NCBI GenBank assembly: GCA_903825395.1
Contig: CAIKAF010000023.1
Location: 62,001 to 126,000, forward strand
Source of the DNA: an uncultured Flavobacteriales bacterium
GTDB taxonomy: Bacteria; Bacteroidota; Bacteroidia; CAIKAF01
Reading direction: 5' to 3'
DNA length: 64,000 bases
Made by a program: the position numbers and the translations under genes. The notes beneath the pieces are model-generated. The model made no database searches and was not told the origin of the DNA. It saw only the letters and a program-made list of their open reading frames with translations. Positions 1-64,000 of the stretch are shown one piece after another; position 1 is the stretch's first letter, and each line of letters begins with the position of its first letter.

Positions 1-4
1 ACCT

Positions 5-529
5 ATGATTCAAAAAATGATGCAAGGGATTTTAGGTGCCGGCCTGATGGGCCTGTTTGGTTGCGCAGCTCAGCCCCCGCTCGAAACGGTGCAATATGTT
101 GATTTACAGAAGTATGCGGGAAAATGGTATGAAATTGCTTCCTTCCCAACCCGATTTCAGGCCGGATGCCAAGCGACAACGGCAACCTATACGTTAAGCC
201 CGGAAGGTCATGTTGTGGTTGAAAACCGATGCCGACGCGACAGCCTTAACGGTGAATTGTCCTACATTAATGGCAAAGCCTGGGTTGAACCCAATTCCGG
301 GAATGCCAAATTAAAGGTCCAGTTTTTTTGGCCCTTCCGTGGAAAATATTGGATTTTAGAGCTTGACCCCGAGTACCGGTATGCCGCCGTTGGCCACCCA
401 AACCGAGAATACCTTTGGATTTTATGCCGCGAGCCTAAAATGGAGGCTGCTCAATTTCAAGAAATTTGCCGCAACCTGAAGGCCAAAGGATTCGATATCA
501 ACCGCCTTGTACTCACTCCTCAGAAGTAA
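5..529 (+). CDS. blc: Lipocalin-family outer-membrane lipoprotein (Blc-like)
   Basis: A 174-residue lipocalin. The family binds small hydrophobic ligands, and bacterial Blc members sit in the outer membrane. The signature GKWYEIASFP lies near residues 39-48, followed by the usual beta-barrel run. A short hydrophobic N-terminus ends in a lipobox-like LFGC with Cys20, so it is probably lipid-anchored. Start choice is uncertain: the ATG is 4 bases from the window edge, and in-frame ATGs at residues 5 and 6 would give a more typical lipoprotein signal. The length fits Blc. The next gene, hemW, begins 7 bases downstream, so they may be cotranscribed. Family call is firm; the ligand is unknown. Confidence 0.85.
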   Translation: MIQKMMQGILGAGLMGLFGCAAQPPLETVQYVDLQKYAGKWYEIASFPTRFQAGCQATTATYTLSPEGHVVVENRCRRDSLNGELSYINGKAWVEPNSGNAKLKVQFFWPFRGKYWILELDPEYRYAAVGHPNREYLWILCREPKMEAAQFQEICRNLKAKGFDINRLVLTPQK

Positions 530-536
530 GCACTAC

Positions 537-1652
537 ATGGGTCTTTATGTTCATATTCCCTTTTGCCGAAAGGCCTGCCACTACTGCGATTTTCATTTTA
601 CAGTCAATTTAAACGGGGTTAAGCCCCTGCTTCAGGCGCTATCGATAGAGGCTCAAAATCAAGCCCCGTTCTGGACTCAGCAAACCTTTGATTCCATCTA
701 TTTTGGAGGTGGGACGCCTGGATTGTTGGGCCCCCGGCAACTGGAGCCCCTGCTGAACACGCTGAGGAGCAACTTTTCTATTGCTGCAGAGGCTGAAATT
801 ACGCTGGAAACCAACCCGGATGATTTGTTGGAATTTGGAGCTCACGCTTGGAAAGATTTGGGAATCAATCGATTAAGCCTCGGGGTTCAATCGCTAAACA
901 CCCAGGTGTTGGCTCGACTCAACCGGGCCCACGATGCCAAGCAAGCGCTTCAGGCCCTGGATAAAATTGAAGCTGCCGGGGTTCAACGCGTTTCGGTGGA
1001 TTTAATGTTTGGATTGCCCGGTCAAAGCCGCGAAGATGTATTGAGCGCCGCCCGCGAACTGGCCCAGCGCAATGTACACCACATTTCAGCCTACGGACTC
1101 ACGGTAGAAACCGGCACTCAATTGGAATTGGCTGTGCGCAAAGGCAAAGAACAGCTGCCCGAAGAGGAAGAATCGGCCGAGCAATTTTTGAGCCTGCATT
1201 CGGTATTGAGTGAAGCTGGATTTGAACATTATGAGGTATCCAATTATGCTCGCGCGGGGCAGCGTTCCCGACACAATTCAGCCTATTGGAGTGGAGAAGA
1301 TTACTTAGGACTTGGCCCTTCTGCACATAGCTTGCAGGCCGACAAACGCTGGTTTAACCGCTCTTCCAATGGCGCCTATGTGCAAGCCATGCAACAGAAC
1401 ACCTCCATTCAAGACTTGGAAGAATTAAGCGCCAATCAAAAAGTGAACGAATGGTTAATGACCCGCATGCGCACCTTGGAAGGTGCAGAAGCAAAAGAAG
1501 CCATTCGGCGGGTTGGAAAAACACAATGGAACATCTGGCAAGATTTAAAGTCGGAATTCCCCGCATCGTGGTTCCAAACCGATAAAGACCTGGCCTTTAC
1601 TGCCGAAGGCTGGTTGATGATGGATTCCTATTTGCGTAAAGCCATTCTGTAA
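537..1652 (+). CDS. hemW: HemW-like radical SAM haem chaperone
   Basis: 371 residues from the ATG at 537. This start puts the conserved MGLYVHIPFC opening at the N-terminus; an upstream in-frame ATG at 507 would overlap the lipocalin. The radical SAM cluster motif CxxxCxxC is Cys10, Cys14 and Cys17 (CRKACHYC). The downstream GGGTP and the LxxGVQSL motif are also visible. The family was long annotated as oxygen-independent coproporphyrinogen III oxidase, but members with this CxxxCxxC, HxxF-lacking pattern act as haem chaperones (HemW). It fits with the c-type haem protein encoded at 5.6 kb, though no direct link is shown. Full length for the family. Confidence 0.9.
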   Translation: MGLYVHIPFCRKACHYCDFHFTVNLNGVKPLLQALSIEAQNQAPFWTQQTFDSIYFGGGTPGLLGPRQLEPLLNTLRSNFSIAAEAEITLETNPDDLLEFGAHAWKDLGINRLSLGVQSLNTQVLARLNRAHDAKQALQALDKIEAAGVQRVSVDLMFGLPGQSREDVLSAARELAQRNVHHISAYGLTVETGTQLELAVRKGKEQLPEEEESAEQFLSLHSVLSEAGFEHYEVSNYARAGQRSRHNSAYWSGEDYLGLGPSAHSLQADKRWFNRSSNGAYVQAMQQNTSIQDLEELSANQKVNEWLMTRMRTLEGAEAKEAIRRVGKTQWNIWQDLKSEFPASWFQTDKDLAFTAEGWLMMDSYLRKAIL

Positions 1653-1777
1653 TTCCAAGCCGTAGAAGGCAATTTCAGCCCATTGGCGATTGGAAATCAC
1701 AACACATACTAAAGTTGAAAAGCTGCCGTTTAAGGTGACTGCAGTTACCAAAGGTGAAAATATCCAAAGTGGCTGCT

Positions 1778-1785
1778 TAATTTTG
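1778..1785 (+). promoter_or_regulatory. Candidate -7 box TAATTTTG before dsbD
   Basis: TAATTTTG matches the Bacteroidota -7 consensus TAnnTTTG exactly and lies 20 bases before the dsbD ATG. I see no matching TTTG -33 element at the right distance, so this is a single-box prediction. Confidence 0.4.
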
Positions 1786-1805
1786 CAATCCAAACCATTG
1801 ACATT

Positions 1806-3986
1806 ATGCGATTCATTTTTGCCATCATCGGTTGGTTGAGCCTGGTTTTTATGCCCGCGCAAGCCCAGCAGGAAAATATACATTGGGCCTTATCTGTACA
1901 GCCCAATGGAAAAGGGAACTACAGCTTGGTTATGAAAGCCAAAGTGGCTCAGGGATGGCATTTATATTCTCAAACGAATCCGCCAAACAAAACTGTTTTT
2001 CAAGTTATTTTAGGCCAGCAAGCCCCTAAAGATGTTGTCTTTAGCGAACCTAAGCCCAAAAAAGTCAACGATGAGTACTTAGGTCCCACCGCTTATTTTG
2101 AGGAGCACAATGTCACCTTCAAAAAAGACCTTGACTTATGCAATTTGCCACCCAATTCAAAAATCCAAGTGAATGTGTTGGGACAAATCTGCACGGAAGA
2201 TGCCGGCATGTGTCTTCCGTTCGACAAATCCTATTCCATTTCTTTTTCTCCTTCGGCTGAGGTCTGCGGATCAAACCCAGGAACCTCCGATGCAACAACA
2301 GCACCAGAAGCCACCGAAGGAGCAGAAAACGATTTTGATGGCGATGGGATTGTGGACAGCCTGGACCTGTGTCAAGATAAACCCGGCCCTAAAGAATCCA
2401 TGGGCTGTCCGGATAGCGATGGAGATGGAGTTCATAATGGAAAAGATCAGTGCCCCGGGGTGGCTTCAGACCGCGCCGACGGATGTCCGGAGGGCGGAAG
2501 CGCTGAGGCCATTTGGGGCTCTGGCAATGACCCTGAGCGGCTAACGAATCAGGTTCGCGCCCGTGTACGGGAGGATGGGGGCTGCACCGGAGCTGACAAT
2601 CAAAGTAAAACTCCCTGGGGTATTTTCCTTGCCGGATTTTTAGGCGGATTGCTGGCCTTGTTAACACCCTGCGTATTCCCAATGGTTCCCATGACAGTGG
2701 CCTTTTTCACCAAACAAAGTTCTTCTCGGGCCAAAGGAATTGCCAATGCTGCCACCTATGCCCTATCCATCATTGTCATTTACACCGGTTTGGGCTTTGC
2801 GATTACCAAAATTTTCGGTTCCGATGCCTTAAATGCCATGGCTACTAGTGCCTTTTGGAATCTGCTCTTCTTTTTCATTTTCGTTGTGTTTGCCATTTCC
2901 TTTCTTGGGGCCTTTGAAATCATGCTGCCCAATAAATTATTGAACGCGGTTGATAAAAAAGCGAACAAAGGTGGCTTGGTGGGCATCTTTTTCATGGCCT
3001 TTACCTTGTCTTTGGTTTCCTTTAGCTGTACCGGCCCTTTGATAGGCACCTTGCTGGTTGAGGCTGCCAATACTGGAAACAATGTGGCTCCCTTAATGGG
3101 TATGTTTGGCTTTTCGGTAGCTCTTGCCCTGCCATTTGCCCTGTTCGCGGCCTTCCCCGGCTGGTTGAACACCCTGCCCAAAGCGGGAGGCTGGATGACA
3201 TCAGTAAAGGTGTCTCTAGGGCTGTTGGAATTGGCCTTGGCTCTGAAATTTTTATCGACTGTTGACATGGCTTACCACTGGGACTTTTTATTCCGGGAAC
3301 GCTTCCTCGCCATGTGGATTGCCATTTTCTCCCTGTTGACCTTGTATTTGTTGGGCATTTTTAAAACAGCCCACGACAGCTCAGGGGAAACCAAATTGTC
3401 GGTACCCCGTATTTTCCTTGCTGTAATTTCATTGAGTTTTACGTTGTACTTAATTCCGGGATTAACTGGAGCTCCATTAAAATTGCTCGCCGGATTGGCT
3501 CCTCCTCCCTCCTACACCGAATCGGCTCATACCAATGCTGGTGGCGGACATTGCCCAATGGGACTAGATTGTTTTAATGATTTGGCTCCGGCCATGGAAG
3601 CGGCCCGCGAACGGAATAAGCCCATTTTCATTGACTTTACCGGGTATGGTTGTACCAATTGTCGACTGATGGAAGAGAACGTGTGGACTCAAGGAAAAAA
3701 CATGGAACTGCTGCGCGACAAATTTGTGGTTGTCAGCTTATTTTGCGACGACAAACGTAGCATTCCCGAGCACCTTCAAAAAATTTCTCCGGTTAGCGGA
3801 AAACCAATGACCACCATTGGAAAAGTGTGGAGCGATTTTGAAATCTATCACTTCAAGCAACAAAGTCAGCCTTTGTATGTGGTGATGGACGGGAATGGCA
3901 AGTTGTTGAGCGAGACCTATGGATATGAGCCGGATGGGGCCTTATTTCAGGAATGGTTGGAGTGTGCCTTGAAACGGCATAAATAA
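1806..3986 (+). CDS. dsbD: DsbD-type thiol:disulfide reductase with inserted TSP3 calcium-binding region
   Basis: 726 residues carrying the three DsbD parts. A signal peptide (1-20) is followed by an N-terminal periplasmic DsbD-alpha domain with Cys129 and Cys136. A polytopic membrane core from about residue 270 carries TPCVFP (287-292) and SCTGP (about 407). The C-terminal thioredoxin domain has CTNC near 616. The protein moves electrons from cytoplasmic thioredoxin across the inner membrane to periplasmic disulfide and cytochrome-maturation pathways. Between the alpha domain and the membrane core, at about 176-229, there is an acidic Cys-rich insert with two DxDGDGxxD calcium loops of thrombospondin type 3 form. 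The frame is intact through it. The insert is unusual for DsbD; its role is not known. Confidence 0.9.
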   Translation: MRFIFAIIGWLSLVFMPAQAQQENIHWALSVQPNGKGNYSLVMKAKVAQGWHLYSQTNPPNKTVFQVILGQQAPKDVVFSEPKPKKVNDEYLGPTAYFEEHNVTFKKDLDLCNLPPNSKIQVNVLGQICTEDAGMCLPFDKSYSISFSPSAEVCGSNPGTSDATTAPEATEGAENDFDGDGIVDSLDLCQDKPGPKESMGCPDSDGDGVHNGKDQCPGVASDRADGCPEGGSAEAIWGSGNDPERLTNQVRARVREDGGCTGADNQSKTPWGIFLAGFLGGLLALLTPCVFPMVPMTVAFFTKQSSSRAKGIANAATYALSIIVIYTGLGFAITKIFGSDALNAMATSAFWNLLFFFIFVVFAISFLGAFEIMLPNKLLNAVDKKANKGGLVGIFFMAFTLSLVSFSCTGPLIGTLLVEAANTGNNVAPLMGMFGFSVALALPFALFAAFPGWLNTLPKAGGWMTSVKVSLGLLELALALKFLSTVDMAYHWDFLFRERFLAMWIAIFSLLTLYLLGIFKTAHDSSGETKLSVPRIFLAVISLSFTLYLIPGLTGAPLKLLAGLAPPPSYTESAHTNAGGGHCPMGLDCFNDLAPAMEAARERNKPIFIDFTGYGCTNCRLMEENVWTQGKNMELLRDKFVVVSLFCDDKRSIPEHLQKISPVSGKPMTTIGKVWSDFEIYHFKQQSQPLYVVMDGNGKLLSETYGYEPDGALFQEWLECALKRHK

Positions 3987-4321
3987 ATTCACGCCATCTC
4001 CGCGCACGTAGGGTAAAAACCGGCCGCCTCCAAGCCTGAACCGGATTTTTACCGCAAAGAACTCTATGTCGGCGCAAAGGCCGCAAAGGAGCTGACGTAA
4101 AAGCCATTATGCATGGGTTCCAGCCCAAAACTCAGTGAACTCCGTGCCTACCTCCGCGGGCTTTTTGGTAAAAATTAAGCAGTTGGGCCTTGACACGCTT
4201 TTTTACCTCAGTGGTAAAAATTAAGCAGTTGGGCCTTAAATAGCGCTCAATGTTCTCGTTTTCTTTCTAGGGCACGTATCCCCCTTGTTTTTCTTTCGCT
4301 CCGACAATTGTACATTTACAC
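3987..4321. repeat. Degenerate palindromic repeat debris and a 25-bp direct repeat
   Basis: No gene here. From 4053 to 4175 there is a degraded inverted-repeat element running from TTTTACCGCAAAG to CTTTTTGGTAAAAA, of the same general type as the better preserved copy at 17728-17857. It is followed by two identical 25-bp copies, GGTAAAAATTAAGCAGTTGG plus GCCTT, at 4167-4191 and 4213-4237 (period 46). The same tail, with changes, follows the 17.7-kb element (17849-17872). A possible porin promoter, TACATTTA with TTG 23 bases upstream, lies at 4311-4318. Confidence 0.6.
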
Positions 4322-5500
4322 ATGAAGCAACTGATTTGCGGCCTGATTTGCCTGGTCTTTTTAGGCCAATTATCGGCACAACGAGAAACGGAAAGCGATG
4401 AAGCTCCCCTAGGAACAACCTCAAAAGGAGTACGTTTTCAGAAAGATTCCCTGTTTTTGGTCAATATGCGGTTTCGGATGCAAAACCGTTTGTTTTATGA
4501 AAGCGAGGATGGTTTAAATCTTCAGCCTGCCACCCTAGGCTTTCTGGTTCGGCGGTTACGGTTCCGATTTGACGGATATCTCTTCAGTCCTAAATTGGCC
4601 TATTACATACAGCTTTCTTTCAGCCGAAATGATCTAGGTTTGGCCGGAGGAACGGTCGCTGAGCCCATTCGAGATGCCATGATTTACTACCATTTTTCTC
4701 CAAATTTTTACATCGGTTTTGGACAAAGTAAACTGCCAGGCAATCGGCAACGCGTAGTTTCTTCCGGCAATTTACAATTGCCAGAGCGGTCGCCGGTGAA
4801 CAATCTGTTGACCTTAGACCGAGATGTTGGGGCCTTTTTTTATGCTACGTTACCCGCAGGAAAACAGGTTTTTCGCCTGAAAGGAGCTGTAAGTTCTGGC
4901 GAAGGAAGAAACGCCCTTCCTAGAGATGCCGGTTTAGCCTATACACTTAGAGCAGAATGGCTTCCTTTTGGATCATTTAAAAACAGCGGAGATTATTCTG
5001 AAGGCGATCTTGAATGGGAAAATCAACCCAAACTGTCCATTTCGGCAGGGGGCCACTTCAACCAATGGGCCATCCGACAAGCGGGTACACATGGATTGGA
5101 CATGAGCAGTCCATCTGATTTTCAAGCCATTTTAGTTGATTTGGCGTTCAAATACAAAGGCTGGTCTCTTATGTCTGAGGGAATTTATAAAACGGGTAAT
5201 CTGCCAACAAATTCAGCAATTCTTCCCATTCTGGGCCAAGGAATTATGATACAAGCAGGTAAAATGGTAAGCAAGAAAACAGAACTGGTGGCTCGTTGGG
5301 CTCAGTTTATTCCTTTAGCATCTGTGGCTATGCAATATCCGCAACGCAGTCAAACCGGCATAGGGTTGAATTGGTATATTCAAGGGCACCGGATAAAATC
5401 TCAGGTGTTCATGGGGTATGAACAATCGGGCAGCCGTTGGGATTTAAGCCAACCCGGGAACAATTGGATTGGTCAATTCCAAGTTGAATTTGGAATCTAA
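4322..5500 (+). CDS. Porin O/P-like outer-membrane beta-barrel protein
   Basis: 392 residues with a signal peptide (cleavage after about residue 20, SAQ). The rest is a series of amphipathic strands typical of the phosphate-selective porin O and P family of Bacteroidota, including the recurring features LRRLRFRFDGYLFSPKLAYY near residues 76-95 and a C-terminal strand ending in a hydrophobic residue (FQVEFGI). The role would be diffusion of small anions or other solutes across the outer membrane; substrate cannot be read from sequence. It is monocistronic by spacing, with repeat debris upstream and 93 bases to the next gene. Confidence 0.75.
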   Translation: MKQLICGLICLVFLGQLSAQRETESDEAPLGTTSKGVRFQKDSLFLVNMRFRMQNRLFYESEDGLNLQPATLGFLVRRLRFRFDGYLFSPKLAYYIQLSFSRNDLGLAGGTVAEPIRDAMIYYHFSPNFYIGFGQSKLPGNRQRVVSSGNLQLPERSPVNNLLTLDRDVGAFFYATLPAGKQVFRLKGAVSSGEGRNALPRDAGLAYTLRAEWLPFGSFKNSGDYSEGDLEWENQPKLSISAGGHFNQWAIRQAGTHGLDMSSPSDFQAILVDLAFKYKGWSLMSEGIYKTGNLPTNSAILPILGQGIMIQAGKMVSKKTELVARWAQFIPLASVAMQYPQRSQTGIGLNWYIQGHRIKSQVFMGYEQSGSRWDLSQPGNNWIGQFQVEFGI

Positions 5501-5570
5501 ATTCCAGATCGCCCAAGCTCAAACAATCAAATTTAATGTTCAAGCATTGAAAGGTTTAGGCTTTTTCTCG

Positions 5571-5578
5571 TACCTTTC
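5571..5578 (+). promoter_or_regulatory. Candidate promoter TTG-N21-TACCTTTC
   Basis: TACCTTTC differs from TAnnTTTG at the last base and has TTG at 5547-5549, 21 bases upstream, the spacing expected for the Bacteroidota housekeeping sigma factor. It lies 16 bases before the ATG of the haem/copper protein. Confidence 0.45.
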
Positions 5579-5593
5579 GATAAATTTCAATGT

Positions 5594-7156
5594 ATGAAGA
5601 ATGCATTCGCTTTCCTTTTTTTACTGGGCTTAATCTCTACAGGTCAGGCTCAAACACCCACTTGGTCAGACAATGTAGCCTGCATCGTTTATAACCGTTG
5701 CTACTCCTGCCATTATACCGGAGGTCCTACGCCATTTTCCCTAAAAACATACTCTGAGGCATTTTTGGTTCGGAATGCCATGAAATCGGCTGTCCAAGCC
5801 CGACGCATGCCCCCCTGGCCCGCAGATCCCTCTTACCGTACGCATGCGCACGAGCGTTATCTTACCCAAGGCGAAATTGATTTAATAAAAAATTGGGTAG
5901 ATGCTGGAGCGCCAGAAGGAAATCCAAACAATGCACCCAACCCTCCCGCAATCAATACCGGAAGCCAAATTGGTACACTAAGCTGGTCAGGCAAAATGTC
6001 AGATTACGTAAATCCCCTGAATCAGGAAGATTACCGGTGTTTTGTTATTCCATTAAACAATGCCCAAGCCGTCTATTTATCAGCAATGGAAGTGATTCCC
6101 GGAAATCGAGAAATGGTACACCATTGTTTGGTCTATGCCGATAATACTGGAATTCCAGCCCAACTTGATGCCAATGACCCCTTGCCTGGTTACACTAATT
6201 TTGGGGGCACTGGTTCTCAAGACTCAAAATTTTTAGGAGGCTGGGTGCCCGGCGGCGACCCCATTGTTTACCCAGCCGGTATGGGTATGAAGTTGGAGCC
6301 CAACTCCAGCTTGGTGCTTCAAATGCATTACCCTATCAATACCCAAGGCAAGCTGGACAGCACTCGAGTGAATTTGAAATTCGCTACAGGTACTACCCGA
6401 GAAGTAATGAACATGCCCATTTTAAATCACATTACTACTATCAATCAGCCATTGGTTATACCTGCAAATACCGTACGCAGTTTTACCGCAGATTATACCA
6501 TACCCTACAACACCACGTTGTTGTCCATTATGCCCCATATGCATTTGATTGGAAAATCCATGAAAATCTATGCCCTTCCTCCAGTGGGTGATACCATTCC
6601 TCTGGTAAATATTCCAAATTGGGATTTTTCATGGCAAGGAACCTATTCTTTCCGGAAACCCCTCATTTTGCCTGCCAACTCAGTACTTAAGGCCGAGGCC
6701 GTGTACGACAATACCACCAACAACCCCAACAATCCAAGCAATCCGCCACAAACGGTGACCGCCGGAGAAGCCACTACCGATGAAATGCTGATTGCCTACT
6801 TCTCTTTCTTGATTCCGTCCTTCGCATCCGATGCCAATATTGTTATTGATGTGGATACGGTTCCCCCCGGAATTGCTCAATGCATGGTCCTGAGCAATCC
6901 GGATTTCCCTGAAGCAACCCCGCTGAAGTTGTACCCCAATCCCACCTCAGAACGAGCGACCCTTCAAATTCCTGAATCGTGGAAAACTCCCGAAATACGT
7001 TTAACGGATGCCAGCGGTAGAGAGTTACCTGTTTCAAGCATACGCATTCAAAACGAATTGCTGCTCGAGGGCCTACCCTGCTCCCCCGGCATGTACACGC
7101 TAACCGTACGTCATGAAGGGCAACACTGGATTGGGCGTTTGAGCATAGCCCCCTAA
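5594..7156 (+). CDS. Secreted cytochrome c-copper type II monooxygenase-like protein with T9SS signal
   Basis: 520 residues. Signal peptide 1-20. A c-type haem domain follows with CYSCH at 36-40 and a possible distal Met72 (RMPPWP). Residues about 130-425 resemble the two-domain core of copper type II, ascorbate-dependent monooxygenases such as PHM. All metal ligands of that family can be matched: HH at 176-177, H245 in QMHY, HxH at 315 and 317, and Met398 in TTDEM. The C-terminus (445-520) begins LYPNPTSE, a type A T9SS sorting domain, so the protein should be exported to the cell surface. Inference: the attached haem may feed electrons to copper in place of ascorbate. The substrate is unknown. 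Confidence 0.8.
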   Translation: MKNAFAFLFLLGLISTGQAQTPTWSDNVACIVYNRCYSCHYTGGPTPFSLKTYSEAFLVRNAMKSAVQARRMPPWPADPSYRTHAHERYLTQGEIDLIKNWVDAGAPEGNPNNAPNPPAINTGSQIGTLSWSGKMSDYVNPLNQEDYRCFVIPLNNAQAVYLSAMEVIPGNREMVHHCLVYADNTGIPAQLDANDPLPGYTNFGGTGSQDSKFLGGWVPGGDPIVYPAGMGMKLEPNSSLVLQMHYPINTQGKLDSTRVNLKFATGTTREVMNMPILNHITTINQPLVIPANTVRSFTADYTIPYNTTLLSIMPHMHLIGKSMKIYALPPVGDTIPLVNIPNWDFSWQGTYSFRKPLILPANSVLKAEAVYDNTTNNPNNPSNPPQTVTAGEATTDEMLIAYFSFLIPSFASDANIVIDVDTVPPGIAQCMVLSNPDFPEATPLKLYPNPTSERATLQIPESWKTPEIRLTDASGRELPVSSIRIQNELLLEGLPCSPGMYTLTVRHEGQHWIGRLSIAP

Positions 7157-7183
7157 TCTTCCCTTCTTCGATTGGTCGAGGCG

Positions 7184-8164
7184 ATGGACAGTTCAAAACA
7201 GCCCCAAGTTCTAATTACCGGTGCCGCCGGTTTTATTGGTGGAGCATTGAGCCGCTATGCCATTGAAGCGGGTTACCGGGCAATTGGAGTTGATGATTTC
7301 AACCGTACAGCAGAACAGCTGGCCTGGAAATCCATCCCGTTTCAAGAATGCATAGACCGGGAGGCCTTCATTAAAAACCCTGACCGCTGGCTTTCAGATG
7401 TCAAGGCCATTTTTCATTTGGGAGCCCGGACCGATACCTTTTGCCTGGACGAGGCAGTACTGAAACACCTAAACCTAGATTATTCAAAAAAAATCTTTCA
7501 CGCTGCTGCCCGCTACAAAATCCCCTTCATTTATGCTTCATCTGCCGCCGTTTATGGGGCGGGAGAACATGGCTATCAGGATGGATCCCAATCCCTCATG
7601 CAGCTTCGGCCATTAAATCCATATGGACAAAGCAAGCTGGATTTTGATTGCTGGGCCATGGAACAGGCAGAACAACCAAAAGCCTGGTTCGGATACCGCT
7701 TTTTTAATGTGTACGGATTTGGGGAACACCATAAATCCCGCATGGCATCAGTGGTATGGCATGGCTACCACCAAATAAAAGAAACAGGTAAAATGAACTT
7801 GTTTCGCTCCTACAAAACAGATTATCTGGATGGCGAACAACGGCGAGACTTTATTTCGGTGAACGATGTAATTCGGGTGTTGTGGTACAGTTTTCAACAG
7901 CCATTTGCTTCTGGAATCTACAATTTAGGTACGGGGACTGCGCGCTCCTTTTTAGACTTAAGCCAAGGCCTATTTTCGGCATTAGGCCTTGTCCCCAAAA
8001 TTGAATTTATAGATATGCCCGAAGGCCTTCGAGACCGCTATCAATATCATACCCAAGCAGATATGCAACGGTTTTTTCATTCCTCTAAGTACCCCTTTGC
8101 TTTTCAATCGCTGGAAGATGGCATTGCCACCTATGTAGAGCAGCTCCAAAAAACAGCGGGATAA
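7184..8164 (+). CDS. hldD: ADP-L-glycero-D-manno-heptose 6-epimerase-like
   Basis: 326 residues, an extended SDR epimerase. A Rossmann GxxGxxG motif (TGAAGFIGG, 12-20) and the YGQSK catalytic pair (147-151) are present. The family-specific stretch FNVYGFGEHHKSRMAS (174-189) and the later DGEQRRDFISVNDV match HldD/RfaD rather than generic epimerases. The enzyme makes ADP-L-glycero-D-manno-heptose for the lipopolysaccharide inner core, in keeping with the Kdo transferase gene at 62.3 kb. I chose the ATG at 7184 over an upstream TTG at 7172. It lies 27 bases after the preceding stop, so readthrough is possible. Confidence 0.85.
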   Translation: MDSSKQPQVLITGAAGFIGGALSRYAIEAGYRAIGVDDFNRTAEQLAWKSIPFQECIDREAFIKNPDRWLSDVKAIFHLGARTDTFCLDEAVLKHLNLDYSKKIFHAAARYKIPFIYASSAAVYGAGEHGYQDGSQSLMQLRPLNPYGQSKLDFDCWAMEQAEQPKAWFGYRFFNVYGFGEHHKSRMASVVWHGYHQIKETGKMNLFRSYKTDYLDGEQRRDFISVNDVIRVLWYSFQQPFASGIYNLGTGTARSFLDLSQGLFSALGLVPKIEFIDMPEGLRDRYQYHTQADMQRFFHSSKYPFAFQSLEDGIATYVEQLQKTAG

Positions 8165-8222
8165 ATTGGGAGGACTTTAATTGCTTTCTGTTTCAGGACG
8201 CCAAATGCTTTTCTTGCCAGGT

Positions 8223-8364
8223 GCGGCAGGTATTGAATCCAAAATGGGCACAAGAGCCTGCTACGGCTGCTGCAGGCCAACGAGGCGTTGCGAGGATCCG
8301 CCACAGCCCACTAACAGCACAACCGCCCGGTGTGCGGCCTACCAATGAAAGCACAGCTGCCGCC
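8223..8364 (+). repeat. Covarying structured repeat, copy H (divergent)
   Basis: The most divergent of eight copies. It keeps the left block (GCGGCAGGTATTGAA), a central block reading ACGAGGCGTTGCGAGGATCC, and the right block (GAAAGCACAGCTGCCGCC), in the right order and spacing, but the intervening stems are poorly paired. It lies between two convergent genes (hldD and the glycine-rich protein). Confidence 0.65.
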
Positions 8365-8411
8365 TTCTAAAACCCACATTCAAAAAACTGAATGTTCTGA
8401 CGGCATGATAA

Positions 8412-10097
8412 TTAAGGACATGTTCGAGTGATGATTACTTGACCATGGCCAGATTGGTTTCCGATACTAGACGGATTGTTGTTGCCCACAACATAGCTAG
8501 AACCGCCGCCACCGCCCGTGGCAAGGCTGTTCCAGCGTCCACCATTCCCACCGGTATATCCACCGCCACCGCCACCGCCATCAGAGGCTCCGCCGCCACC
8601 GCCAAATCCACCCACTCCAACATACGGAGAACGACTAGAATCGAAGTTTCCGCCTAAAAATCCGTTGACTCTGGAGCGCCCCCCTTCCGTTCCAGGGTAT
8701 TGAACCCCATTCATGCCGTTTCCATTCCAACCTGCTCCCCCACCTGAATCATAATCGCCTTGCCCTATAACTTGTCCGTAACTTCCGCCCCCATTTCCGG
8801 TTATGGCAAAATAGTTATAGCTGCTGGGGCCGTTGTTGTTGTCTTGCTGGTTGGTTCCTGAGCTTTGAGATGTTGAGGCATTTCTTCCTGGTTTGCGTGT
8901 GCTGTTTCCTGCGCCGATTCCACCGCCACCGCCAGCAGCCACATACAAAACATTGCTTTGGCTGTTGTACACAAAACTGCCGCCACCACCACCGCCACCG
9001 CCGGAACTATTTGCCGATAAAGATTGGCCTCCACGTTGCCCCACAACTATGGCCAGAACCGTACCTGCCGTTAACGAAACACTACCAGAAACAATAGTAC
9101 CTTTCCCAGACTGGTTCAAATAGTCACCTTTATCTCCACCCTCGGCGCCTGCAGCCTGAATGGTATAATTTCCCGTGGCAGGCACCGTCCACAATTGCAC
9201 CCCATTCGATACAGTTACAACACCTGAACCATAGCTGGCATTGCACTGGGCCTGACTTGGGCCTGTTCGGCCGGTTTGCCCGCAATTGCTAAATGTATAG
9301 GTGGCTGGAGAACAATTGGTTACGGTCACAGAATCGGTATTTTGACTTTGGCATCCGTTGGCATCTGTAACCGTCAATTGCACAGCATAGGTACCAGTTT
9401 GAGTCCATGTAACAGAAGGGTTTTGAGCCGTAGAACTGCCCGGACTACCTGAAGGGAAAGTCCATGCGTACGTAGCGTTGGATTGATTGGCATTGAATTG
9501 CGCGGCATTATTAATAATGGGAGTTGCCGGCTGAACGGTAAAGCTGCTATCGGGCAAGGCTACGCTAAGGCTCAGTACAGCAGGTGCCGAAGTTCCACAA
9601 TAATTCTGGGCCGCTACGCTGATGGTTCGCAAGCCCGTCAAAGAACTTAAATTCATACGCAAGCTATCGCTGCCGGTACCAGAAATAATGGTATCGGTAG
9701 AGCCAATGGTCCAGGCATAGGAAGTAGCACCGGATACCGTAGCAATGGAAAACAGCAAACCCGTATCAGCAGGACAGGCCACTGTAGGGCCCGAAATTGA
9801 GCTTGGACTGTTGGGTGCACTGTTGCAATCGCATTGCAAAGCTTTCCAACCTCCTGGAAAATAGCCCTCAACGCATTCGTTGTCGGTATTATAAATTACC
9901 AAAGCTCTGGATGGCAATGCAATACTATTGCGCTGAGCTGTTGTGAGTCTGGGAAGCAACAACCCGGATTGGTTCGACTGCAAGTCAAGTACAGCTGAGG
10001 GATCGGGCGGATTGTTTGAGCCAATTGTCACGCCTTGGGCTGGCAGCAAAACAGGGGCAATGAATGCAAAAAGCAGCAAATAAAACGGATTTCGCAT
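8412..10097 (-). CDS. Secreted glycine-rich protein with PKD-like domain
   Basis: 561 residues from the ATG at 10097; a TTG at 10109 would only lengthen the signal peptide. After the signal (about 1-21) comes the DPSAVLDLQSNQSGLLLPRL module common at the N-terminus of Bacteroidota surface and fibre-like proteins. Ig/PKD-like stretches follow (for example ATYAWTFPSGSPG). The last 250 residues are a glycine-rich domain of the PF12810 type with many GGGGG runs. That domain and its lead-in closely resemble the fourth glycine-rich module of the giant protein at 22.5-29.3 kb. No T9SS sorting domain is present: the protein ends in VIITRTCP. The function is unknown; an adhesive or matrix role is a guess. 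Confidence 0.75.
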   Translation of the reverse strand: MRNPFYLLLFAFIAPVLLPAQGVTIGSNNPPDPSAVLDLQSNQSGLLLPRLTTAQRNSIALPSRALVIYNTDNECVEGYFPGGWKALQCDCNSAPNSPSSISGPTVACPADTGLLFSIATVSGATSYAWTIGSTDTIISGTGSDSLRMNLSSLTGLRTISVAAQNYCGTSAPAVLSLSVALPDSSFTVQPATPIINNAAQFNANQSNATYAWTFPSGSPGSSTAQNPSVTWTQTGTYAVQLTVTDANGCQSQNTDSVTVTNCSPATYTFSNCGQTGRTGPSQAQCNASYGSGVVTVSNGVQLWTVPATGNYTIQAAGAEGGDKGDYLNQSGKGTIVSGSVSLTAGTVLAIVVGQRGGQSLSANSSGGGGGGGGSFVYNSQSNVLYVAAGGGGGIGAGNSTRKPGRNASTSQSSGTNQQDNNNGPSSYNYFAITGNGGGSYGQVIGQGDYDSGGGAGWNGNGMNGVQYPGTEGGRSRVNGFLGGNFDSSRSPYVGVGGFGGGGGASDGGGGGGGYTGGNGGRWNSLATGGGGGSSYVVGNNNPSSIGNQSGHGQVIITRTCP

Positions 10098-10133
10098 GAG
10101 TTTAGGCAAGAGTGTAATGGGTTTTTATCCAAA

Positions 10134-10141
10134 CAAATATA
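10134..10141 (-). promoter_or_regulatory. Candidate -7 box TATATTTG (minus strand)
   Basis: A perfect TAnnTTTG match 36 bases upstream of the ATG at 10097. It supports that start and a short 5' leader. No clear -33 partner. Confidence 0.5.
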
Positions 10142-10172
10142 CTTCAGTTTTTGGTGTTTTTATGAATGTTTT

Positions 10173-10316
10173 GGGCGGCTTATCCGGCTTTTGGCTGTAG
10201 TGGTCGGCGGCAAGGCCGGTGCTTGCTTGGCCCTGCGTGGGCTCCCAAGGTCGCCTCCGCGGGCCGGCAAGCACAGGGCCTTGCCTTGCCCACTGCCGCC
10301 GCAATCCGGGCCGCGG
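10173..10316 (-). repeat. Covarying structured repeat, copy G
   Basis: Read on the minus strand it carries the central block GCGGAGGCGACCTTGGGAGC unchanged. The flanking arms GGCAAGGCAAGGCCCTGTGC and its partner GCACCGGCCTTGCC pair with each other. The end blocks are altered: CCGGATTGC for GGGATTGAA and GCCAAAAGCCGG for GTGAAAGCCCGG. It sits between two divergent genes and occupies most of the 350-base gap. Confidence 0.75.
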
Positions 10317-10449
10317 TGGCACAATACCCCAACTCCCACTAAAATAAATACTGAAAACGGAATTGGGATGATTTTTACCATCAATTCAACTGCCCACCTT
10401 CAATTCCCATTGTTCGGTGCATACATTCTTAAAAATCCTACCTTTAGGC

Positions 10450-11481
10450 ATGAAGTTGTTTATGCGCATTTTGTTGGGAATAGTATTGGTTCCCGTTCTG
10501 GCCTTTGCCTTATTTCTATTGGTGTTTAGCCTACTGGATTACCGACCCGATGCCCGAGAGGATGTTCCCATCAAAGGCCTTACTGCTGCATCGGTTTTTC
10601 CCGACACCCTTACTGTATTAACCTGGAACATTGGATATGGCGGCTTGGGAGCAGAACAAGATTTTTTCTTTGACGGGGGGTATAATGTTCGCCCCACAGC
10701 CCATCTTTCTGACTATTATTTGAATGGCATTTTAGGATTTTTAGCAGAGCAACGGAATGTAGATGTGCTTATGCTTCAGGAGGTAGACAAGGATTCTCGG
10801 CGCAGCTACCATGTAGATCAGGAAACTGAAATTTCAAAAGCAATGCCCGGATATGCCTATGGTTTTGCCTACAATTACAAAACACTGTTTGTCCCTGAAC
10901 CCATTCGAGAACCATATGGAAAATGCATGGCGGGCTTAATGACCTTGGGCAGGGTAAAGCCCGGGCAATCCACTCGACATGCTCTAGCCGCCGATGCAAC
11001 CTGGCCGGTGGGATTGTTTATGTTGGACCGGTGCTTTTTGACCTGGCGTTATCCGGATTATTTTAAAGATGGATCTGACCTAATCTTAATCAACGTGCAC
11101 TTATCTGCCTACGACGATGGCTCGGTAAAGCAGCGACAAATGGATAGTTTGGCGGCCTTTTTACGCATGGAATCGCGCTTGGGGAATCGAATTATTGTTG
11201 GAGGAGACTGGAATCAACAGGCTCCCGGATACCGCTGGTCCTTGGCCGCCTCGCAAGTGAAAAATGACTTTCCCGATCCGGGATGGACTTGGGTAGCTCC
11301 CGACACCACCACCAATCGCGCATTGGCAACAGGGTATGAACCCGACAAAACCTTAGAAGTGTGCATCGATTACTTCTTGCTGTCGCCAAACCTAAAAGCC
11401 GTTGAGGTAAAGCGCATCAATCAGTATTTTTCATTTTCAGACCACGAACCCGTTCAACTCAAAGTGGCCCTTATGAATTAA
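10450..11481 (+). CDS. Endonuclease/exonuclease/phosphatase (EEP) family protein
   Basis: 343 residues. An N-terminal hydrophobic segment (about 5-27) suggests an uncleaved signal anchor, so the catalytic domain would be outside the inner membrane. EEP-fold motifs occur in order: LTWNIGYGG near 57-65, LMLQEVD near 108-114, NVHLSAYD, GGDWNQ near 258 and a terminal SDHEPV. These provide the metal-binding Asn, Glu and Asp and the catalytic His. The family includes DNases, sphingomyelinases and inositol phosphatases, and the substrate cannot be assigned here. I chose the ATG at 10450; an ATG at 10462 is also possible, and an upstream one at 10417 gives a poorer N-terminus. Confidence 0.8.
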   Translation: MKLFMRILLGIVLVPVLAFALFLLVFSLLDYRPDAREDVPIKGLTAASVFPDTLTVLTWNIGYGGLGAEQDFFFDGGYNVRPTAHLSDYYLNGILGFLAEQRNVDVLMLQEVDKDSRRSYHVDQETEISKAMPGYAYGFAYNYKTLFVPEPIREPYGKCMAGLMTLGRVKPGQSTRHALAADATWPVGLFMLDRCFLTWRYPDYFKDGSDLILINVHLSAYDDGSVKQRQMDSLAAFLRMESRLGNRIIVGGDWNQQAPGYRWSLAASQVKNDFPDPGWTWVAPDTTTNRALATGYEPDKTLEVCIDYFLLSPNLKAVEVKRINQYFSFSDHEPVQLKVALMN

Positions 11482-11490
11482 GGCTACATC

Positions 11491-12231
11491 TTACAATAAA
11501 TAGGGAATCACTGCCTTTCGGTTGCTGGGATACTGCGGAAAGGTGTTAAGGTACCAACGGTGGTGGGCCAGCGCCCTGGGCAATAAATTGGCTACAGTCC
11601 AAATCCAAAAACTAAGACCGGCCAAGCTGCCGCACATAATAGCGAACCCCGCCCACTCTACGATTTCGCCCAACAAGTTGGGACAAGAAACAAGCCGAAA
11701 CATGGCACCATGAGGAATTTTATATCCTGTTTCTCCGGGCTTGCGAAGATTCATCAGCGCATTATCGGAAAGCAAGTTGAGTATGAACCCAAGAACAAAA
11801 ATGAACAATCCAAGCCCAAAAATAAATGGATGCACTTCCGCTCTGTTGGGATTGGATAAATCCCAACCAAGAACACTGCCGTTAATCAGGTTAAATACCA
11901 TGGCCGATCCCATGATAAGCAAAGGCATGGTTTTTCCTTTGGTTCGGATTCGGAAAGGGAAAATAAAACTGCGGTGAATGTAGTGCAAACTAAATAAGCC
12001 ACATAGTACTGCTGCCTGAGCATTGGGCTTCCATCCCTGCGCTACAAACCAGGACCAAAAAACGAGCAAAACAAAGCCTTCCATCACAATCCAGCCTGCC
12101 CGATTTGAAATTGTTGGTCCCCAACCTGGCTTTTGATGCCTTCCATAGGGAGCATTTTGCCTAAGCAAGTACACAAAGGTGACTAGGGCAATGCCCATCC
12201 AAATCCACAAAAAAGGAAGCATGAAATCCAT
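11491..12231 (-). CDS. Steroid 5-alpha-reductase-like membrane protein
   Basis: 246 residues with about six hydrophobic membrane segments. The C-terminal half carries the pattern of the 3-oxo-5-alpha-steroid 4-dehydrogenase family (PF02544): YKIPHGAMFRLVSCPNLLGE near 170-189, then EWAGFA, and HHRWYLNTFPQYPSNRKAVI close to the C-terminus, where NADPH-binding residues occur in eukaryotic members. Bacterial homologues are common in Bacteroidota; their physiological substrates are mostly unproven. It converges with the EEP gene, whose stop lies 9 bases away, and an SDR gene lies upstream on the same strand. Confidence 0.8.
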   Translation of the reverse strand: MDFMLPFLWIWMGIALVTFVYLLRQNAPYGRHQKPGWGPTISNRAGWIVMEGFVLLVFWSWFVAQGWKPNAQAAVLCGLFSLHYIHRSFIFPFRIRTKGKTMPLLIMGSAMVFNLINGSVLGWDLSNPNRAEVHPFIFGLGLFIFVLGFILNLLSDNALMNLRKPGETGYKIPHGAMFRLVSCPNLLGEIVEWAGFAIMCGSLAGLSFWIWTVANLLPRALAHHRWYLNTFPQYPSNRKAVIPYLL

Positions 12232-12307
12232 AGAAATTGTAGGGCTTAGTTTGAATGCATTGGAAAAGCTACAAGTCGAACTTAATCATTAATTTGATGC
12301 ATGCGCT

Positions 12308-13273
12308 TTATTTACCTTTTAAAACATCGTTCAACGATTCAGAAAGGTCTCGGCAGTGGTAATTCAACTCGCGTTTGGCCTTGTCGCTGGATACCAACCG
12401 AGGTCCAAAGCGCAAAATATCCAGCGCTTCGGCGGTGAATTCAGTTTTTTGGCCCGACATCTTGGCATATATTCTACTGAATGGTAAGAGAAGCTTTCCC
12501 AGCCAAAATGGAATTTCAGGGAGCCGTATGGGTTTTCCGATAATAGCTCCGATGTGCTTGCCCATATCGCGCATGCTGTACCAGCGGCCGCCCAACAGGT
12601 AGGCTTGCCCGGGGCGTCCGGCATGAATGGCATTCAATATAGCCTGAGCCACATCCCGCACATCGCAAAAATCAAAACCACCGGGAAAAACAGCGGGGAT
12701 TTTACCCGCTGCTATATCGTGAATGGCTTGTCCCAACAAGGATGGCTTTAGGTCTGGGGGGCCAATCATGGAGGTTGGGCACAAGGCCAGTGTTTCAAAT
12801 CCGGGTTGGTTTTGTGCCAAGACCCACCGTTGGGCTTCCGATTTGCTCCGGTCGTACGCGCCCCCATGAACCACCATTGGCCTTGATTCGTCTAGGCGTT
12901 CAAGGTGAGGACGGTTTTGATAGGCATGAACAGATCCGATATAGATGAACCTAGACAACCCCGCTTCCCGCGCCGCATTTAGCACCTGTTTCGTTCCCAA
13001 CACATTGGTTTTATGCACCAATCCGTGGGGGTCGCCCGACACTGAAATCAAGGCTGCAGAATGAATCAACACATTCATTCCTTGAACCAAGGCTTGCAGA
13101 GATTCCTTTGAATCCAAATCTCCCAACACCTGCTCAACCTGTTCCGGGAAATGAGCTTGGTGATTTCGCACCAAAGCGCGCACCCGAAATCCTTGATTTA
13201 TCAACATTGGCAGTAAAACGCCGCCCAAATGCCCACTGCCTCCGGTTAAGGCTATTCCGATGGTTTTGTTCAT
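12308..13273 (-). CDS. NAD-dependent epimerase/dehydratase (extended SDR)
   Basis: 321 residues from the ATG at 13273 (MNKTIGIALTGG); a longer frame starting at 13330 lacks support. The Rossmann motif is TGGSGHLGG near 9-17 and the catalytic pair is YDRSK near 138-142. The overall pattern (ALVRN, GDLDSKESLQALVQGMNVLI, HTNVLGT-like) is that of dihydroflavonol-4-reductase-like or 3-beta-hydroxysteroid dehydrogenase-like atypical SDRs. Given the neighbouring steroid-reductase-like gene 76 bases downstream, a shared isoprenoid or sterol-like substrate is conceivable, but this is inference from context only. Confidence 0.75.
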   Translation of the reverse strand: MNKTIGIALTGGSGHLGGVLLPMLINQGFRVRALVRNHQAHFPEQVEQVLGDLDSKESLQALVQGMNVLIHSAALISVSGDPHGLVHKTNVLGTKQVLNAAREAGLSRFIYIGSVHAYQNRPHLERLDESRPMVVHGGAYDRSKSEAQRWVLAQNQPGFETLALCPTSMIGPPDLKPSLLGQAIHDIAAGKIPAVFPGGFDFCDVRDVAQAILNAIHAGRPGQAYLLGGRWYSMRDMGKHIGAIIGKPIRLPEIPFWLGKLLLPFSRIYAKMSGQKTEFTAEALDILRFGPRLVSSDKAKRELNYHCRDLSESLNDVLKGK

Positions 13274-13313
13274 AACTTTAGAAATACGAAAAAAGACAAT
13301 TCTTGCGTTCTTG

Positions 13314-13321
13314 TATTTTTG
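13314..13321 (+). promoter_or_regulatory. Candidate -7 box TATTTTTG before the M23-LysM gene
   Basis: A perfect TAnnTTTG match 25 bases before the ATG at 13347, in the 73-base divergent gap shared with the SDR gene. No clear -33 element. Confidence 0.4.
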
Positions 13322-13346
13322 AAGAAACAAATTTCTACATTTAATA

Positions 13347-14357
13347 ATGGTCTTTTCCTCCTTCCACCCTCTAAAACGTCATTTTCTTTTGCTATTGCTA
13401 CTGGCTTGGCTCCTTAGTGGGCCTATGGAACTGTTGGCTCAAGATCAGGCAACCGAAGAGATGGTTTGGACAGAAGGTATTGTGCCGCCGCGGGGAACTG
13501 AACCCGAACCATTTGAATTGGAAGAAATGTCTGCCTTATCTGTTTCTGCCTTAAGAAAACGCTTGGCTGAACTGCTTCCCGATTTACAGCCGCAAGGAAG
13601 GCGAAACCTATTTGAGCAACTCAAGGAATGGAGACCCGATTGGTTTGAACATTGGGAAGACCGTGAATTGTTTCCTGATTCGACCCGCATCGACACCATG
13701 CCCCAAACCCTTAGGTTTGTTGTATTGGAAGAAGGTGAACAACTCATTTATCCATGGTATGGAGAAGAATTGACTTGGGGTTATGGTCCACGAAATGGAC
13801 ATATGCATAAAGGTTGGGATACCCATTTGGAAGTGGGCGATACGGTGGTTAGCCTGATGAATGGGGTTGTTCGGTACGCCAAATTCAACCACAGCGGATA
13901 TGGCAATTGTGTTATGGTACGGCATTTTAATGGTTTAGAAACCTTATATGGCCACTTGGACCGAATTGATGTACAGCAAGGAGACTTGGTGGCTGCCGGC
14001 GAACCGTTGGGCTTGGGCGGAAGTACCGGGAAGAGCTCTGGCCCACACCTGCATTTTGAAGTTCGATATGGAGGCTTTGCCTTAGATCCTGCTTTAATCA
14101 TGGAATGGACAGAGGAAGGGCCGGTAAGCAAAACCTCTATTTTAGAAATCGATAAATCGCAACTTTCTCCACAAAAAGGAGGCGAAAATTACCACCAACC
14201 TCATACTGTTAAATCAAAAACACATCGGGTGCGATCTGGTGAAACCTTATCTTCTATTGCTAGAAAATACAAAACAACCATATCAAAACTGAAAAAATTG
14301 AATCGGCTAAGAAATGCCGACTACATTCGCCTTGGGCAGCGACTACGGGTGCGCTAG
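13347..14357 (+). CDS. M23 metallopeptidase with C-terminal LysM
   Basis: 336 residues: a signal peptide (to about residue 32), an acidic spacer, an M23 (lysostaphin/LytM-type) domain and a LysM repeat (about 291-336). The zinc ligands are in place: H154 and D158 in HKGWD, and HLHFE at 234-238. The active site therefore looks functional, unlike the degenerate EnvC/NlpD activators. The role would be cutting peptide cross-links in peptidoglycan, with LysM holding it to the wall. It is transcribed divergently from the SDR gene. Confidence 0.9.
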   Translation: MVFSSFHPLKRHFLLLLLLAWLLSGPMELLAQDQATEEMVWTEGIVPPRGTEPEPFELEEMSALSVSALRKRLAELLPDLQPQGRRNLFEQLKEWRPDWFEHWEDRELFPDSTRIDTMPQTLRFVVLEEGEQLIYPWYGEELTWGYGPRNGHMHKGWDTHLEVGDTVVSLMNGVVRYAKFNHSGYGNCVMVRHFNGLETLYGHLDRIDVQQGDLVAAGEPLGLGGSTGKSSGPHLHFEVRYGGFALDPALIMEWTEEGPVSKTSILEIDKSQLSPQKGGENYHQPHTVKSKTHRVRSGETLSSIARKYKTTISKLKKLNRLRNADYIRLGQRLRVR

Positions 14358-14455
14358 GTGCAATTCTTACCTAAGAAGGGTACTTCAGATATAAGGCCCA
14401 TGCTACCTAAAAGAACCTAAATTGGGTTAAAAGAGAACAGAAGCAAGAAAATTCC

Positions 14456-14487
14456 TTGCTTAGGCCAACATTTATCCCCTATATTTG
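14456..14487 (+). promoter_or_regulatory. Promoter TTG-N21-TATATTTG upstream of ilvE
   Basis: TTG at 14456-14458 and a perfect TATATTTG at 14480-14487 are separated by 21 bases, matching the Bacteroidota consensus TTTG-N19-21-TAnnTTTG apart from one T. The leader to the ATG at 14515 would be about 20 bases. This is the best-formed promoter in the window. Confidence 0.6.
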
Positions 14488-14514
14488 GGCACCCATTAAA
14501 ACGTATTTTCTGTC

Positions 14515-15591
14515 ATGGTTCTTACTTCAGCTGACATTGCTATCAACTCTCGTGAAACCTCAAAATTAAGTTCGGTCAACTGGGATCAGCTGTTGTTTGG
14601 AAGGACCTTTACCGACCACATGTTCAGCGCTGACTTTACCGAGGGAGTTTGGGGGAACTTCAGAATTGAACCTTACGGGCCCATTTCCATTGAACCTTCT
14701 TTGTCGGCCTTGCATTATGGCCAAAGTATTTTTGAAGGGCTAAAAGCCTTTCGGGGTAGTGATGGCCAGGTGCGAGTTTTTCGTCCTGAAATGAATGCCA
14801 AAAGACTAAATGCCTCGGCTCGGCGCATGTGCATGGCAGAAGTCCCCGAATCTGTATTCATGGAAGGCTTAAAAGCCTTGTTAAACATTGATTCCGAATG
14901 GGTTTATGGGAAAACAGGATACTCATTGTATCTGCGGCCCTTTTTGTTCGCTACCGAAACCTATTTAGGCATAAAACCATCCGATTCGTATCGGTTTATG
15001 ATTTTGGCATCGCCGGTAGGTGCCTATTACGAAGGGCGGATTCGGGTGCGGGTAGAACAGGAATATTCTAGGGCTTCCATTGGAGGAACTGGCACCGCCA
15101 AAGCAGCAGGAAACTATGCGGCGTCCTTGTACCCTGCCCTCATTGGACAAAAAGAAGGGTATCGCCAATTAATCTGGACCGATTCTGCCACCCATACCCA
15201 CATTGAAGAATCAGGAACCATGAATTTATTCCTGGTAAAAAATGGAGCATTAATTACTCCGCCCCTTGATTCAAAAACCATTTTAGCGGGCGTAACCCGC
15301 GATTCTATCCTAGCTTTATCTCGCCGCCGTGGCTGGGAAACCTACGAGCAACCTATTTCCGTTGATTTCTTGGAAGAAGGCCTAGCCGAGGGTTCCATTA
15401 CCGAGGTGTTTGGAACAGGAACTGCAGCCACCGTAGCCGGCATTGAGTGCATTGGAGTGCGTGGCAAAGATTATTATTTGGCCGACCTTGGAGCTGAATC
15501 TCGTTCGGCTCAGCTTGCCGCTGAATTGAGTGCCATTAAAATGGGAGAAGCGCCCGATTCCATGCATTGGAATTGGACTTTAACTCAATAG
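14515..15591 (+). CDS. ilvE: Branched-chain amino acid aminotransferase
   Basis: 358 residues, a class IV PLP aminotransferase. It catalyses the last step of Leu, Ile and Val synthesis and the first step of their breakdown. Visible signatures are GQSIFEGLKAF near 73-83, GGTGTAKAAGNYAASL near 191-206 with the PLP lysine, the EESGTMNLF segment near 235-243, and GVTRDSIL. The length and the N-terminal extension fit the eukaryotic-like BCAT2 subgroup common in Bacteroidota. It is monocistronic by spacing and followed by a structured repeat. Confidence 0.92.
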   Translation: MVLTSADIAINSRETSKLSSVNWDQLLFGRTFTDHMFSADFTEGVWGNFRIEPYGPISIEPSLSALHYGQSIFEGLKAFRGSDGQVRVFRPEMNAKRLNASARRMCMAEVPESVFMEGLKALLNIDSEWVYGKTGYSLYLRPFLFATETYLGIKPSDSYRFMILASPVGAYYEGRIRVRVEQEYSRASIGGTGTAKAAGNYAASLYPALIGQKEGYRQLIWTDSATHTHIEESGTMNLFLVKNGALITPPLDSKTILAGVTRDSILALSRRRGWETYEQPISVDFLEEGLAEGSITEVFGTGTAATVAGIECIGVRGKDYYLADLGAESRSAQLAAELSAIKMGEAPDSMHWNWTLTQ

Positions 15592-15664
15592 AAAAGGCTT
15601 ATTTTCTTGCCTGTATTTGTTTGGTTTTAGGTCAACCTCAAGTCATTATAGAACTTGATTGGCC

Positions 15665-15806
15665 GCGGCAGGGATTGAACGGGGTAGCCCGCTAAGGTGG
15701 CGGAGCCTGGCCCGCGTGGCGCGGAGGCGACCTTGGGAGCCACCGCAAGCCCGCTGGGCCAGCCTTCCGCCAACTGCGGACTACCCGTGAAAGCCCGTTC
15801 GCCGCC
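15665..15806 (+). repeat. Covarying structured repeat, copy A
   Basis: Left block GCGGCAGGGATTGAA, central block GGAGGCGACCTTGGGAGCC, right block GTGAAAGCCCGTTCGCCGCC. Between left and centre, GGTAGCCCGC pairs with GCGGACTACC on the far side; inside it GGCGGAGCCTGGCCCGCG pairs with CGCTGGGCCAGCCTTCCGCC. Relative to copy B the inner stem base changes from TGCCG/CGGCA to GGCGG/CCGCC with pairing kept. It lies between ilvE and the 15.9-kb operon and fills most of a 304-base gap. Confidence 0.9.
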
Positions 15807-15871
15807 CCAAAAAAACAGCATTTTCAATTCAGTGTCAAAAAATAAATCCCCCAAGCTAGCCTTGCACTGCG

Positions 15872-15879
15872 TATCTTTG
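15872..15879 (+). promoter_or_regulatory. Candidate -7 box TATCTTTG
   Basis: A perfect TAnnTTTG match 24 bases before the ATG at 15896. It probably serves the three-gene operon ending in truA. No clear -33 element. Confidence 0.5.
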
Positions 15880-15895
15880 TGCAAAGAACTTGACC

Positions 15896-16297
15896 ATGAG
15901 CGCAACATTGCAGGAAGAAATTGAAGGATTACAGCGGGACATTGCTCAGTATCTGTCCATTGCCCTCAGCTGCCTGAACTTCGAACTCAGTCAGCAGGGC
16001 GAAAAGCATATTCTGCGGCTAATCACCACCAATCCGCGGCACCAGCAGTCCTTTCTTTACCATACAGTAGAAGGTTTTGGCGAGCTGGACACCATGCACA
16101 AAATGCTGGCCTATGTAAAAGCCAAGCGCCCGGAAAAGTCAACCTATACCATACAATGGAGTTTGCGCGAGGAAAAAGAACTGCACACCTCATACTTTCG
16201 TGGCAAAGACCTTTATGAAGTTTTAGATAAATTCTATTATGGCAAAGACATCAATGCCACCATCATTTTTTCCGTTTCACTCAATCCTATTGCCTGA
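15896..16297 (+). CDS. Conserved hypothetical protein, soluble, unknown function
   Basis: 133 residues from the ATG at 15896; the TTG at 15890 is less likely. No signal peptide and no membrane segment. The sequence is mixed alpha/beta with a helical N-terminus (LQEEIEGLQRDIAQYL) and basic and aromatic residues towards the C-terminus (YEVLDKFYYGKDINATII). I do not recognise a family. Its stop overlaps the thioesterase start by one base, so the two are translationally coupled and probably work in the same pathway or are simply co-expressed. Confidence 0.7.
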   Translation: MSATLQEEIEGLQRDIAQYLSIALSCLNFELSQQGEKHILRLITTNPRHQQSFLYHTVEGFGELDTMHKMLAYVKAKRPEKSTYTIQWSLREEKELHTSYFRGKDLYEVLDKFYYGKDINATIIFSVSLNPIA

Positions 16298-16713
16298 TGT
16301 TCCGTCATAAAGCTCAGATACAAATTCGATTTTGCGATACCGATATGCTGGGGCATGTCAACAATGCCAACTACCTGTCGTACATGGAAATGGCGCGTGT
16401 AAGCTATTTCAATGAAGTCATGCCCAAGCTCGACTGGTCAGGTCAGGGAATTATTTTGGCCAAAGCCGAAATCAGCTATAAGGCTCCCCTGTTCTTAGAA
16501 GACAACTTGTTTATTTACACCGGTGTAGAGCAGATTTCGGGAAAAAGCTTCATGATGCGGTACCGGTTTATAAAAAAGACCGAGGCGGGAGAGCTGTTGG
16601 CTGCCGAAGGCAGCACCTTAATGGTGTGTTACGACTACCGTGAAAACCACAGCATTCCAGTGCCTGATTTTTGGAAAAAAGCCATTGAGTTTTACGAAGA
16701 AGGCCTTGGCTAA
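16297..16713 (+). CDS. Hotdog-fold acyl-CoA thioesterase (4HBT/YbgC-like)
   Basis: 138 residues with the 4-hydroxybenzoyl-CoA thioesterase signature: RFCDTDMLGHVNNANYLSY (residues 10-28), including the catalytic Asp15, followed by the long hotdog helix (MEMARVSYF). The family hydrolyses acyl-CoA or acyl-ACP thioesters in the cytoplasm; the chain specificity cannot be read. The start overlaps the upstream stop (TGATG) and truA begins inside its last codons, giving a tight three-gene operon. Confidence 0.85.
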   Translation: MFRHKAQIQIRFCDTDMLGHVNNANYLSYMEMARVSYFNEVMPKLDWSGQGIILAKAEISYKAPLFLEDNLFIYTGVEQISGKSFMMRYRFIKKTEAGELLAAEGSTLMVCYDYRENHSIPVPDFWKKAIEFYEEGLG

Positions 16714-17482
16714 TTCACAGCGGTATTTTTTGGAATTCGGCTACGCCGGAACCGACTTCCACGGCTGGGCTCGGCAGCCCAATGCCCAAACGGTTCAAGA
16801 GACCTTAGAATCGTGCCTGAGCACCTTGATGGGCATCCGCATTGAGGTTACGGGTGCCGGTCGTACCGATACGGGAGTGCATGCCCGCAGCATGTTTGGG
16901 CATATGGATTTACCGGCTCCGCCGGCCGACATGGAAAAAACAATCTATGCGCTCAACTCCATGTTGCCCAAATCCATTGCGGTGTATCGCATTTGGCCGG
17001 TGAAACCGGAGGCACACGCTCGATTTTCGGCCATACAAAGAAGCTATACCTACCGCTGGTTGCGGCATAAAAACCCCTTTGAAGACAGTTGGGCATGGCG
17101 CTGCCGGCGTTGGCCCGACTTTCAGGCCATGGAGCGCGTTTCGAAAAACCTGTTGGAGGTGCGTGATTTTGCGGCCTTTTGCAAAATGAATCACGATGCC
17201 AAGACCACCATTTGCACGCTGAAATCCATCGATTGGAAATGGGATTCTGAGCGGGGCGAGATGACGGTGCGGGCCGACCGATTTTTACGCAACATGGTGC
17301 GGGCCATGGTGGGCACCCTGATGGAGGTCGGCTGGGGCCGCATGAGCGAAGCCCAATTCATGGCCGTAGTGCACAGCGGCAAGCGCACCGAAGCCGGCGT
17401 CAGCGTCCCGGCACGGGGCCTCACCTTAGAAGAAATCGTATATCCGCCCGGGCTTTGGGACGGGGACTTAGCCAACTTTTGA
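16706..17482 (+). CDS. truA: tRNA pseudouridine synthase A
   Basis: 258 residues from a TTG start at 16706 that overlaps the thioesterase stop. There is no ATG between it and the conserved opening RYFLEFGYAGTDFHGW. TruA converts U38-U40 of the anticodon stem-loop to pseudouridine. The catalytic Asp lies in GAGRTDTGVHA near residue 56. Downstream motifs such as HARFSAIQRSYTYRW and DRFLRNMVRAMVGTL are typical. The alternative GTG at 16640, inside the thioesterase gene, adds 22 residues with no family support. The C-terminus is intact and is followed directly by repeat copy B. Confidence 0.92.
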   Translation: MANSQRYFLEFGYAGTDFHGWARQPNAQTVQETLESCLSTLMGIRIEVTGAGRTDTGVHARSMFGHMDLPAPPADMEKTIYALNSMLPKSIAVYRIWPVKPEAHARFSAIQRSYTYRWLRHKNPFEDSWAWRCRRWPDFQAMERVSKNLLEVRDFAAFCKMNHDAKTTICTLKSIDWKWDSERGEMTVRADRFLRNMVRAMVGTLMEVGWGRMSEAQFMAVVHSGKRTEAGVSVPARGLTLEEIVYPPGLWDGDLANF

Positions 17483-17493
17483 TTTTTTGGCTG

Positions 17494-17635
17494 GGCGGCA
17501 GCCGGGCTTTCACCGGTTGTCCGCGGTTGCCGAAAGGCTGGCCCAGCGGGCTTGCGGTGGCTCCCAAGGTCGCCTCCGCGCCACGCGGGCCAGGCTTCGG
17601 CACCCTTGCGGGCAACCGCGTTCAATCCCTGCCGC
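17494..17635 (-). repeat. Covarying structured repeat, copy B
   Basis: On the minus strand: GCGGCAGGGATTGAA, then GGTTGCCCGC pairing with GCGGACAACC, then TGCCGAAGCCTGGCCCGCG pairing with CGCTGGGCCAGCCTTTCGGC, with the same central block as copy A. TAG/CTA in copy A is TTG/CAA here, a compensatory change. It starts 12 bases after the truA stop, in the opposite orientation. Confidence 0.9.
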
Positions 17636-17700
17636 GGGTGCCCCAAGAATAACCCTGGATGTTATTCCAATTCTGCTGAAAAAGAGCGGCATTTTTGCAT

Positions 17701-17939
17701 TAAAATGGACAAGCTATGCCTTGACGTTTTTTTACCACAAAGGGCACAATGCCGGCAGAAAGTTCACAGAGGGAATGCAGTTAAAGCTAGGATGTGCAGG
17801 AGTTTGGGGACTCCTTTAGAACATTGCGGCTTCATTTGCGGCATTTGTGGTAAAAAATTGGCCGTTGGGTCTTCATTCCTGGCTTTTCCACCTGAATTTC
17901 CTATCCTGCGGCATTTGTTGTACTAAAATGGACAAGCTA
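17701..17939. repeat. 130-bp element with 14-bp perfect terminal inverted repeats, flanked by 16-bp direct repeats
   Basis: TTTTTTACCACAAA at 17728-17741 is the exact reverse complement of TTTGTGGTAAAAAA at 17844-17857. Outside these ends, TAAAATGGACAAGCTA occurs at both 17701-17716 and 17924-17939, each preceded by GCGGCATTT. The inner sequence contains further weak palindromy but no ORF. The form suggests a non-autonomous palindromic element or a decayed one; no transposase is nearby. Confidence 0.7.
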
Positions 17940-18034
17940 GGAGCCATTGCCAAGAATGGCAAACCAAACACCCCACATTATCCTTTTTTAATACCTAATT
18001 GCAAAAAAGGCTGTGACAATGCAATTGCTCTGGG

Positions 18035-18042
18035 TATATTTG
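18035..18042 (+). promoter_or_regulatory. Candidate -7 box TATATTTG before ribBA
   Basis: A perfect TAnnTTTG match 18 bases before the ATG at 18061. It argues against the in-frame ATG at 18013, which would lie upstream of the transcription start. I see no FMN-riboswitch-like structure in the leader, which would be only about 12 bases. Confidence 0.5.
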
Positions 18043-18060
18043 CGGCAGGCAATCAGCAGC

Positions 18061-19281
18061 ATGAGCGAATTTACATTTAATAGCATTGACGAAGCCCTGG
18101 AAGACTTGCGCAATGGCAAAGTAATTGTGGTGGTGGACGATGAAGACCGAGAAAACGAGGGTGATTTTATTACCGCCGCACGGAACATTAGTCCAGAAAT
18201 CGTCAACTTTATGGCCACCCATGGCCGGGGGTTGATTTGTGCTCCCTTGGTAGAAGACCGCTGCGACGAGCTGGGACTTCCCTTAATGGTGAACGACAAC
18301 ACCTCCTTGCACCACACCCCATTTACTGTTTCGGTAGATTTGGCGGGCGATGGAGTGACCACGGGCATTTCGGCCAGCGACCGATCTAAAACCATCCAAG
18401 CCCTGATAGATCCCGCCACCAAGCCGGAAGATTTAGCCAAACCCGGACATATTTTTCCGCTGCGGGCAAAACGGGGGGGCGTATTGCGGCGCACCGGGCA
18501 TACCGAGGCTACCATTGATTTGGCTCGGCTTGCGGGGTTTGAACCCGCCGGCGTTTTGGTGGAAATCATGAACGAAGATGGCACCATGGCCCGGCTGCCG
18601 GAATTGTTTGAAATTGCGCGGAAATTTGACCTGAAAATAATTTCCATAGAAGACTTGGTGCGCTACCGAATCGAACGGGAAACCTTGATTGAAGAGCCTG
18701 TAACCGTTAATCTACCCACCGAATTCGGAGATTTCAGGCTGTCAGCCTTTCGTCAAATCACCAACGACCAAGTCCATTTGGCCTTGGTATTGGGAGACAT
18801 TCAACCGGAAGAACCCACGCTAATTCGGGTGCATTCCTCTTGCATGACGGGCGATATTTTCGGTTCATACCGCTGCGATTGCGGGCCTCAGCTGCATGCT
18901 GCCATGCAGCAGATTCAAGCAGAGGGCAAAGGCATCGTGCTCTACATGAATCAGGAAGGCCGGGGCATTGGAATATTAAATAAATTAAAGGCCTATCAGC
19001 TTCAAGAGCAAGGGTTAGATACCGTAGAAGCGAATTTGAAGCTTGGCTTTTCCATGGATGACAGGGATTATGGTGTTGGAGCTCAAATTTTAAGGGCTTT
19101 GGGAGCAAAAAAACTGCGCTTATTGACCAATAATCCTAAAAAACGTGCAGGCCTTTTGGGCTACGGACTGGAAATCGTAGAAAACATTCCTTTGGAAATT
19201 GCGCCGAATCCACACAATCAAAACTACCTTGAAACCAAGCGCGACAAAATGGGGCATTTGCTCCGGCAGCTTGGACATTAA
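18061..19281 (+). CDS. ribBA: Bifunctional DHBP synthase/GTP cyclohydrolase II
   Basis: 406 residues. Residues 1 to about 200 are 3,4-dihydroxy-2-butanone-4-phosphate synthase ([11 protein letters not shown] near 25-35, then [13 protein letters not shown]). Residues about 205-406 are GTP cyclohydrolase II ([20 protein letters not shown] near 260, with the three zinc cysteines, then [20 protein letters not shown] and [12 protein letters not shown]). Together they supply both precursors of riboflavin from ribulose-5-phosphate and GTP. Full length with all key residues, so both activities are expected. The following small secreted protein begins 13 bases downstream. Confidence 0.95.
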
Positions 19282-19293
19282 ATGCCGCCATGC

Positions 19294-19701
19294 ATGAAAA
19301 AAATCATCTTCATCCTATTTGCGCTTCAGGTTGGATTCAGTGGATTTGAGCTCGGGGCTCAGACCTTATCGTTTTCTCAGGTGAAGTTGGTCAGCAGCGT
19401 TGAAACGGTGCCACAAAACAAAGTGTGGAAGGTTGAAAATATCTTACCCTCGGTCCGGCCGACAACCACCAACTTCAGTGGGCAGTCCGCAGTTGATTTC
19501 ACGCTGTTGGTGAATGGGTTAGCTGTATTTTATTTATCAACAGAATCCAGAGGTAGCTTAAATGGAAATGGACAAACGGGAATAACGGCGGTGAGTGCCG
19601 GTATTGGCGATTCGCCCATTTGGTTGCCGTCGGGCACCACACTTGCGGCCGGAAACAACATACATGGCATTTCTGTTATTGAATTCAATGTACTTCCCTA
19701 A
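19294..19701 (+). CDS. Small secreted protein of unknown function
   Basis: 135 residues from MKKIIFILF at 19294; an ATG at 19282 abuts the ribBA stop and adds four residues. A signal peptide runs to about AQT (residue 24). The mature part is beta-rich, with VPQNKVWKVENI and LPSGTTLAAGNNI stretches and Ser/Thr/Asn/Gly-rich turns, in the style of short Bacteroidota surface or periplasmic proteins. No cysteine, no sorting domain and no lipobox. I do not recognise the family. It could be read through from ribBA, but a functional link is not implied. Confidence 0.7.
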   Translation: MKKIIFILFALQVGFSGFELGAQTLSFSQVKLVSSVETVPQNKVWKVENILPSVRPTTTNFSGQSAVDFTLLVNGLAVFYLSTESRGSLNGNGQTGITAVSAGIGDSPIWLPSGTTLAAGNNIHGISVIEFNVLP

Positions 19702-19846
19702 TGAGGTTTCGTAAGGTTTGAACCTAGGAAAGAGGATGGGAAAGGGGATTTGAGGGGATGATGTTAGAAGCATAAATTCGTTTATTTTAAGGGTTTAGCC
19801 GCAAACAGGTAACCGAGGCCTGCTGAATGTTTTGTTTCTTTGCACC

Positions 19847-21607
19847 ATGGCAAAAAATAAGAGTGCTGGAATTTTGGACGCTGGGGTTATGATGCGGTTG
19901 TTCTCTTATGCCAAGCCCTATACCTCGGTATTTTGGGGCACCGTTGCCCTCACCTTGTTTGCCGCAGTATTAAGTCCCATACGGCCTTGGTTGGTGCAGT
20001 ACACCATTGACAGCTATGTGATGAAGGGGGAGTTTTCAGGAGTCCTTATGATGTCACTTTGGATGCTTCTGTTTTTATTGGCCGAGGCGGCGGTTCAATA
20101 CTATCAAACCTATTATGGAGGTTGGCTTGGTCAATCCATCGTTCGAGATTTGCGGCAAGGCTTGTATGGGCATTTGATGCGATTTCGCATGGCCTTTTTT
20201 GACCGGACTCCGGTAGGCACCTTAGTAACAAGGTTGGTGAACGACATGGAAACCATTAGTCAGATTTTCTCTGAAGGTTTTTTGAACATTGCCGGAGATT
20301 TATTGAAGTTGACAGCCATTTTAAGTTGGATGTTTTGGGTATCTCCGGGAATGACATGGATGTCGTTGATTCCCATACCCTTTTTAATCTTAGCCACCTG
20401 GATGTTTAAAAACGGCATTCGAAGCAGTTTCAATGAAGTTCGGAATGAAGTGGCCAACCTCAACACCTTTGCACAAGAACACATCAGTGGAATGATGGTT
20501 GTTCAGGCCTTCAATCGGGAAGAAACGGAACTGAAGCGATTCAAAGACATCAATGCGCGTCATAGAACTGCCCACATCAAATCGGTATGGTATTACAGTG
20601 TATTTTTCCCAGTGGTAGAGGTACTTCAGGCCATATCCATTGCCTTGGTGGTATGGTATGGAAGTCGGGAAATTTTATTGCATCCCGAAGGCGACATCCA
20701 ACCCGGGGCCATTTTTTCGTTTATATTATGGGTGTATATGCTGTACCGCCCGATGCGTCAGCTGGCCGATCGGTTTAACTCATTGCAAATGGGGATAGTC
20801 AGTTGTGAACGCATTTTTGGCTTGTTGGATAAACAGGAACAAATGATGGATGGTGGCAATCCGAATTTGAGCATTCAAGGAGGAGAGATTGAGTTTGAGG
20901 GGCTCAACTTTTCTTATGTAGAAGGCGAACCGGTGTTGAGGAACTTAAATTTAAAGCTGCCTGCCGGTAGCACCACCGCCATTGTGGGAAGTACAGGGTC
21001 GGGGAAAACAACCCTAATCAGTTTATTGTCGAGGATGTACGAAGCAGATTCGGGAAGCATTCGCATAGATGGTCAGGATATTCGGGAATTTCCCCTACAG
21101 CAGTTGCAGGCCTCTATCGGGATTGTATTGCAGGATGTATTCTTGTTTTCAGATTCCATCGCCAACAACATCTCCTTGTATAACCCCGAAATAACGCGCA
21201 GTCAAATGTTGAATGCGGCCAGAGCGGTTGGAGCAGAATCGTTGATCAACAGTTTACCGGGCGGCTTGGACTTTAATGTCAGGGAGCGCGGAGTGAACCT
21301 ATCGGTAGGCCAGCGGCAGTTAATCAGTTTTATTCGGGCCTATGTGTACAATCCCCAAATTTTGATTTTGGATGAGGCCACCAGCTCTATTGATAGTGAA
21401 ACCGAACAGCTGATTCAAGAGGCCACAGAAAAACTAACCCGCGGAAGGACTTCGATTGTGATTGCCCACCGGTTATCGACAGTGGAGCATGCCGACCGGA
21501 TTTTAGTCATGCACCAAGGAGAAATTGTTGAGCAGGGGCGGCATGAGGAATTGCTGTCTGCCAAAGGTCGGTATTGGACCTTATTTCAAAATCAGTTTTC
21601 GAAATAG
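19847..21607 (+). CDS. ABC exporter, fused permease and ATPase (MsbA/MdlB-like)
   Basis: 586 residues from the ATG at 19847. The N-terminal half is a six-helix type 1 exporter domain (about residues 25-310). The C-terminal ATPase has Walker A GSTGSGKTT near 379, Q-loop LQDVFLFS, signature LSVGQRQ near 487, Walker B ILILDEATSSID near 506 and the H-loop AHRLST. Such half-transporters act as dimers and move lipids, drugs or peptides out of the inner membrane. The intact VG-Q motifs point to a homodimer or symmetric sites. The substrate is not readable. Confidence 0.88.
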   Translation: MAKNKSAGILDAGVMMRLFSYAKPYTSVFWGTVALTLFAAVLSPIRPWLVQYTIDSYVMKGEFSGVLMMSLWMLLFLLAEAAVQYYQTYYGGWLGQSIVRDLRQGLYGHLMRFRMAFFDRTPVGTLVTRLVNDMETISQIFSEGFLNIAGDLLKLTAILSWMFWVSPGMTWMSLIPIPFLILATWMFKNGIRSSFNEVRNEVANLNTFAQEHISGMMVVQAFNREETELKRFKDINARHRTAHIKSVWYYSVFFPVVEVLQAISIALVVWYGSREILLHPEGDIQPGAIFSFILWVYMLYRPMRQLADRFNSLQMGIVSCERIFGLLDKQEQMMDGGNPNLSIQGGEIEFEGLNFSYVEGEPVLRNLNLKLPAGSTTAIVGSTGSGKTTLISLLSRMYEADSGSIRIDGQDIREFPLQQLQASIGIVLQDVFLFSDSIANNISLYNPEITRSQMLNAARAVGAESLINSLPGGLDFNVRERGVNLSVGQRQLISFIRAYVYNPQILILDEATSSIDSETEQLIQEATEKLTRGRTSIVIAHRLSTVEHADRILVMHQGEIVEQGRHEELLSAKGRYWTLFQNQFSK

Positions 21608-21609
21608 AA

Positions 21610-22293
21610 ATGGGTTTTCGAATAGGACAACGGGTCATGTTTCGCGATTCGCGGTTGTCGGGGATTGTTCGAAGACTGAATAAAACCACCTTTTGGGTAG
21701 AAGTGGAACAAGGTTTGGAGATTCCGGCTCAGGCTGCTGAGCTTATTGGTCTTTCAGATGCAGAGAAGCAAACCAAGAAGAATAAATTGCCGGATAAAGA
21801 AGAGCAGGATTTGATTTCGCCCCATCAAAATGAAACCAACTCAACTGCGGCACCGTTTGAATCTACGAAGGTGGATAGCTGGGAGAAGAAGCCCGTATTT
21901 CCAAAAATCAGGAGCAAATCTCAGCAGATGGTTCCAAAGGAGATTCCGAATTCTAGGAAAGAAGAGAAGAAATCGCCCTATTCAAAATCGGCTAGTGGGA
22001 TTTATGAATTGGATTTGCATATCCCAGCATTATACCCTAAGGGAGCCATGCCCAAGCCCTCGGAAGCCTTAGTATGCCAGTTGGAGCATGTTCGGCAGTT
22101 CATTGATTGGGCCTGTAAGAACCGCTGCAAAGAAATAATATTGATTCATGGTGTTGGAGAGGGGAAGCTTAAGCAGGCCATTTTAGAGAGTTGGGGCAAC
22201 CGGATGTGGTTGGATTTGGAAGATGCTCCATATTCCATGTATGGCCGTGGGGCCACGCGGGTTCGGTTGCGGGCGAGTATGCGGGAAAGATAA
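21610..22293 (+). CDS. DUF2027/Smr-domain protein
   Basis: 227 residues from MGFRIGQRVMF at 21610, two bases after the ABC transporter stop. An SH3-like N-terminal segment (GIVRRLNKTTFWVEVEQGLE) is followed by a charged low-complexity linker (about 55-130). The C-terminal Smr domain carries YELDLHI near 135-141 and IILIHGVGEGKLKQAI near 179-194, the small MutS-related fold found at the end of MutS2. Smr domains are nucleases acting on branched DNA or RNA. It matches a Bacteroidota protein family that pairs DUF2027 with Smr. Its real substrate here is unknown. Confidence 0.8.
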   Translation: MGFRIGQRVMFRDSRLSGIVRRLNKTTFWVEVEQGLEIPAQAAELIGLSDAEKQTKKNKLPDKEEQDLISPHQNETNSTAAPFESTKVDSWEKKPVFPKIRSKSQQMVPKEIPNSRKEEKKSPYSKSASGIYELDLHIPALYPKGAMPKPSEALVCQLEHVRQFIDWACKNRCKEIILIHGVGEGKLKQAILESWGNRMWLDLEDAPYSMYGRGATRVRLRASMRER

Positions 22294-22453
22294 TTGTCTT
22301 TTAAATACTGCTGATTAATTGGAGTTGCAATTGTAAATATTTGATTTAGAAACCATCCTTTAAAAATTGGCTTAGCCTATAATGATCGGATGGTTAAATC
22401 AAGCCCCGAAAAAATTGGTACACTCACATCAATAAATTAGAAGCAATTAAAAA

Positions 22454-22479
22454 AAAGGCCGCCCAATTGGGCGGCCTTT
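22454..22479 (-). terminator. Rho-independent terminator for the giant surface-protein gene
   Basis: An 11-bp perfect stem AAAGGCCGCCC / GGGCGGCCTTT with an AATT loop, followed on the minus strand by a run of eight T. It lies 20-45 bases beyond the stop codon at 22499. Confidence 0.9.
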
Positions 22480-22498
22480 CGAGCTTAAATTGAGGTTA

Positions 22499-25400
22499 TC
22501 AATCCTTCACAATGCGCGTTACCAATGTTTGTCCATTGATATGAACATTCAATAGATAAATGCCGGCAGACAAGTCCATGGCTTCAGTACGCACAGGCAA
22601 ACGATGTGTTCCAACCGGCAACTGTCCAAAATCAAAGTCGCCCAACAAACGACCTGTGAGGTCACGAATATCGGCTGTAACAGCAGCACCTTGAGTAAGG
22701 GTAAAGGCCATATTGAACTCCTGACCAAATGGGTTAGGATACACTTGAACGCCCTGACCGCCATCCAATTCGGCAATGCCAAAGATGTCGTAAGCGCGAA
22801 CCGAATCGCAAGAGGTGGATTCACATCCTTCCTTCTCAACCGTTAGACACACCGTGTACCAACCTGAGTTTGCATAGGTTTTGGTTGGGTTTGGAGCGAA
22901 ACTGCTGGTTCCGTCACCGAAGGTCCAATAGAAGTTGCCACCAAACAAAGGATATACCGATGGGTTAAAGGTCAACTGGTCTATACCTACGTTGTTACTA
23001 AACCAGGTAGAAACAGGAGTAGGACGAACATTCACCGTTTGAGTGATGACATCAGAACATCCATCTGGAGTCGTTACAGTTAGCGAAACTGGGATATTTC
23101 CAGTAGTACCGAATGCATAGATTGGATTGGCAACAGTATCTGTAGCTTGACCAAAATCCCAGTTCCAGAATGCAATGTTACCGGTTGACAAATCAGTAAA
23201 CTGAAGTGAATCATACTGACACACATCGCTGGCTACAAAATTCGCCGTAGGACGAGGATAGATGGTAATTGAACTATCCAATGTGCTTACGCAACCATCG
23301 GTACTGGTTACCGTCAGAACATAATTAAAGGTTCCTTGGCTTGGGAAATTCACTACGGGTGAAGCCCCAAATACAGGATTCTGTCCGCTGATATTCCAAT
23401 TCCAAGATGCGATGGAAGGACCAGAAACGTAGGAGTTCATCGTGGTCGGATTTGGATAGCAATTGTTGATGGCCATGATGGAGTCAATCGAAGGATTGGC
23501 CCAAACTTGAACCACTTGCATCATACTGTCGGAACAACCGTCGGTGTTGGTTACTGTCAACATCGCGTTATAGATTCCTGCTTGCGCATAGGTCTCGGTT
23601 GCTGAGAATCCGTTTCCATTATTACCATTTCCGAAGTTCCAGTTGAAGGAAACCAAGGTGTTTCCGTTGCCTGGAGCAGAGGTTTGAGTAAAGGTGGTAG
23701 GATTACCTTCGCACACCGTAGGCACTGAAATTTGGTAGATAATAGGTTGAGCACCCTGAGTTACAACCACATCTTGAGAAAAATCAGGACAACCGTTGAT
23801 GTTGGTTCCTTTTACAGAATAGGTACCTGGAGTGGTAACTGTGTAGGTAGGACCAAAGGCTCCGGTAATTAGGTTTCCATTGTTGTACCAGTTGTACACA
23901 CTAGCTCCAGAGGCATTTAACACCAAGGTATTGTTGGCACAAAGCACCTGGTTGTTTGAGCCAGCCAGAGTAACCGTTGGATTGCCATACACGAAAATGA
24001 AGGCAGTATCGTAATCGGTACAGAACTGATTTGAAACCTGGTAGGTAACCGTGGCCATACCTTGACCTGCTACCGAAGGTGTAAATGCGCTAGACATTTG
24101 ATTGGTAATACCGCCACCGGCCCAGAAACCTCCAGGGCTAACATTCGACAAATACACCGTATTGCCTTGTTCACATACTTGAGCAGGAGGATTCACGAAG
24201 CTGGCATTTGGTGCTTGATTCACAACAATAGCAATGCTGTCGTTTGACGTACAGTTATTCACTGTAACGGAATAAAACACCTGAGATGTACCCGTTACGT
24301 TATTGGTAGGATCAAATGTACCCAACTGAGCATTAACAATTCCATTTCCACTAAAGGTACCACCAGGAGTATTGGGTACGAGGTTGATTGGAGCGCCGTT
24401 GGAACAAAGCAAAGATGGAGTCATCAGGCTGGCATCCGGGCTTGGATTCACCGTTAGTATAACGCTATCTCGGTCGGTACAACCTGAAGCGTTATCTACA
24501 ATAGTGTAATAAGCATAATAGGTACCTGCTCCATTGGCAGAAGGAGTAAAGAACGCTTGGGTATTGTTTCCAGTAATTCCAGTTCCAGACCATGTTCCAT
24601 TTGGATTCAGGGCCACCAAGGTATCTTGTCCGTCGTAATCGCAGTACACAGCTGCAGGGCTGGTGATGGTAGCATCAGGACCTTGAATCACGCTGATGGT
24701 AACTGAGTCGGCTCCGATGCAACCGTTGTCGTTCACTGAATAAACGAAGGTATTGGTACCGATTTGAGCTTGACCTGGATCAAAAGTTCCAAGGATGCTG
24801 TCCACGACACCGGTACCTGTCCAAACTCCACCGCCGGTTGATGGCTGAGAAGTCATTGGTCCAGTAATTACTACTCGGCCGTGGCCAAAGTTGGCATTGG
24901 CTGTGTTGCTTTGATTGGTTCCGATGTTGAAAGAGCCGCCACCGCGTGCGGTGCTAGAGCTATGGTTAAATCCACCTTGACCGCCTTCGTAGCCACCGCC
25001 ACCGCCACCGGGGTGCCAAATGGCTGCGCCGCCGCCGCCGAAGCCGCCGTGTCCGGCAAAGTTACTTTGTCCGCCTTTGCCGCCATTTTTATAGGATTTA
25101 GCATTGCCGTTGCAGGTTGAGTTTCCGTCAAAACCGCCGCCGCCGCTGTCGCAATAATCCCCAGGATTTCCGCCATTGTCGCCGTTGTTGGTGGTTTGGC
25201 CACCTTCACCGGGTTGGTTCACGTTTTGATAGGCAGCAGTCCCGCCGCCGCCACCTCCGGCAACAATCAATGCTGAAGCGGTTGAGGGGTTTGTGCCTAG
25301 GGTGACGAATGTTCCTCCTCCGCCGCCGCCGCCATGATTCCAATCATCAGATGGAAGACCACCCATTTGACCTACCATCATATTGAGGGTTTGGCCGGCT

Positions 25401-28400
25401 TGAAGTTGGAAGCTTCCGCGCATGCGGGCGCCCAAACCGCCTTGATTGTTTGAGGTAACATCTCCACCGCTGGCGCCAAAGGCCTCGATGGTATAATTTC
25501 CGGTTACAGGAACCACCCATTGTTGGATTCCACTAACAACGTTTACCACACCAAGGCCATAGGCATTATCGGCGTCAAACTGAGTTGGGCCGTTTTGTCC
25601 TGTTTTGCCTGCATTGGTAAAGGTCATGGTGCCTGTATTGTACACCAAACCTAAGTTTCCATTTACTGGAGCGTCGCTGCTGCAGAATGGGCCCATGGGA
25701 AGGACATCCACTCGAGGTGTAGGAACGATGGTAACAATTCCCATGTCGTATTTAGATGGGCAACCGTTTTGCATGTACAAGACAAACAACGTATCGGTTT
25801 GAGTAAGTACTGGAGTGGTGTAAGATGTTCCCAGACCAACAAGATTTCCGCTAAATCCGTCGAACCAGCGGTAATCGGTATTGGGTCCACCGCTCACATT
25901 GAAGGTAGTGCTACCTTGGTCGCAGAATAGGACTCCGGCGCTCACTGTTGGAGCGGGCAGGGAGTCGATATGTACTACGGCAGGAACGCGAGCGCTTTGG
26001 CAAATCAACGTTGTGTTGTAGGAAATAACCACCTCACCATGTCCGATGCGGTACCCTTGGGTATGAACGGTATTTGAAGTAATGTTTGGATCGGCATAGC
26101 TAGAGCCACCGCCACCGCCGCCGTCTCCGCCACCGCCGCCGCCGTAGTGACCACCGCCACCGCCACCGCCATTGCCATAGCAGTTATCAAAATCTCCTCC
26201 ATCACCTAGAGAACCGTATTCGCTTTGGTTGTTGCAACCGCATTGCGAAGCTTGTCCACCGGCTGAGGGCGATGCGCCAAAACCACAATGGCAGGAATTT
26301 TGGGAGCCACAACGGATTCCATTGCCAGCATTTCCACTTCCACCGCCGTCTCCACCATAATCATTGTTGCCACAAGCCCAACCGGCACCGCCGCCAGCAC
26401 CTGCGCTAAGAATTCGGTCTTGAAGGGTAATTCCGCCCAAACGAATATCCGTACCGCCGCCGCCGCCGCCGCTGTTGCCACCGCCGTTGCCGCCGCCGTT
26501 CCAACCACCCGTGGTTGCACTAGGCTTTTCACCTACATATATATTTAAAATTTGGCCGGGAGTAACACTTAGGGTAGTTTGAACGCGTCCGCCCTTTCCT
26601 CCAAGATTTTGAGATGGGTTAGAAACTGCAGATCCACCTTCAGCTCCAGACATATCTACACTCACCGAAGTTACACCTGCGGGTACTGTCCAAGTTTGAG
26701 CAGAACCGGTAAACGAGAACGTGTGCGTTCCCGAAAGGGTGTTGGTGCGAGCAGAAGTTGCAAACAGTGTATCAGAGCCATACATTGCGGGTAAGAAGAC
26801 ACTAGAACCAATGGCAATTGGTGTATTGTTGGTCAAATTGGGGTACCAGTGTACGGGAGTATTTGCAGGTGTGGCAGATACCACGGCTGTTTGTCCACAC
26901 AAAACACTATCTCCAATAACGTTGGTAGGTGCCGCGAGAGGAGAAACGTTTACGTTCACTGCTACGCGTTGGCTTTGGCAATAAGGAACTGTGTACGAAA
27001 TACTAAGTTCTCCATCTCCACTTTGACTGCCTTGGGTGTGAGTTACATTCGAACAAAGGTTGGCATCGGCATAGGATGAGCCGCCGCCACCGCCGCCGCC
27101 ACTCCAGCAACCCGTACCGCCACCGCCACCGTACCAGCCGCCGCCGCCGCCGCCGGCATAGGCACAGCCATAGGCATCGCCTCCGATTCCGAATGCGCCA
27201 TTTTGACCTGTATTGCAGCAATTGCCTGCTTGACCGCCAGCGGTCTGAGATCCGCCAGTGCCGGTGTAGCAATCCTGGCTGTTGCAACGGTATCCTTGTT
27301 GCCCGGTGGTTCCACCTCCGGCTCCACCCCGTTCGCTATTGCACCATGATCCGCCGCCGCCGCCGCCACCGGCAACAATCACTCTATTGTTTAGATTTTG
27401 GCCACCAATGCGAAGGTCAGTTCCTCCACCGCCACCAGCGCTTTGACAGAAGCTGTTGCATGAAACTGTTCCTCCTTGTCCACCTCCATTCCAACCTGCA
27501 TTGGGAGTAGTTGTTGTGCCTCCAATATTAATGTAAAGTGTTTGGCCAGGTGTAACTGCCAAACTTGCTTGTACGCGACCTCCATTGCCACCGGTTGAAC
27601 CGCTGTTGCAAGAGGGGGTTCCACCTTGGGCGCCCTTAGCATCTACCACCACGCTGTAAACGCCTGCAGGAACTACCCAAGTTTGGGTACCGCCGGTATA
27701 GGAGAAATTCACTGTGCCACCTGGGTTTGCAGTAGAAAGGGCTTCTACCCAAACTGTCATGCTATCGGTTACAAAAGGAATGCTGTAGTTGGCTGAATTG
27801 CCTTGAAGCAGAGTACCTCCGGTTGAGGCGCTATACCAGTTAAAGAAACCAGTTCCTGTGGCCTGTAGCAAGGCTGTGTCTCCGCAGGTTAAATTGGCAG
27901 CAGCTACCGTAGGATTTGGAATAGGAGTGGTAGCTACTTGAACTGGAACACGAGCGCTAGTGCAGTAAGGAGTCACGTAATTAATAACAATTTGGCCATT
28001 TCCGGATTGGAAGCCTTGTGTGTGGACCACGCTGCTTGATGAGTTGGGATTAGCGTAGCTGGAACCGCCGCCGCCGCCGCCCATGTTGTAGCCGCCGCCG
28101 CCGCCATAGTAGCCGCCGCCGCCGCCGCCGGATGGGTAAGGGCAGCAATAGTTTTGATATGCCCCCCAGGCATTACCGCCTTGAGCTAAAGAGCCATTTT
28201 GACCACTACCGCACTGAGCACCTTGGCCGCCTGCATTTTGGCTACCACCTGCTCCGACGTAGCAAAGGTCATTGCTGCTGCAACGCCATCCGGATTGACC
28301 GGTTAATCCTCCACCATTGCCACCCCGATCTTGGTCTCCGTTGCAGGCTTGACCACCTGCTCCGCCGCCGCCGCCAGCAACAACAACTCGGTTATTGGTA

Positions 28401-29278
28401 CCTGTACCACCGATACGAATATCTGAAGCGCCACCGCCGCCGCGGGCTTGGTCGCCATTGTAATAGGAATAACCCGCGCCACCGCCGTTCCATCCACCTG
28501 CTGCGGTGATGTAGTTGCAACATCCACCGCTTCCGGGTTGTTGACCTACGTAGAAATACACAGTTTGACCTGGAGTAACAGCAAGCTTACCGGTTACCCG
28601 TCCGCCAGTTCCGCCGGTATTCCAAGTATTGGAACCACCTTGAGCGCCACGCACGTCGAAATCAATGCTAAAAACACCCGCAGGCACAGTCCAAGATTGC
28701 TGACCTCCGGTATAATTGAAGGTGGCTGATTGAATTGGGTTTGCCGTGCTAGACGCTTCAACATAAAAAATAGTGGTTTGAGTAACTGACGCGGTGAAGG
28801 AACCTCCAGTGCCTAGGATGGGTCCGCCGCTAGGGCCAGCATACCAAAAATAATTGCCGGTAGAACCAGCAGCATAAATGGTAGCTGAAGCTCCGCAGGT
28901 TACCGTTGCTCCTTGTACAGAAGGCGAGGCGAGCGGAGTGGGATTAACAATCAGAGCCACCCTTGAACTTTGGCAGGCTTGGTTTCCGGATTGATATGCA
29001 GCCACATAATAGGTTGTGTTTCCATATAAAACAGGAGTGGTAAAACTATTGCCTTGAGTTAGTGCAGTACCGCCTACGGGCACATTAAACCACAGGTAGT
29101 TGCCTGTTGATCCACTGGCAGTGAGGGTGGCTGTTTGTCCGCAATTGGCCGACTGCACTGCAGCCGTAGGGGATGCCGGAGGGTTAACGCATTGGGCGTT
29201 GCCCTGACCAAGAGTAGCCCACCCTAGTAGGGAAAGGAAACTGACTCGAGCGAAGTGTTTGAGTACGTGTGTAAACAT
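22499..29278 (-). CDS. Giant T9SS surface protein with four glycine-rich modules nested in Ig-like repeats
   Basis: 2,259 residues. A signal peptide (about 1-28) leads into Ig-like domains of about 80 residues (CGQTATLTASGSTGNYLWF type). Four glycine-rich PF12810-like modules lie at roughly 183-438, 520-764, 848-1091 and 1214-1471. Each of the first three is preceded by TVPAG/VVPAG and is inserted between two halves of an Ig-like domain (FYVEAS before, YCTSARVPV after). Further repeats with GTGIV and TFDP motifs and four or more PKD domains follow (from about 1850, CEGNPTTFTQT, WNFGNG). A type A T9SS sorting domain begins VQVYPNPFG near 2174. Expected location: cell surface, possibly as an adhesin or matrix protein. 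The exact function is unknown. Confidence 0.85.
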   Translation of the reverse strand: MFTHVLKHFARVSFLSLLGWATLGQGNAQCVNPPASPTAAVQSANCGQTATLTASGSTGNYLWFNVPVGGTALTQGNSFTTPVLYGNTTYYVAAYQSGNQACQSSRVALIVNPTPLASPSVQGATVTCGASATIYAAGSTGNYFWYAGPSGGPILGTGGSFTASVTQTTIFYVEASSTANPIQSATFNYTGGQQSWTVPAGVFSIDFDVRGAQGGSNTWNTGGTGGRVTGKLAVTPGQTVYFYVGQQPGSGGCCNYITAAGGWNGGGAGYSYYNGDQARGGGGASDIRIGGTGTNNRVVVAGGGGGAGGQACNGDQDRGGNGGGLTGQSGWRCSSNDLCYVGAGGSQNAGGQGAQCGSGQNGSLAQGGNAWGAYQNYCCPYPSGGGGGGYYGGGGGYNMGGGGGGSSYANPNSSSSVVHTQGFQSGNGQIVINYVTPYCTSARVPVQVATTPIPNPTVAAANLTCGDTALLQATGTGFFNWYSASTGGTLLQGNSANYSIPFVTDSMTVWVEALSTANPGGTVNFSYTGGTQTWVVPAGVYSVVVDAKGAQGGTPSCNSGSTGGNGGRVQASLAVTPGQTLYINIGGTTTTPNAGWNGGGQGGTVSCNSFCQSAGGGGGTDLRIGGQNLNNRVIVAGGGGGGGSWCNSERGGAGGGTTGQQGYRCNSQDCYTGTGGSQTAGGQAGNCCNTGQNGAFGIGGDAYGCAYAGGGGGGWYGGGGGTGCWSGGGGGGGSSYADANLCSNVTHTQGSQSGDGELSISYTVPYCQSQRVAVNVNVSPLAAPTNVIGDSVLCGQTAVVSATPANTPVHWYPNLTNNTPIAIGSSVFLPAMYGSDTLFATSARTNTLSGTHTFSFTGSAQTWTVPAGVTSVSVDMSGAEGGSAVSNPSQNLGGKGGRVQTTLSVTPGQILNIYVGEKPSATTGGWNGGGNGGGNSGGGGGGTDIRLGGITLQDRILSAGAGGGAGWACGNNDYGGDGGGSGNAGNGIRCGSQNSCHCGFGASPSAGGQASQCGCNNQSEYGSLGDGGDFDNCYGNGGGGGGGHYGGGGGGDGGGGGGSSYADPNITSNTVHTQGYRIGHGEVVISYNTTLICQSARVPAVVHIDSLPAPTVSAGVLFCDQGSTTFNVSGGPNTDYRWFDGFSGNLVGLGTSYTTPVLTQTDTLFVLYMQNGCPSKYDMGIVTIVPTPRVDVLPMGPFCSSDAPVNGNLGLVYNTGTMTFTNAGKTGQNGPTQFDADNAYGLGVVNVVSGIQQWVVPVTGNYTIEAFGASGGDVTSNNQGGLGARMRGSFQLQAGQTLNMMVGQMGGLPSDDWNHGGGGGGGTFVTLGTNPSTASALIVAGGGGGGTAAYQNVNQPGEGGQTTNNGDNGGNPGDYCDSGGGGFDGNSTCNGNAKSYKNGGKGGQSNFAGHGGFGGGGAAIWHPGGGGGGYEGGQGGFNHSSSTARGGGSFNIGTNQSNTANANFGHGRVVITGPMTSQPSTGGGVWTGTGVVDSILGTFDPGQAQIGTNTFVYSVNDNGCIGADSVTISVIQGPDATITSPAAVYCDYDGQDTLVALNPNGTWSGTGITGNNTQAFFTPSANGAGTYYAYYTIVDNASGCTDRDSVILTVNPSPDASLMTPSLLCSNGAPINLVPNTPGGTFSGNGIVNAQLGTFDPTNNVTGTSQVFYSVTVNNCTSNDSIAIVVNQAPNASFVNPPAQVCEQGNTVYLSNVSPGGFWAGGGITNQMSSAFTPSVAGQGMATVTYQVSNQFCTDYDTAFIFVYGNPTVTLAGSNNQVLCANNTLVLNASGASVYNWYNNGNLITGAFGPTYTVTTPGTYSVKGTNINGCPDFSQDVVVTQGAQPIIYQISVPTVCEGNPTTFTQTSAPGNGNTLVSFNWNFGNGNNGNGFSATETYAQAGIYNAMLTVTNTDGCSDSMMQVVQVWANPSIDSIMAINNCYPNPTTMNSYVSGPSIASWNWNISGQNPVFGASPVVNFPSQGTFNYVLTVTSTDGCVSTLDSSITIYPRPTANFVASDVCQYDSLQFTDLSTGNIAFWNWDFGQATDTVANPIYAFGTTGNIPVSLTVTTPDGCSDVITQTVNVRPTPVSTWFSNNVGIDQLTFNPSVYPLFGGNFYWTFGDGTSSFAPNPTKTYANSGWYTVCLTVEKEGCESTSCDSVRAYDIFGIAELDGGQGVQVYPNPFGQEFNMAFTLTQGAAVTADIRDLTGRLLGDFDFGQLPVGTHRLPVRTEAMDLSAGIYLLNVHINGQTLVTRIVKD

Positions 29279-29825
29279 CAGAAATGCTTTGGGGTTATAA
29301 CTTTGAGGATAAAGGTAAAATTATTTCTTTGCCAACACCCAAAAGCGATTCAATTTTTAACAGCATCTGATGAAAGATTCCCTCACATTACATGTTTGGT
29401 TTACATTGCCTTAAACCATTTTTAATCTGCAAGGCCATTGGTCAAAATCAGGCCTTGCGGCAGGGATTGAAGCAGCTAGCGCGCAAACCGGGAAGCCGGT
29501 TGGAGTTGGGGCAAAGGAGCGACGCGAGGAGCTACCTTTGGCCCTACTCCAACCGGCTTCTCGGTGCGTACTAGCGCTGAAAGCCCGCAGCCGCCCTAAA
29601 AAATGGTATCAATTTCTCAACTAAGAATATAGAGCTACTCGCTCAGATTCAATGCAAGATTTTGGCATTGTTTGTCTGTTAATCTTTTAAGAGATGACGT
29701 AAAAAATTAAATTTATCACTTTATTTGCATAGGCACTTAAATGCCTGATTGGTATTATGTTCACCAAACCAACCTATAACCTAGTTGCAGTATCGACTCG
29801 AATTAAAGTCCATGTGGGGCTAGGT
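29279..29825. other. Divergent intergenic region holding repeat copy C
   Basis: A 547-base gap between the giant protein gene (minus) and the T9SS cargo gene (plus). Apart from repeat copy C (29457-29595), it is AT-rich with no ORF I would support. The promoters must lie here, but I find only one-mismatch boxes, such as TACCTTTA on the minus strand near 29310. The in-frame ATG at 29757 gives no signal peptide and is not used. Confidence 0.5.
29457..29595 (+). repeat. Covarying structured repeat, copy C
   Basis: GCGGCAGGGATTGAA, then AGCTAGCGCGC pairing with GCGTACTAGCGCT. The long arm ACCGGGAAGCCGGTTGGAGT pairs with ACTCCAACCGGCTTCTCGGT, and the central block reads GGAGCGACGCGAGGAGCTACC. The long arm is unrelated in sequence to those of copies A, B and D but is almost perfectly complementary. 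Confidence 0.9.
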
Positions 29826-30983
29826 ATGTATCGATTTTCTTTGATTCTATTTTTTGTTGCAGCCATTTTTGGCAATGCTTTCTCTGCTGATGCCCCAATG
29901 GGTTTTGATGCCGATGGCGATGGTGTGGTGGATTCTACTGAGGTAGCCGATGGCACTGACCCTAATGATCCATGTTCCTTTAATTTGAGCAGTCAGACGG
30001 AGGTTACTTCGGCTACTTGGAATGTTTTGGATTGCGACAACGACGGTTTAACCAACATTCAAGAGTTGCAGCTTGGCACCCATCCATTGAATGCGGATAC
30101 CGATGGAGATGGTGTTTCTGATGGGGTAGAAATTTCGGACTTTTCAGACCCTTTAAAGCCCTGTTCCTTTGAATTGTTGAGCCAAAGCTTACCGCCAATT
30201 CCCTCCTGGTTTAATTTGGATTGCGATGGGGATTGGCTAACCAACGGAGAAGAATTGGCTGCGGGCACCTTGATTTTAAATCCAGATACGGATGGAGACG
30301 GGGTGGTAGATGGAACTGAAGTCAATGATGGGACTGAGCCCCTCAACCCATGTTCTTATTTGGCGATTCACCAGAACATATTGCCGCCCGTGGGCGACTG
30401 GGCCGCATTGGATTGCGATTCAGACGGACTTAGCAATGCTCAGGAATTGAGTTTAGGAACGGATCCTCAGAATCCTGACAGCGATGGGGACGGCGTTGCT
30501 GATGGTCAAGAGATTCAAGATGGAACGCTGCCTTTGCAGCCCTGCAGTTTTGTATTGGCGTCACAAACTTTGATTCCATCAGCTGCTTGGAACAGTTTGG
30601 ATTGCGATATGGATTCAACATTAAATGGGGAAGAAATGAATTTGGGTTCTGACCCTTTGAATCCCTGCGAGCCCATTCCAATAGACCCTTCTTGTCCCAA
30701 TATATTTAACGTTCCACAAGCGTTTTCTCCAAACGGCGATGGCTACAACGACACGTATGTTATTCAGGGATTAATGGAATACCCAAATCATTCTTTGAAG
30801 GTATTTACCCGTTGGGGAGCCTTAATTTTTGAGGCTGCGCCTTATTTAAACGATTGGAATGGTACGGCGGGAAATGGAGTTCTGCCTTTGGGCGAAGAGT
30901 TGCCCACCGGAACATATTATTATATTTTCGATTTGGGTAACGGAACAGATCCGCTATCTGGATACATCTATTTGAACCGCTAA
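29826..30983 (+). CDS. T9SS type B cargo: TSP3-like Cys repeats plus gliding-motility C-terminal domain
   Basis: 385 residues from MYRFSLILFF at 29826, chosen because a signal peptide follows directly (cleaved near AFSAD, residue 21). Four tandem repeats of 63-64 residues carry DxDGDGVxDGxE calcium-type loops and two cysteines each (Cys50/70, 113/133, 176/197, 240/260). Residues about 293-385 are the CHU_C-type gliding motility-associated C-terminal domain (FSPNGDGYNDTY, FTRWGALIFE, LPTGTYYYIFDL), which directs secretion by T9SS through SprF. The next gene, 4 bases away, is exactly such an SprF. The role is unknown; a calcium-stabilised surface filament or adhesin is likely. Confidence 0.85.
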   Translation: MYRFSLILFFVAAIFGNAFSADAPMGFDADGDGVVDSTEVADGTDPNDPCSFNLSSQTEVTSATWNVLDCDNDGLTNIQELQLGTHPLNADTDGDGVSDGVEISDFSDPLKPCSFELLSQSLPPIPSWFNLDCDGDWLTNGEELAAGTLILNPDTDGDGVVDGTEVNDGTEPLNPCSYLAIHQNILPPVGDWAALDCDSDGLSNAQELSLGTDPQNPDSDGDGVADGQEIQDGTLPLQPCSFVLASQTLIPSAAWNSLDCDMDSTLNGEEMNLGSDPLNPCEPIPIDPSCPNIFNVPQAFSPNGDGYNDTYVIQGLMEYPNHSLKVFTRWGALIFEAAPYLNDWNGTAGNGVLPLGEELPTGTYYYIFDLGNGTDPLSGYIYLNR

Positions 30984-30987
30984 GCAC

Positions 30988-31926
30988 ATGCGAACGCCTT
31001 GTTTTCTTTTTAACAGTTTCAGAGCGGCCGCGGCAGTTGGCTTTGGAATTCTGTTGTCTGTGACCGGCACCTTGAAGGCTCAGCAAGACCCTCTGTACAC
31101 GCATTACATGTACAATACCCTTAGCGTCAATCCTGCTTATGCCGGCAGCCGAGATGCCTTAAGTGTTTTGGCGTTGGGTCGATTGCAGTGGGTTGGATTT
31201 GATGGTGCTCCGATGACTCAGACGGCTCAAATCCATTCTCCTATCAGCAAGGGGTTGGCCATTGGAGTCGATGTGATGCACGATCGATTGGGCCCCACCG
31301 TTCAAACGGCGGCGTCGCTTAATCTAACCTATCGTTTGTCTTTGGGAAAAAACCATCGATTGGCCTTTGGTTTAAAAGGAAGTATGGATTTCTTGAACAA
31401 CAACCTGAGTAATTTAAATATTGATCAGCCCGGTGATCCTGTATTTGGAACTGATTTTTCAACCACCATGCCCAATGCGGGATTTGGACTTTACTATGAC
31501 CACACCAATGCGTATGTTGGATTAAGCGTTCCACGGTTGATTGAGAATTCATTTAACGGCAGCAGCACGGAACAAGTGCGGCATTTTTTCTTTATTGCAG
31601 GGGGCTATATTCCTGTACGCCCTGGCTTTGATTTAAAACCGGCCACTCAAATTAAAATGGCTATGGGAGTTCCTGTGCAAATTGAAGGTTCGTTGGAAAT
31701 GGTGTTTGCTGAACGCGTAAGCATTGGAGGTTTTTACCGTCATGAATCTGCGGTAGGTCCACTGTTGGGTGTATTTATTACTCCATCGTTGCGAATAGGA
31801 TATTCTTTTGATTGGGCCTTGAACTCTGTTGCCCAAATTCGTCAGTATGGCAGCCATGAATTGATGGTTCGGTACGACTTTAATTTCAAACATAAAAACA
31901 AGGTGGTTAGTCCCCGCTATTTTTAA
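30988..31926 (+). CDS. PorP/SprF-family type IX secretion outer-membrane protein
   Basis: 312 residues with a signal peptide (to about LKAQQD). The diagnostic opening QDPLYTHYMYNTLSVNPAYAGSR is present (in two parts near 32-44 and 45-54), followed by an outer-membrane barrel. SprF-like proteins work as partners for type B T9SS cargo and help attach or secrete them. The order cargo-SprF-OmpA/PD40 with gaps of 4 and 5 bases is the standard arrangement in Bacteroidota, so this SprF probably serves the upstream 385-residue protein. Confidence 0.92.
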   Translation: MRTPCFLFNSFRAAAAVGFGILLSVTGTLKAQQDPLYTHYMYNTLSVNPAYAGSRDALSVLALGRLQWVGFDGAPMTQTAQIHSPISKGLAIGVDVMHDRLGPTVQTAASLNLTYRLSLGKNHRLAFGLKGSMDFLNNNLSNLNIDQPGDPVFGTDFSTTMPNAGFGLYYDHTNAYVGLSVPRLIENSFNGSSTEQVRHFFFIAGGYIPVRPGFDLKPATQIKMAMGVPVQIEGSLEMVFAERVSIGGFYRHESAVGPLLGVFITPSLRIGYSFDWALNSVAQIRQYGSHELMVRYDFNFKHKNKVVSPRYF

Positions 31927-31931
31927 CCGGT

Positions 31932-34190
31932 ATGAAGCACAGTAAACGCTTACATTTCGTTGCTCCGGCTCTGGTTGCCCTTCTGATGGGCGGGATAAGC
32001 ACTGTTGTAGGTCAACATCCAGCTGTTCAGCGCGCCGACAGATATGCTGAAGCCTTTCGGTATTCAAAAGCCATTCAAGCGTACAAGGCCGTTCCCAAGA
32101 AAAAGCAAGATGCGTATGTTTTGCAGCGCCTTGGTGAATGCTACTTAGCCAACCACCAATCGGATAAAGCCGTATTGGTATTTTCAGAATTAAAAGATCG
32201 GTTTAACATCCCTTCTGAAGCGCTCATTCCTGCAGCTCAATCTCAACTTCAACAAGGTCAATACGCTGAGGCTCAGGGCCTGTTTGCTCAAGCTGCCAAT
32301 GCTGGAGCTGAAGATTCTAGAGTCCAGTTGTATGCTTCAAATCCAGAATGGCATAAGCAAATTTTAGATCAGGAAAATTTGGCTGAATTGACCAATTTGA
32401 ATATTAACACCAGCGAAAGTGATTTTGGAGCGACCTATTGGGGAGAGAAGATTGTTTTTGTTAGTTCTCGTTCAGGAAATGGTCCAATCCGGCATGAGTA
32501 TGCTTGGAATCAACTTGGTTTCTTGAATTTATATTCTGCCATCCCCCACTCGACCAAATCAGGGAAATTGAAGCAGGTCAAGGCTCTAAAAATGGAGTCG
32601 GGACTTAACCGAAAATTTCATGAAGGTCCTGCCAGTTTTCAAGCCAACGGTCAATTGATGGCCTTTTCTAGAAACACCTACCGGGATGAAAAACGTTTGA
32701 ACACGGAACAAGGCCGTGTGCTTGAAATTTGGTTTTCCCCACTTACCGATGATGGGCAATGGCGTCAACCCCGCAAATTCCCTTTCAACCACATTGATTA
32801 CAATAATTCGAACCCCTGCCTAAGCCCCGATGGGCAGCGCTTGTATTTTGTGAGCGACATGCCTGGAGGGTTTGGTCAATCTGATATTTATGTGTGTCAG
32901 CGAGACCGAGACGGGAATTGGCTTCCGCCTGTAAATGCGGGTCCAGGTATCAATACCCCCGGGCGAGAAACGTTTCCATTTTTCCATTCATCGGGCGTTT
33001 TATTTTTCGCCAGCGATGGGCACCCCGGCCTTGGAGGGCTAGATTTATTTGTAGCTGTCAATAATGGCCTTAATTCGGATCGGCCCATTCATCTTGGTCC
33101 GGGATACAACTCCAGCCATGATGATTTCGCTTTAATTCTGAACGAAAGCCTTAGTGAGGGCTATCTAAGTTCGAATCGCCCCGGAGGAAAAGGCAACGAT
33201 GATGTGTACCATGTTCGGGCTCTTCAGCCCATTCAGCCGGTAGTAGATTTAAAAGGTGTGGTGGTTGATGCATTCCAACACCAACGGATTTCCAATGCCC
33301 TTATTCGAATATCGAATGAAAAAGGGCATAAAATAGCTGAAGTTCGTACCGATCAGGACGGGTTATACACGGCTCGGCTTACCATTGGCTCGGTGTATAG
33401 TATTGAGGTCATGGAGCCCAATTACCAAACCTTAAAAGAAGAAATATCGACCAAAAATGGTCAACCTGAACTGGAGGTGAAACACAGTTTGAAAAAGGAT
33501 CTGGATATTCCTATCATTTGTACTATTAAAGATAAACGAAGCGGCCTACCCTTGCCGGGCGTAAAATTGTCGATTGTGGACCGAAAAACCGGAGAATCCA
33601 TTGCCAACTTAACCACAACTGCCACAGGGAGCCACAGCCAAATCATTAATAACAAAACGCTGTATGATTCTCTTAAGTGGGATATCCGTTTAGAAAAGAC
33701 AGGGTATGTTCCCAAACAAGTGGCTTTTAATCACACCATTAAGGACAAAGACCCATTAAAATTACATGAATTGGCGGATGTTTCAATGGGGCGGCTTGAA
33801 GTGGGAGCCGATATCGGAGCTATTATTGAAATAAAGCCTATTTTCTTTGAAGTAGGTTCGGCAGCTATAACTCCACAAGCCTCGCTCGAATTGGATAAAA
33901 TCATTGAAATTTTAAAGGAATTTCCAGGCATGACGATGGAGCTGGCCTCTCATACAGATTGTCAGGGTCCTGCCGATGCCAATCAAACCTTGAGTGTAAA
34001 ACGTGCTAAATCTGCGGCAGCCTATATGCAGAAAAAAGGAATTTCGAGCAAGCGAATTCAGCCTAGAGGTTACGGAGAGTATAAACCTCAGTCCTATTGC
34101 GGCTGCGGCGACGATTATCAATACCGTTGTACGGAGGAAGAAAATGCCTTAAATCGGCGTACGGAATTTTTGATTTTAAAAATGGAATAA
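31932..34190 (+). CDS. OmpA-family protein with TPR, PD40 and carboxypeptidase-regulatory-like domains
   Basis: 752 residues. Signal peptide (about 1-27), then TPR-like helices (about 32-130, RADRYAEAFRYSKAIQAYKA). PD40/WD40-like propeller blades follow (about 140-430, with SPDGQRLYFVSDMPGGFGQSD). A carboxypeptidase regulatory-like domain lies near 435-500 (GVVVDAFQHQRISNALIRIS). The C-terminus from about 635 is an OmpA peptidoglycan-binding domain (IFFEVGSAAIT, LASHTDCQG, NQTLSVKRAKSA) with an extra Cys-rich loop (YCGCGDDYQYRC) near the end. This architecture matches PorE-like T9SS components tethered to peptidoglycan. It is the third gene of the cargo-SprF operon. Confidence 0.9.
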   Translation: MKHSKRLHFVAPALVALLMGGISTVVGQHPAVQRADRYAEAFRYSKAIQAYKAVPKKKQDAYVLQRLGECYLANHQSDKAVLVFSELKDRFNIPSEALIPAAQSQLQQGQYAEAQGLFAQAANAGAEDSRVQLYASNPEWHKQILDQENLAELTNLNINTSESDFGATYWGEKIVFVSSRSGNGPIRHEYAWNQLGFLNLYSAIPHSTKSGKLKQVKALKMESGLNRKFHEGPASFQANGQLMAFSRNTYRDEKRLNTEQGRVLEIWFSPLTDDGQWRQPRKFPFNHIDYNNSNPCLSPDGQRLYFVSDMPGGFGQSDIYVCQRDRDGNWLPPVNAGPGINTPGRETFPFFHSSGVLFFASDGHPGLGGLDLFVAVNNGLNSDRPIHLGPGYNSSHDDFALILNESLSEGYLSSNRPGGKGNDDVYHVRALQPIQPVVDLKGVVVDAFQHQRISNALIRISNEKGHKIAEVRTDQDGLYTARLTIGSVYSIEVMEPNYQTLKEEISTKNGQPELEVKHSLKKDLDIPIICTIKDKRSGLPLPGVKLSIVDRKTGESIANLTTTATGSHSQIINNKTLYDSLKWDIRLEKTGYVPKQVAFNHTIKDKDPLKLHELADVSMGRLEVGADIGAIIEIKPIFFEVGSAAITPQASLELDKIIEILKEFPGMTMELASHTDCQGPADANQTLSVKRAKSAAAYMQKKGISSKRIQPRGYGEYKPQSYCGCGDDYQYRCTEEENALNRRTEFLILKME

Positions 34191-34207
34191 GCAAGCTTGT
34201 CAATTGC

Positions 34208-34215
34208 TACCTTTG
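34208..34215 (+). promoter_or_regulatory. Candidate -7 box TACCTTTG before the small lipoprotein
   Basis: A perfect TAnnTTTG match 22 bases before the ATG at 34238, just after the OmpA-family stop. It suggests the lipoprotein can be transcribed separately from the T9SS operon. Confidence 0.45.
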
Positions 34216-34237
34216 CCATAGAATATCGTAATAGCCC

Positions 34238-34444
34238 ATGAAAAATCGTTTTTTACTTTCTGCCGCAGTTCTTTTAGTCCTTGGTTTTTCTGCATGTAAG
34301 GGCTCGAAAGACGCTGGTTATTCCGTGCGGTATACAGACCATGGGGCTACTGCGCCGAGTCCTGGCCAAGAGCCCAAATATGATACTCCGTCGGAAGGCA
34401 ATGATTCTAGCAGTCCGGATAGTGATGGGGATGGTGTGGATTAA
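34238..34444 (+). CDS. Small lipoprotein with a terminal calcium-loop-like motif
   Basis: 68 residues. Signal peptide with lipobox FSAC (Cys20), then a polar Ser/Pro/Asp-rich tail ending in DSDGDGVD, the core of a TSP3-type calcium loop. The same loop type recurs in the cargo protein 4 kb upstream and in DsbD at 1.8 kb. It may be a real short lipoprotein or the truncated head of a longer protein with TSP3 repeats: the stop comes in the middle of the calcium-loop motif. Downstream is non-coding repeat DNA. Confidence 0.65.
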   Translation: MKNRFLLSAAVLLVLGFSACKGSKDAGYSVRYTDHGATAPSPGQEPKYDTPSEGNDSSSPDSDGDGVD

Positions 34445-34479
34445 TCCAATGTTTTTTTTGGGGGGATTAGGGGCCTTCT

Positions 34480-34611
34480 CCGGCTTTCAGCTGTAGCCCG
34501 CTCACAAGGTCAAACAAAGGTTTGCCGTGCGTAGGGCTCCCAAGGTCGCCTCCGCCGTCTACCTTTGGATTGCCCTTGAATCGCGTTCTGCCGCTTCAAT
34601 CCGGGGCCGGC
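34480..34611 (-). repeat. Covarying structured repeat, copy F (end blocks degraded)
   Basis: On the minus strand the central block GGCGGAGGCGACCTTGGGAG is intact. The ends are reduced to CCGGATTGAAGCGGCAG and AGCTGAAAGCCGG. The long arms (AAGGGCAATCCAAAGGTAGA and GGCAAACCTTTGTTTGACCT) still pair in part. It begins 35 bases after the small lipoprotein stop and directly abuts inverted-repeat copy 1. Confidence 0.75.
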
Positions 34612-34644
34612 GTGGTGGTGGGAAGTACGTTGGGGGTTAGAGCA

Positions 34645-35090
34645 TTTCCCGGGAAAGGGCCCGGAGAAAGATGTTAAGTTGAGTTTTGTCCAATGCCGAA
34701 GCATCCGAACCAATACCTTGGCTGGATGTAAGCCTACATTTATCCAATAAAAGCGAGAGTTTTCAACCAAAGGACTACCCCTCCATCCTACTCTCCTTTG
34801 TTTTCCTCCCCGTATAAAAAGGCTGATATGCCACACCAACCCAGTCTCATACCCGAGATTCCCGCCTTCCAATTCAACAAAGAAAACGATGTTGTTTCAG
34901 AAGGCATTTCTGAGACGCCCCAATGAATTAGGTCAAGCGTTTCCGCCGAACCAAAATTCAAAAACAGACTTCACATCAAAAACAAACCCGAAGTGTTCTT
35001 CGCCACCCCAATATGTGACGAAGCAAAAAAGAACGTTTCACCAGTGAACTACGAAGATACCGAACTTATTTTGGGTTGTCAAGGGCAAAT
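34645..35090 (-). repeat. 450-bp dispersed repeat, copy 1 (inverted relative to 54.2 kb), with its own promoter
   Basis: 446 bases which, on the minus strand, align along their whole length with 54171-54634. The promoter-proximal 240 bases are almost identical; the distal part has substitutions and small indels. The minus-strand start carries TTGACA (35082-35077) and TATCTTCG (35059-35052) with a 20-base spacer, followed by the hairpin TTCAC-TG-GTGAA and by CGAAG-AACA-CTTCG. A distal hairpin is CCGGG-CCCTTT-CCCGG. No frame is kept open in both copies, so I treat it as non-coding or a decayed gene. Confidence 0.8.
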
Positions 35091-35198
35091 CCGACTTTTT
35101 TCTGAATAATCAAATTCAATTTGAGTTAAAGCTGTTCAAATAAACTTAACCTGATAAACACAAAAAGCCAATTCGGAGGTTCAATTCGAAGGTTTGTT

Positions 35199-35206
35199 TA
35201 ACTTTG
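35199..35206 (+). promoter_or_regulatory. Candidate -7 box TAACTTTG before the GH3 gene
   Basis: A perfect TAnnTTTG match. It lies inside the longest possible reading frame (TTG at 35194), so translation more likely starts at the GTG at 35224 or the ATG at 35242. Confidence 0.5.
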
Positions 35207-35223
35207 GAGAAAACCTGTCTGCC

Positions 35224-36741
35224 GTGTCTGTTATCAATGCAATGGTTAAAGCCTATTTGGAATCTCGGGTAGATAGATTGCAGCAAACGGCCGAACATTC
35301 AGAACAGCTTCAGTCGGATGTTTTAAACACACTTCTTAGTCGAGGGAAGGATACTCTTTTTGGAGAAAATCACAATTTTGGAATTATTCAAGGGTACGAA
35401 CAATTTAGAAAAGAAGTTCCTATTAGAAGTTACGAAGAGTTATTTCCATACATAGAACGTGCGTTAAACGGGGAAAGAAATGTACTGTGGCCTGGGGCTA
35501 TCCGATGGTTTGCAAAATCCAGTGGAACCACAAACGACCGCAGTAAATTTATTCCTGTTACCAAAGAATCGCTCGAGGATTGCCATTATAAAGGGGGGCG
35601 TGATGCGTTAACGTGTTATACCATGTGGAATCCAGACCACACCCTTTTTGATGGGAAATCGATGGTGTTATCTGGGAGTGTACACACTTCTCCTGAATCA
35701 CCATATCAAGCGGGCGACATCTCAGCTGTTCTGCTTGAAAACATGCCCTGGTGGATTCATTATTTTCGTGCCCCTTCCAGAGAAATTGCCCTCATGGGGA
35801 ATTGGGAAGATAAATTGGACAAATTAGCTACAGCCATAGCCCAAGAAGACATTACTTTTTTATCTGGAGTTCCGTCTTGGATGTTGGTTGTATTGAAACG
35901 CGTCCTTGAAATGCAAGGTAAAACGAATTTAAGAGAAGTTTGGCCCAATTTCCAACTGTTTATTCATGGGGCAGTCAATTTCGAACCCTACCGTCCTTTG
36001 TACAGAGAGCTTTGCGGCAAACAGGATATGCATTATTTAGAGACCTACAATGCCTCCGAGGGTTTTTTCGCTCTTCAAGACCGGAAAAACCACAACGATA
36101 TGTTGCTGATGACCGATTATGGTGTCTACTATGAATTTGTTCCCTTAAATAAATTGGAGGCCCCAGAAGAGCATGCCGTTCCCTTAAATTCGGTGCAACT
36201 TAATCAAGCTTATGCTTTAGTAATTAGCACGAATGGTGGATTGTGGCGGTATCTAATTGGAGATACCATCGAGTTCACTTCGCTTCGACCATATAGAATT
36301 CGAATAATTGGGAGAACAAAACATTTTATCAATGCTTTTGGAGAAGAATTGATGGTAGAAAATGCGGAAAAAGCGATTGCCGAAACCTGTGAGAAATGTG
36401 CTGCCCGTGTTCGAGAATTTACTGTGGCGCCTATTTTTCAGTCTGCACAAGAGCCCGGTGGTCATGAATGGCTGATTGAATTTGATCAAGCTCCTGATAA
36501 TTTGCAGTCCTTTATACATACTCTTGACAATGAACTCCGGTCAATCAATGCCGACTATGATGCCAAAAGAACAGGAGATTTGACGATGGCTCTTCCCAAG
36601 GTACATGCGGTCGAAACCGGTCTTTTTTATCGATGGATGAATTCTAGGGGGAAAATCGGCGCACAACATAAGGTGCCTCGCTTATCCAACGACCGAACTT
36701 GGGTTGACCAATTGCAAGAGTTGCGAACATGCGTAGGTTAG
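35224..36741 (+). CDS. GH3 family acyl-acid-amido synthetase-like protein
   Basis: 505 residues if started at the GTG at 35224 (SVINAMVKAYLESRV, aligning with the usual family opening); the ATG at 35242 is an alternative. The GH3 fold is an ANL-type adenylating enzyme. The phosphate-binding motif SSGTTNDRSKFIPVT lies near residue 99, and YNASEGFFALQ and LVISTNGGLWRYLIGDTIEF are typical. Plant GH3 enzymes join amino acids to jasmonate or auxin. The bacterial members are common in Bacteroidota and their substrates are unproven. Its end overlaps the start of the next gene by 13 bases. Confidence 0.88.
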   Translation: MSVINAMVKAYLESRVDRLQQTAEHSEQLQSDVLNTLLSRGKDTLFGENHNFGIIQGYEQFRKEVPIRSYEELFPYIERALNGERNVLWPGAIRWFAKSSGTTNDRSKFIPVTKESLEDCHYKGGRDALTCYTMWNPDHTLFDGKSMVLSGSVHTSPESPYQAGDISAVLLENMPWWIHYFRAPSREIALMGNWEDKLDKLATAIAQEDITFLSGVPSWMLVVLKRVLEMQGKTNLREVWPNFQLFIHGAVNFEPYRPLYRELCGKQDMHYLETYNASEGFFALQDRKNHNDMLLMTDYGVYYEFVPLNKLEAPEEHAVPLNSVQLNQAYALVISTNGGLWRYLIGDTIEFTSLRPYRIRIIGRTKHFINAFGEELMVENAEKAIAETCEKCAARVREFTVAPIFQSAQEPGGHEWLIEFDQAPDNLQSFIHTLDNELRSINADYDAKRTGDLTMALPKVHAVETGLFYRWMNSRGKIGAQHKVPRLSNDRTWVDQLQELRTCVG

Positions 36742-37517
36742 TCGCCTGCATCTGCTGTGGGATCCTTTGGTATTCACTTCCTTCACAGGATATTCAGGGT
36801 ACACTTCCCGGAATTAAGGGACTTGAGACGGAAATAAGTGGCTCTTGCTGGGTGTGGAGTGATCAAGTACTACGAGTCCACCATTCCGACACGCTGTTCT
36901 TTAATCAAAGCTTTTTACAGCTAGGTTCCATACATAGTGTTGACGCATATAATCCACTGAAGGCATTGATTTTCTTTAAAGACCAAGGACAATTATTGTG
37001 GGTGGACAACCGGGCAGCCGCAATTAGTGCCAACATCAATTTACTGGATTTGGGCCTAGAGCAGGCCTCGGCAGTAGCTGCCAGTTACGACAATGGAGTA
37101 TGGGTAGCTACAGGGCAAGACAACAGTATAGTCCGATTAAATCAAAACCTAAACATTGAATTAAAAGTACCAAATATCCATCGGCTTACTTCAGATCCAA
37201 ATGCTGAAATCGGTTGGATGCTGGAGCATCAAAACCGACTTTTTGTTTTGAGCACCTCGGGAGTAATTTCTATGTGGGATATTTTTGGCGGTCTTATTGC
37301 TACTTATCGCATTAGAACGCTGCCGACGTACGTCGACATCCAACGAAAAAGAAATGGAATAGCCGTGGTTTATTCATCAGGTCAATTGGATTTCCAAGCG
37401 CCTTTTGCACCTTTCTTACCCGTAGAAAAAACATTGAAAACATCTGATTTAGAAGGTTTTTTCATTGATTGGCAAAAAGATACCTATCAATGGCATTCCA
37501 ATCCCGACAAAAAATAG
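36729..37517 (+). CDS. Secreted beta-propeller-like protein, unknown function
   Basis: 262 residues; the start overlaps the GH3 stop by 13 bases, indicating cotranscription. A signal peptide of about 18 residues (ICCGILWYSLPSQ) is followed by short repeated beta patterns: QVLRVHHSDTLFFNQSFLQLG, ALIFFKDQGQLLWVDN, GVWVATGQDNSIVRLNQNL and GVISMWDIFGGLIATYRI. These look like WD40 or PQQ-type propeller blades without enzyme motifs. Similar small proteins occur next to GH3 and deoxynucleoside kinase genes in this phylum as far as I recall, but I cannot confirm it here. A binding or scaffold role is a guess. Confidence 0.7.
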   Translation: MRRLVACICCGILWYSLPSQDIQGTLPGIKGLETEISGSCWVWSDQVLRVHHSDTLFFNQSFLQLGSIHSVDAYNPLKALIFFKDQGQLLWVDNRAAAISANINLLDLGLEQASAVAASYDNGVWVATGQDNSIVRLNQNLNIELKVPNIHRLTSDPNAEIGWMLEHQNRLFVLSTSGVISMWDIFGGLIATYRIRTLPTYVDIQRKRNGIAVVYSSGQLDFQAPFAPFLPVEKTLKTSDLEGFFIDWQKDTYQWHSNPDKK

Positions 37518-37547
37518 CATATTTGTTACCTGAATAATTCACCATCC

Positions 37548-38162
37548 ATGCACGTAGCCATCGCCGGTAATATTGGGTCAGGCAAAACCACATTAACCAC
37601 AAAATTGCAAAAGCATTTTGGATGGGATGCTCATTTTGAAGATACCGACGACAATCCCTACCTGAATGATTTTTACGAAGATATGCAGCGCTGGTCTTTC
37701 AACCTTCAGGTGTATTTTCTTCGTTCGCGTTTTCAACAAGTGGTTGACATACGAGAAAGTGGGAAACATGTTATTCAAGATCGAACCATCTTCGAAGATG
37801 CCCATATTTTTGCGCCCAATCTTCATGCTATGGGCTTAATGACCACGCGAGATTTCAAAAATTATATGGATTTGTTTGGGCTGATGAATTCGTTCATTGG
37901 AGCTCCAGATTTATTGATTTATCTAAGGGCAAGTGTCCCCACATTGGTAAATCAAATTCAGAGACGGGGTCGCGATTATGAAAACAGCATACGTTTAGAC
38001 TATCTCAATCGTCTTAACGAACGCTACGAAGCTTGGATTTCCACTTACTCGGAAGGCAAGTTGTTGATCATCGATGTCGATAACATCAATTTTGCGGATA
38101 ATGCCGAAGATTTTGGTCAAATTATCCGCTCTATTGATGCAGAGGTAAATGGATTGTTTTAA
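37548..38162 (+). CDS. Deoxynucleoside kinase (dNK family)
   Basis: 204 residues. The P-loop GNIGSGKTT lies at 7-15. DRTIFEDAHIFAPN near 78-91 carries the DRS/DRT-type catalytic motif, and an LID arginine-rich segment follows (QRRGRDYE near 138-145). The family phosphorylates deoxyadenosine, deoxyguanosine or deoxycytidine for salvage. Similar Bacteroidota genes are usually annotated as deoxyadenosine/deoxycytidine kinase; the base preference cannot be fixed from sequence alone. It lies 30 bases after the previous gene and shares its direction with folE. Confidence 0.88.
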   Translation: MHVAIAGNIGSGKTTLTTKLQKHFGWDAHFEDTDDNPYLNDFYEDMQRWSFNLQVYFLRSRFQQVVDIRESGKHVIQDRTIFEDAHIFAPNLHAMGLMTTRDFKNYMDLFGLMNSFIGAPDLLIYLRASVPTLVNQIQRRGRDYENSIRLDYLNRLNERYEAWISTYSEGKLLIIDVDNINFADNAEDFGQIIRSIDAEVNGLF

Positions 38163-38254
38163 CCATTTTTCGGTTTATTAACGTCGACATCATCCCCGGC
38201 GATAAACAAATTGCCCTACCTTTCGTTTTACAAGGGTTAGTTAAAGAAACGATT

Positions 38255-38923
38255 ATGGCAAGCAAAAAACCTTCTCCCCCATACGTGCAGTCCTTTGAAG
38301 ATGACGATCACTCAATTTGGGCTCCCAATACTCCACTACGTCCCGATGCTTTTGAAATGGATGATGAAACCAAAATTCAATTAATTCAGAAAAACTTTCG
38401 TGAAATCATGGCCATCTTGGGCTTAGACCTAAATGACGATAGCCTTAAAGATACACCAAAGCGCGTTGCTAAAATGTACGTTCAGGAAATCTTTTCTGGG
38501 CTAAACCCGGCCAATAAACCAAGCATTAGCCTGTTCGACAATCAATATAAGTACGAAGGCATGTTGGTCGAAAAAAACATCCGCGTTCAATCCAATTGCG
38601 AGCACCATTTTGTCCCTATTTTGGGTAAAGCTCACATTGGGTATATTTCCACGGGAAAAGTTATAGGTCTTTCAAAATTAAATCGCATCGTTGATTATTA
38701 TAGCCGTAGGCCACAAGTTCAGGAGCGTTTAACCAATCAAATTGCCGCTGAACTTCGAGATGTATTGCAATCGCCACACGTAGCTGTGGTTTTAGAAGCC
38801 GAGCATTTATGTGTCACAACACGAGGGATTCGCGATACCGGAAGTTCAACCATCACCAGTGTCTTTAGCGGGCATTTTGAAAATGAGGTTACTCGAAAAG
38901 AATTTTTAACCCTAATCAAATAA
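38255..38923 (+). CDS. folE: GTP cyclohydrolase I
   Basis: 222 residues. It opens the GTP ring to give 7,8-dihydroneopterin triphosphate, the first step of tetrahydrofolate synthesis. Zinc ligands are present: Cys and His in SNCEHHFVP near residue 112-120, and Cys in EHLCVTTRG near 186-194. The hallmark KAHIGYISTGKVIGLSKLNR is split near 124-143. Full length, with a typical variable N-terminal arm of about 45 residues. A weak box TACCTTTC sits 31 bases before the start. Confidence 0.95.
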   Translation: MASKKPSPPYVQSFEDDDHSIWAPNTPLRPDAFEMDDETKIQLIQKNFREIMAILGLDLNDDSLKDTPKRVAKMYVQEIFSGLNPANKPSISLFDNQYKYEGMLVEKNIRVQSNCEHHFVPILGKAHIGYISTGKVIGLSKLNRIVDYYSRRPQVQERLTNQIAAELRDVLQSPHVAVVLEAEHLCVTTRGIRDTGSSTITSVFSGHFENEVTRKEFLTLIK

Positions 38924-39154
38924 TTCTTAGCTGGCCTCGTTTTAAGCCTACCTTTTCCCTGAAGGTTTCTCCTTTTTTAAGGCTATACTATACGTGTCAG
39001 GTGTGCCTTTCGAATTCATATTGACAAAGGTTTGTTTCTTGTCAGAGTATCTGTATAAATTCAGCCAAAACCAATTTACTCGATGCCACTTAACCCGGCT
39101 GGTTTATTCACCATCAACAGCAACAAGGTTTTCGTTAAAACTATCCAACGAAGG

Positions 39155-40558
39155 CTAACCCAATCCTTTTACCTCTGAAACCAAGCCCTGAAGCGTTTGC
39201 TTGGCATCACCAAAAAGCATGTAGGTGTTCTTCTCAAAAAACAAGGGATTTTCAATTCCGGCGTAGCCTTTTCCCATGCTACGTTTCATCACAATGGTAT
39301 TCTTGGCCTGCCACACTTTTAAAACGGGCATTCCATAAATGCTACTGCTGGGGTCACGTTCGGCCGCGGGATTAACCACATCATTGGCTCCAATAACCAC
39401 AACCGCATCGCATTGATTTAAAAAATCATTGGCCTCTTCAAGGTCAAGTAATTTAGGATAAGGCACATCTGCTTCGGCCAACAATACGTTCATGTGCCCA
39501 GGCATCCGACCGGCTACAGGATGAATTCCATACCGAACATCAACACCATTGGCTTCGAGCAATTCGTCCAATTCCTTACATACCTTTTGGGCCTGAGCCA
39601 CGGCCAAACCATAGCCTGGAACGACTAAGACGGTTTTGCTGTATGCCAATTGTATGGCGGCATCCGTCAATCCAACCGATTTGACCTGTTGGTTTGAATC
39701 GGCAGCTACTCCAGGCCCAGCATTTCCGAAACCGCCTACAATAACATTCCAAAGCGACCGATTCATGGCTTTGCACATCATCAATGTAAGAATAGTTCCA
39801 GAGGCTCCAACCAAAATACCTCCCACAATCATCATCAAATTTCCATAAACAAAACCAGCGGTAGCCGCTGAAATCCCGGTAAAACTATTCAGTAATGATA
39901 TGACCACCGGCATATCTGCGCCGCCGATGGGAGCAACAAAACTTAGCCCATAAAAGATGGCTAGTACAGTGAAAAGAAATAAAAGAGCTATTCCCCAATC
40001 TGTAGCATAACTTAACGCACATGTGCCAGATAATACAATGGCCAATAAAACCAAATTAAAGGCAGAGTGAAATGGCAGCGTGATTTTTTTGTCGTCTACC
40101 CTTCCCTCTAATTTTAAGTAGGCCAGTACGCTACCACTAAACGAAACGGATCCCACCAAAAGGGCGAATACTACGGTTAAATTTGAAGCAAAAGAACCAG
40201 AATCAGGGCCAATACGCAGGTATTCTACCAAACCCAAAATCATGGCTGTTGCTCCACCCATTCCATTTAGCAAGGATACCATTTGTGGCATTGCTGTCAT
40301 AGCCACTTTTTTGGCCAATACATATCCCACACCAGTGCCCAAAAGTAACCCGCCAAAAATCCAAATAAGATTCCCATTATCGGAATCACCCAAAGGATAA
40401 AAAATGGCGGAAACAATAGCCAGGCCCATTCCGACAGCTGCCAAAGTATTTCCTGCTCCTGCGCTGTCTGGCGAACTCATTTTCTTTAACCCCCAAACAA
40501 TGCAAATCGAGCCTATTAAGTATGCCAAATCAAACCAAATTATTGTACTCATGGTCAT
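39155..40558 (-). CDS. pntB: NAD(P) transhydrogenase subunit beta
   Basis: 467 residues. About eight membrane helices (1 to about 270) precede an NADP(H)-binding domain III (about 290-467). That domain has the GYGLAVAQAQ motif near 318-327, VRYGIHPVAGRMPGHMNVLL near 345-364, and DVVNPAA. PntB carries the NADP(H) site and part of the proton channel of the proton-translocating enzyme that reduces NADP+ with NADH. Its ATG overlaps the pntA2 stop by two bases, so the two are translationally coupled. It converges with folE across 231 bases without a clear terminator. Confidence 0.95.
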   Translation of the reverse strand: MTMSTIIWFDLAYLIGSICIVWGLKKMSSPDSAGAGNTLAAVGMGLAIVSAIFYPLGDSDNGNLIWIFGGLLLGTGVGYVLAKKVAMTAMPQMVSLLNGMGGATAMILGLVEYLRIGPDSGSFASNLTVVFALLVGSVSFSGSVLAYLKLEGRVDDKKITLPFHSAFNLVLLAIVLSGTCALSYATDWGIALLFLFTVLAIFYGLSFVAPIGGADMPVVISLLNSFTGISAATAGFVYGNLMMIVGGILVGASGTILTLMMCKAMNRSLWNVIVGGFGNAGPGVAADSNQQVKSVGLTDAAIQLAYSKTVLVVPGYGLAVAQAQKVCKELDELLEANGVDVRYGIHPVAGRMPGHMNVLLAEADVPYPKLLDLEEANDFLNQCDAVVVIGANDVVNPAAERDPSSSIYGMPVLKVWQAKNTIVMKRSMGKGYAGIENPLFFEKNTYMLFGDAKQTLQGLVSEVKGLG

Positions 40559-40866
40559 TTCTTTTTCTTTTTAAACATCTCAAGCATACGATGGGTTACC
40601 GCAAAACCACCAACAACATTGACCATCGCTAAAGCTAAGCCCAACATTCCTGCAACCAATTCAATCCACGCATCTGAGGGACTTTGGCGAATCAACAATA
40701 TTGCTCCAATAATTACAATACCGCTTATGGCATTGGAACCCGACATTAAAGGGGTATGCAACACCGTTGGAACTTTGCTGATAATCTCAAATCCAAGAAT
40801 TACAGTAAATACCAGCAAAAATATAAGCAGGTAGTTTTTAGATACTATTTCGATAAAAGCTTCCAT
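40555..40866 (-). CDS. pntA2: NAD(P) transhydrogenase alpha subunit, membrane part
   Basis: 103 residues from MEAFIEIV at 40866. It contains three to four membrane segments (LLIFLLVFTVILGFEIISKV, then SGIVIIGAILLI, then AGMLGLALAMVNVVGGFAV) equivalent to the C-terminal membrane part of one-piece PntA. In this genome the alpha chain is split, as in Rhodospirillum rubrum, giving the three-gene order pntA1-pntA2-pntB. It ends in a basic KKKKK tail and overlaps pntB. Confidence 0.92.
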   Translation of the reverse strand: MEAFIEIVSKNYLLIFLLVFTVILGFEIISKVPTVLHTPLMSGSNAISGIVIIGAILLIRQSPSDAWIELVAGMLGLALAMVNVVGGFAVTHRMLEMFKKKKK

Positions 40867-40876
40867 AGAATGTAGA

Positions 40877-41962
40877 TTAAGGTTCGATTTTGGGATGCAC
40901 ACGAACAGCGCGGCAAATTTCATCTTGCATCAATGACGATTGCTCAGCCTGTTTTAAATAATGGGTCAAAAAATGGTACACGTTGTTTCCATACAGCAGG
41001 CTGGCATCTTGCCGCATTGAATACGCCAATCGACTGTTGCCTAAAATATGCACTCCATTCACTTCGATGCATTTGCCATCTTGAGTATAGGCGCAGTTCC
41101 CGCCGGTTGAAGCTGCCAAATCGACCACCACTGACCCCGGACGCATTGATTGAATGGTTTCTTCTGTAATTAGTAATGGAGCACGCTTGCCACGAATTTG
41201 AGCCGTGGCAATTATAATATCGCTCTGAACAGCACGACGCTGAACCTCTTCTTTTTGCCGGGCCAGATAATCGGCGCTTTGCTCAACGGCATACCCTCCG
41301 GCAGCCCCATCTTCCTTTGCCCCTGGAACTTCAACAAATCGGGCGCCCAAACTTTGAACTTCTTCTTTAACGGCCGAGCGCACATCAAAAGCCTCTACCT
41401 GAGCCCCCAATCGCTTGGCGGTGGCAATGGCCTGCAAGCCAGCGACGCCGGCACCCAAAACCAACACCTTGGCGGGCTTAATGCTGCCCGCCGCCGTTAT
41501 CATCATTGGAAAGTAACGGGTAAACAGCGTTGATGCTTCCAATACCGCACGGTAGCCTGACAGCGAAGCCATGCTGCTCAGCACATCCATGCTTTGAGCC
41601 AAGCTGGTTCTGGGGATTTCATCCATACTTAAAACTGTAAAGGAAAAACCTTCAAATGCTTTAAGCGCATCGGAATTGGCATAGATTTCCGTATTGGTAA
41701 TCAAGGTTGCGTCTGGGCGGATTTGCGCCAAATCAGCAAGGCTAGGCACCTGAACACTAAGTATAATATCCGATTCCATGAGCAGGGCTGACCTCGATTT
41801 CAACGTGGCCACTTCTGCATACAAACGATCGGGAAAGCCCGCGGCCAGACCAGCTCCTTCCTCTATGAAAACCCGATGTTCGGCCTTTTTTAGCCGGGCC
41901 GCCGTATCTGGCACCATCGAAACTATGGGAAGTTCGGCCTCGCCCAATATGCCTATTGTCAT
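40877..41962 (-). CDS. pntA1: NAD(P) transhydrogenase alpha subunit, NAD-binding part
   Basis: 361 residues, homologous to alanine dehydrogenase and to PntA domain I. It has the RVFIEEGAGLAAGFPD-type opening near 31-46, the Rossmann motif VLGAGVAGLQAIATAKRLGA near 168-187, and the mobile-loop region. It binds NAD(H) on the cytoplasmic face and docks to PntB domain III. It ends before the membrane helices, which are supplied by pntA2 10 bases downstream. Confidence 0.93.
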   Translation of the reverse strand: MTIGILGEAELPIVSMVPDTAARLKKAEHRVFIEEGAGLAAGFPDRLYAEVATLKSRSALLMESDIILSVQVPSLADLAQIRPDATLITNTEIYANSDALKAFEGFSFTVLSMDEIPRTSLAQSMDVLSSMASLSGYRAVLEASTLFTRYFPMMITAAGSIKPAKVLVLGAGVAGLQAIATAKRLGAQVEAFDVRSAVKEEVQSLGARFVEVPGAKEDGAAGGYAVEQSADYLARQKEEVQRRAVQSDIIIATAQIRGKRAPLLITEETIQSMRPGSVVVDLAASTGGNCAYTQDGKCIEVNGVHILGNSRLAYSMRQDASLLYGNNVYHFLTHYLKQAEQSSLMQDEICRAVRVHPKIEP

Positions 41963-42081
41963 ACTATGAAGTTAAAACTTGATTAAGAACGAATTAACTG
42001 CAATAATTGTTCCACGATTGCACACCCTCTATTATGGTTTGAAATTAATTGCTAATTTGGTGGAAATAAATTAAAAGTAAT

Positions 42082-42420
42082 ATGGATTCTCAAAAAGTGG
42101 ATATGTATATCCTTACCAATGGAAAGTACTTTGAATCTCATCATATACCTCAAATAAGAGATAGGCTTATTCAAATGGATGACAATCAATGGGTACTCTT
42201 GCAATCCGCTCCATTAAAAGACCCCCAAACTGCCCTAATTATCTCGATTTTCCTTGGGGGTATGGGAATTGATAGATTTTATATTGGTGATACAGGATTG
42301 GGGGTAGGTAAACTATTAACTTGCGGCGGAATTTACATTTGGTACGCCATCGATTGGTTTCTAATCCAAGGCGCTACACGCCAAAAGAATTTCGAAAAAA
42401 TTCAGCCCTTCTTATACTAA
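42082..42420 (+). CDS. TM2-domain membrane protein
   Basis: 112 residues. The N-terminal 50 residues are soluble and polar. The C-terminal TM2 domain has two membrane helices joined by a short turn: ALIISIFLGGMGIDRFYIGD near 51-70 and GVGKLLTCGGIYIWYAIDWF near 74-93. The conserved DRFYIG and the DWF motif identify the family, whose function is unsettled. It is the first gene of a run of four small genes, one base before the DUF2752 gene. Confidence 0.85.
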   Translation: MDSQKVDMYILTNGKYFESHHIPQIRDRLIQMDDNQWVLLQSAPLKDPQTALIISIFLGGMGIDRFYIGDTGLGVGKLLTCGGIYIWYAIDWFLIQGATRQKNFEKIQPFLY

Positions 42421-42421
42421 T

Positions 42422-42838
42422 ATGTGGCAATCCGGCAAAAGGATTTACCTTTTGTTGGGAGGCCTCGCCCTGGCAGGCCATAGTTGGCTATTGTATTACC
42501 TCATGTATGGTGGGCCTTCCGAATCGTCCTTTCTGGCTTGTCCAACTCGAACCCTTACTGGAATCCCCTGCCCGGCTTGCGGAACCACCCGCTCTGCCGC
42601 CGCACTTGCCCAAGGGCAATTTGAATCGGCCTTGTGGACAAACCCCATCGGGTACCTCGCTTTGGCCTTTCTAATTGGCGTCCCTGTTTGGATTGCCTAT
42701 GACCTCTTGAATAATACCCAAAGCCTGAAACAGGTCTACCAAAGCGCCGAAGCAAAATTAAAACGCCCCCAATTCGCTTGGCCAATCGCGTTATTATTGC
42801 TCGCCAATTGGATTTGGAATATCTTCAAATTGTTATGA
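42422..42838 (+). CDS. DUF2752 membrane protein
   Basis: 138 residues with three or four hydrophobic segments. The family mark CPTRTLTGIPCPACGTTRSA (about 40-59) is followed by the ALAQGQFESALWTNPIGYL stretch, which matches DUF2752. It starts one base after the TM2 gene and its stop overlaps the following start (ATGA). The function is unknown. In Bacteroidota DUF2752 and TM2 genes are often adjacent, suggesting joint action at the inner membrane. Confidence 0.85.
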   Translation: MWQSGKRIYLLLGGLALAGHSWLLYYLMYGGPSESSFLACPTRTLTGIPCPACGTTRSAAALAQGQFESALWTNPIGYLALAFLIGVPVWIAYDLLNNTQSLKQVYQSAEAKLKRPQFAWPIALLLLANWIWNIFKLL

Positions 42839-43272
42839 TTTCAAAACAGCCCTTTCCTTACAAACCCGAGGAATACGAAACGGAAAAAGCCTCAAACGCA
42901 TACCTGATGTCGCTGGTGGTGGTTATTGTGGGTTTACCCTTCCCTATCATTAACTTAATCGCCACCTGGGGTTATTACATGGGACAGCGAAAAAGCAGTT
43001 ACTTTGTTCGCTGGCATTGCCTACAAGCGCTCTTGTCTCAAATCTCCATCGTTATTATCAATGCCTTTGCTATGGGCTGGACATGGTCCATTATCCTAAG
43101 CGACAGGTCTCTCAGCAACGGCTATTTGGCGTACATGGCCCTGGCTGTTTTTTACAACCTGCTCGAATTCGTGGTCACCATTGTTACGGCAATTGAAACC
43201 CGAAAAGGCCAGCACTTAAGCTGGTGGATGTATGGTCCCCTAACCCAAGTTCTTTGCAAACCACAACCATGA
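42835..43272 (+). CDS. DUF4870-like membrane protein
   Basis: 145 residues from the ATG at 42835, which overlaps the upstream TGA. Three to four membrane helices, with SYFVRWHCLQALLSQISIVI near 58-77 matching the pattern FxxxHxxQAL of DUF4870/Tic20-like proteins. The N-terminus is polar. The stop overlaps the M48 peptidase start (ATGA), so translation is coupled. The function is unknown. Confidence 0.75.
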   Translation: MISKQPFPYKPEEYETEKASNAYLMSLVVVIVGLPFPIINLIATWGYYMGQRKSSYFVRWHCLQALLSQISIVIINAFAMGWTWSIILSDRSLSNGYLAYMALAVFYNLLEFVVTIVTAIETRKGQHLSWWMYGPLTQVLCKPQP

Positions 43273-44060
43273 GGCGCTTTTTCCTTCACTTTAGCCTTTC
43301 TATTCTCCTTTTTGGAAGTATCTGGTACGCCCTCTCCCAAATCAATTGGATTGGAATTTTGGGATTGAATACCCTAACTCAAAAAACCGAAAAAAAACTG
43401 GAAGATATACTCTGGGAAGCCATCCAAGATTCAGAGGAAATATGCTCCGATTCAGAAGCGAACGAGGCCCTTCAAACCCTGTGGAATCGGCTCTGTAAGT
43501 CAAACCAATTAGACCCCAATAGTGTTCAGGTTCACCTGGTAATTAACGATGAAATGAACGCATTTGCTCTGCCTGGCGGCCACATTCTGATTCATTCAGG
43601 TTTAATCCAAGGCCTGGAAACTCCCGAAGAACTGGCAGGAGTACTTGGCCACGAAGTAGCTCATGTTCAATTAAATCACATTTCAAAAAAAATGGCCAAA
43701 GAAGTTGGGGTTTCCCTTCTATTAAGCGCCGCCGGAGGTGGCAGCGCCGCCGGCGAAGCCATTAAGGAAATTCTAAGCCAGCTTTCTTCCTCGGCCTACG
43801 ACCGAGGCCTAGAAAAAGAGGCCGATTTGAAATCGGTGGAATACCTTAAAAACGCAGGCATTAACCCCAATGCCATGATTGGAGTCATGGAAAAACTGGA
43901 AACCGAAATCCAATCCGATCTTCCTTCGTGGCTGGGTAGTCATCCTGACCTCTCGGAACGCAAAGAATACCTGAAAATAGCCACAGAACATATCGTTCTG
44001 ACCGAAAAACCCGTGTTGGACTCTGCCGCATGGGAAGGCTTGAAAACAGCCTGCGATTAA
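43269..44060 (+). CDS. M48-family zinc metallopeptidase
   Basis: 263 residues from the ATG at 43269, overlapping the previous stop. A signal anchor (about 3-25) is followed by the catalytic domain with HEVAHVQLNH (HExxH, near 136-145) and the downstream glutamate in REKEAD-like LEKEADLKSVEYL near 189-201. ALPGGHILIHSGL, just ahead, is typical of M48 (BepA/LoiP/HtpX relatives). The role would be quality control or processing of membrane or periplasmic proteins. Being coupled to three small membrane proteins suggests it could process one of them; that is inference. Confidence 0.88.
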   Translation: MRRFFLHFSLSILLFGSIWYALSQINWIGILGLNTLTQKTEKKLEDILWEAIQDSEEICSDSEANEALQTLWNRLCKSNQLDPNSVQVHLVINDEMNAFALPGGHILIHSGLIQGLETPEELAGVLGHEVAHVQLNHISKKMAKEVGVSLLLSAAGGGSAAGEAIKEILSQLSSSAYDRGLEKEADLKSVEYLKNAGINPNAMIGVMEKLETEIQSDLPSWLGSHPDLSERKEYLKIATEHIVLTEKPVLDSAAWEGLKTACD

Positions 44061-44371
44061 TTGCCTTCGGCCGCTCGGGACCTCTTAAAAAAAGGCTTGA
44101 GCCAAGGGTAGGCGAACAGCAGCATTGAGGCCAGATCTAACACCAGCCAAAAGGCTTTTTCGCGCAGGTGCACTTGCAAAAAGGGATTGTACAACACCAT
44201 TAAGGCTAAAAAAAGAATGGCGGAATACGATAAACCCTTTTTGTATTCTTCCCAAAAACAGAGCAGGGCCGACACAAAAACCAATGCACGAATCCATAGA
44301 TAAAACTCAGAAGGCAACGGCAACATAGCCAAGGCGAGGATAAAAAGCACCAGAACCCGTATTGCTTTCAT
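44057..44371 (-). CDS. Small four-helix membrane protein (DUF6804-like)
   Basis: 104 residues from MKAIRVLVLF at 44371; a longer frame reaching 44488 runs into repeat DNA and is rejected. Four hydrophobic stretches cover nearly the whole length (VLFILALAMLPL, WIRALVFVSALLCF, YSAILFLALMVLYNPF, AFWLVLDLASMLLFAYPWL). The LYNPF-LREKAFW-LDLA pattern fits the DUF6804 family. Its stop overlaps that of the M48 gene by 3 bases on the opposite strand. The function is unknown. Confidence 0.7.
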   Translation of the reverse strand: MKAIRVLVLFILALAMLPLPSEFYLWIRALVFVSALLCFWEEYKKGLSYSAILFLALMVLYNPFLQVHLREKAFWLVLDLASMLLFAYPWLKPFFKRSRAAEGN

Positions 44372-44458
44372 AGGTTTAAAGTTACATGGTACGTATCTTT
44401 TTTGCAAGTCTGTTGGCAGGCCGTTTGATTTCGAGTGGCCAAATGGACCGAGAGGCCT

Positions 44459-44600
44459 GCGGCAGGGATTGACGAGGCTACCCCGCAAGGGGCAAAACGG
44501 CTGCCGGCGCTTGCCTGGCGGAGCGACGTGAGGAGCTACCGCCGGGCAAGCGCCGGCCCGTTTTGGACCGCGGAGTAGCCCGGAAAGCCCGGCTGCCGCC
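44459..44600 (+). repeat. Covarying structured repeat, copy D
   Basis: GCGGCAGGGATTGA, then GGCTACCCCGC pairing with GCGGAGTAGCC. The arms CAAAACGG and CCGTTTTG pair, GCCGGCGCTTGCC pairs with GGCAAGCGCCGGC, and the central block is GGAGCGACGTGAGGAGCTACC. The right end is GGAAAGCCCGGCTGCCGCCC. It lies between divergent genes and fills much of a 370-base gap. Confidence 0.9.
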
Positions 44601-44741
44601 CCAATTTGAATCCAAAATAGGGAACCCTAGCCGATTCCATTTCTGTCTAAATTCGCTGCATTCTGCCCCAAAATTAAATTCAACATTCGCGACCGAAGGC
44701 AAAGCCCGAAAACTTCCGTAACTTTCCAAAAATAATTTCAA

Positions 44742-46508
44742 ATGAGAGCCTCCCGCAACTTTGATTTGCTGTTGGAATATGCAGCCCAATACCCCGAACG
44801 CAGCATGCTGGCCGGCAAGAAAAACGGACAGTGGATTGAATATTCTGCAAAAGCATGCCTCGATACCATTAATCAACTCAGCTACGGCCTACTCCATTTA
44901 GGATTTGAAGCCGGAGATCGGGCTGCCATTATTTCCTTCAACCGCCCGGAATGGAACTGGGCTGATTATGCCGTTAGCCAACTCGGTGGAATCAGCGTTC
45001 CGATGTACCCAACCGCTTCCGCTGACGATCAGGCCTATATACTAAACGATGCTCAAGTGAAAGTTTTGTTCATCGAAAAAGATGAGTTTATTCAAAAATG
45101 GCTGAGTATAAAAGATCAAGTTCCTTCCATTCAACACGTAGTTACGTTCGAAGCCCATGCAGAAGGAAAAATCCTGTCCGAATTGATTTCCATTGGAAAG
45201 GAGAACCCCGACCCCAAAACTCTGGAATCTAGACGCAGCAATATCCGCAGCGAAGATCTGATGACCTTAATCTACACCAGCGGAACCACGGGACGACCAA
45301 AAGGGGTGATGCTTAGCCACCAGAATATCCTATCAAACGTCAATACCTGCACCGATTTATTTCCCATGTTCCAAGACAAAAAGGTCCTTTCCTTTTTGCC
45401 TTTGTGCCATATTTTTGAGCGCATGGTTGGCTACCTGTATGTAAGCCTGAGAGCTAGCATTTACTACGCTGAAAGCATGGAAACCATCGGTGAAAATCTG
45501 AAAGAAGTTCATCCTTATGCCTTTACCACTGTCCCAAGGTTGCTAGAAAAAGTGTACGATAAAATTGTGGCCGCCGGACGCGCAAAACCACAACCCATCC
45601 GAGCCATCTTTTTCTGGGCACTAAAACTAGGCCATGCCTACGAATTGCACGGAAAAAATGGAGCTTGGTATAGTTTTAAACTGAAAATTGCCGATGCTTT
45701 GGTCTTTAAAAAGTGGAGGGCCGCTTTGGGTGGAGAAGCTGAAGTCATCGTTACGGGTGCTGCGGCCTTACAGCCTAGGCTGGCAAGAGTGTTTACCGCA
45801 GCCGGCATTTCGGTGCTCGAAGGCTACGGCCTTACTGAAACAAGCCCCGTTATAACGGTGAACCAAATGCCTCATTCCGGACGGATGTTCGGATCGGTAG
45901 GTCCAGTTATCGATGGTGTTCAGGTTAAAATCGCTGACGATGGAGAAATTCTGTGCAAAGGCCCCAACGTTATGATGGGATACTACAACAAACCGGAAGC
46001 TACTGCCGAGGTGATGGACGCCGAAGGCTGGTTTCATACCGGCGACATCGGCGAATTCCGAGAAGGAAAATTCCTTGCCATCACCGACCGGAAAAAAGAA
46101 GTGTTTAAGACGAGCGGCGGTAAATACATCGCTCCTCAACCCATGGAAAACGCATTCAAGGAATCTACTTTTATTGAACAAATTATGGTGGTGGGGCCAG
46201 ACCGCAATTTCCCTTCAGCCATTATCTCGCCCGCTTGGGAACAAGTAGAAGCGTGGCTAAGGCATAAAAACCTGCCCCTTCGCCCCCATGAAGAGCTGAT
46301 TAATGATGACCTTGTACGGGCAAAATTTGAACGTGAAATTCAATCCATTAATAAACGATTTGGACAGTGGGAACAAGTCAAAAAATTCAGCCTTGTAGCA
46401 CAGCCTTTCTCAATTGAAGGGGGAGAATTAACCCCAACCCTTAAATTAAGGCGTAAAGCGGTATATGAAAAGTATGCGCAACTGGTGGAATCCATGTATT
46501 CTAAATGA
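44742..46508 (+). CDS. fadD: Long-chain acyl-CoA synthetase (AMP-forming)
   Basis: 588 residues of the ANL superfamily. The phosphate-binding motif YTSGTTGRPKGV lies near 178-189. Also visible are the FLPLCHIFERM segment typical of long-chain fatty acyl-CoA ligases, GYGLTETSPVITVN near 364-377, and the TGDIGEF/DRKKE hinge near 430-450. It activates free fatty acids to acyl-CoA for membrane lipid synthesis or oxidation at the inner membrane face. A weak box TAACTTTC lies 16 bases before the start. It resembles the FAA1/LACS-like group more than E. coli FadD. Confidence 0.88.
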   Translation: MRASRNFDLLLEYAAQYPERSMLAGKKNGQWIEYSAKACLDTINQLSYGLLHLGFEAGDRAAIISFNRPEWNWADYAVSQLGGISVPMYPTASADDQAYILNDAQVKVLFIEKDEFIQKWLSIKDQVPSIQHVVTFEAHAEGKILSELISIGKENPDPKTLESRRSNIRSEDLMTLIYTSGTTGRPKGVMLSHQNILSNVNTCTDLFPMFQDKKVLSFLPLCHIFERMVGYLYVSLRASIYYAESMETIGENLKEVHPYAFTTVPRLLEKVYDKIVAAGRAKPQPIRAIFFWALKLGHAYELHGKNGAWYSFKLKIADALVFKKWRAALGGEAEVIVTGAAALQPRLARVFTAAGISVLEGYGLTETSPVITVNQMPHSGRMFGSVGPVIDGVQVKIADDGEILCKGPNVMMGYYNKPEATAEVMDAEGWFHTGDIGEFREGKFLAITDRKKEVFKTSGGKYIAPQPMENAFKESTFIEQIMVVGPDRNFPSAIISPAWEQVEAWLRHKNLPLRPHEELINDDLVRAKFEREIQSINKRFGQWEQVKKFSLVAQPFSIEGGELTPTLKLRRKAVYEKYAQLVESMYSK

Positions 46509-46556
46509 TAATTGAAACGATCGAATCTAAGCCCCAATTTTTTTATTTTCTATTCT

Positions 46557-47000
46557 ATGACCAAAATGAATAAATGTCATTTTATTGTTTGGTATGTTTT
46601 GCCGTTGTGCATGGCAGGAATCGGACTTTCATTCTCAAAGGCCCCAACCCAGGCACAGTTAACCATACAAGGCATTACTTCAATTCGGGGCTCAGTTCGA
46701 GTTGCTTTGTACAATAAGCCTGAGGGGTTCACCGAACCCAAAAAAGCCGTTCACCTAAAAAGTGTATCTGTAGAATCAGCAACGGTCATTGTTGATTTAA
46801 ATGTTCCACCCGGCAGGTATGCTGTAGCTGTATTTCACGATGAAAACAACAATGGTGTGCTCGATAAAAATGCCTTTGGGCTTCCAACCGAAGCATACGG
46901 ATTCAGCAACAACGCCCGAGGGCGATTCGGTCCCCCCGATTTCAATAGCTGTGTAGTGGAAATTGGGCCAAACACCAAGAACAGCATAAAGGTGCGCTAA
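46557..47000 (+). CDS. DUF2141 secreted protein
   Basis: 147 residues from MTKMNK at 46557 (ATG at 46566 equally possible; 46512 would place extra residues ahead of the signal). Signal peptide to about residue 30. The mature domain shows the DUF2141 pattern: SIRGSVRVALYNKPEGF near 40-56, PPGRYAVAVFHDENNNGVLD near 83-102, and a GLPTEAYGFSNNARG-type stretch near 107-121. These are small beta-sandwich periplasmic proteins of unknown role. Confidence 0.85.
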   Translation: MTKMNKCHFIVWYVLPLCMAGIGLSFSKAPTQAQLTIQGITSIRGSVRVALYNKPEGFTEPKKAVHLKSVSVESATVIVDLNVPPGRYAVAVFHDENNNGVLDKNAFGLPTEAYGFSNNARGRFGPPDFNSCVVEIGPNTKNSIKVR

Positions 47001-47008
47001 AACACCTC

Positions 47009-48259
47009 CTATTTAACGGCTCTTTTGAGTAAATGCATGCACACTTGAACAGCGGCTTCCATATCTTGAACGCTGACGTATTCCTGAACCGAATGAATGG
47101 CCATCTCACCTGTAAATATGTTTGGACAAGGTAAACCCATAAAGCTCAAGCGACTGCCATCTGTTCCTCCTCGAATCGGAAGTTCTTGCACCCTTAATCC
47201 CGCATCCTGATACGCCTGCCTTGCCAATTCCATTACCTCGGGATGCTGCCGCAAAATTTCAGCCATATTTCGGTATTGTTCCTTCCTGATCATGGTGAAT
47301 TCTGAGCCAGGAAAAGCATGGCATGCTTGCTTTGCCAAGGTTTCCAATTTGGCGGCTTGCTCATCCAGTTTGGCGGTATCGAAATCGCGCAAAATAAAAG
47401 AAACACTGGCTTGTTCCAGCTGGCCTTTTAACCCCATTGGATGCACAAACCCCTGCCGGCCTTCCGTTGTTTCAGGCGAAAGGTTCTCTGAAGGTAGGGT
47501 ACTTAAAAAATGGGCCGCCACTTTGATGGCATTTACCATTTTGCCTTTTGCATATCCAGGGTGCGCACTTATTCCTTTTAATGTAATTTCAACAAAGTCT
47601 GCGCTAAAATTCTCTCCTTCCAAAGTACCCCTTGGTCCGCCATCCAATGTGTAGCCAAAATCTGCATTAACCTTAGCCATATTAATGGCATCCACGCCTC
47701 TACCTATTTCTTCATCGGGAGTAAATAAAACAACTACATCTCCATGCAACCAGTCTGGATGCTGCATCAGCTGCTGTGCCAACTCCATTATTATAGCCAC
47801 TCCGGCTTTATCGTCTGCCCCAAGAAGCGTAGTTCCAGAGGCGGTAATGATGTCGTCGCCAATGCGCTCTTTTAAATACACTTGGTGCTCTTTAGAAATA
47901 ACAACAGCGGGATTGTCTGGCAGTACAATCGGACTGCCGTCCCATTTGGGATGTAAAATGGGTTTTACATTCGTACCGCTGCAATCGGGCGCAGTATCAA
48001 CATGCGAACAAAAACAAATGCTTGGTGCTTTTAACCCCTCCGGCAAGTTTGAAGGAATGCGCGCATAGACATATCCGTTGTCATCCAGTTCCACCTGCTC
48101 AATTCCATAGGACCGAAGTTCTTCAACCAAAATCTTGGCTAAGTCCAACTGTTTAAACGTAGAAGGCTGAGTTGAGGAGGATGCATCCGATTGGGTGTCA
48201 ACACGAACATACCGCATCAATTTATCGGCGACCTGAAATACAATGGCAGAAGGGTTCAT
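47009..48259 (-). CDS. pepT: Peptidase T (aminotripeptidase)
   Basis: 416 residues, an M20B zinc peptidase that releases the N-terminal residue of tripeptides. HVDTAPDCSG near 86-95, GADDKAG near 149-155, DEEIGRGVD near 184-192 and the later RGGTDGSRLSFMGLP near 369-383 provide the two-metal site and catalytic Asp and Glu. Cytoplasmic. It is followed by a convergent DUF2141 gene only 8 bases away, with no visible terminator between them. Confidence 0.93.
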   Translation of the reverse strand: MNPSAIVFQVADKLMRYVRVDTQSDASSSTQPSTFKQLDLAKILVEELRSYGIEQVELDDNGYVYARIPSNLPEGLKAPSICFCSHVDTAPDCSGTNVKPILHPKWDGSPIVLPDNPAVVISKEHQVYLKERIGDDIITASGTTLLGADDKAGVAIIMELAQQLMQHPDWLHGDVVVLFTPDEEIGRGVDAINMAKVNADFGYTLDGGPRGTLEGENFSADFVEITLKGISAHPGYAKGKMVNAIKVAAHFLSTLPSENLSPETTEGRQGFVHPMGLKGQLEQASVSFILRDFDTAKLDEQAAKLETLAKQACHAFPGSEFTMIRKEQYRNMAEILRQHPEVMELARQAYQDAGLRVQELPIRGGTDGSRLSFMGLPCPNIFTGEMAIHSVQEYVSVQDMEAAVQVCMHLLKRAVK

Positions 48260-48308
48260 TCCGTTAATTTCAGTAAAGATACATAATGTAGCCTAGTTCA
48301 TTTCTGAA

Positions 48309-49664
48309 TTAAAACCAGGGGTTTGATAGCTTAGCGGGGATATCCATTCGAATTCGCCAGGGTTGAGGATAGGCATTGTTAAATCTATTTCCCGCTGTTT
48401 TTAACCAGCCCAAACCAAGTCCATTGAATTCAGCTAAAATCCAAGGCTCATTCTGTGGTTTAAAATAAGGTGCCAGACCTTTCAAATATGGCAATACCTG
48501 AAATTCATCCAAGCTAAGTCGAGGTGCAGGACATCCCGAAATAAAGGCCAAATGGCTATCGGGAATAGAACGTCCCTTTTCGGATTTTCCTAAGCAAATA
48601 CCCAAAAATTGCAAGCCTGGAATCCGCGACCAAAAGGAAGGAAGAGGCTGTCGAATGGCATACCAGGCTGAATTCCATTCCATGCAGTTCCACTGCACAT
48701 TCTCGGGGAGGTATGCCGAAAAAGGACAACTGTTCGCAGATTTAGGTGCCACTTCCATCTCCTCCTCAATGCAAGTCCCTTCTTTTTTCCAGGCAGCGAC
48801 ATAAAAACCTTCCCCCCTTACTTCGCCAGGGTATGCAATCCAACCCATTGAATTAGTGAGCTGTTTAAAACCAAAGTCTTCTGATAAACTGAGTTGAACC
48901 GGCCGCATACCCAAAGAAAACAATAGGTCTGCATGGCCATGATTTTCATGCTCATTAAAGGTACATGTACTGTAAATCAAATGTCCACCAGGCTTGATTA
49001 ATTTAACGGCATCTGGCAAAATCGAAGATTGCGTTTTCGCACACTGAGTTCTAAGGTGAAATGACCATTGTTGCCGAGCAAATGCATCCTTGCGAAACAT
49101 GCCCTCCCCAGAACAAGGTGCATCCAACAGCAGCAGATCGGCAGATTCCGGAATAGCTTTAGCCAATTGTTCAGGATACACTCTTGATTGCATGGAATTT
49201 GAGTACCCCCATTTTTTAAGGTTGTCTTGGAGAGCCAAGGCTCGGTTGGGAATCGGCTCATTCGCCAACAACCATCCCTTTTCCTGCATCCAATCCAACA
49301 ACAAGGTACTTTTCCCTCCAGGAGCCGCTGCCAAATCAATGGCGAATTTAGGCTTAGGAAGTTGATTTATTACTTCCCACAGCACCATAGACGAGGCCTC
49401 TTGAACATAATATGCACCGGCATGGAATGCAGGATCTAAAGTAAATACGGGCCGTTGGGCCAAATATCTTCCTTCAGGATGCCAAGGAACCTTTTCTAAG
49501 GTGGAGTGGCTAAACCTTTTTTGGGGATGAAGACGAATTGAACTGACGGCCGGTTGATTTAGAGCATGCAATCGTTGCTCGGCCTCTGCCCCCCACGCCG
49601 TAGTACATACCTCTATAAAATCAGCCGGAAGAGGCTCAGGCCTTGCGCTGCTTGAAGGTTTCAT
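48309..49664 (-). CDS. rsmF: rRNA cytosine-C5 methyltransferase (RsmF/NOL1-NOP2-like)
   Basis: 451 residues. The SAM-binding segment AAAPGGKSTLLLDWM lies near 111-125. The two cysteines of the RNA m5C methyltransferase family are in DAPCSGEGMF near 180-189 and STCTFNEHEN near 231-240. The C-terminal extension (about 300-451) has the PUA-like layout of RsmF/YebU-type enzymes. It probably methylates a cytosine in 16S rRNA; which one is not readable. The annotated start lies 28 bases inside the rlmB gene, so the two are cotranscribed. An internal start is possible. Confidence 0.88.
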   Translation of the reverse strand: MKPSSSARPEPLPADFIEVCTTAWGAEAEQRLHALNQPAVSSIRLHPQKRFSHSTLEKVPWHPEGRYLAQRPVFTLDPAFHAGAYYVQEASSMVLWEVINQLPKPKFAIDLAAAPGGKSTLLLDWMQEKGWLLANEPIPNRALALQDNLKKWGYSNSMQSRVYPEQLAKAIPESADLLLLDAPCSGEGMFRKDAFARQQWSFHLRTQCAKTQSSILPDAVKLIKPGGHLIYSTCTFNEHENHGHADLLFSLGMRPVQLSLSEDFGFKQLTNSMGWIAYPGEVRGEGFYVAAWKKEGTCIEEEMEVAPKSANSCPFSAYLPENVQWNCMEWNSAWYAIRQPLPSFWSRIPGLQFLGICLGKSEKGRSIPDSHLAFISGCPAPRLSLDEFQVLPYLKGLAPYFKPQNEPWILAEFNGLGLGWLKTAGNRFNNAYPQPWRIRMDIPAKLSNPWF

Positions 49665-50376
49665 AGGCTAAAATGCCGGCAGCTACAGATACATTCAAAG
49701 AAGAAACCGGTCCGGTTTGTGGAATAGAAATGGAGCTATCTGCCAGGCTTAAATACGCTGGAGAAATACCCTCATGCTCGGAACCCAACATCAGCATAAG
49801 AGGTTGATTTAAATCCGCCTTAGAGGGCTGTAATTCTCCCTTTTCATGAACAGCAAAAAAATGCAATCCGCTCTCCTTTAATTCTCGAATGGTATCCTTT
49901 AAGTTCCAAACTCGACACAAGGGCAAATGAAGTAAGGCTCCTGCTGAAGATTTAATGGTGTCTTCGCTGATTAAGGCCGACCCCCTAGAAGGTATTACCA
50001 ATGCATGCGCACCAAAACAAAGTGCACTTCGAGCAATAGCCCCCATATTTCTGACATCCGAAACCTGATCAAGCAAAACAATAAACGGAGATTGTCCCGC
50101 CTCAAAAATCTGTGCAACAATATCCTGAATATCAGGATTCGGAACAACAGACCGAAAGGCAATCAAACCTTGGTGTTGGCCTCGGGTTGTTCTATTCAAC
50201 TTTTCTTGTGGAACCTCTTGAACTGGAATATTCCGTTCTTGGGTTATGCGCAACAATTGTTCGGCCCCTTTGCCACTGATTCCCTTTCGAAGAAGGATTT
50301 TTTCAATGGGATGATTTGCCTCCAGTGCTTCTAAAACCGGATGCCAGCCATAAATAAGTTGGGGCAAATCAGACAT
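49636..50376 (-). CDS. rlmB: 23S rRNA (guanosine-2'-O-)-methyltransferase RlmB-like
   Basis: 246 residues of the SPOUT (TrmH/SpoU) class. The N-terminal substrate-binding domain begins YGWHPVLEALEAN near 9-21. The three SPOUT motifs appear in order: DQVSDVRNMGAIARSALCFG near 104-123, LMLGSEHEGIS near 195-205 and ISIPQTGPVSSLNVSVAAGI near 215-234. The knot-forming C-terminus is intact. It methylates the ribose of G2251-type positions of 23S rRNA. It overlaps the next gene by 29 bases and lies 9 bases after clpX. Confidence 0.9.
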   Translation of the reverse strand: MSDLPQLIYGWHPVLEALEANHPIEKILLRKGISGKGAEQLLRITQERNIPVQEVPQEKLNRTTRGQHQGLIAFRSVVPNPDIQDIVAQIFEAGQSPFIVLLDQVSDVRNMGAIARSALCFGAHALVIPSRGSALISEDTIKSSAGALLHLPLCRVWNLKDTIRELKESGLHFFAVHEKGELQPSKADLNQPLMLMLGSEHEGISPAYLSLADSSISIPQTGPVSSLNVSVAAGILAYETFKQRKA

Positions 50377-50385
50377 AAATAGAGG

Positions 50386-51612
50386 TTAAGCTGCCGAACC
50401 AAATTGAGATTGCGCGAGCCGTTTTTCGGCCATCTCGCGGGTAATTATTAGCTCAGACGCCCCTGAATCTGGAGCATCAAACATCTCCTGCCTCATAATT
50501 GCCTCGAAAATAGAGCGAAGACCACGAGCCCCTAACTTATATTCTAACGCTTTTTCTACGATCAAATCCAACACCTCATCTTCAACCTTCAGGTGTACAT
50601 TGTCCATTTCCAACAGCTTTTGATACTGACTTAAAAGAGCGTTTTTGGGTTCTGTCAAAATGCGCTTCAATGCAGATGCATCCAATGGAGACAAATAAGT
50701 AACCACAGGAAGCCGTCCAACCAATTCTGGAATTAATCCAAACGACTTTATGTCTTGAGGAGCGACATACTGAAGCACATCTTCTTCGTTTGGCCGAGTT
50801 TTTCCTTGAGGTTTAAATCCTATCGATTGCCTAGATAAACGGTCTGAAATACGGCGTTGAATCCCATCAAAGGCTCCTCCGCAAATAAATAAAATGTGTC
50901 GAGTATCCACCTGAATCAGCTTTTGTTCAGGATGCTTTCTCCCTCCTTGAGGAGGAACTCCAATCACACTTCCTTCCAGTAATTTCAATAGTCCTTGTTG
51001 CACGCCTTCTCCACTAACATCTCGGGTAAGCGAGGGGTTATCCCCCTTACGAGCAATTTTATCAATCTCATCAATAAAAACAATACCTCGTTGAGCAGAT
51101 TCAACATTGTAGTCTGCTGCCTGTAGCAATCGCGTCAGCACACTTTCCACATCTTCCCCTACATAACCGGCCTCCGTTAAAACGGTGGCATCTGCTATGC
51201 AAAAGGGAACATTGAGCATTCTAGCAATGGTTCTGGCAATTAGAGTTTTTCCCGTACCTGTTTCTCCAACTAGAATAACATTGCTTTTATCAATTTCGAT
51301 ATCGTCTTTGTTTTTACCGGCTTGATTTATGCGCTTATAGTGGTTATACACCGCAACTGCAAGCGTGATTTTTGCCTCATCTTGCCCAATAACATATTCA
51401 TCAAGGAAAGCTCTAATTTGCTTTGGCTTTATCAACTTCAGCTCATTTGATGCCCGTTTTCCCGGTGCTGAGGTCCGCTCCGCGTGAACAATTTCGTGCG
51501 CTTGCTCTACACAATCTGAACATATTTCAGCTTTGTGCCCACTAATCAACAAGTCAACTTCGGTCCTTGGCCGAAGGCAAAATGAACAAAACTGAGCTGG
51601 AGGTTTGGCCAT
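50386..51612 (-). CDS. clpX: ATP-dependent Clp protease ATP-binding subunit ClpX
   Basis: 408 residues. The N-terminal C4 zinc finger is CSFC near 8-11 and CSDC near 32-35. The AAA+ domain has Walker A GETGTGKT near 116, Walker [11 protein letters not shown] near 175, and the [13 protein letters not shown] region. The pore loop is GYVGEDVES. ClpX unfolds proteins and feeds them to ClpP, whose gene directly precedes it: the stop of clpP and the start of clpX share one base. The order tig-clpP-clpX is conserved across bacteria. Confidence 0.97.
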
Positions 51613-52313
51613 TACTTTCCAACTTGTTTAGCTAGCACCTCATCAATCATTCCATATTCCTTCGCTTCTTGTGCAATCATCCAATAATCTCGGTCAGAGT
51701 CGGCCTCAACTTTTTCAATAGACTGATTAGAATGGTTAGCTATGATTTGATACAATTCCTTTTTCAGTTTTTGAATTTCACGGTGCGTAATTTCAATATC
51801 AGAGGCTTGCCCTTGAGCTCCACCCAGCGGCTGATGTATCATAATTCTAGAATGAGGCAAGGCTGTGCGTTTCCCCGCAGCTCCAGCACACAGTAAAACT
51901 GCACCCATACTGGCAGCTAGCCCAACGCAAATTGTGGCAACGTCAGGACCAATCCACTGCATTGTATCGTAAATTCCTAGGCCAGCATATACTGAACCAC
52001 CAGGAGAATTAATGTAAATCTGTATATCTCGTTTGCTATCTGCACTTTCAAGAAACAACAATTGAGCCTGAATAATATTTGCAATATAATCGTCAATGGG
52101 AGTGCCTAAAAATATGATGCGATCCATCATTAGGCGGGAAAAGACATCTACCTCGCGGAAATTGACGGGACGTTCTTCAATAACGGTACGCGTCATGTTT
52201 TCAACGGAAGACATGTAGGTGTCAAGATGCATACTCGAAATTCCCCGGTGTTTAACCGCATACTTTTTAAACTCATCGTGTGGGAACATAGACAATAAAT
52301 TAGCGTTCGGCAT
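51612..52313 (-). CDS. clpP: ATP-dependent Clp protease proteolytic subunit
   Basis: 233 residues. The catalytic Ser is in [11 protein letters not shown] near 131-141, the His in IMIHQPLGG near 155-163, and the Asp near 205. The N-terminus is about 25 residues longer than usual; [13 protein letters not shown] near residue 14 is the typical start of mature Bacteroidota ClpP, so the true start may be an internal ATG, at MFPHDEF. A perfect -7 box upstream (52328-52335) shows that it can be transcribed apart from tig. Confidence 0.96.
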
Positions 52314-52327
52314 TAGTACCGAATGAA

Positions 52328-52335
52328 CAAAGATA
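52328..52335 (-). promoter_or_regulatory. Candidate -7 box TATCTTTG upstream of clpP
   Basis: A perfect TAnnTTTG match on the minus strand in the 41-base tig-clpP gap, 14 bases before the annotated ATG. If used, the leader would be only a few bases, which also fits an internal ClpP start. Confidence 0.45.
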
Positions 52336-52354
52336 AGGAAAATGGAGGTGAGGC

Positions 52355-53695
52355 TTAAGCTTTTTTGAGCTCAAAATATGCTTCCGAATCCATGACACTT
52401 TCAGCTATTGTCAATTCGGATTTTACAGCTTCTAGCACTTTTACTTCCAACAAATTTTCGTGGATCTTGCGTATCTCTTCTTTGTCCTGCATAAATCGAG
52501 CAACTACATCATCCAACTGTTTTTCATCAAATTGATACCCTGCTCGAATTAATCGGTTGGCAACAGTAGCGCGGCATTCGGCCATTAGCTCTTCGCCCTC
52601 AACACGAACATCATACTTACCTAACAATTTGGTGCGAATGACTTCCCAAACAATGTAGCGCTTGTCCTTTTGAAACGATTCCCGCACTTCATCCATGGAC
52701 TTTTCTTTCTTTTGGCCGGCATGCAGCCAACGAATCAAAAACTCTTCAGGCAATTCCAAAGGATTGCTATCGATTAGCCATTCTCGCAAATCCTTTAAAA
52801 CATCCTGATTTGCCATGCCTTGGGCATTGGATTTTAGGGTATTGGAAATGCGTTCACGCATTTGCTCTTCTGAACTAACCTGACCTTCACCAAAAATTTG
52901 ATCGAAAAAATCTTGATTGATTTCAGCAGGAGCCATTCGAGAAATGGAGGTGATTTTAAACTCAATTTCTTTAGGCAAATTCTCCAAATCCTCTTCTTGT
53001 ACACTTAGATAAATGGATGTTGTTTTTGCATCGGCAAATAAACCTTTTGTAGGAATAGAAACAGCGTCCCCGGGCTTTTTCCCCAACAACGCTTTTTTGG
53101 CCTTAGCCGATTCCATTTTGTACATGGGCAAAAAGCATCTGGGCTGAGTTGGAACTTCTTCTCCTTCGGTCAGATAATCAAAAGTGCCCATCACTGAATC
53201 CTCATCCGAAACCTCTTCTCGCTCCTGAAAACTAGATTGCCCCTTTCTAAGACGTTCAACCTCCTTGTCAATTTCCGAATCTGAAATTGTAATTTGATAC
53301 GAAGTCAATGCGTTTTTCTTCGGAATACTAACCTCCGCATCCGGAATTAAACCAAGGTCAAATGCGAAATTAAACACTCCATCCACATCCCAGTTGTTCG
53401 AATCAGGTTTACTTTCATTTGGCAGTGGCTCACCTAAATACTGTACTTTCTCCGTTTCCAAATAGCTAAACAGCTCTGCATTTAATTTCTTAAACACCTC
53501 ATCGGTCCGAATTTGTGTACCGTAGATTTTACGAACCATACCCATGGGGGCTTTCCCTTTTCTAAAACCGGGAAAATTAGCCCGTTGTTGCATCGATTTC
53601 AAGCCTTTTTCAACTTCCCCAGAATAATCTTCCGGTTGAATCTCTATGTTGATTATTACATTTAAGGAATCTACTTTTTCCTGGCTAATGTTCAT
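52355..53695 (-). CDS. tig: Trigger factor (ribosome-associated chaperone, prolyl isomerase)
   Basis: 446 residues with the three-domain layout. The ribosome-binding signature [17 protein letters not shown] lies near 42-58 (family motif GFRxGxxP). The FKBP-like domain is near 150-245 ([19 protein letters not shown], then [20 protein letters not shown]); its active-site aromatics are poorly kept, as in other Bacteroidota, so isomerase activity is doubtful. The helical C-terminal chaperone arms follow ([15 protein letters not shown], then [13 protein letters not shown]). It is the first protein gene after tRNA-Leu on the same strand. Confidence 0.93.
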
Positions 53696-53840
53696 GGCAA
53701 ATACATTTACAATCGAAGAATCACTACAGCATCAGGCTGAAAAAAAGCCCAGAAATTTTCGGAGAGGCAATGAGGCGTAGACCTCACTAAAACTCCTTGC
53801 ATCCTAGGCTGAAGGACAGAGACTGTCAGCTGCAAAACAG

Positions 53841-53922
53841 TGCGGATGAAGGGACTCGAACCCCCACGCCTTTCGGCACCAGATCCTAAGTCTGGCGCGG
53901 CTACCAATTACGCCACATCCGC
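53841..53922 (-). tRNA. tRNA-Leu (anticodon UAG)
   Basis: An 82-nt type II tRNA. The acceptor stem is GCGGATG/CATCCGC plus discriminator A, and the D arm is standard. The anticodon stem CCAGA/TCTGG encloses the loop CTTAGGA, so the anticodon at positions 34-36 is TAG. The variable arm TGCCGAAAGGCGT is long, as in Leu tRNAs, and the T arm carries GGTTCGAGTCC. CCA is not encoded. It is on the strand of tig, 146 bases upstream. Confidence 0.96.
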
Positions 53923-53943
53923 GGGCTTTCCTGAAAAGGTTGG

Positions 53944-53951
53944 CAAAGATA
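53944..53951 (-). promoter_or_regulatory. Candidate -7 box TATCTTTG for tRNA-Leu (and tig)
   Basis: A perfect TAnnTTTG match on the minus strand, 22 bases upstream of the tRNA 5' end. It may also drive tig by readthrough, as no terminator is visible between them. Confidence 0.5.
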
Positions 53952-54170
53952 GGGTTTAATCTCGGAAAGTAGAAGCAATTCTTTGTATTTTCCTCCAAGT
54001 TCAACAAAATCCATTATCTAAACAGATTTTCGAGCTCGTATTATGCTTGATGTTAATCTCTTTACCAAAACTAAACCACCGCCAAACCAACACTTACTTG
54101 GACCTCTAAAAAATCCTTTTAAGGACAAAGCACTGAAAACATATCGTCCCTTTTTTGTCAAAAAAATCAA

Positions 54171-54634
54171 ATTTGCCCTTGACAAGGCGAAAAAAGTTCG
54201 GTATCTTCGTAGTTCACTGGTGAAACGTTCTTTTTTGCTTCGTCACATATTGGGGTGGCGAAGAACACTTCGGGTTTGTTTTTGATGTGAAGTCTGTTTT
54301 TGAATTTTGGTTCGGCGGAAACGCTTGGCCTAATTCATTGGGGCGTCTCAGAAATGCCTTCTAAAACAACAAGGCTTTCTTTGTTGAATTGGAAGGCGGG
54401 AATCTCGGGTATGAGACTGGGTTGGTGTGGCATATCAGCCTTTTTTATGCGGGGAGGAAAAAAGGAAGGAGAGAGGAGAGTGGTGGTTGAATCCTTTGAT
54501 TGGAAATTCTCGCTTGTAATGGATAAATGCAGCCTGGCATTCAGGTTTACATCCAGCCAAGGTATTGGTTTGGATGCATCGGTATTGGACAAAACTCAAC
54601 AAAATCATTTTCTCCGGGCCCTTTCTCGGGAAAA
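54171..54634 (+). repeat. 450-bp dispersed repeat, copy 2, with its own promoter
   Basis: 464 bases matching the reverse complement of 34645-35090. The TTG at 54179-54181 and TATCTTCG at 54202-54209 (spacer 20) are identical in both copies although the spacer bases differ. Downstream are the same two hairpins, TTCAC-TG-GTGAA and CGAAG-AACA-CTTCG. The distal hairpin is CCGGG/CTCGG here against CCGGG/CCCGG in copy 1, still pairing by a G-U. The sequence from 53952 to 54170 contains nothing I can support. Confidence 0.8.
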
Positions 54635-54642
54635 CACCTCTC

Positions 54643-55092
54643 TTACCTAACCCGAAGTTGATCCCTTCGCTGCCTCTGCCCCTCAGCCGATGCCTGCATC
54701 AGCTCTAGTACCTGAGTAACACTTGACCGTTCAGCCAAACTCAGGTTTGCGCGCATCAAAGGACGCAGCGCCGGAAGCCATGTCCTCACTAAACTATCTT
54801 GAAATTGCAACTGATGCCGCAAAAGAGGTTCTAAACTATCTGGAGTATAGCAGGGCGCCGATTTAGCCAAGGACTCTAAAGATTCAAACACATCCTGCAT
54901 TTGAACTAACCCATTCTCAAAACCAACACTATCCTTCGATTCGATAGCAACCGAAATGGCAGACATCGGAGGGCGACTCAGCGAATCCCATTGCAGCTGC
55001 CAATCAGAAACTGAAAGACACTCCCTTTGCGTTCCTTTCGTTCCACAAGAAAACAAAACTAAGAGCAACAACACCGCCCATTTAAGGCTCAT
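54643..55092 (-). CDS. Hypothetical lipoprotein
   Basis: 149 residues from the ATG at 55092. A signal peptide with lipobox (LLVLFSC, Cys16 or so) is followed by a helical, Leu/Gln/Ser/Asp-rich mature part (LEPLLRHQLQFQDSLV, LELMQASAEGQRQRRDQLRV) with coiled-coil character. No family recognised. It lies 3 bases after the rfbB stop on the same strand, so it is at the end of the polysaccharide operon. It converges with repeat copy 2, whose end is only 8 bases from its stop. Confidence 0.7.
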   Translation of the reverse strand: MSLKWAVLLLLVLFSCGTKGTQRECLSVSDWQLQWDSLSRPPMSAISVAIESKDSVGFENGLVQMQDVFESLESLAKSAPCYTPDSLEPLLRHQLQFQDSLVRTWLPALRPLMRANLSLAERSSVTQVLELMQASAEGQRQRRDQLRVR

Positions 55093-55095
55093 CAC

Positions 55096-56160
55096 TCAAA
55101 ATCGATTTTTGTATTGAATATCGTAGTAGTGTTGATAAGCACCACTGGTAACATTGTCAAGCCAGTCCTGATGGTTAAGATACCAATCCAAGGTTAGAGA
55201 CAGGCCTTGCTCAAAGGTTACCGATGGCGACCAGCCCAATTCGGAATTTATTTTAGATGCATCAATGGCATAGCGACGGTCATGTCCAGGCCGATCGGTA
55301 ACATAGGTGATTAAAGACGCCGAATCGCCTTCGGGTCGACCTAGTTTTTCATCTAAAAGTCGGCACATCAATTGAATCAAATCCATGTTTTTCCATTCGT
55401 TGAATCCACCGATGTTGTATGTCTCTCCTATTCGACCGCGATGCAATATGGCATCTATAGCTTTGGCGTGATCTACCACATACAACCAATCCCGTGTATA
55501 TTGACCATCGCCATAAACCGGTAAGGGTTTTCGGTGGCGAATGTTGTGGATAAAGAGCGGTATCAATTTCTCCGGAAATTGGTTTGGCCCATAGTTGTTG
55601 GAGCAATTTGAAATTACGACAGGCATTCCGTAAGTGTGGTGCCATGCACGTACAAAATGATCTGAAGCGGCTTTAGAACTGCTGTAGGGACTTCGCGGAT
55701 CGTAAGCCGTAGATTCCGTGAATAATCCGGTAGAACCAAGGCTTCCGTACACCTCATCGGTTGAAATATGATAGAAGAGGCGGTTGCTCATGTCCTCTTT
55801 CCAGGCATCCCGAGCTGCATTTAACAAATTGATGGTCCCCAACACATTGGTGTGAACAAATGCAAGGGGATCATGAATAGAACGATCCACATGCGATTCT
55901 GCGGCCAAGTGAACAATTGCATGAAAGTCCATGTGATGAACAAGCTGATTTACCGCATCGGCATCAAGAATATCAATGCGTTCAAATCGATAATTGGGTG
56001 CTGATTCTATGTCTTTCAGGTTTTCAAGATTCCCGGCATAGGTTAGCTTGTCAATATTAAAAATAAGGTAATCCGGATAGGATTGAACGAGCAATCGAAC
56101 CAAGTGCGAGCCGATGAAACCGGCCCCACCTGTAACCAAAATGCGTTTAGTATAAGACAT
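55096..56160 (-). CDS. rfbB: dTDP-glucose 4,6-dehydratase
   Basis: 354 residues from MSYTKRILVTGG at 56160; the ATG at 56181 would overlap the upstream gene by 13 bases and adds seven residues without support. Rossmann GxxGFIGS near 11-17, the catalytic TDEVYG near 129-134 and YSSSK near 156-160, with DHFVRAWHHTYG following. It makes dTDP-4-keto-6-deoxyglucose, precursor of rhamnose and of amino-deoxysugars. The rhamnose enzymes RfbA, RfbC and RfbD are not in this window, so the product could be different. Confidence 0.9.
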   Translation of the reverse strand: MSYTKRILVTGGAGFIGSHLVRLLVQSYPDYLIFNIDKLTYAGNLENLKDIESAPNYRFERIDILDADAVNQLVHHMDFHAIVHLAAESHVDRSIHDPLAFVHTNVLGTINLLNAARDAWKEDMSNRLFYHISTDEVYGSLGSTGLFTESTAYDPRSPYSSSKAASDHFVRAWHHTYGMPVVISNCSNNYGPNQFPEKLIPLFIHNIRHRKPLPVYGDGQYTRDWLYVVDHAKAIDAILHRGRIGETYNIGGFNEWKNMDLIQLMCRLLDEKLGRPEGDSASLITYVTDRPGHDRRYAIDASKINSELGWSPSVTFEQGLSLTLDWYLNHQDWLDNVTSGAYQHYYDIQYKNRF

Positions 56161-56168
56161 ACGTTGAA

Positions 56169-57464
56169 TTAGAGGCTCCAATATTCAAAGGCGCTGAACC
56201 GATTTCGGAAAAGCCCTTTTAAGTCAGCTAAGATACCTCCTTTGGCCAATAAATTGGAAAAATCAGATTCAGTCCAGCTTAAAAAGGGTTGATGTGAAAC
56301 CGCCACAAAAATGGCAGAATAGGGGCCTTTAGGACTTTCTGTGAGTGGGTATCCATATTCATGGAAAACCTCATTCGAATTTGCGTAGGGATCTGTTACA
56401 TCCACCGTAACGCCATACGATGTAAGCTCGTTAATAAGATCGGCCACCTTCGAGTTCCTGATGTCCGACACATTTTCCTTAAAGGTAGTGCCCAATACTA
56501 AAATACGGGTGCCTTTCATATCGAAACCTCTTGCGATAAGGCGCTTTATTATCTGTCGGGCTGCATGGGCCCCCATACCGTCGTTGATGTCGCGTCCGGC
56601 ATTGATGATGCGCGCGTGGTACCCAAGCTGGGCTGATTTATGGGTTAAATAATAGGGATCTACGCCAATGCAATGTCCTCCAACCAAACCCGGCGAAAAT
56701 TTTAAGAAATTCCATTTGGTGCCTGCCGCTTCAAGTACCTCGTAGGTATTGATGCCCATTTTTCCAAAAATGATAGACAGTTCGTTAATCAAGGCGATAT
56801 TGACATCGCGTTGGGTATTTTCTATAATTTTTGCGGCCTCTGCCACTTTTAACGAGGAAGCCCGATGAACGCCTGCCTGCACAACAATTTCGTACAAATT
56901 GGCCACCGTCTCAAGCGCCTCGGCATCGTTCCCTGAAACCACCTTTATGATGTTTTTAAGGGTGTGTTCTTTATCGCCCGGGTTGATTCGCTCAGGACTA
57001 TAACCCACCTTAAAATCGAGGCCCATTTTCAAAGATGAAAGATCCTCCAAAACCGGGACGCAATCTTCTTCTGTACAACCGGGATATACGGTCGACTCAT
57101 AAATGACATAATCCCCCTTTTTCAAAACCTGCCCTACGGTAGTTGTAGCCGAAATCAAGGGCTTTAAGTCTGGTTGCTTGGCATCATCAATGGGCGTCGG
57201 AACGGCCACAATAAAAACCCTTGCAGCACGCAAATCCTCTAAATCACAAGTAAAATGTATGTCGGCATGATCAAATTCAGAGGCTTCCAATTCTTGGCTG
57301 GGATCAATTTTATTCCGCATCATTTCTACCCGGTCCGGATTGATATCAAATCCAATAACTTTTACTTTTCGGGCAAATTCCAAAGCAATAGGCAAGCCAA
57401 CATATCCAAGACCAACAACTGCGATAGGGGCCTGTTTATTGATTACATCATTAAAAACACTCAT
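56169..57464 (-). CDS. UDP-N-acetylhexosamine 6-dehydrogenase (WbpO/TviB-like)
   Basis: 431 residues. N-terminal NAD-binding GLGYVGLPIALEFARKVKVI near 18-37. The catalytic segment includes GYSPERINPGDKEH near 173-186 and VGGHCIGVDPYYL near 278-290, with the active-site Cys. The extended N-terminus and the STVYPGCTEEDC signature place it with TviB/WbpO, which oxidise C6 of UDP-GlcNAc or UDP-GalNAc, rather than with Ugd at 59.1 kb. Product: a UDP-N-acetylhexosaminuronate for capsule or O-antigen. The preference between GlcNAc and GalNAc is not settled. Confidence 0.88.
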   Translation of the reverse strand: MSVFNDVINKQAPIAVVGLGYVGLPIALEFARKVKVIGFDINPDRVEMMRNKIDPSQELEASEFDHADIHFTCDLEDLRAARVFIVAVPTPIDDAKQPDLKPLISATTTVGQVLKKGDYVIYESTVYPGCTEEDCVPVLEDLSSLKMGLDFKVGYSPERINPGDKEHTLKNIIKVVSGNDAEALETVANLYEIVVQAGVHRASSLKVAEAAKIIENTQRDVNIALINELSIIFGKMGINTYEVLEAAGTKWNFLKFSPGLVGGHCIGVDPYYLTHKSAQLGYHARIINAGRDINDGMGAHAARQIIKRLIARGFDMKGTRILVLGTTFKENVSDIRNSKVADLINELTSYGVTVDVTDPYANSNEVFHEYGYPLTESPKGPYSAIFVAVSHQPFLSWTESDFSNLLAKGGILADLKGLFRNRFSAFEYWSL

Positions 57465-57489
57465 TTTACGTTCTTTTCTATTTGGAGCA

Positions 57490-57497
57490 CAAAGGTA
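57490..57497 (-). promoter_or_regulatory. Candidate -7 box TACCTTTG upstream of the WbpO-like gene
   Basis: A perfect TAnnTTTG match on the minus strand in the 49-base gap before the start at 57464. It would be an internal promoter in the sugar cluster. Confidence 0.45.
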
Positions 57498-57513
57498 TCT
57501 TTTTGGGCTAATT

Positions 57514-58098
57514 TCAGGGCTGATTTGGAGTTAAGTTTACCACACCCTGCGAATTAAGGGTGTAATATTCACCCGATTCCGGGCATTGGGCCTGACCTGA
57601 AGAATCAAAGTTCAGGCGCTGTCCAAAGCGACTCATCCAGCCGAATTGCCGCGCCGGATTCCCATACACCAATGCAAAATCTGGAACGTCTTTGGTCACT
57701 ACAGCACCAGCGCCTATAAAGCAATACTGACCCAGCTTCGTCCCACAAACGATGGTGGCATTTGCTCCAATGGTAGCGCCACGCCCTACCCGTGTAGGTT
57801 TGAATTCCGATTTCCGGTTTACGGCGCTGCGGGGGTTTATCACATTGGTAAACACCATGCTTGGCCCCATAAACACATCGTCATCACATTCTACACCCTC
57901 ATAAATCGAAACGTTGTTTTGAACCTTGCAATTGTTGCCTATTCGAACCCCTGGACCCACCATAACATTTTGACCAAATGAGCAATCCTTTCCAATTTGT
58001 GCTTGCTGCATGATGTGGCAGAATTGCCACACTTTGGTTCCTTCACCTAGAATGGCTGATTCATGAACGATGGAGCTTGGATGAACGAAGACCGACAT
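57514..58098 (-). CDS. Left-handed beta-helix N-acetyltransferase (WbpD/WlbB-like)
   Basis: 194 residues dominated by hexapeptide repeats (ILGEGTKVWQFCHI, IGKDCSFGQNVMVGPGVRIG, ATIGANATIVCGTKLG), forming the left-handed beta helix of acetyl-CoA transferases. FTNVINPRSAVNRKSEF near 83-99 is typical of enzymes acetylating the 3-amino group of UDP-2-acetamido-3-amino-glucuronate. This fits the DegT aminotransferase and the 6-dehydrogenase nearby. The start shares one base with the uxs stop, so the two are coupled. Confidence 0.85.
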   Translation of the reverse strand: MSVFVHPSSIVHESAILGEGTKVWQFCHIMQQAQIGKDCSFGQNVMVGPGVRIGNNCKVQNNVSIYEGVECDDDVFMGPSMVFTNVINPRSAVNRKSEFKPTRVGRGATIGANATIVCGTKLGQYCFIGAGAVVTKDVPDFALVYGNPARQFGWMSRFGQRLNFDSSGQAQCPESGEYYTLNSQGVVNLTPNQP

Positions 58099-59066
58099 TA
58101 GAAATTCAAACTGGGTTTATACAAATCTACCTTATCTAAGCCCCGAAAATACGCCAAGGTGGTTTTTAACCCCTCTGCCCTTTCGACTTTGGGTTCCCAG
58201 CCTAAAATTCGTTTCGCCAGTTCTATGTTCGGCTGACGCTGTTTGGGGTCATCGGCCGGCAAGGGCTTAAATACTATTTTACTGTTCGATTGGGTAAGAG
58301 ATAGAATTTCTTCTGCGAATTGAAGAATGGTGATTTCGGCCGGATTACCTATGTTCACAGGCTCATCGTAATCGCTCAACAGCAATCGATATATTCCCTC
58401 AATTAAATCAGAGACATAACAGAACGATCGAGTTTGGTTGCCTTCGCCAAATACGGTAAGGTCTTCTCCGCGCAAAGCCTGACCAATAAATGCGGGCAAA
58501 GCCCGACCATCGTTTAGCCGCATGCGTGGACCATAGGTGTTGAAAATACGGACAATCCGGGTTTCAACCTTATGAAAGCGGTTGTATGCCATTGTAATGG
58601 CCTCTTGAAACCGCTTGGCCTCATCGTACACTCCACGAGGACCAATGGGGTTTACATTGCCCCAATATCCTTCATCTTGTGGGTGTACTAAGGGATCTCC
58701 GTAAATTTCAGAGGTTGATGCCACCAAAATGCGAGCATTTTTAGCCTTCGCCAAACCCAATAGGTTGTGGGTGCCCAAGGAGCCAACCTTTAAGGTTTGA
58801 ATTGGAATCTTTAAATAGTCAATGGGAGAAGCCGGACTGGCAAAATGAAGAATGTAATGCAATTCACCAGGCACATGCACAAACTTTGAAACATCGTGGT
58901 GATAAAATTCAAAATCGGGATGAGAGAACAAATGCTCAATGTTTCGAATATCTCCGGTGATTAAGTTGTCCATGGCAACCACCCTATATTCCTTCGAAAT
59001 AAAGTAATCGCACAGATGCGAACCTAGAAATCCGGCTCCGCCGGTTATTAAAACTCGTTTTTTCAT
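58098..59066 (-). CDS. uxs: UDP-glucuronate decarboxylase (UDP-xylose synthase)
   Basis: 322 residues of the extended SDR class. [15 protein letters not shown] near 8-22, the signature [20 protein letters not shown] near 72-91, STSEIYGDP near 117-125, and YDEAKR near 147-152 with catalytic Tyr and Lys. The ARP(S)SASP-like segment marks UXS. It decarboxylates UDP-glucuronate to UDP-xylose. Ugd, the enzyme that makes its substrate, is encoded directly upstream (12 bases), a strong functional pairing. Confidence 0.93.
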
Positions 59067-59078
59067 AAATATGGAGAG

Positions 59079-60377
59079 CTATCGCCCTATGCTAATGTAT
59101 TGGAAACCCAGTGACTTCATTTTTGAAGGCTGGAAAATATTTCGGCCATCAAACACCAAGGGCGTTTTCATTCTAGTTTTAATTTCATCCATATTGGGAT
59201 TCCGAAAAACGCCCCATTCTGTGGCAATCACAAGGGCATCTGCATCGTCCAAGGTTTCATAGGCGGAATTGGCGAATCCAATGGAATCACCCAACACCTG
59301 ACGCACATTCTCCATCGCCTCCGGATCAAAAGCTACAATCTGGGCTCCGGCTGAATTAAGAGCCTCAATAACATCCAAGGCTGGCGCTTCACGAATGTCG
59401 TCTGTATCTGGCTTAAAGGCCAAACCCCACAGCGCAATTTTTTTGCCTTTTAAATCCCCTTGAAAATGATGTAAGATTTTTTGAACAAAAAACGACTTTT
59501 GGCTTTGATTGACTTCCATCACCGCCTGAAGAATTTTAAAATCGTATTCGTTTTGATTGGCCGTATGCACCAAGGCCTGAACGTCCTTCGGAAAGCAACT
59601 TCCGCCATAGCCCAACCCGGGAAATAAAAAGCGCTTACCGATGCGTTCGTCGCTGCCTATGCCCAACCTCACTTGATCTACATTGGCTCCTACCCGTTCA
59701 CATAGGCGCGCAATTTCATTCATAAACGAAATCTTCGTCGCCAAAAATGAGTTTGCCGCGTATTTTGTCATTTCTGCCGAGCGCTCATCCATAAAATAAA
59801 TGGGATTCCCCTGCCGCACATAGGGAGCATATAAATCGTTCAGGATCTCTCTAGCCTTCGGACTTTCAGTTCCAATTACAATTCGATCTGGCTTCATAAA
59901 GTCTTCAACGGCAAAGCCTTCCCGCAAAAACTCCGGATTTGAAACCACATCGAATTCTACCTTGGCATGCTGCTGTATCTCAGCACGAACCAAATCTGCC
60001 GTACCTACGGGCACCGTACTCTTATCTATGATAATTTTATACGACTTCAGCATGGGACCAAGCTGCCGAGCCACACCCAACACATAACTCAAATCGGCCG
60101 AACCATCTTCGCCCGGGGGTGTGGGCAAAGCCAAAAATAAAATATCGGCATGCTGAACTCCTTCGGCCAAATCGGTGGTAAAATGTAGGCGGCCCTGTTT
60201 TAAATTTCGCTCAAAAAAAACATCCAGTTGAGGCTCGTAAATGGGCACAATACCCTGTTTCATATTCTCAACTTTCTGTTTGTCAATATCAACACATATT
60301 ACCTGATTCCCGGTTTCAGCCAGGCAAGTGCCCGTAACCAATCCCACATATCCTGTTCCAATTACACAAACATTCAT
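59079..60377 (-). CDS. ugd: UDP-glucose 6-dehydrogenase
   Basis: 432 residues. GTGYVGLVTGTCLAETGN near 7-24, the substrate loop NPEFLREGFAVEDFMKPDRI near 152-171, and the catalytic cysteine in GYGGSCFPKD near 256-265. FKPDTDDIREAPAL near 323-336 is also typical. It oxidises UDP-glucose to UDP-glucuronate using two NAD+, feeding uxs and probably other uronate sugars. Second gene in the cluster, 18 bases after the aminotransferase. Confidence 0.95.
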   Translation of the reverse strand: MNVCVIGTGYVGLVTGTCLAETGNQVICVDIDKQKVENMKQGIVPIYEPQLDVFFERNLKQGRLHFTTDLAEGVQHADILFLALPTPPGEDGSADLSYVLGVARQLGPMLKSYKIIIDKSTVPVGTADLVRAEIQQHAKVEFDVVSNPEFLREGFAVEDFMKPDRIVIGTESPKAREILNDLYAPYVRQGNPIYFMDERSAEMTKYAANSFLATKISFMNEIARLCERVGANVDQVRLGIGSDERIGKRFLFPGLGYGGSCFPKDVQALVHTANQNEYDFKILQAVMEVNQSQKSFFVQKILHHFQGDLKGKKIALWGLAFKPDTDDIREAPALDVIEALNSAGAQIVAFDPEAMENVRQVLGDSIGFANSAYETLDDADALVIATEWGVFRNPNMDEIKTRMKTPLVFDGRNIFQPSKMKSLGFQYISIGR

Positions 60378-60395
60378 AAATTTAATTCTATTGAT

Positions 60396-61529
60396 TTAAT
60401 GAGTTGCAAACCAACGGCGTACATGGTCGGCTATAAATTCCAATTGATTGGATTGAAGATGGGTGTGCATCGGCAAACTCAGAACATGCTCACACAGGTG
60501 CTCTGAGATTGGAAATGCCCCAACCGTATACCCTTGATGGTTGTAGGCCTTTTGCAAATGCAAGGGAACCGGATAGTAAATTTTCACGGGTATTCCCTGA
60601 CTTTCAAGATACTGCATCAACTCGGTCCTGCCCGACCTTGACAAGGTCAAGGTATATTGATGAAATACATGGGTAGATTTGGCATCCCGAACCGGAACAT
60701 GCAATCCATCAATGTCTCCCAACATCGCATCGTAGGTAGCTGCGGCCTGTTGCCGCGCTTTAGTGTATTCCTTTAACCGCCTCAATTTAATCCGCAATAC
60801 TGCTGCTTGCAAGGTGTCAAGCCGAGAATTCACCCCAACTACATCGTGATAATACAAGGCGCTTTGGCCGTGATTGGCAATCATTTGCATGCGGGCAGCA
60901 ACCTCAGAATCTGGACTCAACATGGCCCCTCCATCTCCATAGCAACCTAAATTCTTGGAAGGAAAAAAAGAAGTCCCGGCAGCATGTCCTATGCAGCCCG
61001 CAAATCCCATCACCTCCTCTCCCTGATAAAATGAACCAATCGCCTGAGCCATGTCTTCAACCACCAGGCAATTGTATTGGGTTGCTAAAGCCATGATGGC
61101 ATCCATATTGGCCGATTGCCCAAACAAATGCACCGGCACAATGGCCTTAATGTTTTCCCGCTCCAAAATGCCGGCAGCCGAATTGGGGCAAATGTTGAAC
61201 GTTTTAGAATCCACATCGCAAAAAACAAGTTCCAAACCCAATAAGGCAGCCACTTCAGCCGTCGCCACATAGGTGAAAGACGGAGCAAGTACTTTATCTC
61301 CAGGCTTTAAGCCCAAGGCCATCATCGCTATCTGTAAGGCATCGGTTCCGTTGGCACAAGGCACCACATGGACTCCACCCAAATAGTCCGATAATTCTTT
61401 TTTAAACAAGTGTACATCGGGACCATTGATAAATGCCGTGGCGGTCAAAATCTGCTCGAAGGCCTCCGAAATTTCAGGCTGAATCTCTTCAAATTGCGCT
61501 TGAAGGTCAACCATCTGAATTTTACGCAT
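60396..61529 (-). CDS. DegT/DnrJ/EryC1-family sugar aminotransferase (WbpE-like)
   Basis: 377 residues, a PLP-dependent aminotransferase. The opening is MVDLQAQFEEIQPEI-like near 6-20, then VPCANGTDALQIA near 57-69. DMAQAIGSF lies near 158, and the PLP lysine is in GTSFFPSKNLGCYGDGG near 184-200. The C-terminal segment has HQYTLTLSRSGRTELMQYL. The family places an amino group on a keto-sugar nucleotide. With the WbpO-like and WbpD-like neighbours it most likely works on UDP-2-acetamido-3-keto-glucuronate; it could also use the keto sugar made by RfbB. First gene of the cluster. Confidence 0.88.
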   Translation of the reverse strand: MRKIQMVDLQAQFEEIQPEISEAFEQILTATAFINGPDVHLFKKELSDYLGGVHVVPCANGTDALQIAMMALGLKPGDKVLAPSFTYVATAEVAALLGLELVFCDVDSKTFNICPNSAAGILERENIKAIVPVHLFGQSANMDAIMALATQYNCLVVEDMAQAIGSFYQGEEVMGFAGCIGHAAGTSFFPSKNLGCYGDGGAMLSPDSEVAARMQMIANHGQSALYYHDVVGVNSRLDTLQAAVLRIKLRRLKEYTKARQQAAATYDAMLGDIDGLHVPVRDAKSTHVFHQYTLTLSRSGRTELMQYLESQGIPVKIYYPVPLHLQKAYNHQGYTVGAFPISEHLCEHVLSLPMHTHLQSNQLEFIADHVRRWFATH

Positions 61530-61546
61530 AGCTTTGTAGTTGGCAC

Positions 61547-61554
61547 AAAAGTAG
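61547..61554 (-). promoter_or_regulatory. Candidate -7 box TACTTTTG for the nucleotide-sugar cluster
   Basis: A perfect TAnnTTTG match on the minus strand, 17 bases before the ATG at 61529. It lies in the 31-base divergent gap to the outer-membrane protein gene, so the two transcripts would start very close together. Confidence 0.45.
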
Positions 61555-61560
61555 CATATC

Positions 61561-62334
61561 TTGAAGAACTATTTTGAACATATAAAAGAAAAAGGCCTTT
61601 ATTTTCCGTTGATTTTTAGTCTTTTTGGGGCTCATTTCTCTGCCTTTGCCCAGGTACCCCAAATGCAACGTGTATCGGTGAGCAGCATTGAGGTTTCCGG
61701 AGGATTTGGCCTGCCGATTGGCCCCTTTTCAGAACGGGTTTCGGTGGTATATCCTGTAGGTGGAGGTTTTTTTCGGCAAAGCGCGAAAGGTTGGCAGTGG
61801 GGAGCGTCCGCACATTTTGTTTTTGGAGAACAAATTAAAGAACCTGGATTTGCATCAAACCTTCTGCCCCTCATCGCCGGCGATGGCTCATTCCCCGGCA
61901 TTGCGGCCACATTTCAAGGCATTATGACCGGCGGCTGGTTGGGAAAAGTATTGCCCATCGGAAAACCCAACGGCAACTCTGGGTTTGCCCTACGTTTTGG
62001 CGCAGGATACCTCAGCACCTGGTACGACTTGCGCGCCTCAGGTGGCCTGATCCCTCAGCTTGCAGCCCCTTACGATAAAGGCTACGACCGACTCAGTACC
62101 GGTTTTTATCTGAGCCAATGGCTGGGCTACCAACTGATGTCCAACAACCAAAGCATCAATTTCTACTTCGGTCTCGAAGTCGTTCAAGGCTTTCAAGAAC
62201 ATCTACGGGTGTATCAATATGACATTGGAACGCTTCCCACCGGATTCCGAAGCGATGTTTGGATTGGCCTTAAAGCCGGCTGGTTTTTCCCGCTCTACCC
62301 CCGCTCGAAGCGAGAATACATCGATTTTAAATAA
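61561..62334 (+). CDS. Outer-membrane protein, beta-barrel-like, unknown function
   Basis: 257 residues read from a TTG at 61561. No ATG precedes residue 35, and the TTG gives a good signal peptide (LYFPLIFSLFGAHFSAFAQ), so I accept it. The mature part alternates hydrophobic and polar residues with many Gly and aromatic residues (VEVSGGFGLPIGPF-like, GFALRFGAGYLSTWYDL, WIGLKAGWFFPLY), suggesting an 8- to 12-strand barrel. No named family recognised. It starts 31 bases from the divergent sugar cluster, and waaA begins 6 bases after its stop. Confidence 0.7.
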   Translation: MKNYFEHIKEKGLYFPLIFSLFGAHFSAFAQVPQMQRVSVSSIEVSGGFGLPIGPFSERVSVVYPVGGGFFRQSAKGWQWGASAHFVFGEQIKEPGFASNLLPLIAGDGSFPGIAATFQGIMTGGWLGKVLPIGKPNGNSGFALRFGAGYLSTWYDLRASGGLIPQLAAPYDKGYDRLSTGFYLSQWLGYQLMSNNQSINFYFGLEVVQGFQEHLRVYQYDIGTLPTGFRSDVWIGLKAGWFFPLYPRSKREYIDFK

Positions 62335-62340
62335 CAGCAA

Positions 62341-63564
62341 ATGTGGGCATACCAGTGGGCCATAATTCTTTGGGAATACATCATCCGCCTGGCTGCGCTT
62401 TGGCATTCGGGTGCAAAAGGTCGCCGGCAAATGATCCAAGACCCTTGGCCTGCAGTTCCTTCCAACCAGACCTGTATTTGGTTCCATTGTGCCTCGCTTG
62501 GTGAGTATGAACAAATTCTTCCCTTAATTGAAATCTGGGAGCTCCGCCACCCCTCCCACCGCATTTTAATCAGTTTTTATTCCAATTCGGGCTATAAAAT
62601 GGTAAAACCAAACAGCGGAAACCGCTTCGTTGTTGGATTTCCCGGCGATATCCGAAAGCCCATTCTGCAATTCTTATCTCATTTCAACCCGGCAATGGCC
62701 ATTTTCACCAAAGCTGAAATTTGGCCGCTCTGCCTAGATGTGCTGAACGAAAAAGGCATTCCCTCAACACTGCTTGCGTTCCGCGCCGGGCGGTCAAAGC
62801 GCTTAAAACATTGGACAGCCCGATTTTTAATTCAACGCATGCAGCATTTGGCGCTCATCAGTTGCCAAGATCAAGCCTCCGCCGACTTCCTCAGGCAGCT
62901 GGGATTAACGAAGGTTAGTGTAGAAGGCGATCCGCGGGTGGCGCGCACGCTGGCCTTACAAAACCACCCATTAAACTGGCCTGAACACATTGCTTTGGAA
63001 TCGGGAAAACAGCTCATTGTTTTGGGTAGCATTTGGCCTGCCGATCTCCGAATTTGGTCAGAAATCATTCTGGAACGCAGCGATTTGCTATGGGCTATTG
63101 CTCCCCACCAAGTGCCATCCCAATTTATGGAATCGCTGCAAGGCCTTTTTCCACAGGCGCAACGCTGGACTCAGCCCGGCCCGCAGACAAAGTCAAACAT
63201 CATTCTCATCGATACCATTGGAGTGCTGAGTCGCTTGTATTCCAAAGCTCAAGCCGCCTATGTGGGCGGCGGATTCGGACGGGGCATCCACAGCAGTTTA
63301 GAGCCCGCAGCAGCTGGCATTCCGATTTCCTTTGGTCCCAATTGCACGCACAGCCGAGAGGCTCAGGCCTTTTTGCGCATGCAGGCCGGCAGCATCCTGA
63401 ATTCCAAGCAAGAGGCACAGCGCTGGCTTCAGCACGTTTTGCAGGCAGACGCACAGCAGCACATTAAACAACAGCTGTCAAGCTGGTTTCAGCAGGAAGC
63501 CGAAGCGCCCGAAAAATTGATGCAGCAGTTGGAATCCATTTTCCCTTCGCACACCGTATCTTGA
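62341..63564 (+). CDS. waaA: 3-deoxy-D-manno-octulosonic acid (Kdo) transferase
   Basis: 407 residues, glycosyltransferase family 30. The N-terminal segment IWFHCASLGEYEQILPLIE near 43-61 carries the catalytic-acid Glu of WaaA/KdtA. IFTKAEIWPLCLDVLNEKGI near 121-140 and the C-terminal GGGFGRGIHSSLEPAAAGI near 307-325 bind CMP-Kdo. It adds Kdo to lipid A at the inner membrane. An N-terminal membrane anchor is expected; residues 1-20 are only modestly hydrophobic. Six bases separate it from the upstream outer-membrane protein gene. Confidence 0.93.
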   Translation: MWAYQWAIILWEYIIRLAALWHSGAKGRRQMIQDPWPAVPSNQTCIWFHCASLGEYEQILPLIEIWELRHPSHRILISFYSNSGYKMVKPNSGNRFVVGFPGDIRKPILQFLSHFNPAMAIFTKAEIWPLCLDVLNEKGIPSTLLAFRAGRSKRLKHWTARFLIQRMQHLALISCQDQASADFLRQLGLTKVSVEGDPRVARTLALQNHPLNWPEHIALESGKQLIVLGSIWPADLRIWSEIILERSDLLWAIAPHQVPSQFMESLQGLFPQAQRWTQPGPQTKSNIILIDTIGVLSRLYSKAQAAYVGGGFGRGIHSSLEPAAAGIPISFGPNCTHSREAQAFLRMQAGSILNSKQEAQRWLQHVLQADAQQHIKQQLSSWFQQEAEAPEKLMQQLESIFPSHTVS

Positions 63565-63576
63565 GGTTTTTTTGGG

Positions 63577-63716
63577 GGCGGCAGCCGGGCTTTCACAGGT
63601 AGTCCGCCACGGGCAGCGGGGCAGCAGCGGGCTGTGGTGGCTCCTAAAGTCGCCTCCTCGCCGCGCGCCGCCAGCCGCTGCCCTGTGTACGGGCTACCTA
63701 GTTCAATCCCTGCCGC
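63577..63716 (-). repeat. Covarying structured repeat, copy E
   Basis: On the minus strand: GCGGCAGGGATTGAA, GGTAGCCCG pairing with CGGACTACC, and the arm CAGGGCAGCGGCTGGCGG partly pairing with the CGCTGCTGCCCCGCTGCCCG side. The central block is GAGGAGGCGACTTTAGGAGC, and the right end GTGAAAGCCCGGCTGCCGCC is identical to that of copy B. It begins 13 bases after the waaA stop. Confidence 0.88.
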
Positions 63717-63849
63717 AAGCGCCCTCAGTTAAAAAACCAATTCATAACTCAACCGCAGCCCCAAAAGCCTAAAACAAAGCAAAAGTTCTTAACTTGCGCT
63801 TAACAAACTGACCTGTGAACCCAAACTCATGCCACACATACGTTTAATA

Positions 63850-64000
63850 ATGAAGCAATTGCGGCGACAGGTACACCAAGGCTGCCATTGGATTTGCTTG
63901 TTTCTTGTTGGCGTCCTAGCCTTATCAAGTTGCTCAAACTCAGAAGGCTCAGGTGGCGATTTAACCCTGACAGGACAAGTCATTGCTCAAAAATACAACC
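63850..64000 (+). CDS. Lipoprotein, 5' end only
   Basis: Runs off the right edge; 50 residues visible from the ATG at 63850 (or 57 from the ATG at 63829). A basic, then hydrophobic segment ends in LALSSC, a good lipobox, so it is an exported lipoprotein. The visible mature part, SNSEGSGGDLTLTGQVIAQK, does not identify a family. Confidence 0.65.
   Translation, partial: MKQLRRQVHQGCHWICLFLVGVLALSSCSNSEGSGGDLTLTGQVIAQKYN

Follow-up and report, generated by a model that had tools for sequence, protein, structure and literature searches.

A large family of covarying intergenic hairpins, related to Flavo-1 and retained in place, in a Bacteroidota genus

The 64,000-nucleotide stretch of DNA from an uncultured Flavobacteriales bacterium analysed here (the window) carries eight copies of what sequence comparison identifies as a large family of covarying intergenic hairpins, vertically retained, related to Rfam Flavo-1, subject to exchange of internal modules and following an orientation rule. 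With moderate confidence, we read the element as a vertically inherited DNA hairpin under selection, dispersed along the chromosome and probably a long-armed branch of the Flavo-1 superfamily.

A first-pass annotation of the window had described eight copies on given strands at about one per 8 kb. A covariance model (R1), trained on 15 copies, five of them from the window, was built and searched in the bacterium's own genome and in its relatives. It recovered all eight copies on the strands described, with E-values from 2e-26 to 5e-5 (the decayed 8222 copy) and scores from 138.7 bits (17494) down to 36 bits (8222), and its matches occur at one per 8.8 kb. The copies are as follows, with R1 scores in brackets.

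8222..8364, + strand: copy 1, decayed, GCGGCAGGTATTGAA...AATGAAAGCACAGCTGCCGCC, with poorly paired arms (36 bits)
10174..10315, - strand: copy 2, divergent ends (GCGGCCCGGATTG) and an intact core, GGAGGCGACCTTGGGAGCC (62.5 bits)
15664..15806, + strand: copy 3, full length (136 bits)
15723..15741, + strand: GGAG-GC-GAC-CTTG-GGA-GCC, the apical motif within copy 3, where a stem holding facing GA/GA mismatches ends in a 4-base loop
17494..17636, - strand: copy 4, full length (138.7 bits)
29456..29595, + strand: copy 5, full length, in the gap of a divergent gene pair (122.3 bits)
34470..34610, - strand: copy 6, with a CCGG-type outer stem (50.4 bits)
44458..44600, + strand: copy 7 (118.5 bits)
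63577..63717, - strand: copy 8, full length (138.5 bits)

The element is a single long imperfect hairpin of ~143 bases, in which Watson-Crick arms, free in sequence, link three fixed modules. Module 1 comprises the element ends (GCGGC-A-GGG-ATTGAA / GAAAG-CCC-GNYN-GCCGC) and runs, from the outside in, through a GCGGC/GCCGC stem, an A/GNYN loop, a GGG/CCC stem and a near-invariant internal loop, ATTGAA/GAAAG. The terminal stem varies with pairing kept (GCGGC/GCCGC, GCGCC/GGCGC, GGCCC/GGGCC and CCGG-type). Module 2 is a stem with a conserved C-A mismatch (TAG-C-CCGC-AA / GCGG-A-CTA), and module 3, the apical one (GGAG-GC-GAC-NNNN-GGA-GCC), combines facing GA/GA mismatches with a 4-base loop that reads CTTG, TTTA, TTCA, GTTA, GTGA or GCGA among copies. 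The left block, initially regarded as fixed, is exact in four of the eight window copies; it is one base off in 8222 and 44458 and more heavily altered in 10174 (to GCGGCCCGGATTG) and 34470 (to CCGGCCCCGGATTGAA). All copies had been called intergenic, and indeed none of the eight overlaps a gene, nor does any of 75 elements in four genomes overlap a called gene; copy 2 lies between a divergent gene pair.

Other repeats were seen alongside the element. A rare variant of the element has short arms and an added side hairpin (GGGATTGCAGTGGAAATGCCCGCAGGGCATTG.AGCGGAAAGCCCGGTGCCGG..CCGGCAC); it is present at L289:1440-1590, L288, L287, L291 and L293, with one copy in G000, one in G007 and three in G005. 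A second dispersed repeat of ~460 bp occurs inverted at window positions 34645-35101 and 54160-54633 (89% identical), with weaker copies at L034, L033, L004 and G005/G009 loci; one copy adjoins element 34470. Large minus-strand ORFs at 8412-10109 and 22499-29278, full of CCGCCACCGCC triplet runs and encoding very Gly-rich proteins, are a source of the window's strongest plain repeats.

The stem differences first noticed by eye are present in the sequence (TAG/CTA to TTG/CAA, GGCGG/CCGCC to TGCCG/CGGCA, and CAAAACGG/CCGTTTTG in the 44458 copy), and covariation across the family stands far above both shuffled and slid-partner controls. Bacteroidota-wide, 581 alignment cells had changed on both sides and were still paired, compared with 188.5 +/- 11.7 after shuffling (none of 500 shuffles reached 581) and 60-158 with slid partners. 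The genus alone (77 distinct rows) gave 552 such cells against 147 shuffled and 65-151 slid. Model-made alignments are biased towards structure; the covariation result is nevertheless safe because the slid controls and an independent arm-to-arm alignment agree. With regard to template-switch repair as the sole source of pairing, the stem changes at 96% identity were few, and all were single, none double.

The core GGAGGCGACNNNNGGAGCC was found 191 times, with at most one mismatch, in the 2.6-Mb genome (93 and 98 on the two strands), whereas the reversed control pattern did not occur there. Over 570 kb of this genome R1 matched 65 times, which extrapolates to ~300 copies per genome. Every genome of the genus contains the element, with at least 143-150 copies each in G000, G005, G007 and G009 and a divergent subfamily of at least 131-137 copies, detected with a broader model of the family (R2), in G006 and G008. 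Distribution in the rest of the family is patchy: at least 138 copies in G004 (against 0-5 in its congeners), 20 in G012, 5 in G001 and G002, 2 in G011 and none in four genomes. Full-length relatives were also found in Draconibacterium, Maribellus, another Prolixibacteraceae MAG, Bacteroidales S147_9 and Bacteroidetes 4572_114. Such patchiness, which looks like amplification within particular lineages and implies that the element must be mobile to some degree, counts against the reading as a vertically inherited hairpin. A candidate 36-nt "mini element" in G023 (GGGATTGNAN{0,28}GAAAGCCC) was rejected, as it is the 5' half of full-length G006-like copies.

Nothing relevant to the left block came up in the literature. 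Rfam Flavo-1 (RF01705) had been proposed as a possible catalogued family, which holds for relatives of the element and not for the window copies themselves. At the Flavo-1 gathering score (42 bits) no window copy matched, relaxing the limit to E up to 10 for two of them brought no match either, and the bacterium's own genome had none at E<=0.001; the window copies thus represent a divergent long-armed variant and not a Flavo-1 member by the Rfam cut-off. At L196, by contrast, Flavo-1 matched exactly over the element (32.1 bits), and thirteen further relatives matched over all 76 model positions at 24.5-37.7 bits, below the gathering score; full-length matches at 24-38 bits came from S147_9, G001, G004 and G012. 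In the reverse direction, R2 matched six Rfam Flavo-1 loci (L402, L403, L404, L406, L408 and L410; E 1.8e-7 to 5e-4). The link is visible only through intermediate relatives and is missed by a search of the window alone. This two-way evidence (GATTGNAGYGGAAANCC ... GAYTGNARCGNAWAGC) indicates that the element and Flavo-1 share descent. Flavo-1 is the nearest known family. The two have the same modules in the same order between outer GC stems (GAUUGNAGYGGAAANCC ... GAUUGNARCGNAUAGC), a covarying free arm and many copies in each Bacteroidota genome that carries them (Weinberg 2010, PMC2864571), but Flavo-1 is ~75-100 nt with an AT-rich arm, whereas the element reaches ~143 nt, its arms are long and GC-rich, and it adds a C-A mismatch module and a fixed apical motif. 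Of 238 Bacteroidota genomes sampled, 36 contain Flavo-1, and one genus has it in many copies.

Most copies are inherited in place. When compared with G007, whose flanks are ~96% identical, all 12 testable sites carried the element in both genomes. Ten intact pairs showed ~10 differences over 1425 bases (~0.7%) compared with ~3.7% in the flanks, so intact copies change ~5x more slowly than their surroundings, although gene conversion could also be the cause. Copy 2 is identical in G007, and decayed copy 1 differs from its counterpart at 16 positions (0-3 for intact copies). At the distance of G005 and G009 (genes 70-80% identical), nine of the ten sites with both flanks syntenic were occupied, mostly in the same orientation. 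Copy 4 (17494) occupies the same place and orientation in both and is 95-97% identical within surrounding intergenic DNA that cannot be aligned; the position of copy 6 is conserved in both, and that of copy 5 is conserved with drifted arms that retain pairing. In 14 of 23 comparisons, the positional orthologue was the best match by its outer modules. The outer thirds of the 44458 copy have hardly changed across three species and the G005 inner arm is wholly different, so inner modules are exchanged.

Alternatively, the element may be selfish: a non-autonomous mobile sequence that does nothing for its host, is moved by some enzyme other than those found and persists through slow decay and gene conversion. 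This would account for copy numbers from 0 to hundreds among relatives, for the survival of a decayed copy (8222) and for turnover at individual slots. Unrelated copies have re-occupied slots 8222, 10174 and 63577 in the opposite orientation, because their flipped counterparts show no special similarity (as for the oppositely oriented occupant of the 63577 slot in G005/G009), and neither G005 nor G009 has an element at the site C23:128131. That sole empty site is too diverged to read a target duplication, and none was seen. The absence of any insertion difference among the 12 sites at ~96% identity and the slower divergence of intact copies than of flanks argue against selfishness, as does the lack of the element in 72,556 plasmid and 50,697 phage records. 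One viral contig gave a weak pattern match of 20 bits. We consider this account unlikely, though worth serious attention.

Several rearrangements lie at or near elements. Synteny breakpoints relative to G005/G009 coincide with elements G000:C23:22330, G000:C23:41693 and copy 3 (window 15664; both genomes), and a gene between copies 8222 and 10174 is inverted relative to G009; the element repeats seem to mediate rearrangements. Between G000 and G007, genes have been gained or lost near elements at L029:1585-2359 versus L048 and at L134:3554-4486 versus L002, involving a methyltransferase-like ORF and a 933-bp stretch. The integron-like idea of element-bounded gene cassettes was rejected at these loci, since the borders are not at the element (~40 bp off in L134).

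Orientation of the elements is not independent of distance. In the window, the eight copies alternate perfectly (+-+-+-+-), and more widely the strand switches from one element to the next in 44 of 62 cases in G000 and in 29 of 35 cases in G009. Among neighbours less than 6 kb apart in four genomes, 5 were direct and 55 inverted, with the same trend in each genome, whereas at 12 kb or more there were 25 of each. Loss of the intervening DNA through recombination between close direct pairs would most simply explain their scarcity. Elements separated by <250 bp form six pairs, listed below, and in every one the GCGGCAGGG ends face each other.

G000:C23:150709/150936
G000:C20:11988/12181
G009:C56:13059/13252
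G009:C31:145760/145960
G009:C34:18207/18453
G009:C31:13401/13789

Compared with random placement between genes, elements were spaced more evenly in G000 (P <0.001) and G006 (P 0.007), and the difference did not reach significance in G005 or G009; strict even spacing was therefore rejected as a general rule, and the mixed result counts against the DNA-hairpin reading.

The first-pass annotation had left open whether the family is a structured RNA or a cruciform, and a cruciform or single-stranded DNA hairpin fits better. An arm-to-arm alignment of the main subfamily that treats mismatches alike gave 27 G-T and 17 A-C isolated pairs against 4590 Watson-Crick pairs, and most arm changes are direct switches between Watson-Crick pairs. 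In model alignments of the same subfamily (helices pairing >=80%), G-U made up 0.83% and A-C 0.6-1.5% of cells, compared with 8.05% G-U and no A-C in 18 tRNAs of the same loci. Overall, wobbles in the main subfamily arms (about 0.6-0.8%) are far rarer than in known RNAs, given the 8% in tRNAs. Elsewhere, G-T outnumbered A-C by 16 to 4 in the G006/G008 group and by 9 to 2 in distant relatives, with 1 against 4 in Rfam Flavo-1 loci. The pooled excess (53 versus 27, about 2:1) suggests that one strand folds, which is compatible with single-stranded DNA or RNA; together with the 16 to 4 ratio in G006/G008, it counts against the DNA-hairpin reading to the extent that the folding strand could be RNA.

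Position relative to genes gives a similar picture. The 156 elements examined by gap type lay in 83 tandem, 41 convergent and 32 divergent gaps (background gaps, 321/110/134). Divergent gene pairs are occupied about as often as expected, so divergent promoter regions are not avoided, and in tandem gaps 39 elements were on the gene strand and 44 opposite, with no strand preference. In the Flavobacterium psychrophilum transcriptome, Flavo-1 matches have no consistent strand or transcript, lie sense and antisense alike, and are often outside transcribed regions (PMC9723704). The current Rfam view of Flavo-1, by which the + strand would be transcribed and its RNA fold selected, draws on homology of the element with that family, on internal loops that resemble RNA modules (facing GA/GA mismatches and 4-base loops including GTGA and GCGA) and on the excess of G-U over A-C. 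Set against the scarcity of wobbles and the indifference to gene strand, we regard an RNA as improbable.

REP elements mobilised by REP-associated tyrosine transposases (RAYTs) had also been named as candidates, and a search for RAYT/Y1 genes makes this very improbable: RAYTs are present in five of the six genomes of the genus, and in three cases the element lies 160-450 bp upstream of the RAYT gene in the same orientation, but G005, with its at least 150 copies, lacks any RAYT or Y1_Tnp protein, Y1_Tnp is likewise unmatched in G004 despite at least 138 copies there, the RAYT genes carry their own, distinct short GAGACGCA..TGCGTCTC repeat, and the element is 143 bp long compared with 20-40 for REP. 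A short palindromic family, GAGACGCANNNNTGCGTCTC, lies beside RAYT genes at L010:1468-2250 (G000:C5), L048:1310-1440 (G007) and L320:1050-1160 (G009), is GTAG-tagged in L320 and looks like the true REP of these RAYTs. The RAYT genes at L320:1501-2230 and L325:1477-2470 contain in-frame tandem repeats (VVETQYFASP..KSDRSDN; MVDSGATARGALTTVGGIV) between conserved transposase blocks.

Other known repeats share parts of this architecture. ERIC/IRU sequences of enterobacteria are intergenic imperfect palindromes of ~127 bp that occur in both orientations, usually in fewer copies, and are sometimes positionally shared between related species; they are not known to have a mobiliser. They belong to a different phylum, and the likeness noted here is one of architecture. 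The attC sites of integrons are long imperfect hairpins with conserved structure whose unpaired bases serve in their recognition as single-stranded DNA, but the element lies outside cassette arrays at one per ~9 kb, and aligned copies have no GTTRRRY-type ends. Like the element, REP/BIME sequences (PMC3733652) are intergenic palindromes with hundreds of copies and inverted pairs; unlike it, they carry a GTAG tag and have a cognate RAYT, and neither a GTAG nor a CGTC tag was found at the ends of aligned element copies.

Returning to the reading of the element as a selected DNA hairpin, we infer that selection acts on folded DNA, either an extruded cruciform or a lagging-strand hairpin. More weakly, we suggest that a putative chromosomal protein would bind the hairpin by reading its fixed mismatched modules. 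This would most likely serve local DNA topology or the organisation of the nucleoid, as proposed for E. coli BIME/REP, for which links to gyrase and nucleoid proteins have been suggested. Most copies are inherited in place, with occasional loss, re-occupation of slots and exchange of inner arms, and close direct pairs would be lost by recombination that deletes the DNA in between.

Flavo-1 has been a computed RNA motif since 2010 (PMC2864571) and is tabulated in a review among the sRNA families with the highest abundance (PMC9029176). What is new here is the rarity of wobbles, the indifference to strand, the retention of sites, the slow change, the inner-arm swaps and the inverted orientation of close neighbours. 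It is possible, and we propose it tentatively, that the Flavo-1 superfamily as a whole is a chromosome-organising DNA hairpin and not an RNA, present here at ~1 per 9 kb, long held in place and inverted when close, and that in Bacteroidota it serves as a landmark for DNA topology or the nucleoid. Should the hairpin act as DNA, the Rfam family would need to be re-filed, and counts of Bacteroidota "sRNAs" would be inflated. Hundreds of hairpins that drift in sequence, stay paired and keep their sites also offer, in an abundant phylum, a natural set for testing old questions of cruciform formation, hairpin stability and chromosome domains.
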